From a virus: a stretch of DNA of 32,047 nt. The stretch covers positions 1 through 32,047 of the IMG/VR virus record IMGVR_UViG_3300028809_000047. One strand, 5' to 3'. The first letter of the stretch is position 1, and every line of letters starts with the position of its first letter. This document shows, in pieces, positions 1 through 32,047 of the stretch. The notes beneath the pieces were generated by a model. The model had not been told where the DNA came from. It saw only the letters and a list, made by a program, of their open reading frames with translations, and ran no database searches. Position numbers and translations under genes: made by a program.

Positions 1-543
1 TCGCCGGCGTCCATCACTAACGGCATTGCGCCAATTCCTTCGAGCGGAAACACTGCTGAAGACATTCGGGCAGATATTCAAGCGCTGTGGGCCCCCTTCA
101 TCGCAGCTCGTAACCCACCACGTAGCGCCGTCTACTTGATGGATTCAACGACCGCTCTGGCGTTGAGCATGATGCAAAACCCGCTCGGCCAATCCGAGTT
201 CCCAGGCCTCACCATGAACGGCGGCACCTTCATGGGCGTTCCGGTAATCGTTTCTGATTACCTGCCTGTTGATTCCAGCGGCGGCATGGTTATCCTGCTC
301 AACGCTTCGGATATCTGGCTGGCCGATGATGGTCAGGTTACCATCGATGCTTCCCGCGAAGCTTCGTTGCAGATGCTCGACAATCCGACCAACAACAGCG
401 CCACTGGCACCGCTACCAGCATGGTATCCATGTTTCAAACTAACAGCACGGCCTTCCTCGCGGAGCGCTATATCAACTTTGCCCGCCGTCGCGCAAGCGC
501 CGTCGCATGGTTGTCCGGCGTGAACTGGGGAGCTGGCGCGTAA
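1..543 (+). CDS. Major capsid protein, HK97 family (C-terminal 180 residues, 5' end outside the window)
   Basis: The frame is open from base 1 and ends at TAA 541-543. The visible part looks like the end of an HK97-fold capsid subunit: a segment beginning RSAVYLMDSTTALAL, then GVPVIVSDYLP, a VILLNASDIWLADDG strand, an acidic stretch with DASREASLQMLDN, and a final AFLAERYINFARRRASAVAW helix. In HK97-fold proteins these elements belong to the P and A domains that close the capsomer. Whether a ClpP- or U35-type protease is fused to the N-terminus cannot be seen. A very strong terminator follows 20 bases after the stop, as expected for a highly expressed gene. The portal gene lies downstream rather than upstream, which is unusual for this class. 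The family call is confident, the exact subtype is not. Confidence 0.88.
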   Translation, partial: SPASITNGIAPIPSSGNTAEDIRADIQALWAPFIAARNPPRSAVYLMDSTTALALSMMQNPLGQSEFPGLTMNGGTFMGVPVIVSDYLPVDSSGGMVILLNASDIWLADDGQVTIDASREASLQMLDNPTNNSATGTATSMVSMFQTNSTAFLAERYINFARRRASAVAWLSGVNWGAGA

Positions 544-563
544 CGTAGCTCTGTTGTAAACTT

Positions 564-628
564 AAAGCCGGTAACGCACGGGTAGCTCCCGAGCACCTTC
601 TCCCGGAGGTCTGCGTTACCGGCTTTTT
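564..628 (+). terminator. Intrinsic terminator after the capsid gene
   Basis: Bases 564-578 pair perfectly with 612-626 (core GCCGGTAACGC / GCGTTACCGGC), and the 3' arm runs into a T tract. The 33-base loop contains smaller complementary runs (CTCCCGAG / CTCCCGGAG region). It lies between the capsid gene and the GIY-YIG gene, so most transcripts should stop here and limit expression of the endonuclease. Confidence 0.9.
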
Positions 629-665
629 CTATTCCCCGGGAAAACGATCACGGGAGTGACCGAGA

Positions 666-1526
666 ATGGCAATTTACATCTACCACCTGTGCTGTCCTGA
701 CACCGGTGAAATCCGTTACATTGGCAAGTCGAATAATCCGCAACACCGTTTCAGCAGACACATCCAGGCTTCTAAAAATCCTAAGAATTATGCGCAGCGT
801 TGGATTGCTACTTTGATCCGCGCGGGTAAAAAGCCCGTGCTTAAAATAGCCGCTGAGCTTTCTCCTGAAGAGAACTGGCAAGAAGTAGAAAAACAAGCGA
901 TAGCTAAAGGTTTCGCCGACGGCTTGCGTTTGACGAATACGAGTGCAGGGGGTGAAGGCGTACTGATTTTAGATCCGGTAAAGGAAGCTTCGCGAATAGC
1001 AGCCATAGATAAAGCATGGAAGTGTGCGGCCCTGCGTAGACGTCAAGGCGACAGGGTTAAAGCCGGCATGGGTACTCCGGAATCTAAGGCAGCGAATCGC
1101 GCACGGATGTTAGAAAAATGGCAGGACCCCGAGTACGCAGCTTTAAACGCGAGAAGGGTTAGTGAGGCGTATTCGACACCAGAAGCGCGCAAAGCCCAGT
1201 CGGAAAGGGCTATAGAAGCTAATAAAAACCCAGAAGTTGTGGCGAAAAGAGTAGCCGGTATAAAGGCCGCATGGGCAGAACCAGCTAAGAAAGAAGAATG
1301 GGTAGCCAACATAACTGCCTCGCAGAATACACCGGCAGCGAGGGCTTCAAAGTCGGCACAAATGAAAGCCTTCCACCAAGATCCTGAATTTATCGCCAGA
1401 CGCAAGGTGCGAATGGCCGATCCGGAGATGATAAAGCGACGCGGCTTGGCCATATCTGCGGCCAAGCAAAAGAAAAAGGCCGAGCGGCTAGCTGCTGAAA
1501 AACTAGCAAATACCCCGCCAACCTAA
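666..1526 (+). CDS. GIY-YIG homing-type endonuclease
   Basis: The 286-residue product begins with a GIY-YIG nuclease domain at about residues 3-95. It shows YIY at 4-6, YIG at 18-20, the following NPQHRFSRH segment with the expected catalytic Arg, and a conserved Glu in the EVEKQAIAKG helix near residue 75. The C-terminal 170 residues are a tandem array of roughly 20-24 residue units of the form DPE/TPE..A..R...A, resembling the NUMOD3-type DNA-binding repeats of phage endonucleases. The start is supported by GGGAG ten bases upstream. The gene sits directly behind the capsid terminator and before an unrelated virion gene, the typical position of a free-standing homing endonuclease. Its A+T content is visibly higher than that of its neighbours, which suggests separate acquisition. 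The target site cannot be predicted. Confidence 0.85.
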   Translation: MAIYIYHLCCPDTGEIRYIGKSNNPQHRFSRHIQASKNPKNYAQRWIATLIRAGKKPVLKIAAELSPEENWQEVEKQAIAKGFADGLRLTNTSAGGEGVLILDPVKEASRIAAIDKAWKCAALRRRQGDRVKAGMGTPESKAANRARMLEKWQDPEYAALNARRVSEAYSTPEARKAQSERAIEANKNPEVVAKRVAGIKAAWAEPAKKEEWVANITASQNTPAARASKSAQMKAFHQDPEFIARRKVRMADPEMIKRRGLAISAAKQKKKAERLAAEKLANTPPT

Positions 1527-1564
1527 TATCCTGCGTGGGCGACCAACCCCCGGAAGCCCACCGC

Positions 1565-2668
1565 ATGAAAGATTTTATCGGCTTCACCAGAAAAATTCTG
1601 TTCATGAATCAGGGCGATAGCTTGCCAGATCCTCCTATTCCAGCGCCGCCGGGGCCCTACGACCGAAGTATTCCGGCTGCCGATGGTCTGAATGCATATT
1701 TGACCCCTTACAACTCGCCGACCGGCATCATGGTCGTACGTGGGTTCTTCACGAACAACGCTGCTTCAATCCCCACCCTGGATATCAAGTGGAACGGCGT
1801 CGCCATGACGCAGGTCCCTATCGTCGCTAACGCTACCTCCGGCGACCCGGTGTTATTCCTGGCCGCTATCAAGGGAGGCGCCACGGGAACGCATAACCTG
1901 ACGATCGATGTAACGTCGGGAAGCGTAGGAAAAGGCTTTTTACGCATAGGCGACCTGGCCGCCATGGATACCGACTGGATCGGCCAAGTTCAATCCGGTA
2001 TCGCCGATACGCAAATAGTAGATGTGTTCGTTGTACCAACCGCGAGCGGTAGTTCCGTCGCCCAAATTGCAGGCTTCATCGGCGAGCAAGTTTGGCCGAT
2101 AACCGAATACCAAAACGCGACGATCCAGTGGACTACATACCGCGAAGATTCAATCCAAAAGGTGTTGAACGGCGACTTCGCTACAGATGCAGACTGGACG
2201 AAGGGCGGCGGCTGGACGATTTCCGGCGGTCAAGCGCGTCGACAGTACCCCGGCAACTCTTCGCTGATCCAGAAAGGATGGACGCTGCTTGACCCCGCTA
2301 AAGTGCATCGCGTGTCCTTCAATTTTGTTCAGCGTGGGGCGATCGGTAATATCTCCTTGGCGTGGACTAACGCAGCGGGTACAGGTATTCAAACTTTCTC
2401 GCAGACCTATACCGCGCAAGGTATCTACTCCCTGCGGGTTTATCCGCCGAACAATACTGGCGGCCTGATGATTACCGGCATCGGCAATAACAACACCTCT
2501 GCGGCCACGATCGTCGACGATGTGTCGGTAGTCGAAGAGGGTACGCAAAACGCCGTGATGTTCGCCACGCAATCGCAACCCGGACCCCAGCAGTACACCT
2601 ATGAGGCGAACGCGGAGGGCACTGCCGGTTGGCTTACTGTGGAAATAAAAGGCCTAGTGCTGCCATAG
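1565..2668 (+). CDS. Putative head decoration or virion surface protein with carbohydrate-binding-like domain
   Basis: The product has 367 residues from ATG 1565, chosen because GGAAG lies 8 bases upstream. A longer GTG form from 1535 has no visible ribosome site, and ATG 1604 is another possible start. Residues about 40-190 look like an all-beta domain of the kind seen on phage virions, with the phrase KWNGVAMTQVPIVAN and a long run of alternating hydrophobic residues. From about residue 202 the motif NGDFATDADWTKGGGWTISG opens a jelly-roll domain resembling carbohydrate-binding module 4/9-like domains common in phage structural proteins. It is in the head gene cluster between capsid and portal, so a head-surface or decoration role is inferred. 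No catalytic signature is seen. The structural-protein call is moderately sure, the sugar-binding role is only suggested by the fold. Confidence 0.6.
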   Translation: MKDFIGFTRKILFMNQGDSLPDPPIPAPPGPYDRSIPAADGLNAYLTPYNSPTGIMVVRGFFTNNAASIPTLDIKWNGVAMTQVPIVANATSGDPVLFLAAIKGGATGTHNLTIDVTSGSVGKGFLRIGDLAAMDTDWIGQVQSGIADTQIVDVFVVPTASGSSVAQIAGFIGEQVWPITEYQNATIQWTTYREDSIQKVLNGDFATDADWTKGGGWTISGGQARRQYPGNSSLIQKGWTLLDPAKVHRVSFNFVQRGAIGNISLAWTNAAGTGIQTFSQTYTAQGIYSLRVYPPNNTGGLMITGIGNNNTSAATIVDDVSVVEEGTQNAVMFATQSQPGPQQYTYEANAEGTAGWLTVEIKGLVLP

Positions 2669-2678
2669 CCTTGTGTTC

Positions 2679-2687
2679 TGATATACT
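2679..2687 (+). promoter_or_regulatory. Extended -10 promoter before gene 2713
   Basis: TG 2679-2680, one base, then TATACT 2682-2687. A weak -35 match (CTGCCA, 2660-2665) lies 16 bases upstream. The site is 26 bases before the ATG of the next gene and is one of five similar rightward sites in the window. Confidence 0.6.
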
Positions 2688-2712
2688 CCGGCTAAATTTG
2701 AGGACTTTTCGC

Positions 2713-2997
2713 ATGAGCAAAGTAGAATTTACCTACAGCAAAGGCGGTAAAACTGTAACTATGGCACGCCGCTACGCTGAAACTTTGCGCAAGCTAGGCC
2801 ACGGCACATACGAAACCAGAATGCTCACTGCTACTACGCCGAAAGCTCCTGCAGAAGACGACGAGCCTCTGGTATCCGCTGCACTAGCCGAGTTTGCCGC
2901 GGAGAATAAAGTGGACCTTTCCAAAATCATCGGCACCGGTAAAGACGGGCGTATCAAGAAGTCTGATATTGAAGCCTTCATCGCCGTGCAGGTGTAA
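2713..2997 (+). CDS. Small head-region protein with E3-binding (PSBD)-like domain
   Basis: The product has 94 residues from ATG 2713, with GAGGA about 9 bases upstream. An earlier in-frame start at 2629 would lie inside the upstream gene and before the promoter. Residues 1-40 are basic, with a KGGKTVTMARRYAETLRKLG segment seen in small phage head-region proteins. Residues 53-91 match the peripheral-subunit-binding (E3-binding) fold of 2-oxoacid dehydrogenase E2 proteins: a helix VSAALAEFAAENKVDLSKI, then GTGKDGRI and KSDIEAFI. There is no lipoyl or catalytic domain, so it is not a metabolic enzyme. The fold is probably reused as a small helical docking module in the virion. It is three bases from the portal gene, so it may be co-translated with it. 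Function is unknown, and the domain call is good. Confidence 0.7.
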   Translation: MSKVEFTYSKGGKTVTMARRYAETLRKLGHGTYETRMLTATTPKAPAEDDEPLVSAALAEFAAENKVDLSKIIGTGKDGRIKKSDIEAFIAVQV

Positions 2998-3000
2998 AAG

Positions 3001-4377
3001 ATGCGTCTATTCGGTCGAGAGCTGTCCCTAACCTTCAAGCGTGCGCCAATGTCGCCGCCCGGTACGGGCATGGGCGGTTGGTGGCCGATGATCCGCGAAC
3101 CTTACTCCGGCGCATGGCAGAAGAACGATACGTGGACTAATGAATCGGTCTTGGCGCATTACGCCGTCTACGCCTGCGTAACGCTTATCGCGAATGACAT
3201 CGGCAAGTTGCGTCAGCGCTTGATGGAACTGGACGCGAACGGGATCTGGAAAGAGACCACTAGCCCAGCTTTCAGTCCGGTGCTCAAGAAGCCGAACAAC
3301 TACCAGAACCATATCCAGTTCAAACAATGGTGGCAGACCTCTAAGTTGATCAGCGGCAACACCTACGGGTTGAAGCAGCGCGACCAGCGTGGTGTAGTCG
3401 TGGCTATTTATTTGCTTGACCCGTGTCGCGTGCTCCCCCTGGTCGCTGAAGACGGTTCGATCTACTACCAGCTCTCGAACGACAATTTGAACCGCGTAGG
3501 CGACGGCGTAACCGTACCGGCGTCCGAGATCATCCATGACCGGATGAACTGCTTGTTCCACCCCCTGGTAGGCGTGTCTCCGCTCTACGCCGCCGCGCAA
3601 GCCGCGTGCCAGTCCCTCAAGATGCAAAGCGATAGCTCGACCTTCTTCGAGAACGGCGCGCGTCCTGGCGGCATCCTGTCGGCCCCCGGCGCTATCAGCG
3701 ACGAGACGGCAGCACGGCTTAAAGCGCATTGGGACGCGAACTACACCGGCCAGAATGCGGGTAAGGTCGCCGTTGTCGGTGACGATCTCAAGTTCCAGCA
3801 GATGAAGATGTCGGCCACTGATTCGCAATTGATCGAACAATTCCGGCTTACCGCGGAAATGATCTGCACGGCGTTCCACGTCCCCCCGTCCAAAGTCGGC
3901 GTGACCAACTCCCCGACTGGAACTACCGCAGCACAAGAGAACCAGAAGTATTACTCGGACTGCATTCAGGTACTCGCCGAAGAATACGAGGCTTGCATGG
4001 ACGACGGCCTTTCGCTGCCAGTTCAGTACGGTGTAGAGCTTGATGTAGAAGGCCTGCTGAGGATGGACATGGGCGCGTTGGTGACAACCTTGGCCGCCGC
4101 AGTCGGAGGTAGCATCATGACGCCTAACGCAGCCTTGCGTAAGCTAAACCAGCCTCCAGTCGCCGGCGGCGACACAATTTACATGCAGCAGCAAAATTAT
4201 TCGCTCTCCGCTCTGTCGAAACGTGATGCGCAGGTAGATCCATTCGCCACCGGCACCGCGCAGCCTGCAGCTACAGAGCCGGCCGCACCGGCAGAACCCA
4301 CCGACGAAGAAATCCAAGACAGCGCGAAGTTGCTCGCGATGCTCGTAGAGAAGGGGCTAAACATTGAACATGCGTGA
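3001..4377 (+). CDS. Portal protein, HK97 family
   Basis: The 458-residue product has the usual length and order of HK97-type portals. It has an N-terminal segment with WTNESVLAHYAVYACVTLIA, the wing region NGIWKETTSPAFSPVLKKPN, a clip/stem region KMSATDSQLIEQFRLTAEMI, the conserved CTAFHVPPSKVG, and the crown motif TAAQENQKYYSDCIQVLAEE. The C-terminus is a proline/alanine-rich acidic tail that fits inside the head. The portal dodecamer forms the DNA entry/exit ring at one capsid vertex and is the docking site for terminase and the connectors. It follows the small E3-binding-like gene by three bases and overlaps the next gene by eight. Its position after the capsid gene is out of the usual terminase-portal-protease-capsid order. 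Confidence 0.93.
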   Translation: MRLFGRELSLTFKRAPMSPPGTGMGGWWPMIREPYSGAWQKNDTWTNESVLAHYAVYACVTLIANDIGKLRQRLMELDANGIWKETTSPAFSPVLKKPNNYQNHIQFKQWWQTSKLISGNTYGLKQRDQRGVVVAIYLLDPCRVLPLVAEDGSIYYQLSNDNLNRVGDGVTVPASEIIHDRMNCLFHPLVGVSPLYAAAQAACQSLKMQSDSSTFFENGARPGGILSAPGAISDETAARLKAHWDANYTGQNAGKVAVVGDDLKFQQMKMSATDSQLIEQFRLTAEMICTAFHVPPSKVGVTNSPTGTTAAQENQKYYSDCIQVLAEEYEACMDDGLSLPVQYGVELDVEGLLRMDMGALVTTLAAAVGGSIMTPNAALRKLNQPPVAGGDTIYMQQQNYSLSALSKRDAQVDPFATGTAQPAATEPAAPAEPTDEEIQDSAKLLAMLVEKGLNIEHA

Positions 4378-5257
4378 ACTAGAAGCGCAGGCTCAAGCCC
4401 TGGCGCCGGTTATTGCTGCAGCCATCGCCAAGGCCGTAGCGCCGCTGAATGAAGAACTGGCCGAGTTGCGTAAGTGCTTGGCGGATCGCCCTATGCCGGT
4501 CGAACCGGACTTGGAAGCGATCGCCGCACTGGTGAAGCTGCCAGAAGTCAAAGACGGCGAGCCAGGAAAGGATGCAGAGCCGGTAGACCTGGCCGCGCTT
4601 GCCGAAGCCATCGCCAAGCTTATCGTGCTGCCTGAAGTGAAGGACGGCAAAGACGCTGCTGAAGTCGACCTGGCCGCAGTGGCCGCACTCGTCGAAGTTC
4701 CGGCTCCTGAGAAGGTTGACGTAGAAGCCATCGCCCGCGCCGCTGCCGCACTGATCCCGGTTCCTGAAGTCAAAGAACCCGAGCACGGCCGGGACGCGAT
4801 CGACCTGGAGATCCTGCCAGCCATCGACGACTCCAAACAGTACCCGCGCGGCACTTACGCAGCGCACAACGGCGGTCTGTGGAAGTCGTACGAGCGCACG
4901 CATGGCATGCGCGGCTGGGAGTGCATTGTGGACGGCATCGCGTCGGCCAGCGTAGCCCAAGACGACGTGCGCGAGTTCTCCGTGAAGCTGGTGAAGTCCA
5001 GTGGTGTCGAGGTCGTACAGAAGTTCAACATGCCGATCCAAGTTTACAAAGGCGTACACCGTGAAGGCGACTCCTACGACGCGCACGACACCACGACTTG
5101 GGCCGGTAGCCAGTGGGTATCGAACAAATCTGCCAACACCGACAAACCCGGCGCTAGCGACGCATGGACCTTGGTCGTCAAAGCCGGACGGAATGGTAAA
5201 GACCTGCGCGAGAATGCCAGCACCTACGATCCGGCTAAAGGAGTGACGCTCAAATGA
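4370..5257 (+). CDS. Portal-adjacent accessory virion protein with repeats and carbohydrate-binding-like modules
   Basis: The product has 295 residues from ATG 4370. A TTG two codons earlier (4364) has the better spacing from AAGGGG, so the start is uncertain. Residues 1-45 look coiled-coil or helical. Residues 46-150 hold three imperfect repeats, each an alanine/leucine-rich helix with valine/proline followed by a charged loop (PEVKDGEPGKDA, PEVKDGKDAAEV, PEVKEPEHGRDA). Two compact aromatic modules follow at about 158-190 (YPRGTYAAHNGGLWKSY, GWECIVDG) and 225-280 (YKGVHREGDSYDAHD, then AWTLVVKAGRNGKD). They resemble the carbohydrate-binding-like units often found in phage fibres. The place between portal and connector suggests a head accessory, possibly a head fibre. 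No enzymatic motif is visible. Confidence 0.6.
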   Translation: MRELEAQAQALAPVIAAAIAKAVAPLNEELAELRKCLADRPMPVEPDLEAIAALVKLPEVKDGEPGKDAEPVDLAALAEAIAKLIVLPEVKDGKDAAEVDLAAVAALVEVPAPEKVDVEAIARAAAALIPVPEVKEPEHGRDAIDLEILPAIDDSKQYPRGTYAAHNGGLWKSYERTHGMRGWECIVDGIASASVAQDDVREFSVKLVKSSGVEVVQKFNMPIQVYKGVHREGDSYDAHDTTTWAGSQWVSNKSANTDKPGASDAWTLVVKAGRNGKDLRENASTYDPAKGVTLK

Positions 5258-5628
5258 TGTACGTCACCCTGGAGCGCGCAAAAGAACACCTGAACATGGA
5301 CCACAGTTCAGACGACAACTTGATCACGGTCTACATTCAAGCGGCGTCCGGCGCGGTAAAGAATTACCTAAAGAGCGCTTCGCCTTATGAGGTCGAGCGC
5401 GACAGCAACGACGATATTATTCTCGACAGCTCGGGCGATCCGATCTACGTCGTCGACAGCAACGGCGACAAGGAGGTCAGCTATCCAGTTCAGGCGGCCA
5501 CGCTTCTGATGGTCGGCTTCCTGTATAAAGACCGCGACGAAAACCCGGACGACGCGTTTGCCCGAGGCTACTTGCCGATGCCTGTTACGGCTTTGCTCTA
5601 CCCACTTCGCGACCCCGCCCTAGCCTAA
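5254..5628 (+). CDS. Head-tail connector (gp6-like adaptor)
   Basis: The 124-residue product starts at ATGATG overlapping the previous stop. It has the pattern of the Phage_connect_1/gp6-like family: an N-terminal VTLERAKEHLNMDHSSDDNLI, a helix with AASGAVKNYLK, and a C-terminal helix VQAATLLMVGFLYKDRDENP. In HK97-type phages a ring of this adaptor binds under the portal and extends the DNA channel. It sits between the portal block and the head closure protein, as expected. A 35-residue loop rich in Asp and Ser (NDDIILDSSGDPIYVVDSNG) interrupts the helices and is longer than in small homologues. Confidence 0.82.
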   Translation: MMYVTLERAKEHLNMDHSSDDNLITVYIQAASGAVKNYLKSASPYEVERDSNDDIILDSSGDPIYVVDSNGDKEVSYPVQAATLLMVGFLYKDRDENPDDAFARGYLPMPVTALLYPLRDPALA

Positions 5629-5641
5629 AAGGACTACAAAG

Positions 5642-6259
5642 ATGGCTGACAAATTCGCACGGGTCTTCGGGAGCTTTCTCCGGCGGATCATCGACATGGG
5701 TGATGGAACCTGGTCGGAACGCGTGGTCGCGCAGCCACCGGCAGCATTGCTTACTGGCACGAGTAAACAGCGGATCCGCGTTGATGTGGGGCAGACTGGA
5801 TTTTTCGAGAAGCGCGAATTCGAAATGTTCCGTGAGTTCGCGACCGCCACTACAGCGACTTACATCCTGCGAGTAGTGGCCCCAGTAAACTTCATTCTCC
5901 ATGATCTGTCCCTAGAGCTTGAAGCGGGTACGGCCAGGTTAGCTACATTCTCCGGCGGCACCCCGACCGGAACTTTTAGCGAAACGCTACCGTACGTTGC
6001 GGCGAACACTATGACGGAAACACCGCCTACGTATGCGTCGCAGCTCGTGATAACCGCGATACCCACGGGAGGCACCCTGGCCGGCGGCTCAGCGATTAGA
6101 GTCACGCGGGTTAAGGCTGCCGACAACTCTAACTTCGCGGCCAGTGTAGGCAGCACGCCTGATCTCGTGGCCGGTCGGGCGCCCGGCACCTACTACCTGA
6201 CTCTGCAGCTTACCGCCGCCATCGGCGTGCTGAAGGCTCGTTTTGAGGAACGCCCATGA
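5642..6259 (+). CDS. Conserved virion structural protein, head-tail region
   Basis: The product has 205 residues. AAAGGA lies about 10 bases before ATG 5642. It begins with about 45 residues that could be disordered, then FFEKREFEMFREF, TATYILRVVAPVNFILHD, ELEAGTARLATFSGG, YASQLVITAIPTGGTLAGG and a final RAPGTYYLTLQL. This pattern of a jelly-roll domain with a GTYYL end recurs in structural proteins of many tailed phages, but its role is not settled. It is encoded between the gp6-like adaptor and the head closure protein and overlaps the latter by ATGA, so an external virion component, perhaps a decoration or collar protein, is inferred. No catalytic residues are apparent. Confidence 0.6.
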   Translation: MADKFARVFGSFLRRIIDMGDGTWSERVVAQPPAALLTGTSKQRIRVDVGQTGFFEKREFEMFREFATATTATYILRVVAPVNFILHDLSLELEAGTARLATFSGGTPTGTFSETLPYVAANTMTETPPTYASQLVITAIPTGGTLAGGSAIRVTRVKAADNSNFAASVGSTPDLVAGRAPGTYYLTLQLTAAIGVLKARFEERP

Positions 6260-6594
6260 GCCGCGCCGGCCAGTACCGCCACCGAGTGGACATCCAAGAT
6301 TGGACAGAAGTCCGGGATGAAGAGACGGGCGGCTTCACCGAGGCTTGGGTAACCGTGTTCGCCGATGTGCCAGCGCGCATTGCTCCCGCCAGCGGTCGGG
6401 AATTCCTGGCCGCTGCGGCAATTCAGTCCGAGATCATCGCGCGCATCGTAATCCGCCAGCGCCCCGGCCTGAATGCCAAGCAACGCATTTTGCACAACGG
6501 CGATATCTACAACGTGCACGCATGGCTGCCGGATCAGGAAAGCGGGCGTGACTATGTGTCGGCGCCTTGCTCGCGCGGAGTGGACGAAGGTTGA
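6256..6594 (+). CDS. Head closure / head-tail joining protein (SPP1 gp16-like)
   Basis: The 112-residue product has the Phage_H_T_join pattern: an N-terminal AGQYRHRVDIQDWTEVRDEE, the conserved AWVTVFADVPARIAPASGRE, a central ARIVIRQRPGLNAKQRI strand pair and the end NGDIYNVHAWLPDQESGRDY. Proteins of this family form a small beta-barrel ring that closes the connector and accepts the tail. It overlaps the upstream stop by ATGA. The motif match and neighbours make the call strong. Confidence 0.88.
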   Translation: MSRAGQYRHRVDIQDWTEVRDEETGGFTEAWVTVFADVPARIAPASGREFLAAAAIQSEIIARIVIRQRPGLNAKQRILHNGDIYNVHAWLPDQESGRDYVSAPCSRGVDEG

Positions 6595-6600
6595 AAGGCT

Positions 6601-6609
6601 TGCTAGAGT
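6601..6609 (+). promoter_or_regulatory. Extended -10-like promoter before gene 6646
   Basis: TG 6601-6602, one base, then TAGAGT 6604-6609, 36 bases before ATG 6646. This is the weakest of the five related sites because the hexamer matches TATAAT at four positions and the downstream bases differ from those of the other four. Confidence 0.4.
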
Positions 6610-6645
6610 TCAGATTCCCTTAGCTCATCCCACAGAGGAAGAATC

Positions 6646-6954
6646 ATGAGCGAATCTGAAGCTGCAATCGAAAAAGAAATCCAAGACAAAGGGCTGAACG
6701 CGCCGCGTCTTACCCCCGCTCTGATCGACGCGGCGGTAGCCAGTGCTACCTACACCGTGCTCCCAAGCGGCCGCGCAACGATCTGCGAAATGACTTTGCG
6801 CAACGGCTACGTCGTACTCGGCGAATCGCTTTGCGTAAGCATCGAAAACTTCGACGCGGAGATCGGTCAGAAGATCGCCTACCAAAATGCTCGCGATAAG
6901 ATTTGGGCGTTGGAAGGTTATCTGCTCCGGCAGAAACTACACGACGAAGCCTGA
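6646..6954 (+). CDS. Gp49-like phage protein
   Basis: The product has 102 residues with GAGGAAG before the ATG. It matches the Gp49 family of phage proteins (HK97 gp49 type) through KEIQDKGLNAPRLTPALIDA, a strand with TLRNGYVVLGESLCVS, and the conserved end IENFDAEIGQKIAYQNA plus KIWALEGYLL. The family is widespread in phages, and its function is not established. It has its own candidate promoter and is followed 17 bases later by a terminator, so it could be expressed as a single-gene unit within the late region. Confidence 0.8.
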   Translation: MSESEAAIEKEIQDKGLNAPRLTPALIDAAVASATYTVLPSGRATICEMTLRNGYVVLGESLCVSIENFDAEIGQKIAYQNARDKIWALEGYLLRQKLHDEA

Positions 6955-6971
6955 CTCTTGTAGCAAAATGG

Positions 6972-6995
6972 AAACCCGCTTCGGCGGGTTTTCTT
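6972..6995 (+). terminator. Intrinsic terminator between Gp49-like gene and gene 7008
   Basis: AAACCCGC 6972-6979, a TTCG tetraloop, GCGGGTTT 6984-6991, and a T-rich tail to 6995. The ribosome site AGGAGG of the next gene starts only three bases downstream, so the terminator and the start region are contiguous. Confidence 0.85.
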
Positions 6996-7007
6996 GTAGG
7001 AGGACTA

Positions 7008-7559
7008 TTGAAAACCTTCGTCTGCATCGCCTCCGGCCCAAGTCTCAACGCGCGCGACTGCGAACTGGTACGCGCCGCCGGCCTTCCCACGATCGCCGTG
7101 AACAACTCCTGGCAGCTAGCCCCGTGGTGCGATCACCTTTACGCAGGTGATCTCGCGTGGTGGGACGCGAACGTCCATGGGATTCCCCATGGACCTAAAC
7201 GCTGGAGCTGTACGCGCCAGGCAGTGGCAAAGCACGGGTTGAACTGGCACGAAGCCTACGGTGAATATAATTCAGGTTTGAGAGCGATTGAACTGGCCTT
7301 CAAGCTCGGCGCAGAACGCGTCCTGCTTCTTGGGTACGACTGCACGGTGTCCAAAGGTACGCACTGGCACGGCGACCACGAGAGCACAAAGAACCCGGAC
7401 GAACTCCGGTGCCGCAAATGGGCAGCGCAACACTCCCGCCTGCCACAACGCGATAGGGTCGTCAACTGCTCTCGTGAAACCGCGCTGGAATGCTACCGGC
7501 TCGGGCATCTTGAAAAAGAGTTGCAAAAGGTTGTTGACACTTGTGATGCGCGCGACTAA
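7008..7559 (+). CDS. Norphogenetic / DUF115-like Rossmann protein
   Basis: The product has 183 residues from TTG 7008, chosen because AGGAGG ends four bases upstream. Longer in-frame starts would run back through the terminator into the Gp49-like gene. It opens with KTFVCIASGPSLNARDCELV, a glycine-containing Rossmann-like start. It then has VNNSWQLAPWCDHLYAGDLAWWD, GYDCTVSKGTHWHGDHESTKN and a late NCSRETALECY. This layout is that of the phage proteins annotated as norphogenetic and of the DUF115/MptE-like superfamily, which includes enzymes acting on sugar or pterin phosphates. The activity of the phage versions is unknown. It starts an accessory block with a glycosyltransferase-like gene and a methyltransferase, so a role in glycan or nucleotide-sugar modification is inferred only. 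The family is fairly sure. Confidence 0.65.
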   Translation: MKTFVCIASGPSLNARDCELVRAAGLPTIAVNNSWQLAPWCDHLYAGDLAWWDANVHGIPHGPKRWSCTRQAVAKHGLNWHEAYGEYNSGLRAIELAFKLGAERVLLLGYDCTVSKGTHWHGDHESTKNPDELRCRKWAAQHSRLPQRDRVVNCSRETALECYRLGHLEKELQKVVDTCDARD

Positions 7560-7727
7560 AGTTTGTTTCAGAGGCAGCTAGCTATCAGGCGCACAACGTG
7601 AAGCCGGGCAAGAATGCAGAGTCCCGGATTAAAGTGCAGTCTCTAACCGATCAACCAGCGCCAAAGACCGCGAAAGCATGGCAAGTCTAGAGAAGTTTGC
7701 CCATCGCAGCCCGCACATGCGGAATAG

Positions 7728-7828
7728 TTGCACCAAATCTATCGCCTAGAGCGAAAACCGTTATGGTTAAGTCCGCCGCGCGGCACCGGAGCAAGCTTCC
7801 CGGGTTCTAGGCGATAGATCTGGTGCAA
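7728..7828 (+). repeat. Large inverted repeat (23-base arms, 55-base loop)
   Basis: Arms 7728-7750 and 7806-7828 are complementary at 22 of 23 positions (single A/C mismatch at 7736). The outer ends are TTGCACCA and TGGTGCAA, the inner ends CGCCTAGA and TCTAGGCG. Such a stem is far longer than a terminator needs and has no T tract. It may form a rigid RNA stem or a DNA cruciform. It is the strongest element of the gap between genes 7008 and 7950. Confidence 0.85.
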
Positions 7829-7913
7829 TTGAAAGCGGGGAGACGCCGTGTCATGCCATCGGCGCAGTCTCGCGGTAAGGCATACCCTTTGCACCTTTAA
7901 ATTCCCGTACTTC

Positions 7914-7939
7914 AGCCCGGCTTATGCCGGGTTCTTTTT
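7914..7939 (+). terminator. Intrinsic terminator directly before gene 7950
   Basis: AGCCCGGC 7914-7921, TTAT loop, GCCGGGTT 7926-7933, then CTTTTT. The start codon of the glycosyltransferase-like gene is eleven bases beyond the T tract, repeating the terminator-then-gene arrangement seen at 6972-7008. Confidence 0.85.
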
Positions 7940-7949
7940 AGGTAAGCTT

Positions 7950-8780
7950 ATGATAATTCACGGAATGATGGGGCTTGGAGATAATCTCTTTGAGCGTCCT
8001 TTCATTAAAGCGCTACCGAAGCCTGTATATCTTTCTACACCATGGCCTTTCATCTTCCACGACATTCCTGGCGTGCATTTCCTCCGGCCGCAAACCAATC
8101 TGCGCACCCAAGCGAAGAACATCGCGCGCCACGCAACCTGGACGATGCCTCCCACGCGTCAACCCACTCGACAGATCCGCTACGGCGCCGAGGGAATTAT
8201 TCCCGGGATGATCGCCAGCTTCGGCGTAATGCCGGGCGAGTTCGACCTTCCACCGCTGCCGCCTTCGCCAGAAACTGGCCCGTACGTCGTCGTGCGCCCG
8301 GCTACCGTGCGCAGTGAGTGGCGAGCGGATACGCGTAACCCTGATCCAGATTACATAGCGGTAGCCGCAGCTTTGGCATGGGCAAAAGGCTATAAAGTGA
8401 TCAGCATCGCCGACCTAGAAGACGGCAAGGAGTGGGTGGTAGAACCTTTGCCGATCGCCGACGTGCGTTATCACAAAGGCGAACTGCCGGTCGAACAACT
8501 GCTGGCGCTCGTCAAGGGTGCTGCCGCCGTGATCGGCGGTATCGGCTGGCTGGTCCCGGCGGCGCTTGCGGCCAAGGTTCCCGCGTGGATCATCTGCGGC
8601 GGCCAGGGCGGTTTCAATTCGCCGAAGCAGATCTGCCCGGACGGCAGTACAATTACCTTTGCGGTGCCGGACAACTTTTGCCGGTGCAAATTAAAGCAGC
8701 ATGCCTGCGACAAGAGGATTTCCAACTATGACGCCAAGCTTACCGAGTGGGCTGACCGACACCTTTTTATGGTCCCCTGA
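7950..8780 (+). CDS. Glycosyltransferase family 9-like protein
   Basis: The product has 276 residues from ATG 7950, with AGGT 7 bases upstream. A GTG start at 7848 would have to translate the terminator. It begins MIIHGMMGLGDNLFERPF, the loop that opens heptosyltransferase-like (GT9) proteins. Residues about 110-150 give VVVRPATVRSEWRADTRNP. The second Rossmann half has ELPVEQLLALVKGAAAVIGG and AALAAKVPAWIICGGQGGFN, as in the nucleotide-sugar binding half of GT9 enzymes. The usual Asp-Thr-Gly/His pair at the acceptor site is replaced by GGIGWLVP, so activity is not assured. A Cys/His-rich tail (CRCKLKQHACDKR) is unusual. It overlaps the following methyltransferase gene by about 50 bases. A role in sugar transfer to a virion component or DNA is inferred from the family. 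Confidence 0.65.
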   Translation: MIIHGMMGLGDNLFERPFIKALPKPVYLSTPWPFIFHDIPGVHFLRPQTNLRTQAKNIARHATWTMPPTRQPTRQIRYGAEGIIPGMIASFGVMPGEFDLPPLPPSPETGPYVVVRPATVRSEWRADTRNPDPDYIAVAAALAWAKGYKVISIADLEDGKEWVVEPLPIADVRYHKGELPVEQLLALVKGAAAVIGGIGWLVPAALAAKVPAWIICGGQGGFNSPKQICPDGSTITFAVPDNFCRCKLKQHACDKRISNYDAKLTEWADRHLFMVP

Positions 8781-9348
8781 GAAAGGTCAGGGTTTCCATA
8801 CTCGGCCAGCGATGTTGTACGGCGGCGAGTATTTCGCCAACTACCAAAAGCTCGACGCTACCAAGATGGGCGGCCTGCTGACCAAAGCGCGGGTGGAACT
8901 GGTCAAGAAGTACATCAATCCTGCTGAAGTCGTGGACATTGGTATCGGCGGAGGCCGCTTCGTCGAGGAGTCCCAGGGCTGCGGCTATGACGTTTGCCCG
9001 GACGCGATCTCCTGGCTGCAAAGCATCTACGCCTACAAAGACCCGTACGGCTCCGAAGAGGTTCGGGCGATTACATGCTGGGATAGTCTCGAGCACATCC
9101 CGGAACCCGAAAAGCTTCTGGAGCGCGTCAAGGAATGGCTGTTCGTCTCAATCCCTATCTGCGAGACGGCCAGTGAGTGGGTAGAGTCGAAGCACATGAA
9201 GCCGGGCGAGCACATCCACTACTTCAGCCTGCAGGGCTTTATCCGCTGGTGCGGTATCCACGGGTTTGAATGCGTCGAAGTGAACTGGGCGGAAACCGAA
9301 CTTGGCCGTGAAGGCATCGCGTCCTTTGCGTTTAAACGATTACCCTGA
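8728..9348 (+). CDS. SAM-dependent methyltransferase (class I)
   Basis: The product has 206 residues from ATG 8728, chosen for AGAGG about 11 bases upstream. ATG 8701 is possible. Motif I of class I methyltransferases is visible at residues 68-79 (VVDIGIGGGRFVEE), followed by an acidic second-strand region GCGYDVCPDAISWL. The motif IV-like stretch ITCWDSLEHIPEPEKLLERV and a WLFVSIPICE strand are typical of the Methyltransf_11/23 group. No DNA methyltransferase catalytic motif (DPPY or PC) is present, so a small-molecule, sugar or protein substrate is more likely. It overlaps the glycosyltransferase-like gene and is followed by a terminator, ending the accessory block. The enzyme class is confident, the substrate is unknown. 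Confidence 0.78.
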   Translation: MTPSLPSGLTDTFLWSPEKGQGFHTRPAMLYGGEYFANYQKLDATKMGGLLTKARVELVKKYINPAEVVDIGIGGGRFVEESQGCGYDVCPDAISWLQSIYAYKDPYGSEEVRAITCWDSLEHIPEPEKLLERVKEWLFVSIPICETASEWVESKHMKPGEHIHYFSLQGFIRWCGIHGFECVEVNWAETELGREGIASFAFKRLP

Positions 9349-9383
9349 TAGCCTTTAACTCGTGACTGTATTCAGTGGATAAC

Positions 9384-9397
9384 CGATAGGCCTATCG
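9384..9397. repeat. Perfect 14-base palindrome
   Basis: CGATAGGCCTATCG reads the same on both strands. It lies 36 bases after the methyltransferase stop and 30 bases before the terminator. It could be a protein-binding site, but nothing else supports that, and no second copy was seen. Confidence 0.4.
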
Positions 9398-9426
9398 CAG
9401 AAGCCCAAATCTTTCGGTGCTGTACG

Positions 9427-9455
9427 AAAGCCGCCATCTCAGGCGGCTTTTTCTT
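9427..9455 (+). terminator. Intrinsic terminator after the accessory block
   Basis: AAAGCCGCC 9427-9435, loop ATCTCA, GGCGGCTTT 9442-9450, and a T-rich tail. Six bases later an extended -10 promoter begins, so transcription of the tail genes is restarted here. Confidence 0.9.
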
Positions 9456-9460
9456 GCCTG

Positions 9461-9469
9461 TGATAAACT
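9461..9469 (+). promoter_or_regulatory. Extended -10 promoter before the tail genes
   Basis: TG 9461-9462, one base, TAAACT 9464-9469, followed by CCCGGCAAA, which resembles the bases after the -10 at 2682 (CCGGCTAAA). It directly follows a terminator and precedes ATG 9493. No -35 is evident. Confidence 0.6.
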
Positions 9470-9492
9470 CCCGGCAAACCGAGGGCGACGAC

Positions 9493-9936
9493 ATGGCCGA
9501 CTGGATCACGTACAAACTGAAGGGCGCTGAAGAGCTGTCACGCGTTTTCAAGACGCTGCCATCTGAGCTACAGCGCCAGGTTGTCGTGCCAGCGGCCAAA
9601 GACGCTATGGGCATCGTTCTGCAAGCGGCCAAAGCGAATTGGGATAAGATCGACGACCCTTCCACTTTCCCGGATATCGCTAAGAACGTGGCGCTGATCG
9701 AAGACGTAAAGTTTTTTAATGAAACCGGGTCGACCAAAATATCTGTCGGGGTGCGCAAACGGCGGAAAGGCGTAGCAGGCGGCAATACCTACTATTGGAC
9801 CCATCTAGAGTTGGGGACGCGATACATTCGTGCGTATGCGCCGATGCGCCGGGCGCTCAACGAAAACACCCAAGCCGTGTTCCAAGAATTTTTGAGTGCT
9901 GCAAAATTCAAACTCCTTGACTTAGGGCTCAACTGA
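9493..9936 (+). CDS. HK97 gp10-like tail component (minor tail / neck protein)
   Basis: The product has 147 residues from ATG 9493 with GAGGG 7 bases upstream. It fits the HK97-gp10-like family: KLKGAEELSRVFKTLPSELQ, the helix VVPAAKDAMGIVLQAAKANW, a beta pair KISVGVRKRRKGVAGGNTYYW, and the conserved HLELGTRYIRAYAPMRRALN. In siphoviruses these proteins sit at the head-tail interface and contribute to tail completion. It is encoded directly before the tail terminator, sharing a base of the stop/start junction TGATG, which is the canonical order. Confidence 0.82.
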   Translation: MADWITYKLKGAEELSRVFKTLPSELQRQVVVPAAKDAMGIVLQAAKANWDKIDDPSTFPDIAKNVALIEDVKFFNETGSTKISVGVRKRRKGVAGGNTYYWTHLELGTRYIRAYAPMRRALNENTQAVFQEFLSAAKFKLLDLGLN

Positions 9937-10304
9937 TGGACGTACCTTTCTACACGGTGTGCAAAGCGGACCCGACCGTACAAGCCCTGCTCGGCGGTAC
10001 GTCGCCGCGCATATATCCTTTTGGGGCCGCGCCTCAGTCCGTCGCCAAACCATACGCCGTCTACCAGTGGGTCGGCGGTTCGCCTTTCAACATGCTGAAC
10101 TGTCGGCCCGACGCTGATCGTGCAAGTCTCCAAGTTGACGTTTACGGATCTACTGCGGCGTCTAGCACTGCGGCGGCTGAAGCTATCCGCTACGCGATCG
10201 AACTAGACTCGTACGTCACATCCCATCGGGGCACAGACCGCGAAGAAGAAACGCTGCTGTACCGAACCAGCTTCGATCTCGACTGGCTGGTCGAACGGAC
10301 CTGA
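9936..10304 (+). CDS. Tail terminator / tail completion protein (DUF3168)
   Basis: The 122-residue product has the DUF3168 pattern: DPTVQALLGGTSPRIYPFGA near the N-terminus, KPYAVYQWVGGSPFNML, then ADRASLQVDVYGSTAASSTA and the end LLYRTSFDLDWLVE. Related proteins (lambda gpU type) form a hexameric ring that stops tail-tube growth and joins the tail to the head. Start overlaps the previous stop (TGATG). It precedes the tail tube gene, with a promoter between them. Confidence 0.85.
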   Translation: MDVPFYTVCKADPTVQALLGGTSPRIYPFGAAPQSVAKPYAVYQWVGGSPFNMLNCRPDADRASLQVDVYGSTAASSTAAAEAIRYAIELDSYVTSHRGTDREEETLLYRTSFDLDWLVERT

Positions 10305-10324
10305 TTTGCGAAACTCCCGGCGCG

Positions 10325-10333
10325 TGATATGCT
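10325..10333 (+). promoter_or_regulatory. Extended -10 promoter before the tail tube gene
   Basis: TG 10325-10326, one base, TATGCT 10328-10333, followed by TCGGGCGAA. A -35-like TTGCGA lies at 10306-10311 with 16-base spacing, the best -35 of the set. The gene served would be the abundant tail tube protein. Confidence 0.65.
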
Positions 10334-10369
10334 TCGGGCGAACGTTCATAACTCAACGAGGCTGCACCC

Positions 10370-10852
10370 ATGACCCTAAAATCACAGGGGAGCGATCTTT
10401 TTACGATCGACCCAGACACTGGCGCCCTGCTTGACGTGGGCTGCATCACCTCTATCGACGGCATCGACACTGCTATCGACCAGATCGAAACGACCTGTCT
10501 GAACGACCTGGCCCGCACGTATGAAGCCGGCCTCGCTACTCCAGGCGCGGCGACTTTCGGACTGATGTTCGATCCGGCGGACGTGAACCATATCCGGTTG
10601 CACCAACTGAAATCCGCTGGTGTTACGTTGCAGTGGGCTATCGGCCTGTCGGATGGTGTCGCTAACCCTACCACCGCCACCGACAGCAATGGTGACGATG
10701 AATTCGTTCTGCCGCCTACCCGCAGTTGGATCACCTTCGAAGGCTACATGAACAGCTTCCCGTTCACCTTCGCGCTGAACACCATGGTCACATCGACCGT
10801 TGGCATTCAAGTGTCCGGCGATCCTGTTCTCGTTCCTAAGTCGTCGAGCTAA
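10370..10852 (+). CDS. Major tail tube protein
   Basis: The product has 160 residues with GAGG 8 bases before ATG 10370. The sequence fits a lambda gpV-like tube subunit without the C-terminal Ig domain: a leading strand GSDLFTIDPDTGALLDVGCI, the phrase DQIETTCLNDLARTYEAGL common in tube proteins, ATFGLMFDPADVNHIRLHQL, and a final SWITFEGYMNSFPFTFALN. Position between tail terminator and the G/GT chaperone is diagnostic. It has a dedicated candidate promoter, in keeping with the large number of copies needed. Confidence 0.87.
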   Translation: MTLKSQGSDLFTIDPDTGALLDVGCITSIDGIDTAIDQIETTCLNDLARTYEAGLATPGAATFGLMFDPADVNHIRLHQLKSAGVTLQWAIGLSDGVANPTTATDSNGDDEFVLPPTRSWITFEGYMNSFPFTFALNTMVTSTVGIQVSGDPVLVPKSSS

Positions 10853-10855
10853 CCA

Positions 10856-11233
10856 ATGTCCCTGAACCTTAAAGACCTCGTTGCCCAAGGCGCCTTCGTA
10901 AGCGAGCCTTTCGTGAAGCGCCAGATCAAATGGCACAACACGGAAGGTGAAGAGCTGGAAGCAGACATCTGCGTGCGTTTGGCGTCGTATCACACGATCA
11001 CCAACACTTGGAAAGCTGCCGAAGGGAATCAAGAGCACCTGGCCGCACGGATCGCGACAATGGTGTGCGACGAGGAGGGCGGGCCGATCTTCACCACGGC
11101 AGACATCCTCGGCACCACCGGGATCGAAGGCCGCGGCGCGATGTGCGATACGTTGTTCCTCGCACTGATCACCGCGGTTAACGAAGCGCAAACGGCAAAG
11201 ACGAAGCCCCCGAAGACCTCTGGTTCGAACTAG
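10856..11233 (+). CDS. Tail assembly chaperone G
   Basis: The product has 125 residues starting three bases after the tube gene. It has the tail-assembly-chaperone layout: LKDLVAQGAFVSEPFVKRQI, a strand set with EGEELEADICVRLASYHTIT, and a helical second half AARIATMVCDEEGGPIFTTA ending in a Lys/Pro/Ser tail. In lambda-like phages the G protein and its frameshift extension GT coat the tape measure and recruit tube subunits during assembly. It is followed by an overlapping -1 frame with T-like sequence, described separately. Confidence 0.83.
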   Translation: MSLNLKDLVAQGAFVSEPFVKRQIKWHNTEGEELEADICVRLASYHTITNTWKAAEGNQEHLAARIATMVCDEEGGPIFTTADILGTTGIEGRGAMCDTLFLALITAVNEAQTAKTKPPKTSGSN

Positions 11234-11514
11234 TCCTGAACGGTGTAGGCGGTCGCACGATCGCCGAAGCCCAACAGAACCTCTCCATGGTCGAAGCGCG
11301 ACAATGGGCTCAGTACATCAAGCGCCACGGGGGCCTGAACATAGCTGAACGTGTTGAGCAAGCCGCGGCCTTAATCTGTTGTACCGGCGCGCAGCTTATG
11401 GGCAACAAAAAGGTAGTCGCCGACTTCATCCCTAACCGGGAATCTGACGACGAACTGCGTTATGCTACGCCACAAGACTTCTTAAAAGTGCTCCAAGCGT
11501 CGAGGAAGCAATAA
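11182..11514 (+). CDS. Tail assembly chaperone T extension (made by -1 frameshift from gene 10856)
   Basis: The frame is open from the codon after a stop at 11179-11181 to TAA 11512-11514 and has no ribosome site at its first ATG (11287). Its translation reads EDLWFELVLNGVGGRTIAEA, then NLSMVEARQWAQYIKRHGGL and ERVEQAAALICC, matching the T part of GT proteins (the phrase RTIAEAQ plus an R..GPLN-like helix). It is in the -1 frame relative to G, so a ribosomal slip between about 11182 and 11233 would produce a G-T fusion spanning 10856-11514. The tape measure gene starts two bases after its stop, as in lambda. The upstream ORF and neighbours make the reading firm, and the exact slip site is not certain. 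Confidence 0.8.
   Translation, partial: RSANGKDEAPEDLWFELVLNGVGGRTIAEAQQNLSMVEARQWAQYIKRHGGLNIAERVEQAAALICCTGAQLMGNKKVVADFIPNRESDDELRYATPQDFLKVLQASRKQ
11194..11212 (+). promoter_or_regulatory. Candidate -1 frameshift region
   Basis: Two runs could allow the slip: GGCAAAG at 11194-11200 (read GCA AAG in the G frame) and GCCCCCG at 11206-11212 (read CCC CCG). Neither is a perfect X XXY YYZ heptamer. The second allows re-pairing of the A-site Pro tRNA, the first of the A-site Lys tRNA. Confidence 0.4.
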
Positions 11515-11516
11515 GC

Positions 11517-14252
11517 ATGCCAACTAGCAGCCTCGGCCAGCTCACGGTGGATCTCGTTGCAAATACCGCAGGCTTTGAACGCGGTATGGATCAGGCCGAA
11601 CGCGCTTTGGCTGCGACGACTCGGGAAGCTAAAAAGCAGGGCGAAGCACTCGATCGGCTGATCGGGCAAATCGATCCGACTGTCGCGGCTTATAGCCGTC
11701 TCGACAAGATGGAACAGCAGCTAGACGCCCACCGCAAAGCCGGGCGGTTGCCGACTGAAGACTACAAAGCTTACAAAGCCCAACTGGACGCTACGCGCGC
11801 TTCCCTGGCGCAGACTGATGCCGCCTTAACCAAAGGCGGCCTTAGCGCTAAGCAGCTAGCAAACAACCTCCGCGGCGTGCCTGCGCAATTCACCGACATC
11901 GCGACTTCCCTTTACGCCGGTCAAGCGCCGCTTACCGTGCTGCTTCAGCAGGGCGGCCAGCTCAAGGACATGTTCGGCGGCATCGGGCCCGCGGCATCAG
12001 CTCTCGGCGGCTACATCGTCGGGCTGATCAATCCTTTCACCGTTCTAGCCGCCACCCTCGGTACGATTACCGCTTTGTTCATCGACGCGGAGAAGGAAGC
12101 CAGCGCGTTTAACAAAGCGCTGTTCAGCGGTTCGGCCAGTTCGGGGCAGACCTCTTCGTCCTTGTCTCAGCTCGCAGAAGACGCCGCGACGCTAACCGGA
12201 AGACTCGGAGAAGCCAGGCAAGCCGTTATCGCCCTGGCCGGCAGCACCGGGCTTAGCGAAACTCAATTCCGCAACCTCGCGCTAGCCGCTACGGCTATCG
12301 GCGAGTTCACCGGCAAAGGCGCGGCGGAAGTTGCTAAATCCCTCGGCGACTTGGGCGACAACGCTACAACCGCCGCGCAGAAGATCAGCGCGCAGTACGG
12401 CTTAATCACCAATGAGCAGTACGAGGTTATCAAAGCCCTCGACATCCAAGGCAAAAAGCAAGAAGCCCTGGACGTACTCAGCGCCACCTTGGCCGAGAAT
12501 GCCCAAACACGACTGAAGACCTACCGCGATTCGTTGTCTGATCTTGAGCGTGACTGGGACGACATCGGAACGGCGATCAGCAATGCCTATGCTCAAGTTC
12601 GCGGCGAGCTTTTCCCTGACGCGGCCAAGCAGATCGAACTGCTCGAACGCATCCTGCAGACCCGCAAAGAGGGCGGTATATCCGGCGCTATCTCTACGGG
12701 TCTCGGCAACCTGGCAACCACGTTAGGACTGGCAGACGAGACCACCGAGGCGCTGGAGAAGCAGCTCGTGTTGCTCAAGCAACAGGAGACCTCGAAGAAA
12801 GCCGCTGCAGAGGTAACCGGGCAAGAAGTTCGAGCTAACCAAGCGCTTATCAAGGCGGATGCAGAACGCTTGAAGGCTGCCAAGTCCGCACCGGCGCCTA
12901 GAGCCTTTCGCGAAGACGCCGGCCAACGCATGCTCGACACGCTGCGGCAGCAGGCCGCAGCCCTCCAAGTTCAATCTGAGACGACTGATAAGCTCGGCAC
13001 CCAAGCCAAAGCGCTTGCAGCTTTCGAGCAGCAGATCGCCGACATCAAGTCTAAGGACATTCAGACCGCAGATCAGAAGTCGATCTTGGCGTCTGAGGAT
13101 TTGTTGCGCGCCCAGCTCAAACGCAACGTAGCACTAGAGCAGGAAGTTGACGCCAGGAAACAAGCAACTGCCGAAGCCGGTAAACTTGCTGCGTTCCAAG
13201 AAAACCAAGCTTCGAAGCTTAGCCAAGCTCAGGAGGGTTTAGATTCTTCGCTTACCGGTCTCGGGCAAGGCGAAAAGCTTCGCGAACGGCTAAAAGAAGA
13301 TCTGCAGATCCGCAAGGAGTACCAGTCCGAAGTAGACAAGCTGAACAGCCAGTTCAACAAAGGGCAGATCAGCGAAGATCTGTATGATCAGGAAACAGCG
13401 ATCCTCGAAGAGAACCTGGCTTCGCGCTTGGTTATGCAGCAGGACTACTACAACCAACTGGACGAAGCGCAGGGTTCGTTCTTCCTCGGGGCGTCCGAGG
13501 GGTGGGCAAACTGGGCGGAGGAAGCGACGAACTACAGCTCGATGGCTGCGGAATTCGTCACCGGTTCGCTTGACGCGCTAACAGACGGCCTTACGGATAC
13601 GTTCATGTCGATTCTTGACGGCACGAAATCCGTAGGCGATGCCTTCGCCGACCTCGGCGTGCTGATGGTTAAGTCCATCGTCGGCGCCCTGGTCCAGATG
13701 GCAGCGCAATGGCTTGTGTATCAAGCCGTGCAGTTGTTCGTCGGCAAGACCACGCAAGCTTCGGCGTCCACTGCGCTTATCGCTAACGCTCAAGCTACAG
13801 CCTTCCAGGCATCCTTGGCGGCGTTCGCGTCTACAGCGGCTATCCCTATCGTTGGTCCATTGCTCGCGCCTGCCGCTGCTGCCAGTGCTGCTGCCTTCGC
13901 CGCGCCTTTAGTGGCCGGCGTAGCTACCGCCTCGTTGGCGGGTATGGCACACGATGGTATCGACGCCGTGCCACAAACCGGCACATGGCTCTTGCAGAAA
14001 GGCGAGCGTGTGACTACCGCGCAGACCAGTGCCAAGCTCGACAAGACCTTGGACAGTATGAAAAGCCCGAGCGGCGGCAACGGCACTACGGTAAACTTGA
14101 TCGAAGATGCATCACGCGCCGGGCAGTCCGAAGAACGGACAGGCGATCAGGGGGAAAATGTGATCGATATTTTCGTAGCAGATTTGCTTGGCGATGGCCG
14201 CACTGCTGACGCGATGAGCCGTAAGTACGGCTTGCAGACGCGAGGTACGTAA
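11517..14252 (+). CDS. Tail tape measure protein (lambda gpH-like)
   Basis: The 911-residue product is the longest tail-assembly gene. It begins SLGQLTVDLVANTAGFERGM, the usual opening of gpH-like proteins, then long coiled-coil helices. The conserved block ANNLRGVPAQFTDIATSLYA with QAPLTVLLQQGGQLKDMFGG follows at about 120-160, with a hydrophobic region NPFTVLAATLGTITALFI. A second hydrophobic stretch near 755-810 is rich in Ala and Val. Tape measure length sets tail length in the family (about 1.5 angstrom per residue), giving an inferred tail near 135 nm. It follows the G/GT frame by two bases and overlaps the next gene by one. Start ATG 11517 has only a weak ribosome site, consistent with translational coupling. 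Confidence 0.92.
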   Translation: MPTSSLGQLTVDLVANTAGFERGMDQAERALAATTREAKKQGEALDRLIGQIDPTVAAYSRLDKMEQQLDAHRKAGRLPTEDYKAYKAQLDATRASLAQTDAALTKGGLSAKQLANNLRGVPAQFTDIATSLYAGQAPLTVLLQQGGQLKDMFGGIGPAASALGGYIVGLINPFTVLAATLGTITALFIDAEKEASAFNKALFSGSASSGQTSSSLSQLAEDAATLTGRLGEARQAVIALAGSTGLSETQFRNLALAATAIGEFTGKGAAEVAKSLGDLGDNATTAAQKISAQYGLITNEQYEVIKALDIQGKKQEALDVLSATLAENAQTRLKTYRDSLSDLERDWDDIGTAISNAYAQVRGELFPDAAKQIELLERILQTRKEGGISGAISTGLGNLATTLGLADETTEALEKQLVLLKQQETSKKAAAEVTGQEVRANQALIKADAERLKAAKSAPAPRAFREDAGQRMLDTLRQQAAALQVQSETTDKLGTQAKALAAFEQQIADIKSKDIQTADQKSILASEDLLRAQLKRNVALEQEVDARKQATAEAGKLAAFQENQASKLSQAQEGLDSSLTGLGQGEKLRERLKEDLQIRKEYQSEVDKLNSQFNKGQISEDLYDQETAILEENLASRLVMQQDYYNQLDEAQGSFFLGASEGWANWAEEATNYSSMAAEFVTGSLDALTDGLTDTFMSILDGTKSVGDAFADLGVLMVKSIVGALVQMAAQWLVYQAVQLFVGKTTQASASTALIANAQATAFQASLAAFASTAAIPIVGPLLAPAAAASAAAFAAPLVAGVATASLAGMAHDGIDAVPQTGTWLLQKGERVTTAQTSAKLDKTLDSMKSPSGGNGTTVNLIEDASRAGQSEERTGDQGENVIDIFVADLLGDGRTADAMSRKYGLQTRGT

Positions 14253-14779
14253 TGGCGATCCCTGTATACCCTGAAGGGCTGCCCTGCCCATTGCGGGAGA
14301 ATTACGGGTTCACGCCTGTAAACAATATCCGCCGTACACCTATGGATAGCGGTCGTGCACGGCAGCGGATCGAGTTTCCTAACGCGCCTTCCTTAGTCCA
14401 GCTCTCCTGGATCATGACTTCGCCTCAAGCCATGCTTTTTGAAGCTTGGGCCGCACAGGTGGTTGGCGCAGGCTGGTTTACGATGACGCTTCTAACCCCA
14501 TTAGGTTTTGACGCTCAAGAAGTCCGTTTTACGGAGGTTCCTGTAGGCGGGGAGCTAACAGGAAAATTCCTTTGGCGGTATCGGGTCACTTGCGAACTGA
14601 GGAATAGACCGCTAATAGACCCTGAATGGGTTATAATCTTGCCCGATTACGTCTTGTACGCCGACATCTTTGACTACGTCATGAACCGAGAATGGCCGGA
14701 GTACACGCCAAGCATGCTGCTGACTCAAGAAGGCGACTTCTTGGTAACTGAAGACGGCGATCTATTAATTTTGGAGTAG
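14252..14779 (+). CDS. Minor tail protein after the tape measure (gpM-like position)
   Basis: The 175-residue product shares its first base with the tape measure stop (TAATG). It starts MAIPVYPEGLPCPLRENYGF, continues with DSGRARQRIEFPNAPSLVQL and SPQAMLFEAWAAQVVGAGWF, then GKFLWRYRVTCELRNRPLID. Proteins of this type are encoded behind the tape measure in siphoviruses and are thought to start the tail tip, but the sequence alone does not identify an exact family. The last 25 residues repeat a short acidic phrase (LTQEGDFLVTEDGDLLILE), a pattern often seen at the C-terminus of phage virion proteins. Role inferred from order. Confidence 0.65.
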   Translation: MAIPVYPEGLPCPLRENYGFTPVNNIRRTPMDSGRARQRIEFPNAPSLVQLSWIMTSPQAMLFEAWAAQVVGAGWFTMTLLTPLGFDAQEVRFTEVPVGGELTGKFLWRYRVTCELRNRPLIDPEWVIILPDYVLYADIFDYVMNREWPEYTPSMLLTQEGDFLVTEDGDLLILE

Positions 14780-14784
14780 GACAA

Positions 14785-15684
14785 GTGGCTGACAAACGAA
14801 TAACGGATCTCCCACCATCGGCTGCTCCTAGTGAGGGCGACGTTTATCCTATGGTGCAACAAGCCACCACGTTTAAACAGACCTTGACGAAATTGAGAAC
14901 TGCCGTCCTCAGCGCTTGGCAGCCTTTTATAAGAACATTCCTCGGCGCTGCCGACGCCCCCACTGCGCGGGCTGCGATCGGTGCGATAGGATCTTCTGAA
15001 AATATCACCGGTAGTGCTGCTAAGCTGACTACGGCGCGCACTATTGCATCCACTGGAGATGGCACATGGTCGGTAAGCTTTGACGGGTCTGCTAACGCTA
15101 CGGGGGCGATGACCCTAGCATCCGTAGGAACGGCCGGTACGTATGGGAGCGTTACCACGGATGCAAAAGGGCGGGTTACCGCAGGGTCAGTGTCTACCCC
15201 CATCGCTAATGGGGGCACGGGAGGGGCTAGCAAGCTGACCGCAGGCGCCAACCTCGGCGTTTCGGCGGTGGGGACCAATACCACAGAGCTTGCGCAGTCC
15301 GCTATGGTTCAAGCGGAGATCGCTAACAAGAGACCGTGGACGAACTTCAGCACGGTGCTTACCGCTACAACCGGCACTTATACCGCGGCGTCTGCCACTA
15401 TGAAGTATATGGTCGCTTTCGGTATTTGCTATTTTCAAGCTGTCATCACCGTAACTACCAAGGGGACGGGTGCCGTACCGATCATCACCTTGCCATTTAC
15501 CGCCCTGGCCCCAGCTCTGTCTATGCCAATACCAGCCGTAGAGAACTTGGTCAATGGGAAGTCCGGAGTCATGCGTTTGAATTCAGCGGGTACAGCTGGT
15601 TCCGTGATCGCATACGACAACACCGATCTTATTACCGCAAACGGCTGTGTCGTCTACATAAACGGCTCGTACCCAATCGCTTAA
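14785..15684 (+). CDS. Tail fibre protein
   Basis: The 299-residue product starts at GTG 14785 with GGAGTAGGA upstream. The N-terminus (KRITDLPPSAAPSEGDVYPM) is typical of fibre attachment. Residues about 80-160 carry the repeating fibre phrases ARTIASTGDGTWSVSFDGSA, TLASVGTAGTYGSVTTDAKG and TPIANGGTGGASKL found in many phage tail fibres. The C-terminal 120 residues are beta-rich (YFQAVITVTTKGTGAVPIIT) and probably form the tip. It is followed by a tailspike gene. Together they are likely the receptor-binding apparatus. Placement before the DUF1833 and tip genes rather than after is unusual. Confidence 0.8.
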   Translation: MADKRITDLPPSAAPSEGDVYPMVQQATTFKQTLTKLRTAVLSAWQPFIRTFLGAADAPTARAAIGAIGSSENITGSAAKLTTARTIASTGDGTWSVSFDGSANATGAMTLASVGTAGTYGSVTTDAKGRVTAGSVSTPIANGGTGGASKLTAGANLGVSAVGTNTTELAQSAMVQAEIANKRPWTNFSTVLTATTGTYTAASATMKYMVAFGICYFQAVITVTTKGTGAVPIITLPFTALAPALSMPIPAVENLVNGKSGVMRLNSAGTAGSVIAYDNTDLITANGCVVYINGSYPIA

Positions 15685-15698
15685 AGAAGGCGCATCAA

Positions 15699-17849
15699 AT
15701 GACGACTTATAACACTGGCAACCCTATAGGCTCTACCGCCGTAAAAGATCTCTACGACAACGCGCAAAACCTGGATGTCGCGGTAAATGACCCCGTGCAA
15801 ACCAGCTGGATTGACCGCGGACCTTCCGGCGTGCCGCGTGTTCGCTATACCTGGCATGGCATTGAGAAAATGGTCGATGATTTTCTGTTAGCGTTCGGGT
15901 ACCAGTACATCGGTGAATACGAAGCAGGTCTGACTTTCACTTCGCGCAATCAGTACACAGTACGCGACGGTATCGCGTATAAACCTGCTACCGACGCGGT
16001 GCTACCACTGACCCTAACCGGAACTTGGGCGACTGATCAGCCACAGTTGTTTGCTTTTAACGCAGACGCTATCTTACGCTCCGAGCTAAGTGACCCTGCA
16101 GTGGGCGCCAGTATTATTGCAGGCGCGTCACAAACTGCGAGAAGCGTTGCGGCCCTTAAGGCTCTGCCAACTATCGGCGCCTCAAGATTCGCGCAGACCT
16201 CTAGTTTTTACGAAGACATCCCAGGCGGCGGCGCGTTTTATTACGTACCCTTGGTGACCACGGGTCTCGTAGCGGACGATTGGTCTGTAATCGAGGCTGA
16301 CGACGGGGGCCTGTGGGTTCTCAACCACAATGGCACCGTCGGTGTGGCACAGGCCGGGGGTAAGCCAGGTGGCGTTGAAGACGCTACGCAAGCGCTAAGT
16401 AATATCGCGGCTAAAGGCCTAAACATAAACCTCGGTCAGGCGGCATGGCTTGTACGTGACGCGATCACCCTTGCGACGTCCGGTCAGCGTGTAGAGGGGG
16501 TCGGAAAGTACCGTTCTGTAATTAAGGTCGACTCTACGTTCAACCTTTCCGCAACGGGCGTCTTTGTATCCGCCGCGTCGGGTATCGAGTACGAGAACTT
16601 TTCCGTTCTTATGACTCAGCCTGACACCTCAGTATTTGCCAACCTGACCCAGTATCCACCAGCTATTAGCGGGCTTAACATTCCCGGCCAGCGCGCCAAA
16701 TCCCTGATCGTTTCCGGCGCTATCGTTGGTTTCGATTGGCGCGACAACGTCGGTCAGTCCACGGCTGAAGACATCACCATGGCCGCGTTCTCTAAAGGCT
16801 TTTGGTTGGACGGCGCTATTGATAGTGTCCGTTTCGACAAGTGCCACCTGTGGCCCGCGTACCTGACTACCAATCAAACCTTGATCATGACTCAAGCGGG
16901 GGGTGCGACAGGTTGGAACGTCGGTCGTTGCGACGATCTTCACGTAACCGATTGCCTCACGTACTGCGCTACCCCGTTCAACTTTTTTAGCGGCGTTCGT
17001 GCTAACCCTGGATCGTGCTTCGGTACTATCACGAGTTGCGACCTCGACGGGTTCGGCGGGATTACTATGAGCGCGGGCTCTATTTCTGTGATCGGGGGCT
17101 TCCAATCTGCGGGCCAAGTTAGTACCCCGAAACTTAATATCTCAGGGGGGAATCTTTCCTATACAGGGGTGCAGTTCCAGGTAGGCGCGAATTTCCCTGC
17201 GGCTTTATTCTCCGCATGGATGACTTTGTCAGGTTCCGCAGTCGTATCGATGACCAGCTGCCAGGTTTACAAGCCGAATGACGCGTGCCTGTTTATCCTC
17301 TCAGCGGGTAAGCTGCTACTAACAGGGAACAATTTTATCTATCAGCCTGACGCTGGATTCGTTCAGCCGATAATCTCCGCACCAGCAGGAACCGTTATCG
17401 CAATCGGCAATGAATTGTCGACACTCGGGGCTACCGGCACTCAATTATTCTTCGTGGCCTCCGTCGACGGGCCGCACGTAGTCACTAAAAATCACCTATA
17501 CGGTGCTCAGATATCGGCGCCTTCCGGCATCGGATACTACAGCGACAATATCCAAGGGTTGATTAACAAGGATATCTACAATGAGCTGGTTATCGGGGGA
17601 GCTAGAACTAAAACGTCCACCGTTACCGCTAACGGGTCCGGTGTAGCTACCTGGGCGCACGGGATCGCCGCAGGTAATCTCAAGGTCTTGCACGTTACGG
17701 CTATGTATAAAGGGGCCTCGACGGAGGCGGTAGGGATACCGGCAGTGTCGGTCGATGGAACAAACGTTACCGCCAGTGCCGCAGGCGCTGCGGGAGCCAA
17801 GGTGCGAATCGCTATAACTTACATCGAAACGTCGGACGCTGCGTGGTGA
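15699..17849 (+). CDS. Tailspike with pectate-lyase-like beta-helix
   Basis: The product has 716 residues from ATG 15699, with AAGAAGG about 10 bases upstream. An in-frame extension back to 15336 lies inside the fibre gene. Residues 1-110 (TTYNTGNPIGSTAVKDLYDN, QTSWIDRGPSGVPRVRYTWH, SRNQYTVRDGIAYKPATDA) form the adaptor domain shared by many Pseudomonas phage spikes. From about residue 215 the pattern GGVEDATQALSNIAAKGLNI starts a right-handed beta-helix of the pectate_lyase_3 type with rung-like repeats to about residue 620. A short C-terminal domain (AWAHGIAAGNLKVLHVTAMY, then KVRIAITYIE) follows, as in trimerising ends. Such spikes bind and often cleave surface polysaccharide. Active residues cannot be assigned by eye. 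The stop overlaps the next gene's GTG. Confidence 0.82.
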   Translation: MTTYNTGNPIGSTAVKDLYDNAQNLDVAVNDPVQTSWIDRGPSGVPRVRYTWHGIEKMVDDFLLAFGYQYIGEYEAGLTFTSRNQYTVRDGIAYKPATDAVLPLTLTGTWATDQPQLFAFNADAILRSELSDPAVGASIIAGASQTARSVAALKALPTIGASRFAQTSSFYEDIPGGGAFYYVPLVTTGLVADDWSVIEADDGGLWVLNHNGTVGVAQAGGKPGGVEDATQALSNIAAKGLNINLGQAAWLVRDAITLATSGQRVEGVGKYRSVIKVDSTFNLSATGVFVSAASGIEYENFSVLMTQPDTSVFANLTQYPPAISGLNIPGQRAKSLIVSGAIVGFDWRDNVGQSTAEDITMAAFSKGFWLDGAIDSVRFDKCHLWPAYLTTNQTLIMTQAGGATGWNVGRCDDLHVTDCLTYCATPFNFFSGVRANPGSCFGTITSCDLDGFGGITMSAGSISVIGGFQSAGQVSTPKLNISGGNLSYTGVQFQVGANFPAALFSAWMTLSGSAVVSMTSCQVYKPNDACLFILSAGKLLLTGNNFIYQPDAGFVQPIISAPAGTVIAIGNELSTLGATGTQLFFVASVDGPHVVTKNHLYGAQISAPSGIGYYSDNIQGLINKDIYNELVIGGARTKTSTVTANGSGVATWAHGIAAGNLKVLHVTAMYKGASTEAVGIPAVSVDGTNVTASAAGAAGAKVRIAITYIETSDAAW

Positions 17850-18340
17850 GCCAAATACTCGCGGAAGTAAACGCGGGGGCCAACGAGCGTCTTGATGCGA
17901 TTATCAGGACGCTCGAACTGACCTCCCCCGGGTGGACCGAGTCTGTTTTCATCTGCACCGGTTTTGACGACGTGACTGCCGTTGATGAATCCGGGCGCAC
18001 TATAACGTTCATCGCCGCGAACATAGACATCGCCCTGGCCGCGAAGAACAACAAGGGAAATCAAACCTTGGCCTTCGCCGTGGATAACACCACGGGCGAG
18101 GTGTCTAGGCGTATCGACCAAGCTATTGCGGCGAACGCCCGGGTTACCGCGATCTATCGTACGTATCTGAACACGAACCTCTCTGCGCCAGCGGAGAAGC
18201 CGTATGTCTTGACGGTGCTAGGAGGAACGCTGCAAGGGCAGGAAGCCCAGTTGGAGACTGGGTATTTCAATCTGATCGGTGTAGCGTGGCCGAGAGCGTT
18301 GTACACTGTGAACTACGCTCCCGCGCTCAGGTACATATGA
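17846..18340 (+). CDS. DUF1833-like minor tail protein (gpL position)
   Basis: The product has about 164 residues. Two tandem GTG codons (17843 and 17846) are possible starts; the second makes the GTGA overlap common in this genome. The sequence has the DUF1833 pattern: a short helix with NAGANERLDAIIRTLELTSP, then a beta domain with FICTGFDDVTAVDESGRTIT, IDIALAAKNNKGNQTLAFAV, and the end ETGYFNLIGVAWPRALYTV. In other siphoviruses this family precedes the NlpC/P60 and tip genes and probably forms part of the distal tail hub, as lambda gpL does. Confidence 0.75.
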   Translation: MSQILAEVNAGANERLDAIIRTLELTSPGWTESVFICTGFDDVTAVDESGRTITFIAANIDIALAAKNNKGNQTLAFAVDNTTGEVSRRIDQAIAANARVTAIYRTYLNTNLSAPAEKPYVLTVLGGTLQGQEAQLETGYFNLIGVAWPRALYTVNYAPALRYI

Positions 18341-18735
18341 TGGATTTTGTGAACAAGTATCTCGGTTGCTCCTACGAGGACGGCGCCCGCGGTCCTGACA
18401 AGTATGATTGTTGGGGGCTCTGTAGGCACGTCCGCCATGTTGAACTCGGCAAGCGACTCCTGGCCGAGTACGGCAGCCTGCGCAACACCGATCCTCGCGA
18501 GTTCACCCGTGCTTACGAGGAAGAGTCGTCGTGCATGGAGCGTTGCGAGCCTGAGCACGGTGCTATCGCGGCGGTAATGATAGGGCGTATCTGTACCCAC
18601 GTCGCCCTGGTTATCGACTCCCCCGACGGCTTACGCATTCTGGAGATCAACCCGGCGCGCGGCCCTCGTTGCCTGCCTTTGAATAAGTGGCTGCGAGACC
18701 ACTCTACCGTGACCTTCCATCGAGACCGCCCATGA
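18337..18735 (+). CDS. NlpC/P60-family tail peptidoglycan hydrolase (gpK-like)
   Basis: The product has 132 residues from ATG 18337, overlapping the previous stop as ATGATG; the second ATG at 18340 is equally possible. The NlpC/P60 signature is present: KYLGCSYEDGARGPDKYDCW with the nucleophile Cys25 followed by GL, and His88 in CTHVALVIDSP, then a third polar position in LEINPARGPRCL. These enzymes cut peptide stems in peptidoglycan. In tails they open a local passage during DNA injection and are needed for tail-tip assembly. The order DUF1833, NlpC/P60, tip protein copies the lambda L-K-I-J region. Stop overlaps the next start (ATGA). Confidence 0.85.
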   Translation: MMDFVNKYLGCSYEDGARGPDKYDCWGLCRHVRHVELGKRLLAEYGSLRNTDPREFTRAYEEESSCMERCEPEHGAIAAVMIGRICTHVALVIDSPDGLRILEINPARGPRCLPLNKWLRDHSTVTFHRDRP

Positions 18736-21461
18736 TTGAAGTTTACGCGAGCCGCCTTTCGGACGACGGGAAGGAAACTTACAAGATCCGCAAACCACAG
18801 ATGGTCGCTGAGTGGTTATACCGTCACGGGATCTCTCGACGCACGCCGCTGGATAAGCTGGCAATTAGCCTTTACGTGAATGACGAAAGGCTGCTACCGC
18901 GCCAATGGCTGACCAAGCTGATTACCGCAGAGGATCACGTAGAGATCTACCGTGAGCCGAAAGGCACAGACCCCTTCTCGATTACCTTCGCGCTGATCGC
19001 CGGCGCTAAGGCGGTGCTCGGCTTGCTGATGCCGAAGCTGCCAGGGGTTAACCAGCAGTCGAGCCAACAAGGCAAATCGCTCGACCAGTCCAGTAGTAAG
19101 GGCAACAAGGTAAAGATTAACGACGTGCGTCCTGAGCTTTTCGGGTACAACCCGCAGCGCTACCCAGACTACCTAGTGCCACCACGTAGCTACTTTGCCG
19201 CACCACGCGAGATCCGCACAGAAATGTGCCTGGCCGTGGGGCAAGGTTCGTACCAGATAAACGTTAATGAGATCAAGACCGGCGAAACGCCATTGACTTC
19301 ACTGGGTAGCGATGCATTGTTCTCCGTGTACGGACCAGGTGCCGACCTGTCCGCCAATGCTGCCCATTATTTCTGGTATACGGCGCCAGAGGTTGGCGCG
19401 AGTAATACCGGGGCGTCCGGCCTTGAACTGACTGTTAGCACCGGCGGCTTGACTTCTAGCGTAACCTCTTCGGTTATGAACTTCGCCGGTGATACCGTAA
19501 CGCTTCCGGGCGGCGCGGGTACGTTCCCCGCAGACTGGACAGTAGGGCTGATTATTAACCCTGCGGCCCCCTACAACTTCACCGTAGCGGACGGCACCGG
19601 CACCGGCGGGCGCGATGTTATCTCAGGACCAATCGCCCAGTTCAATTTCATCGTTGGAGATCAGATACAGATCACTGGGCAGAACCAAGGGTTCTACACG
19701 GTCACCGCTGTTAGCCCGACCACGCTGGAGCTGGACTATGACGGCGGGGCACCAGGCACAGGCTTGGTAACCGGTCCAGTCGTTATGGCGATGTCTTACC
19801 GCGGATTCCGTTTCCGAATACTCGCGATAACCTCTACGACCATGCAGGTTAAGCGTATCCGCGCGGACGGGACCGACGACAACTCTTGGCCTGGTTGGGA
19901 CGCGCTATCGTCAAACACTGCGCAGATCCTGCTCGATAGCTCGAACCTCACAGCGGGATACCGCGGACCTTTCCCTGCCTGCCCTATCGGCCAGTTGGTA
20001 GCGGCTATTGAGGTCGATATCTTTTACCCGAGCGGGATCGTGTTCCTGGACGCGAAAGGAAATTACCAACAGCTAGTTGCGTATCAGTCATGGGAATACC
20101 GAGACATGGCCTTGGGAGGCGCGTGGACCGTTACCGAGATATCCGCGACAGATAATACTCTTGATGCGCAAGGGTATACCTACCGCATTAATTTGCCGTA
20201 CCCGATGCGCCCCGAAGTTCGCATGAAGAAAATCTTCGTCAACCAAGGGAGTGGGGACCCGGATAAAGAGCAGAACGACACCATGATGTGGAAGGCGCTG
20301 AAGGGTCTGATGATCTACTCGTCGCCTACGTCTTATGCCGGCATGACTGTGCTTACTTGCGACATCCGTGGCGGCGACAGGATTTCCTCGCAAAGCGAAA
20401 GCCTGATTAACTTGGCGTGTACTAGAATCCTGCCTGTGCTTCGCGGCGGAGTATGGCAAGCCCCTCAACCCACGCGGGAGATCTCCGCGGCGGTCGGCCA
20501 TATCATCCGTAACGTCGGGTATAACGACGTTACAGACATCGACCTAGCAGAGCTTAACCGGCTTGAGGCCACCCGATGGACGCCACGAGGGGATACCTAC
20601 GATCGCATTGTCAACGACTCGAAGACGGTTAAGTCGAACTTGATCGACGCTTTGCAAGCCGGGTTTTCTGAGCTGACGATCGACCGCGGGCTGTTGGTGC
20701 CGGTGCGCGACGAGCCACGTGGCCCTGCGTTCGACCACGTTTACAACCCTCACATCATGCTCGAACCATTGGCTGACAATTTTGTGATGCCTGATCAGCC
20801 GGACGACTTTGATGGTGTGGACGTCGAGTATTACGATCACATCACCCGCCAAGACGAAACAGTAGAATGCCGACTGTCGGGTGATGCAGGCGAAAGGGTA
20901 GAGAAGATCCGCGTAGATGGCGTGGGTGTTCGGTACAAGGCTTGGCGCATCGGCATGCGTCGACGCCGCAGCCATATCTACCGCCAGCGCCAGTACAGCT
21001 TCAAGACAGAGCTTGACGCGTTGAACAGCGCTTACTTCGACTACGTGGCGCTCGGCGTTGCGACGCCCGGCTATGGGCAAAGCGCCGAGGTCGTAAGCTA
21101 CTCGCCGCAGCCTTACGCACCAGGTGCCCCGATCACACTGGAAGTGTCGCAACCGCTCGACTGGTCTGTACCAGGGGTTCACAAAGTCGTCGTGCGCCGC
21201 CTTGATGGCAGCGCATCCGGGCCCTACACCGCCACGCGTGTTGATGACTACACGTTCACCATTCCAACCCTGGACTTCGTGCCTAACGTGTCGGGCAACA
21301 TAGACACGCCGCCGATCATCCAGTTCGGGCATGAATCAACGTGGGCCTTTCCCGCATTGATTACGGATGTCTCGCCAAGCGGAACGCGGACCTGCAGCGT
21401 GAAGGCTGTCAATTACGATGTGAGGATGTACGCAGACGACGACGCGTTCCCGCCTAGTTAA
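18732..21461 (+). CDS. Central tail tip / host specificity protein (gpJ-like)
   Basis: The product has 909 residues from ATG 18732 (ATGA overlap). Residues 1-80 look ubiquitin/ThiS-like (EVYASRLSDDGKETYKIRKP, then AEDHVEIYREPKGTDPF), followed by a hydrophobic helix near 80-105, which suggests that the lambda I and J functions are joined. The conserved J-type segment NKVKINDVRPELFGYNPQRY comes next, then long beta-rich regions with an inserted domain of Gly/Thr-rich strands (about 230-330). The second half has EARTWAP-like features such as LAELNRLEATRWTPRGDTYD and ALQAGFSELTIDRGLLVPVR. Members form the trimeric tip that contacts the receptor. The role is fairly sure; precise boundaries are approximate. 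Confidence 0.85.
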   Translation: MIEVYASRLSDDGKETYKIRKPQMVAEWLYRHGISRRTPLDKLAISLYVNDERLLPRQWLTKLITAEDHVEIYREPKGTDPFSITFALIAGAKAVLGLLMPKLPGVNQQSSQQGKSLDQSSSKGNKVKINDVRPELFGYNPQRYPDYLVPPRSYFAAPREIRTEMCLAVGQGSYQINVNEIKTGETPLTSLGSDALFSVYGPGADLSANAAHYFWYTAPEVGASNTGASGLELTVSTGGLTSSVTSSVMNFAGDTVTLPGGAGTFPADWTVGLIINPAAPYNFTVADGTGTGGRDVISGPIAQFNFIVGDQIQITGQNQGFYTVTAVSPTTLELDYDGGAPGTGLVTGPVVMAMSYRGFRFRILAITSTTMQVKRIRADGTDDNSWPGWDALSSNTAQILLDSSNLTAGYRGPFPACPIGQLVAAIEVDIFYPSGIVFLDAKGNYQQLVAYQSWEYRDMALGGAWTVTEISATDNTLDAQGYTYRINLPYPMRPEVRMKKIFVNQGSGDPDKEQNDTMMWKALKGLMIYSSPTSYAGMTVLTCDIRGGDRISSQSESLINLACTRILPVLRGGVWQAPQPTREISAAVGHIIRNVGYNDVTDIDLAELNRLEATRWTPRGDTYDRIVNDSKTVKSNLIDALQAGFSELTIDRGLLVPVRDEPRGPAFDHVYNPHIMLEPLADNFVMPDQPDDFDGVDVEYYDHITRQDETVECRLSGDAGERVEKIRVDGVGVRYKAWRIGMRRRRSHIYRQRQYSFKTELDALNSAYFDYVALGVATPGYGQSAEVVSYSPQPYAPGAPITLEVSQPLDWSVPGVHKVVVRRLDGSASGPYTATRVDDYTFTIPTLDFVPNVSGNIDTPPIIQFGHESTWAFPALITDVSPSGTRTCSVKAVNYDVRMYADDDAFPPS

Positions 21462-21468
21462 TTGTGCG

Positions 21469-21477
21469 TGGTATCAT
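21469..21477 (+). promoter_or_regulatory. Extended -10 promoter before the lysis genes
   Basis: TG 21469-21470, one base, TATCAT 21472-21477, followed by GGCCGAAA. It lies in the 41-base gap between the tip gene and the first lysis gene, so the lysis genes may have their own start site. Confidence 0.55.
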
Positions 21478-21502
21478 GGCCGAAACACATAGGGGTTAGG
21501 CC

Positions 21503-21886
21503 ATGCGGGATCAGTGCGAGACTTACGCATACCTTTGGGTTTGCGCTTTGCTAGCCGGGATGAATGGTTACGCCGCCGCCGGCGCCGCGATAGGTTGTTG
21601 CTTCTACCTGGCCGCGCCGAAAGCTACCTCGTTTCGGGAACGATTTATGCTTACGCTGTTCTCATGGGGTATGGCCTACGGCGGCGGTGTCTATTTCTAT
21701 GGTGGCGGTCCGCCATATGACGAGAAAGCGTTGTTCGTATCAGGAGCCATTGGCGCGCTTATCGCGGTCGTATTTACCGCTCTAGGCTATATGGTTGAGA
21801 AAGATGGCCCAGTGCCAGAGTGGATTAAGACAATCATCGGTCTCATTCCATTTTTCAAAAGCCGGGGTGGCAACGATGGAGCTTAA
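21503..21886 (+). CDS. Putative holin (small multi-span membrane protein)
   Basis: The 127-residue product starts at ATG 21503 with AGGGG upstream. It has three probable membrane segments: about 8-37 (YLWVCALLAGMNGYAAAGAA and following), 48-66 (RFMLTLFSWGMAYGGGVYFY) and 77-96 (LFVSGAIGALIAVVFTALGY). A charged C-terminal tail follows (FFKSRGGNDGA). It sits first in a membrane protein-membrane protein-endolysin-spanin cassette, so a holin or antiholin role is inferred from context and topology. No specific family is recognised with certainty. Confidence 0.6.
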   Translation: MRDQCETYAYLWVCALLAGMNGYAAAGAAIGCCFYLAAPKATSFRERFMLTLFSWGMAYGGGVYFYGGGPPYDEKALFVSGAIGALIAVVFTALGYMVEKDGPVPEWIKTIIGLIPFFKSRGGNDGA

Positions 21887-22181
21887 CGTGATTCTGCTTT
21901 GGGTAGAGTGCGTCATCCATTTCGCAACCTTCCTGATTCTTTTCGTCTACAACGGTTCCCACTCACGACAACGCTGGGGCGTCTCTATGCTAGCCGTAGG
22001 GCTCGCCGCAGCTAACGTCGGACTCTTTACCCTTATCCTCTTCCATATCGTTAAGCCCGGTCCGGCCATGGTTCATGGCCTGCTGATCATAGCCTTCGGC
22101 TGCGTGTTAGGTTTGTTGGTTAGAGCGAAGGGTAACGTGGCTAAGATGATCCCGCCGATTAATCCGAGGTTATTCCTGTGA
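21876..22181 (+). CDS. Second small membrane protein, putative 3TM holin
   Basis: The product has 101 residues from ATG 21876, overlapping the previous gene by 11 bases. A 27-codon upstream extension lies within that gene. Three hydrophobic helices are seen at about 4-24 (NVILLWVECVIHFATFLILF), 35-57 (GVSMLAVGLAAANVGLFTLI) and 68-82 (HGLLIIAFGCVLGLL), and a basic tail. This pattern resembles the short three-span holin family of P2/Pseudomonas phages. Two adjacent holin-like genes suggest a holin/antiholin pair. Confidence 0.6.
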   Translation: MELNVILLWVECVIHFATFLILFVYNGSHSRQRWGVSMLAVGLAAANVGLFTLILFHIVKPGPAMVHGLLIIAFGCVLGLLVRAKGNVAKMIPPINPRLFL

Positions 22182-22654
22182 CAGCTATCAGCAAAAACCT
22201 CCGTGCGTTCCTCGACATGCTGGCATGGTCCGAGGGCACTTCGACTAGCCGGTATACGAAGAACGACGGCTACGATGTCATTGTCGGGGGGATTGACAGC
22301 CCGAACACATTCAGCAGCTATGCGGACCACCCGGGTGTTCTCGTTACCGTGAACCGCAACGGCTTGAAGTCTACCGCCGCCGGCCGCTACCAGTTGCTTC
22401 ACCGGTACTGGAAGATCTACAAGGATCAATTAGGCCTTAAAGACTTTTCCCCGGCTAGCCAGGACGCGGTAGCTATTCAGCAGATCAAAGAGCGAAGAGC
22501 TTTAGCGGATATCGAATCGGGTAAGATTGAATCAGCTATCGAGAAATGCAAAAACATTTGGGCCAGTTTGCCAGGTGCGGGATACGGGCAGAAAGAGCAT
22601 GGCGTAGCGCCTTTGATCGCTAAGTTCAAAGCTGCCGGCGGAACAGTATCGTGA
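22178..22654 (+). CDS. R: Endolysin, lambda R-like lytic transglycosylase
   Basis: The product has 158 residues from GTG 22178 (GTGA overlap, GAGG 8 bases upstream). It is clearly related to lambda R: RAFLDMLAWSEGTSTSRY with the catalytic glutamate at position 19, GYDVIVGG, SYADHPGVLVTVNRNGLKST, AGRYQLLHRYWKIYKDQLGL, SQDAVAIQQIKERRAL and NIWASLPGAGYGQKEH. Lambda R cleaves the glycosidic bond of peptidoglycan non-hydrolytically, producing anhydromuramic ends. There is no signal peptide, so export depends on a holin. Length equals that of lambda R. Confidence 0.95.
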   Translation: MTAISKNLRAFLDMLAWSEGTSTSRYTKNDGYDVIVGGIDSPNTFSSYADHPGVLVTVNRNGLKSTAAGRYQLLHRYWKIYKDQLGLKDFSPASQDAVAIQQIKERRALADIESGKIESAIEKCKNIWASLPGAGYGQKEHGVAPLIAKFKAAGGTVS

Positions 22655-23112
22655 TGCCGGGTTACGGCTACGTCGCTGCGTTCCTGATCGGCGCTGCCGG
22701 CTCGTGGTACGTCCAGGGGTTGCGCTGGGACAACGATGCGCAGGCCACCGACTTGGTAACCGCTACAGCTATCAGCGCGAACGTGGACGCAGTGAACCAA
22801 CACCTAATCGCGTCACGCGCACAGACGGAAGCCATCCGGGCGACGTTCATCGAGTACAAGGCAGGTAAAGAAAATGAGACGAGTGCTCTTGAGCGGGCTG
22901 TTGCTGATGGCACTAAGCGGCTGCGGATCAAAGCAACCTGCCCCGCAGCAGTGCCCGCCGATGGAACCGTTCCCGGCGGAACTGTCAGCGGAACCGCAGA
23001 GCTTACAGCCGAAGCTGGACGTGCTTATTGGGATCTGCGAAGAGGACTCGACCGGCAGTACGCCGAGTTGCAGTTCTGCCGGTCGGAATTGAGGAAGCGT
23101 TCGTCAAACTAG
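22654..23112 (+). CDS. Rz: Inner-membrane spanin (Rz-like)
   Basis: The product has 152 residues from ATG 22654; GTG 22651 would add one codon. An N-terminal membrane anchor (GYGYVAAFLIGAAGSWYVQG) is followed by a periplasmic helical region suited to a coiled coil (LIASRAQTEAIRATFIEYKA, then LERAVADGTKRLRI) and a basic C-terminus. Rz-type proteins join the outer-membrane Rz1 to fuse the membranes at the last step of lysis. The Rz1 gene is nested in another frame. The gene's 3' end overlaps the convergent DNA methyltransferase gene by 9 bases. Confidence 0.85.
   Translation: MPGYGYVAAFLIGAAGSWYVQGLRWDNDAQATDLVTATAISANVDAVNQHLIASRAQTEAIRATFIEYKAGKENETSALERAVADGTKRLRIKATCPAAVPADGTVPGGTVSGTAELTAEAGRAYWDLRRGLDRQYAELQFCRSELRKRSSN
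22874..23092 (+). CDS. Rz1: Outer-membrane spanin lipoprotein (Rz1-like), nested in Rz
   Basis: The product has 72 residues, entirely inside the Rz gene in a different frame. It has a lipoprotein signal peptide MRRVLLSGLLLMALSGCGS with lipobox LSGC and the modified Cys at position 17, then a proline-rich segment (PAPQQCPPMEPFPAEL). AAAG-type purine sequence precedes the ATG. Nested, Pro-rich, short lipoproteins are typical of Rz1. After lipidation it would be anchored in the outer membrane and bind the Rz C-terminus. Confidence 0.85.
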   Translation: MRRVLLSGLLLMALSGCGSKQPAPQQCPPMEPFPAELSAEPQSLQPKLDVLIGICEEDSTGSTPSCSSAGRN

Positions 23113-24036
23113 ATCGCCGTACATCGCGTCTTCAATACGTTTCTGCGCGATGGCGAAGTATTTTTCGTCGCGCTCGATGCCGATGAACTTTCGGCCGGTG
23201 TTCACGGCCGCTACGCCTGTCGAGCCGCTGCCCATGGTGAAATCTAAAACGACCTCGCCGATATTGGAATAGGTCTCTATCAAGTCTGTCAGGAGGTCCA
23301 CGGGCTTCTGTGTAGGGTGGAAGCCATCGTAATCTTTCTTGTAGGTCAGAATATTTGACTTATATTTTCGCCCTTCGCTGAGGTTGAATCGCCGACTAAA
23401 TTGCCTGTCTATCTCCTGAAGGTCGGCGTAAGACACGAACCAGTCCTGTTCACCTACTTCGTAAATCTGACATATTTCAGAGTAGGTTTTTTCTGTGCAA
23501 AGGCTAAATTGCAAGGAATCGTGACGCATAAAATGACAAGCGCCTTGATGACCCATATCAGTAAATATTTCCTTTTTGCCCCTTCCTATAAAGTCAAAAA
23601 GCTTCTTTGTATACTCTCGCAATGGGTTGGAAAATTGCGCGTCATACTTTTTAAAGAATACGAGAACGTCCTCGAAGTAGGAAACAGGTGCTATTTTGGC
23701 GATTAAAGCATTAGCAAAATGGTCTTTCACCCAAACCATGCGGTAGCTGAAGGGTATATTATTGTGTGCTTCGGTGACTAGCCGAGATGTGTACGGTTCT
23801 TGGCTAAAAAGGATAAGAGCGCCGTTGGTGCGCAGTATCCGGTTACATTCAGCGAAGAAAAGAGCGGGATCTAAAGCATCGTCCCATAAGGTTTTTCCTT
23901 TCATACCGTGGTTTATACCGGAGTCCCCTCCTATGCCCTTAACAGTTCCGTAGGGAGGATCGGTCAATACCAGGTCGACTGAGCCGTCCGGGATCTCTTT
24001 CATCCGTTCTATGCAATCGCCATGCATAAGATTCAT
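23104..24036 (-). CDS. Site-specific DNA methyltransferase (beta-class N6-adenine or N4-cytosine type)
   Basis: The product has 310 residues from ATG 24036, which overlaps the upstream stop (ATGA); an upstream TTG at 24045 is less likely. The catalytic motif TDPPYG is at residues 25-30 and the SAM-binding FTMGSG motif is near residues 266-271 (VVLDFTMGSGSTGVA). The order is DPPY, target domain, FxGxG, as in the beta class, and the tail FIGIERDEKYFAIAQKRIED is typical. The central part (residues about 95-235) is notably A+T-rich at the DNA level compared with its neighbours, suggesting an exchanged target recognition domain. No restriction partner is next to it, so protection of phage DNA from host enzymes is a likely role. 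It is the last leftward gene. Confidence 0.9.
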   Translation of the reverse strand: MNLMHGDCIERMKEIPDGSVDLVLTDPPYGTVKGIGGDSGINHGMKGKTLWDDALDPALFFAECNRILRTNGALILFSQEPYTSRLVTEAHNNIPFSYRMVWVKDHFANALIAKIAPVSYFEDVLVFFKKYDAQFSNPLREYTKKLFDFIGRGKKEIFTDMGHQGACHFMRHDSLQFSLCTEKTYSEICQIYEVGEQDWFVSYADLQEIDRQFSRRFNLSEGRKYKSNILTYKKDYDGFHPTQKPVDLLTDLIETYSNIGEVVLDFTMGSGSTGVAAVNTGRKFIGIERDEKYFAIAQKRIEDAMYGDLV

Positions 24037-24179
24037 TCGCACCAATACTCCTCTTCCTCAGTTGCATTTTGCGCAGCGGCTGTCGCCTGACAGATAACCT
24101 GGGCGTCCTGCGTGAAGTACGCGGCCACTGGCACCTGACCGTTTGCGGTTAGCATGTAGAGCATCGCTAGGATTTTCAT
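24033..24179 (-). CDS. Small hypothetical protein with hydrophobic N-terminus
   Basis: The product has 48 residues from ATG 24179, which overlaps the stop of the upstream gene (ATGA). A 25-codon extension to 24254 exists but lies inside that gene. The N-terminal LAMLYMLTANGQVPVAAYF is moderately hydrophobic and the C-terminus is acidic (ATEEEEYWCE). No family is recognised. The overlaps on both sides (ATGA with the methyltransferase start) argue that it is translated. Confidence 0.55.
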   Translation of the reverse strand: MKILAMLYMLTANGQVPVAAYFTQDAQVICQATAAAQNATEEEEYWCE

Positions 24180-24520
24180 ACCGGGGTCCAAGGATCTCGC
24201 CGATTGGAATGCTCTGCGCAGTATTGGGAATCGGGCAAAGCGCTGTTTGGGCAATCGTTATGGCCGCCGGATGCTGCGCATTGTTTTAGCCCCACGCTAG
24301 CTGAAGTTCTGCCGGAGACGATACGAAAAGGCTGTATAAGCAATTGCTCTATTTCAGACGCGCGAGCGATATACGCATCAGCCATTGCTTTTCCCGCGCC
24401 GTCTTCCCCTAAACCTTCGTTTTGCATAGTAGTGAGAAAACTGGCAACAGCTAACCGAAGCGTCATAGACTGACCTACGGTTAGCTGAACCCCGTTTATC
24501 GTTACGATTGCTTCGATCAT
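24176..24520 (-). CDS. Hypothetical protein with C-terminal Cys/His cluster
   Basis: The product has 114 residues from ATG 24520, where GGAGAAGGAAG is a strong ribosome site; the next upstream ATG at 24553 falls in the promoter. Residues 1-60 have a beta hairpin MIEAIVTINGVQLTVGQSMT and helices; the end has CAASGGHNDCPNSALPDSQY followed by CAEH, a likely metal-binding cluster. No family is recognised. It is first in the short unit that ends with the DNA methyltransferase. Confidence 0.6.
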   Translation of the reverse strand: MIEAIVTINGVQLTVGQSMTLRLAVASFLTTMQNEGLGEDGAGKAMADAYIARASEIEQLLIQPFRIVSGRTSASVGLKQCAASGGHNDCPNSALPDSQYCAEHSNRRDPWTPV

Positions 24521-24552
24521 CTTCCTTCTCCTGAACTGGTTTAAGTAACGCA

Positions 24553-24581
24553 AGGATATACAACCTTTCTCTTGTAGTCAA
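24553..24581 (-). promoter_or_regulatory. Leftward sigma70-type promoter before gene 24520
   Basis: On the minus strand TTGACT (24581-24576) is followed by 17 bases and TATCCT (24558-24553). The start codon is 33 bases downstream. The -35 and adjoining bases (GGTTGACTACAAG) resemble those of the other leftward promoter at 28073 (GGTTGAGTACAAG). Confidence 0.7.
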
Positions 24582-24584
24582 CCC

Positions 24585-24662
24585 TTACTCCGCTTCACTC
24601 CTTTTCGCGGCCCGCACCATGCGAGCGCCGAAGAATTCGACTTTCTCAGCGTTGTACTTCAT
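24585..24662 (-). CDS. Very short ORF, 25 residues
   Basis: ATG 24662 lies within the end of the upstream zinc-ribbon gene and has GAGGA 8 bases before it. The peptide starts MKYNAEKVEFFGARMVRAAK and ends acidic. It stops at TAA 24585-24587, four bases before the leftward promoter. Its Lys/Arg/Glu pattern suggests an amphipathic helix. The good ribosome site and the fit of gene edges to the promoter favour translation, but the short length makes the call tentative. Confidence 0.45.
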   Translation of the reverse strand: MKYNAEKVEFFGARMVRAAKRSEAE

Positions 24663-24849
24663 TTGACTTTTCCTCGGAGTGCGCAGGTGGCAGCCTGTAG
24701 GTATCGTAGTCGTCCTCAGCTGTAAGAGGGGCGCTGCAAAGGTCGCATTTATCAAGCCTGCGAAGCTGGGCGCCCGTCGCCCATTCCCGCGCGCTGGTAC
24801 TTACCCCTCCGCAGTGGCGGCACAAGCGGTGAACCGATGGCCAGCTCAT
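24646..24849 (-). CDS. Small zinc-ribbon-like protein
   Basis: The product has 67 residues from ATG 24849, overlapping the DUF3310 gene stop (ATGA). It carries two Cys pairs, RLCRHCGG and KCDLCSAPL, about 25 residues apart, a typical zinc ribbon spacing. The tail is acidic and Pro-rich. No specific family is recognised. A nucleic-acid-binding or adaptor function is possible but unproven. Confidence 0.6.
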   Translation of the reverse strand: MSWPSVHRLCRHCGGVSTSAREWATGAQLRRLDKCDLCSAPLTAEDDYDTYRLPPAHSEEKSNEVQR

Positions 24850-25142
24850 TGACCTTTCTCCTCTTCGAACTGGATCAGCATGTCGATGACGTGCTTCGCT
24901 TTGCGCAAGTCCTCGACGCCGCCCTTGGCACGGAACCGGCTGATGTACTTGATCGCCGTATGCTGGCAAGCGTCCAAGCCGTTCTTCATCGAGTATTCCA
25001 TCGGCTGGATAGCCATATCTTTGTAGTGTCCGCCGCCGATCTGAGTGTCTAGCGCTTTCTTAGGTGGCGCGCCGAGCGCGAAGCAATGCTGACAGGTGAT
25101 GTCGTAGACATCGTGTCTTGGGCAAGGTTGTTTATCGCTCAT
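24846..25142 (-). CDS. DUF3310 family protein
   Basis: The product has 98 residues. The C-terminal two thirds match the DUF3310 (SaV-like) family: GGGHYKDMAIQPMEYSMKNG, then HTAIKYISRFRAKGGVEDLR and HVIDMLIQFEEE. Phage members are often annotated as putative nucleotide kinases, but no kinase motif is present and the role is unknown. The N-terminus adds CPRHDVYDITCQHC, a Cys/His pair probably binding metal. ATGA overlaps link it to both neighbours. Confidence 0.82.
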   Translation of the reverse strand: MSDKQPCPRHDVYDITCQHCFALGAPPKKALDTQIGGGHYKDMAIQPMEYSMKNGLDACQHTAIKYISRFRAKGGVEDLRKAKHVIDMLIQFEEEKGQ

Positions 25143-25369
25143 GTCGGGTATCCTTTAGTTGGTTTGAAGTCGGCCAGGTCTTGCTCCGTAATGGTTCCGC
25201 CTACGCCGCCGGGTTCGCGGAAATTCGCGCGATCCTGAAGGAACTGAAGTGCTTCGTCAGTACGGCGCTGCGCAATTCGACACGCCTTTTCGCTTTCGTA
25301 AACCCCGGGGCGCCAGCAGCCGTACGCCGAGATGCAGAAGGTTCCGTCTTTCGCTTTTCTGATAGCCAT
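25139..25369 (-). CDS. Hypothetical protein, Arm-type DNA-binding-like start
   Basis: The product has 76 residues. The first half (MAIRKAKDGTFCISAYGCWR, then ESEKACRIAQRRTDEA) resembles the N-terminal strands plus helix of integrase Arm domains, but is too short for an integrase and no catalytic domain follows. The second half is Gly- and Asp-containing and uncharacterised. The ATG shares one base with the helicase stop (TAATG). Confidence 0.55.
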   Translation of the reverse strand: MAIRKAKDGTFCISAYGCWRPGVYESEKACRIAQRRTDEALQFLQDRANFREPGGVGGTITEQDLADFKPTKGYPT

Positions 25370-26769
25370 TACGCTGCATCCTCTGTGATTGTTTTGAACC
25401 CGCGTTCTTTCATCGCTTCCATCAGCACATCCTGTACCTCGCGTTTGCTGTGCAGCCGCTCCAGTACCAGTTCGTCCACGGTGTCCGCTGCCATGATCAT
25501 GTGCATGAACACCGGGCGCTTGAACCCGGCCTGCAACTGACGGGTAGGCCCGATGCGTTCAATGAACTGCAGGTAGTTTTCCAGCGACCAGCTATACCCG
25601 AAGAACGCCATGATGTTCGTGTGGTACTGCAAACCGTCCACGCCGTGCCCCATCGACGCCGGGTGGCCGAACCAAACGCGTCCCTCGCCTGCTTGAGCAC
25701 GTTCCAGCCCACCTTTGGCCGACAGGTCAATACCGTCAGGGAAACGCTTCTTGAGGCGTGCCAGGTCGCTCTTGAAGTGGTACGCGGTAAGAACCGGCAT
25801 ACCGGCGGCTTCCTCGATGATCTCTTCGAGTGCGTCCAGCTTCTCGTCGTGGATCTTTTCCCACTGTTCGCCACCTTCCAAGTACGCCGCGCCGTTCGCA
25901 ATCTGCAGCAGCTTCATCGACTTAGCCGCAGCGTTCAGCGCTTCGATCTGCTGTCCGCCTTCCAGCTCCATGAAGAATTGCTTCTCCATTTGCTTGTACA
26001 TGACCTTGGCCGATGCCGGCAGCTCCACCATGATGCGGTTGATGATTGGCTCTTCCAGTGCGAACCAGTCAGCGGCGTCGATCGTGATGCACACGTCTTT
26101 AAGTGCTGCCTGGATCTCGCCTTGTGCTTGGTCGGTCGCCTCTACCCCAAACCCGGTGTGCGAAGCGCGAAACCAGCGCTGCTTGAAGGCGTCGAACGTT
26201 CGGCCAAGGCGATCGCCTTTGTCGACGAACCACATCTGCCCCCACAGATCCTGTAAGCCGTTAGGACTGGGCGTACCGGTCAACAGGATGATGCGCTTGA
26301 TCTTGGTGTGGGCGACTCGGGCGAGTGCCTTGGCGCGCTGCGTGCCCTGCCGTAAGCGAAACCCTTTCAACTTAGTCGCTTCGTCGGGCACAACTGTTGG
26401 AAACGGCCATCTATCCCCAAGGTATTCAATCAACCAAGGGAGCTGTTCGAAGTTCGTTGTATATATGTCGGCTTTGATCCTGAGAGCTGCGATTCGCTCT
26501 TTGAGAGAACCCCCTACGAACACTACGCGCAGGTGCTTCAAGTGGTTCCACTTGCGGGCTTCGTTCGTCCAGGTTGTCCGCGCTACTCGCTTCGGGGCGA
26601 TAACCAGTACGGGGTACACGTCTTCTGTCAGACTCAGGTCTTCTAGCGCCGTCAAGGTGGACGGAGTTTTCCCAGTACCCATGCTAGCCCATATAGCGCA
26701 ACGCTTTACCCGCTGGATGTGATCGATGATGAGGTGCTGGTACGCGTGCGGTACGAAGTCAATTGCCAT
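25369..26769 (-). CDS. SNF2-like DEAD-box superfamily 2 helicase
   Basis: The product has 466 residues from ATG 26769 (TAATG with the VRR-NUC stop); a 31-codon extension would overlap the nuclease. Motif Q/I is seen at residues 7-35 (PHAYQHLIIDHI and ASMGTGKT), motif II as VPDEATKLKG, motif III as LLTGTPSPNGLQDLWGQ, and the second RecA domain has VLTAYHFKSDLARLKKRF and QFIERIGPTRQLQ as motif VI. Such phage helicases lie beside a VRR-NUC nuclease and a polymerase, and probably act in recombination or replication-fork processing. Two long open frames on the opposite strand are antisense shadows. Confidence 0.9.
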   Translation of the reverse strand: MAIDFVPHAYQHLIIDHIQRVKRCAIWASMGTGKTPSTLTALEDLSLTEDVYPVLVIAPKRVARTTWTNEARKWNHLKHLRVVFVGGSLKERIAALRIKADIYTTNFEQLPWLIEYLGDRWPFPTVVPDEATKLKGFRLRQGTQRAKALARVAHTKIKRIILLTGTPSPNGLQDLWGQMWFVDKGDRLGRTFDAFKQRWFRASHTGFGVEATDQAQGEIQAALKDVCITIDAADWFALEEPIINRIMVELPASAKVMYKQMEKQFFMELEGGQQIEALNAAAKSMKLLQIANGAAYLEGGEQWEKIHDEKLDALEEIIEEAAGMPVLTAYHFKSDLARLKKRFPDGIDLSAKGGLERAQAGEGRVWFGHPASMGHGVDGLQYHTNIMAFFGYSWSLENYLQFIERIGPTRQLQAGFKRPVFMHMIMAADTVDELVLERLHSKREVQDVLMEAMKERGFKTITEDAA

Positions 26770-27083
26770 TACGCCACGCTCCAATCTTCCAGTGCCAGCA
26801 CCGGGCTTTTCAGACAGAGGAAGAAAAGCATGTGATCGACCTGCTCTTTGCTGTCCAGCCAAACCACTTCGGCACCCGCAGCACGGCGACGCTCGTGGTC
26901 GCGCACCTGGGCTTCGGTAGGCTTTTTGCCGGTCGCTTTCAGCTCAACAAACAACACGCGCCCGCTGAAGGTGATCATCCGATCAGGCACCGAACGACGC
27001 TGAGGCGACACAAATTTGTCACAAAGAGCCCCTATTTCCTTACACCGTTTCACCAAATACGCTTCAATGTCTCTTTCCAGCAT
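26769..27083 (-). CDS. VRR-NUC domain nuclease
   Basis: The product has 104 residues from ATG 27083 (TGATG with the HNH stop; AAGGAG 8 bases upstream). The PD-(D/E)XK core reads VPDRMITFSGRVLFVELKAT, with PDR, the ELKA motif and Lys-rich loop, followed by TEAQVRDHERRRAAGAEVVW. Stand-alone VRR-NUC proteins of phages cut flap or Holliday-junction-like DNA. The overlap with the SNF2-like helicase gene suggests that they act together. Confidence 0.88.
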   Translation of the reverse strand: MLERDIEAYLVKRCKEIGALCDKFVSPQRRSVPDRMITFSGRVLFVELKATGKKPTEAQVRDHERRRAAGAEVVWLDSKEQVDHMLFFLCLKSPVLALEDWSVA

Positions 27084-27619
27084 CACGCGCACTCCTTAAG
27101 CAAACCCATCTTTTCGTTGGTCAAGGCGAATTCACCAACGGCCTCTACTGCTGCCGCATCGTAGATCCGTGCGGCTTCCTCGGCGGTCTTGAAGCGTCCG
27201 AGGTGAATGTACTTACCGTCCACTTGGATCTGCGCGGTGAACCTGCGTTTACTTTTGCAGTAGTGCACACCTTTGAAGCCGGAAGTGTTGTTGCTCTTTA
27301 GCGGGATATTGTATTTGTTGAGGGAGCTGCTAGCTCCGCGCAGGTTTTCGAACCTGTTGTTTTGCCGATTGAGATCTTTGTGGTCGACTTCCTGAGGCGT
27401 CTCGCCGGTGTGAAGAAAGTAGGCCAAGCGGTGCGCTAAAAGACGCTTGCCGTTTAGTTGCGTATGGAAATACCCGGCGCTATGCAAACAGTCGATCACA
27501 TCCCCTACGAGTGCGTTACGACTTCTGCGAACCAAGCGAGTAATCAATCCTGTCTCAGGATCATAGGAGAACAGCGACGCCAAATACTCGCGCGTGAAGC
27601 CCTTTAGGGTCGGCGTCAT
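27083..27619 (-). CDS. HNH endonuclease with AP2 DNA-binding domain
   Basis: The 178-residue product has an HNH nuclease domain at about 55-100 (AHRLAYFLHTGETPQEVDHK, then NRQNNRFENLR) and an AP2 domain at about 115-165 (TSGFKGVHYCKSKRRFTAQI, then FKTAEEAARIYDAAA). This is the classic two-domain form of phage HNH homing endonucleases. Unlike most, it is coupled at both ends: ATGA with the upstream gene and TGATG with the VRR-NUC gene, so if it was inserted, it was inserted neatly. No intron is visible around it. Confidence 0.9.
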   Translation of the reverse strand: MTPTLKGFTREYLASLFSYDPETGLITRLVRRSRNALVGDVIDCLHSAGYFHTQLNGKRLLAHRLAYFLHTGETPQEVDHKDLNRQNNRFENLRGASSSLNKYNIPLKSNNTSGFKGVHYCKSKRRFTAQIQVDGKYIHLGRFKTAEEAARIYDAAAVEAVGEFALTNEKMGLLKECA

Positions 27620-27867
27620 GACTTCACCACAAAGTCGGTAAGGATCTTGGCGTGAGTCTTCCAGTGGCTGCGTGCTTCCCAGTCGCAGCCGGCGGGTTCA
27701 AGGTACGCGGCAGGTTTACCGCCGATTGTTTGGCCGCTCGGATGCCGAATGATGTACTGGCCATTGTCCTTCTTGCGGAACAGCTTTTTGCCTTTGAGAT
27801 GAGCGATCTCTGCCGGCCACTCTTGAAGGCCGGAGAACCTTTCGAAAATGCTCACGGTGTCAGACAC
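27616..27867 (-). CDS. Hypothetical protein
   Basis: The product has 83 residues from GTG 27867, preceded by GGAG 10 bases upstream and overlapping the previous stop (GTGTCTGA); the upstream ATG at 27888 has no ribosome site. The sequence contains FSGLQEWPAEIAHLKGKKLF and KKDNGQYIIRHPSGQTIGGK, suggesting a small beta domain. No family is recognised. Confidence 0.55.
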   Translation of the reverse strand: MSDTVSIFERFSGLQEWPAEIAHLKGKKLFRKKDNGQYIIRHPSGQTIGGKPAAYLEPAGCDWEARSHWKTHAKILTDFVVKS

Positions 27868-28009
27868 AGGCCTTCTCCTTCTTCGCATCGCGGTATGACT
27901 TCTGGTAGATCCGCAGGCATTCGACGCAGCGGTAGGACTTGATCCAGCGCTCGCCCTTTAGCTCGGGGTGCTTCGGGCAAAGCCGACCAAAATATACTTG
28001 TTCGCGCAT
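27860..28009 (-). CDS. Small Cys-rich protein (zinc ribbon-like), first gene after the 28073 promoter
   Basis: The product has 49 residues from ATG 28009, too short for most gene finders. It reads MREQVYFGRLCPKHPELKGE and then CVECLRIYQ, so C-x2-H and C-x2-C pairs could hold a zinc ion. The block LCPKHPELKG closely resembles ICAKHPELEG in gene 30577-30801, suggesting related modules. The start lies about 30 bases downstream of the promoter -10, and the stop overlaps the next gene. Confidence 0.65.
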   Translation of the reverse strand: MREQVYFGRLCPKHPELKGERWIKSYRCVECLRIYQKSYRDAKKEKACV

Positions 28010-28019
28010 CACATTTAAC

Positions 28020-28060
28020 CTATCTAGAAACCGTAGAATCTAGATAGTATCCCTAGATTC
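28020..28060. promoter_or_regulatory. Operator-like inverted repeat over the leftward promoter
   Basis: CTATCTAGA 28020-28028 and TCTAGATAG 28039-28047 are perfect 9-base inverted copies, centres about 19 bases apart, i.e. roughly two helical turns. A third, imperfect half-site CCTAGATTC is at 28052-28060 within the spacer. One arm covers the -10, so binding there should block transcription. No regulator gene was recognised in the window. Confidence 0.65.
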
Positions 28061-28073
28061 GGCTTGTACTCAA
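28046..28073 (-). promoter_or_regulatory. Leftward sigma70-type promoter before gene 28009
   Basis: On the minus strand TTGAGT (28073-28068), 16 bases, GATACT (28051-28046); TACTAT with an 18-base spacer is an alternative. It lies in the 71-base gap after the polymerase gene and is partly covered by an inverted repeat. Confidence 0.65.
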
Positions 28074-28080
28074 CCTTTTC

Positions 28081-29073
28081 TTAACCTTTCCGGTAGCGAT
28101 ACGCTTCGAAGCCGGCTGCAGCGAGCGGTAGGCCTTCTGTCCAGTCGCAACCAGCGGACATCAGTTCGGCCAGGCGCTCATGCGTGTACTCGTCGGTGTC
28201 CGGCGCTTCGCTGATGATCTCGTCGTGGACGGTCAGAACGATTTCGTAGCCGGCGGATTCAATCGGCTGCATGGAAGAGGCTAGGACATCGCGGGCGACC
28301 CCCTGGCAGATGTTCTCGACGATCTTGCCGCCGTAGGTACGCAGGCGCTCCCACTTCCTTGTGTACTGGTTGACGCCCATATAGGTCAGACCGCCGCCTT
28401 CCTCAACGCGTGGCGACGGGTAGCACAGGTACCGACCGGATGGCAGCATGATCCGCAGCCACGCTCCGTCTCGGCGGATCTTGTGCATCCGGTTCGTGTA
28501 GGTCTGCCCCGGGTTGTTCACTGCCTGGATGCAGACGAGCTCGAGCTCTTTCCACCAAGAGGCAATGTTAGGATTGGTGGCGCGCCACAGGCGCTTGAAG
28601 CTATCGCATACAATGAACGCACGATCGCTCAAGCCGTATTGGCTTTTACCCTGACTGAGCTGCCACTCGAGGAAATCAGCGGCCTCGGCTAGAACGTCAG
28701 CAGGGATCGAGTCGTAGGCGCCTTCGGCCATCTGCTCGAGGTCGATCCTGTATGTAAGAGCTCCAGTAAGGTACGCCCCTACACCGCCGGCGTACCCTAG
28801 CATGAGCTCTTTTACCTTGCCGATCTGACGCTGGTCTTTTGATACTTGACTCGGGTCGATGCCGAATGCTTTCGCGTAGGCCAGCTTATACATGTCCGCG
28901 CCGCGCCCTGCGTCGAACTCCCGGAAAGCGTCGATCTTCCAAGACTCACCGGCCAGCCAGGCGAGTACCCTGTTTTCTATACCTGCCAAGTCGGCTATCA
29001 CCAGTTTTTTGCCGGGCGGGCAGATGAACACGCCGCGCACAGCGCTGGCACACATTTCCATAACGCTTGTCAT
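28081..29073 (-). CDS. DNA polymerase I family, palm/fingers part (C-terminal half of a split polymerase)
   Basis: The 330-residue product contains the three polymerase motifs of family A: motif A as VIADLAGIENRVLAWLAG with Asp28, motif B as KDQRQIGKVKELMLGYAGG, and motif C as IVLTVHDEIISEAP with His283-Asp284. It lacks the exonuclease and thumb. ATG 29073 overlaps the stop of the exonuclease gene (ATGA). The start sequence SVMEMCASAVRGVF has the look of the sequence that normally precedes motif A in one-piece phage enzymes. Together with gene 29070-30143 it would make a polymerase of about 690 residues, a typical phage length. Confidence 0.88.
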   Translation of the reverse strand: MTSVMEMCASAVRGVFICPPGKKLVIADLAGIENRVLAWLAGESWKIDAFREFDAGRGADMYKLAYAKAFGIDPSQVSKDQRQIGKVKELMLGYAGGVGAYLTGALTYRIDLEQMAEGAYDSIPADVLAEAADFLEWQLSQGKSQYGLSDRAFIVCDSFKRLWRATNPNIASWWKELELVCIQAVNNPGQTYTNRMHKIRRDGAWLRIMLPSGRYLCYPSPRVEEGGGLTYMGVNQYTRKWERLRTYGGKIVENICQGVARDVLASSMQPIESAGYEIVLTVHDEIISEAPDTDEYTHERLAELMSAGCDWTEGLPLAAAGFEAYRYRKG

Positions 29074-30143
29074 ACCAAATCCTCTGCGTCGGCGAGCAAC
29101 GCTTCAATAGCTCGTTCTACTTCGATGTCGCTGAGCGAACTTCTCCTCATGTTCTGCGGTTGAAGAAGACGGCCTGCCCACCGTCCCGTGCGGAGAGCTC
29201 CGCAGAACGCAAGAAGGCCGCGCAAGCGGCCGTCTGAGCTAACCCCGTTTAATACGCGCCGGTACTTCGAGACGCTGGTTTTACTGGCCTCGATGCGCAC
29301 CATGAGCAATTCTTTGAGCTCACGCGGGATGTCTTCATCCTCGAGCACCTTCTCGGCGGTGCTGCCCTTCAGGTCGGCCAGTTGGATGCCGTAGGCCTCG
29401 AGGATGTGCTCTAGCATCCTATCGCGCTGGTTGGCGCTTTCTACGGCGCCATCTGTCATGTGCTTTGCCTGGCGCGCTAATTCCTTCTGCGCACGATCTG
29501 AGGCGCGGATAGCGGCGTGGGAGAGCTCTAGATCCATTAGCACGCCGCGTTCATTGATACGCTGGTCAAGGTGCCACAACTCCTTTTCGGCCGCCCGGTA
29601 ATTCCACCGCGGCAGCTTCTTGTAAATCTCGCGCATCGCCTCGATGTCGAGACGCCCGTACTCGCGAAAAGCTTCCCACTCGACTGGATGCGTTAATTTA
29701 GTCGCCCGGCGTAGGATCTGATTCTTTGGCCGCGGTTTGCAGAACAACTGGATCAACGCCTTACCGGCTTTGTCCTTAGCTTTGTCCTTAGCAATCCCGA
29801 GTATGTCCCCCAGCTTCTCCAAAGCGCCTGGCAGTGAATGCGCCATAGCGCAGACCATCGTATCGAAGACATCCTCTATCGGAATCTCTACCCCAGTTGC
29901 ATGCAAAATCACTGTTCTGTCGAAAGCAGAGTTGTGGATAACGATCGTATACTTTCCGCTCGCGATCATCTCCATCAGATCCGAAACATCCTCATCCCCA
30001 TCACGAATAATTACTTCCCCATCGCCGACCGCCCACTGCCACATGATGATCTCGGCGCCTTCTGCGTAACGGTGCGTCCCGTTGTTGATCGGCGTTTCGC
30101 AGAAGGTCTCGGTGTCGAGGAAAATGCATTTGTCGAGGTTCAT
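29070..30143 (-). CDS. DNA polymerase I family, 3'-5' exonuclease and thumb part (N-terminal half)
   Basis: The product has 357 residues from ATG 30143, which overlaps the upstream stop (ATGA). Exonuclease motif I is FLDTETF (Asp10, Glu12), motif II IVIHNSAFD, motif III EYGRLDIEAM. After about residue 170 the helical region ELWHLDQRINERGVLMDLEL and STAEKVLEDEDIPRELKELL belongs to the polymerase thumb, and the part near the end, FCGALRTGRWAGRLLQPQNM, is the conserved T..GR loop before the palm in one-piece enzymes. So the break lies just after a conserved polymerase motif and before motif A, rather than between domains. Both halves must assemble for activity, if this is not a sequencing frameshift. 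Confidence 0.86.
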   Translation of the reverse strand: MNLDKCIFLDTETFCETPINNGTHRYAEGAEIIMWQWAVGDGEVIIRDGDEDVSDLMEMIASGKYTIVIHNSAFDRTVILHATGVEIPIEDVFDTMVCAMAHSLPGALEKLGDILGIAKDKAKDKAGKALIQLFCKPRPKNQILRRATKLTHPVEWEAFREYGRLDIEAMREIYKKLPRWNYRAAEKELWHLDQRINERGVLMDLELSHAAIRASDRAQKELARQAKHMTDGAVESANQRDRMLEHILEAYGIQLADLKGSTAEKVLEDEDIPRELKELLMVRIEASKTSVSKYRRVLNGVSSDGRLRGLLAFCGALRTGRWAGRLLQPQNMRRSSLSDIEVERAIEALLADAEDLV

Positions 30144-30436
30144 TCTTGCTTGGCCAATTCTATTAGCCGCGCGACTTGGCACTCAAGTTTGTCAAGACGT
30201 GCTTTGGTTTTCCCTACCGGCTTATTTTTTAAATCGTCCAGCTGATAGCGCAACTGGACGATTTCCCGATCATGTTCCTCGAGCTTTGCCAAGAGAATGT
30301 CGCGGTTACGTTCCTGCCACTTGATGAAACTGTGGGCGACTTCGGCGTCCGTAGAGCCGATAGGCAACATGCCTTTCTCGTCGTGCATCTTGCGGACCAG
30401 TTTGTCGACGTGCGTCCAGGTTATTTGTTCTGACAT
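30140..30436 (-). CDS. Small coiled-coil hypothetical protein
   Basis: The product has 98 residues with AGGAG and AAGGG before ATG 30436. The N-terminal half is globular (ITWTHVDKLVRKMHDEKGML, then SFIKWQERNRDILLA). The C-terminal half is a strongly charged heptad-like helix (EEHDREIVQLRYQLDDLKNK, DKLECQVARLIELAKQE), likely a coiled coil. No family is recognised. It overlaps the polymerase exonuclease gene by ATGA. Confidence 0.65.
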   Translation of the reverse strand: MSEQITWTHVDKLVRKMHDEKGMLPIGSTDAEVAHSFIKWQERNRDILLAKLEEHDREIVQLRYQLDDLKNKPVGKTKARLDKLECQVARLIELAKQE

Positions 30437-30446
30437 TTCCCTTCTC

Positions 30447-30590
30447 CTAATTCATGCGCCGGGCGATGCCCTTGATAAGCGCGGTGCGTTCCCAAGATAC
30501 GTGGCGCGTTATGGTTTTCCATGAGAAACCCTGGCAGCGAAGTTCATAAGCAAAGGCCAGGTCGGCCAAGGGGATCTCAGGCCTCGCCAT
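30447..30590 (-). CDS. Small HTH-like protein
   Basis: The product has 47 residues from ATG 30590, overlapping the end of the upstream gene; it is below usual length cut-offs. Translation gives MARPEIPLADLAFAYELRCQ, then GFSWKTITRHVSWER and a basic end. The A-x2-YELR-x-QGFSWKTI pattern resembles a helix-turn-helix of the resolvase/terminase-small-subunit type. The ribosome site is weak (AAGG), so coupling is assumed. It fills an otherwise empty gap between two tightly packed genes. Confidence 0.55.
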   Translation of the reverse strand: MARPEIPLADLAFAYELRCQGFSWKTITRHVSWERTALIKGIARRMN

Positions 30591-30801
30591 AACCGTACGC
30601 CTTCAAAGCTTCATCTAACCGAGTGGACCACTGGCGCGCTTGGTGTGCTGCTTCAAGCACTTCTTGTAGCAGTTCTCTGCGACGTGCGTGATTCGCTCTG
30701 GAAAGTTCGTTATGACATTTGATGCAACCGTTGCTAGGAATGTAACGACGACCTTCTAGCTCAGGATGCTTTGCGCAGATCTGTCCATATTTCGATCTCA
30801 T
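30577..30801 (-). CDS. Small zinc-binding protein, KHPEL type
   Basis: The 74-residue product starts MRSKYGQICAKHPELEGRRY and continues NGCIKCHNELSRANHARRRE, giving C-x2-H and C-x2-C pairs of a zinc site like the N-terminal part of some HNH or endonuclease VII-like proteins, but without a catalytic part. The C-terminal half is helical. It shares its KHPEL block with gene 27860-28009. ATGA overlap upstream. Confidence 0.65.
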   Translation of the reverse strand: MRSKYGQICAKHPELEGRRYIPSNGCIKCHNELSRANHARRRELLQEVLEAAHQARQWSTRLDEALKAYGYGEA

Positions 30802-31094
30802 TTTCCACCCATGGCCAGCGCCAACCGTTGCGCCGGATCAAGTTCACCGACGTGCACGGGCTGCCGGTATTCGTCGAGGCCGTCGTTGTGGGGGTGGAGT
30901 GGTTCGGTCGGATACCATTTGGCCTTGTACTCGGCGATAAAGTCATCGGGAAATTTTGAGATCCAGTGGCAGCTAAAACACTTGAATTGCTTTCCGGTCC
31001 ATACGGTGCGCGGCATATTCCCGCCGCAGTAACCGTTTCCGCAGTACGGGCGATATTCTTTCTCGCGCATAAGGTTTTCGCGAATGATGCTCAT
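30798..31094 (-). CDS. Zinc-ribbon-containing hypothetical protein
   Basis: The product has 98 residues from ATG 31094, overlapping the previous stop (ATGA); a 13-codon extension lies inside that gene. It has Cys clusters RPYCGNGYCGGN and FKCFSCHW about 20 residues apart, typical of a zinc ribbon, then an acidic/proline region (WYPTEPLHPHNDGLDEYRQP). A nucleic-acid-binding role is possible. Overlaps the next gene by ATGA. Confidence 0.6.
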   Translation of the reverse strand: MSIIRENLMREKEYRPYCGNGYCGGNMPRTVWTGKQFKCFSCHWISKFPDDFIAEYKAKWYPTEPLHPHNDGLDEYRQPVHVGELDPAQRLALAMGGK

Positions 31095-31534
31095 TGATTC
31101 AGCTCCTTGACCTTGTCGAGGCAGGCGTTCCACCCATAACTGTATTGGTCCGGATCAAAACCGTCATCGTCAGGCACTTTAGGCGCAGGCAGCACCACCG
31201 ATACCGGCGCTGGCGGTGCGGCGAACAGCGGCGTATTGCAGTATTCAGTCGGTAAGGCGCTACCGGCGATGTTGCGTGGTAGGTTGTGCAGCATAGGATT
31301 GTTCGGCTGCACTTCGCGGGGCGACGCAGCGCATAGCTTCAACTGTTCACCATTGGCCCACGCCACCGGCTCGCACTTCCCCGCTTCCTGAGCGAGAACG
31401 GCGCGGGTGTTCCATACCCTGTTGTCGATGACCATGTTGGCCATTGGGCATTTACTGCCAGTGCAGCAGGCGTATTCGTTGTCATATTGCTCGGGCTTGC
31501 TCCCACAGAACGGACATGGTTTCAATTCGCTCAT
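31091..31534 (-). CDS. Lar-like restriction alleviation family protein
   Basis: The product has 147 residues. The first 45 (MSELKPCPFCGSKPEQYDNE, ACCTGSKCPMANMV, ending VWNTRA) are the Lar-family zinc ribbon, named after the Rac prophage restriction alleviation protein. Short phage proteins with this start are very common and most are untested. Residues 55-147 (CEPVAWANGEQLKLCAASPR, TPLFAAPPAP, SYGWNACLDKVKEL) resemble tails seen in small Pseudomonas phage proteins and are of unknown use. ATGA overlaps on both sides. Confidence 0.72.
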   Translation of the reverse strand: MSELKPCPFCGSKPEQYDNEYACCTGSKCPMANMVIDNRVWNTRAVLAQEAGKCEPVAWANGEQLKLCAASPREVQPNNPMLHNLPRNIAGSALPTEYCNTPLFAAPPAPVSVVLPAPKVPDDDGFDPDQYSYGWNACLDKVKELNQ

Positions 31535-31818
31535 GACTTGGCCTCTTCGGGGTTGTTGAGGGCGGCTTCAAGTTTCTGGTGGATATTCGCCAACTGCGTC
31601 TTCAGGTTCCACGTTTGGTGGCTCATGTGATGATCGCCGGCCTGTTTCGATACCTCCGACATCAACTCAATCAGCTCCGCATTCCGCCGCTCGGCGTCCG
31701 CAAGGCGCTGCTGTAGGTCGGAGGCATCTTCAAACCGGACATAACGCCCGTCGGTGTTTTCGATCTCGTTGCCGGCCTGATGATTGACCGGGAAAATATC
31801 GTATCGCTTGATGTTCAT
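31531..31818 (-). CDS. Hypothetical protein with coiled-coil segment
   Basis: The product has 95 residues. The N-terminus (MNIKRYDIFPVNHQAGNEIE) leads to a helical segment SDLQQRLADAERRNAELIEL consistent with a coiled coil, then QTWNLKTQLANIHQKLEAAL. No family is recognised. It is coupled by ATGA to the genes on both sides, so it belongs to the same leftward unit. Confidence 0.6.
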   Translation of the reverse strand: MNIKRYDIFPVNHQAGNEIENTDGRYVRFEDASDLQQRLADAERRNAELIELMSEVSKQAGDHHMSHQTWNLKTQLANIHQKLEAALNNPEEAKS

Positions 31819-32047
31819 TCGATGCCCTCAAAATGCCGCGAAAGAATTGCGCCGAGATCTGACGCCTTTATTTGGATACATTCAGGATCATCACTATCGG
31901 CAGGCTCAAGCTCGCAGATATCGCGGATTGATAGCACAACTTTCTGCGCCAGCTCTTCCCGCAAAGCAGCGAGCTGGGATTGGTATTCATCATTTGAGTT
32001 GCGCACGACATGCTCGCGTGCCTCAAGACGGCAGACATCCAGTCGAG
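31815..32047 (-). CDS. Hypothetical protein, 5' end outside the window
   Basis: The frame ends at 31815 and stays open to the right edge. The internal GTG 32006 is unlikely to be the start, because translation upstream of it (RLDVCRLEAREHVVRNSNDE) continues the same charged helical style seen in small Pseudomonas phage proteins. Downstream it reads YQSQLAALREELAQKV and ends with SDLGAILSRHFEGIE. Likely a coiled-coil accessory protein. Confidence 0.6.
   Translation of the reverse strand, partial: RLDVCRLEAREHVVRNSNDEYQSQLAALREELAQKVVLSIRDICELEPADSDDPECIQIKASDLGAILSRHFEGIE

What the first reader, a model, noticed from the sequence alone, without database searches (positions are those of the whole stretch)
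7560..7949. 390-base hairpin-rich non-coding stretch: candidate undescribed structured RNA
This is the only long gene-free stretch in a window where genes otherwise overlap. It carries at least five separate stems, among them a 23-base pair of arms with one mismatch around a 55-base structured loop (7728-7828), and it ends in a textbook terminator. It lies between a norphogenetic-like gene and a glycosyltransferase-like gene. A large stable stem followed by a terminator fits a discrete RNA, a long 5' leader controlling the glycosyltransferase, or a cruciform DNA site. I could not match it to tRNA, group I intron or other known phage RNA by eye.
Basis: partly seen in the sequence, partly recalled or inferred. 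Interest (0 to 1): 0.78.

Follow-up and report, generated by a model that had tools for sequence, protein, structure and literature searches.

The report
Mosaic structured RNA of a phage
Between two genes of this bacterial virus lies a small RNA gene with its own start and stop signals, built from interchangeable folded pieces that related and unrelated viruses combine differently; it is in no RNA catalogue searched, and its job is still unknown.

Summary
The 390 bases at 7560-7949 are non-coding, and the 23-base arms (7728-7750 / 7806-7828) make a hairpin far more stable than shuffled sequence (z = -8.25). The "discrete RNA" reading is the right one. A sigma-70 promoter (TTGACA-N17-TAAAGT, 7534-7562) overlaps the end of the upstream gene, and a terminator closes the unit at about 7941, giving a predicted RNA of about 370 nt. 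In about 40 related phages the same slot holds a mosaic of RNA modules: real tRNA genes, tRNA-like cloverleaves, H-type pseudoknots, and the same long hairpin with different arms. Eighteen distinct hairpins show strong compensatory change (92% paired; 13 of 20 pairs changed on both sides; 0 of 500 shuffles as high). In the window, modules have different closest relatives. Unrelated phages (next to terminase genes, and cultured Pseudomonas phages MR14 and AH02) carry the same scaffold. Rfam has no match for the window. Function is unknown. My best guess, inference only, is a trans-acting decoy or scaffold for host tRNA-binding or defence proteins, similar in kind to GOLLD/ROOL but not a member. 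A leader controlling the glycosyltransferase, a cruciform site, or a decayed gene fit worse.

The parts
7534..7562 (+). sigma-70 promoter TTGACA-N17-TAAAGT; the -10 box contains the stop codon of the upstream gene
   Evidence: 10 of 12 matches, 17-nt spacer; TTGACA-N17-TARAGT in 33 relatives, TTGACACTTGTGAT with a weaker -10 in 7 more, absent in the 3 relatives whose slot holds an HNH gene instead; bases upstream of -35 nearly invariant
7570..7941 (+). predicted non-coding RNA (start inferred about 7 nt after the -10 box; no transcript data)
   Evidence: promoter and terminator; start site is inference
7570..7646 (+). module M1: 5' module with a possible H-type pseudoknot (7604-7608 with 7623-7627; 7615-7618 with 7635-7638)
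   Evidence: shared only with L005 (98%) and L032 (96%); CCGGG/CCCGG is CCGGA/TCCGG in both, one compensatory change
7649..7662 (+). conserved linker GATCAACCARCGCC
   Evidence: present in most arrays, also in unrelated phages
7670..7707 (+). module M2: conserved hairpin GCGAAAGCAUGGCAAG...GUUUGCCCAUCGC
   Evidence: 13 phages, 94-95% identical to the best of them; GGCAA/UUGCC becomes GGUGA/UCACC in L005
7711..7722 (+). small hairpin CCGC-ACAU-GCGG of the scaffold
   Evidence: in nearly all arrays with the long hairpin, including unrelated phages; flanking pairs vary together
7728..7828 (+). module M3: long hairpin with a swappable cap; strand S1 = 7728-7735, S2 = 7821-7828
   Evidence: z = -8.25; 18 distinct hairpins, 13 of 20 pairs with compensatory change; cap shared with L037, L019, L041
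7822..7895 (+). module M4: unit closed by GGUGCAA (7822-7828) with UUGCACC (strand S3, 7889-7895); this pairing competes with S1:S2
   Evidence: M4 identical in L023; an S3 candidate follows the hairpin in the arrays, and changes together with S1 and S2 in L063 and MR14; energies
7914..7939 (+). intrinsic terminator AGCCCGGCUUAUGCCGGGUU + CUUUUU
   Evidence: a terminator ends nearly every array
6996..7559 (+). upstream gene (MptE-like / sialyltransferase-like); its 3' end carries the promoter
7950..8780 (+). downstream glycosyltransferase-like gene (phrog_6804)
   Evidence: homologues annotated as glycosyltransferase family 9

Best explanation
The stretch is a small non-coding RNA gene. A sigma-70 promoter hidden in the last codons of the upstream gene starts an RNA at about 7570, and an intrinsic terminator ends it at about 7941 (both read from sequence; transcription not shown). 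The RNA is one member of an uncatalogued, modular phage RNA family: a fixed scaffold (5' module, GATCAACCARCGCC linker, CCGCACAUGCGG hairpin, strands S1, S2, S3, terminator) into which different folded units are exchanged between phages, among them true tRNAs, anticodon-less tRNA-like cloverleaves and pseudoknots (shown by comparison). S2 can close either the long hairpin (with S1) or the next unit (with S3), so the RNA has two mutually exclusive folds; the hairpin is favoured in the model (computed, not tested). How it works is inference: I think it accumulates as a stable RNA during infection and acts in trans as a decoy or scaffold for host proteins that handle or attack tRNA-like RNAs, with module exchange driven by a varying set of hosts and defences. 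My confidence is about 0.9 that this is a dedicated RNA gene, 0.85 for the modular family, and 0.3 for the decoy role; the score below is for the statement as a whole, with the function step marked as inference.
For: Promoter and terminator. Promoter kept in 33 relatives, with a weaker -10 in 7 more, and lost in the three where an HNH gene fills the slot. Covariation of the long hairpin over 18 distinct examples: 92.2% of cells paired against 75.4% in shuffles and 33-44% when slid; 13 of 20 pairs change on both sides, 0 of 500 shuffles. Pseudoknot module of relatives: 4 of 9 pairs with compensatory change, 100% paired. Mosaicism: the closest relatives of M1, M2, M3 and M4 are L005, L095/L037/L030, L037 and L023, at 95-100%, although the upstream genes of L037 and L023 are only 75-79% identical to the window's. 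tRNA genes on the RNA strand in the same slot. tRNA-like caps with a T arm in five hairpins (L023, L030, L100, L164, L190), and a 4-nt loop in place of an anticodon loop in L023 and MR14. Same scaffold in unrelated phages. No Rfam match in the window.
Against: No transcript has been seen. The window itself has no tRNA or T arm, so the tRNA-mimic idea rests on relatives. The three-arm fold of its cap is not the predicted fold of its relatives L019 and L041. S1:S2 is favoured by 4-13 kcal/mol over S2:S3 in all 22 arrays tested, so the second fold may not form. No partner protein is known, and no defence link was found; the decoy role is an analogy.
Confidence: 0.6

Rival explanations
1. A cis-acting 5' leader or attenuator: the alternative pairings S1:S2 and S2:S3 and the terminator control read-through into the glycosyltransferase gene.
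For: Terminator lies right before the gene; two exclusive pairings exist; gene order with the glycosyltransferase is kept across the related group.
Against: The scaffold sits next to terminase genes, NinG or other genes in other phages. Small ORFs often lie between array and gene. The terminator hairpin is separate from S1-S3. The related Pseudomonas-type loci inspected have no gap and still have the gene.
Confidence: 0.12
2. A tRNA and debris region: decayed tRNA genes and selfish sequence trapped at a recombination hot spot, without an RNA function of its own.
For: True tRNAs occur in the same slot; high turnover of modules; HNH genes invade the slot.
Against: Compensatory changes in hairpin and pseudoknot; promoter kept; M2 at 94-95% identity in phages whose upstream genes are about 75-80% identical. 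Decay does not keep pairing.
Confidence: 0.12
3. A DNA-level site: cruciform or recombination site used to exchange cassettes, the RNA being incidental.
For: Palindromic strands S1/S2 and short fixed linkers at module borders would suit exchange by homologous recombination.
Against: tRNA calls all fall on the + strand (17 against 0); promoter and terminator orientation fixed; the pseudoknot geometry has no DNA counterpart.
Confidence: 0.08
4. A precursor that is processed into tRNAs or tRNA-like RNAs that take part in translation.
For: Several relatives carry good tRNA genes, seven with tRNA-Trp; in L039 and L020 strand S2 lies at the 5' end of the predicted tRNA.
Against: The window has no tRNA; the tRNA-like caps folded here show no 7-nt anticodon loop.
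Confidence: 0.08

Closest known systems
GOLLD and ROOL RNAs
   Same: Non-coding, phage or prophage borne, often near tRNA islands, elaborately folded, GOLLD sometimes with tRNAs in its linker, unknown function (PMC12286853).
   Different: No match to any Rfam family at gathering score in the window, only tRNA in 13 relatives; about 110-650 nt and mosaic, whereas many GOLLD members exceed 800 nt; different arrangement.
Phage tRNA clusters (P1 and others)
   Same: Same slot holds tRNA genes in several relatives; a module found in relatives lies beside the tRNA genes of phage P1.
   Different: Most modules are not tRNAs, and the window has none.
tRNA (Rfam RF00005)
   Same: Some caps have D-like, T and acceptor arms; MR14 scores 30.9 bits.
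   Different: The acceptor continues into a long stem (MR14: 32 pairs) instead of ending in CCA; a 4-nt loop stands where the anticodon loop should be. The window's cap is not tRNA-like by sequence.
Bacterial Y RNA (YrlA)
   Same: From general knowledge: a long stem carrying a tRNA-mimicking domain, the closest design to the MR14-type hairpin.
   Different: No Rfam match; no TROVE (Ro60) protein in 14 phage records that carry arrays or modules.
Type III toxin-antitoxin RNA (ToxI)
   Same: From general knowledge: small H-type pseudoknot with an A-rich loop, and phages can carry mimics.
   Different: Single copies, not tandem repeats; the exact pattern of the relatives' pseudoknot is absent from about 85,000 bacterial and archaeal genomes.

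Membership tests
tRNA | cloverleaf with 7-nt anticodon loop and T loop, found by ARAGORN or RF00005 | tested here: not met
   window: 0 tRNA genes, 0 Rfam matches; no T arm in the window's cap
GOLLD / ROOL | match to the Rfam covariance model | tested here: not met
   0 matches in the window; only tRNA in 13 relatives
GOLLD / ROOL | forms an RNA-only nanocage | not testable with these tools
   needs cryo-EM or native gels
Bacterial Y RNA | match to a Y RNA model in Rfam | tested here: not met
   no match at gathering score, nor at E <= 10 in the window
Bacterial Y RNA | Ro60/Rsr partner encoded by the phage | tested here: not met
   no TROVE domain in 14 phage records that carry arrays or modules; host genomes not known
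Type III toxin-antitoxin RNA | tandem repeats of one pseudoknot upstream of a toxN gene | tested here: not met
   no direct repeats in the window region; single pseudoknots in arrays; no genome held has the pattern
Structured RNA family | compensatory base changes in homologues | tested here: met
   for the window's long hairpin and its homologues; for the relatives' pseudoknot
Discrete transcription unit | own promoter and terminator kept in relatives | tested here: met
Discrete transcription unit | transcript of the predicted length in infected cells | not testable with these tools
   no RNA data for this virus
cis-regulatory leader of the glycosyltransferase | always upstream of that gene | tested here: not met
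   scaffold beside terminase genes in L157, L183, L191 and after NinG in AH02

The most novel reading that the evidence does not exclude
A new kind of phage RNA system: one scaffold RNA, transcribed from its own promoter, into which phages plug exchangeable folded cartridges (anticodon-less tRNA mimics on a long acceptor stem, kissing hairpins, pseudoknots), each aimed at a different host protein such as a tRNA-cleaving defence enzyme; the three-strand S1/S2/S3 element switches which cartridge is closed.
Probability: 0.3. Interest if true: 0.92.

Novelty: new variant of a known kind. Interest (0 to 1): 0.75.

Why it matters
Phage anti-defence proteins are known to sit in fast-changing cassettes; an RNA counterpart, built from swappable folded units, did not turn up in this search of the literature and of Rfam. 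If confirmed, it gives a new place to look for RNA inhibitors of bacterial immunity and of tRNA-handling enzymes, explains gaps that annotation leaves blank or fills with false genes, and offers natural anticodon-less tRNA mimics. Cultured phages that carry the scaffold (MR14, AH02), and phage P1 with one related module, make it directly testable.

Tried and rejected
Rfam at gathering score and at E <= 10: nothing credible. BLAST of the window's gap against 50,697 phage records: no match; modules of relatives did match cultured phages. Host identification through prophages: the protein profile and the pseudoknot pattern both found nothing in the bacterial genome collection, so the host stays inferred (Pseudomonas-like, from D3/PAJU2-type relatives). 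ToxI-type antitoxin, Y RNA and tRNA membership rejected as listed. Relaxed ARAGORN settings were of little use: at 80% of the threshold 30 calls on the + strand and 15 on the - against about 6 each in shuffles, at 60% no strand difference. A cloverleaf reading of the window's own cap was considered; the fold is predicted, but its relative L019 is predicted to fold otherwise, so I do not claim it. Multi-arm caps are only moderately enriched over shuffled cores (39% against 14%). In the last pattern scan most of the new hits lacked complementary arms or lay in coding sequence and were discarded as chance. One fold (L157) was run on wrong coordinates and is not used. Literature searches found no description of such a mosaic RNA, but the library holds open-licence papers only.

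Full report
What was checked. The 390-base gap at 7560-7949 has no credible gene. Folding of 7722-7834 gives -56.5 kcal/mol, z = -8.25, none of 200 shuffles as stable; the other parts of the gap are not unusual by energy. The 390 nt as a whole has z = -2.98. A consensus scan finds a promoter TTGACA-N17-TAAAGT at 7534-7562, ten of twelve positions, and a terminator at 7914-7933 followed by CTTTTT. The predicted RNA is therefore about 7570-7941.

Relatives. The upstream protein found 45 related loci in viral contigs. In the loci that read through the end of that gene, the promoter is kept wherever an RNA array follows: 33 have TTGACA-N17-TARAGT and 7 more have the same -35 region with a weaker -10; the three whose slot holds an HNH-like gene and no array lack it. 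One of the 33 (L004) is a contig identical to the window over this stretch. The codons that carry the -35 region and the A-rich stretch before it are nearly invariant at the DNA level while earlier codons vary (the TTGACA itself was used for selection there, the stretch before it was not). The Pseudomonas-type relatives inspected, with a glycosyltransferase about 60% identical, have no gap at all.

The gap is a mosaic. In relatives the slot holds arrays of about 110 to 650 nt made of recurring modules. Some are real tRNA genes (Trp in seven loci; also Gln, Phe, Gly). ARAGORN finds 17 tRNAs on the RNA strand of the arrays, none on the other strand and none in shuffles. Others are H-type pseudoknots such as GAGG-A-CUCGG-AG-CCUC-..UAAAAAUU-CCGAG; counted over ten distinct copies, all pairs are kept and four of nine change on both sides. 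In the window itself, M1 is 98% identical to L005, M2 95% to L095, L037 and L030, M3 98% to L037, and M4 100% to L023, while the upstream genes of L037 and L023 are only 75% and 79% identical to the window's. The RNA was assembled by exchange.

The long hairpin. Eighteen distinct hairpins share the base TTGCACCA...TGGTGCAA or a variant of it, but their next 12 pairs differ from phage to phage and stay complementary. Over 20 pairs, 92.2% of cells pair; 13 pairs have compensatory changes; none of 500 shuffles reaches any of the five measures; sliding the partner by one to three columns drops pairing to 33-44%. The hairpins were found through their conserved base, so only the outer pairs are biased by selection; the inner twelve are not. 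Rows are related, so shuffles alone would be weak evidence, but the slid controls and the variety of pair types agree. The cap of the hairpin is exchanged too. In L023, L030, L100, L190 and MR14 it contains a canonical T arm. MR14 is the clearest: 32 pairs of stem, then a D-like arm, a five-pair arm with a four-base loop, and a T arm, z = -12.3, and Rfam scores it as tRNA at 30.9 bits. This is a tRNA shape without an anticodon loop and without a free CCA end. The window's cap (7751-7805) is of another type, shared with L037, L019 and L041. Its predicted three-arm fold is not the predicted fold of L019, so I make no claim of tRNA likeness for it.

Three competing strands. Strand S2 (7821-7828) can pair with S1 (7728-7735) or with S3 (7889-7895). 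An S3 follows in the other arrays with this hairpin, and where the sequence differs all three strands differ together: TTTCACC/GGTGAAA/TTTCGCC in L063 and CTGCACC/GGTGCAG/CTGCACC in MR14. In the energy model S1:S2 wins by 4-13 kcal/mol in all 22 arrays. Either the RNA switches, or S1 and S3 are kept alike because they are joints for module exchange. I cannot tell which.

Unrelated phages. The scaffold also occurs in L157, L183 and L191, beside terminase genes of two Pfam families, in L158 and L190, and in cultured Pseudomonas phages AH02 (after NinG; with other strand sequences) and MR14. It is therefore not tied to the glycosyltransferase. No Rfam family other than tRNA matched the window or the relatives searched. 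The pseudoknot pattern is absent from the bacterial and archaeal genome collection, which suggests phages that rarely integrate, or hosts not in that collection.

What it does. Shown: a conserved promoter-to-terminator unit in sequence, and covarying RNA folds. Inferred: that it is transcribed, stable and acts in trans. The decoy or scaffold role is an educated guess from four facts: tRNA-like shapes in relatives that cannot decode, placement among tRNA genes, fast exchange of modules, and independence from neighbouring genes. The nearest known kinds are GOLLD and ROOL, also phage RNAs near tRNA islands with no known function (PMC12286853), but this is not a member of either by the model search. 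I rate it a new variant of a known kind; a new kind of system is possible, with probability about 0.3.

Noticed in passing
L168:1480-1630 (phage P1), L165:1430-1560 (PAJU2), L170:1190-1310 (Klebsiella phage KP591P1), L163, L166, L167, L169, L171: A second uncatalogued RNA module: two hairpins with complementary loops (GCUGAU and AUCAGC) inside a closing stem whose sequence differs between phages. In P1 it lies just after tRNA-Asn and tRNA-Thr, in KP591P1 just before three tRNAs, in PAJU2 and Cronobacter phage ES2 after the Q-like antiterminator gene. No Rfam match over it in P1, PAJU2 or AH02.
   Followed up: partly
L160:2501-2667 (Pectobacterium phage Pappous), L161:2501-2648 (Enterobacter phage SDFMU_EhYP), L021 about 3832-4004: A third shared module of about 170 nt, about 70% identical across unrelated phages; in Pappous a hypothetical protein gene is annotated over it, probably wrongly, next to tRNA-Met.
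   Followed up: partly
L011, L012, L038, L042 (slot after the upstream gene); L091, L092, L121: HNH-endonuclease-like genes occupy the same slot in several relatives (named by eye from the sequence, not scanned); L012, L038 and L042 lack the RNA promoter, L011 keeps a short array.
   Followed up: partly
window 666-1526 (+) and 27083-27619 (-): A GIY-YIG endonuclease-like gene and an HNH/AP2 endonuclease-like gene, both typical of homing elements.
   Followed up: no
L022, L026, L029, L037, L040 and others, between terminator and glycosyltransferase gene: Small ORFs of several different types sit between the array and the glycosyltransferase gene in many relatives but not in the window.
   Followed up: no
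L020, L037, L157, L158 (5' part of arrays): Some arrays begin with a very short possible reading frame (for example ATG AAA CGT GAC TGA) that ends at the GATCAACCARCGCC linker; it may be chance or a translated leader.
   Followed up: no
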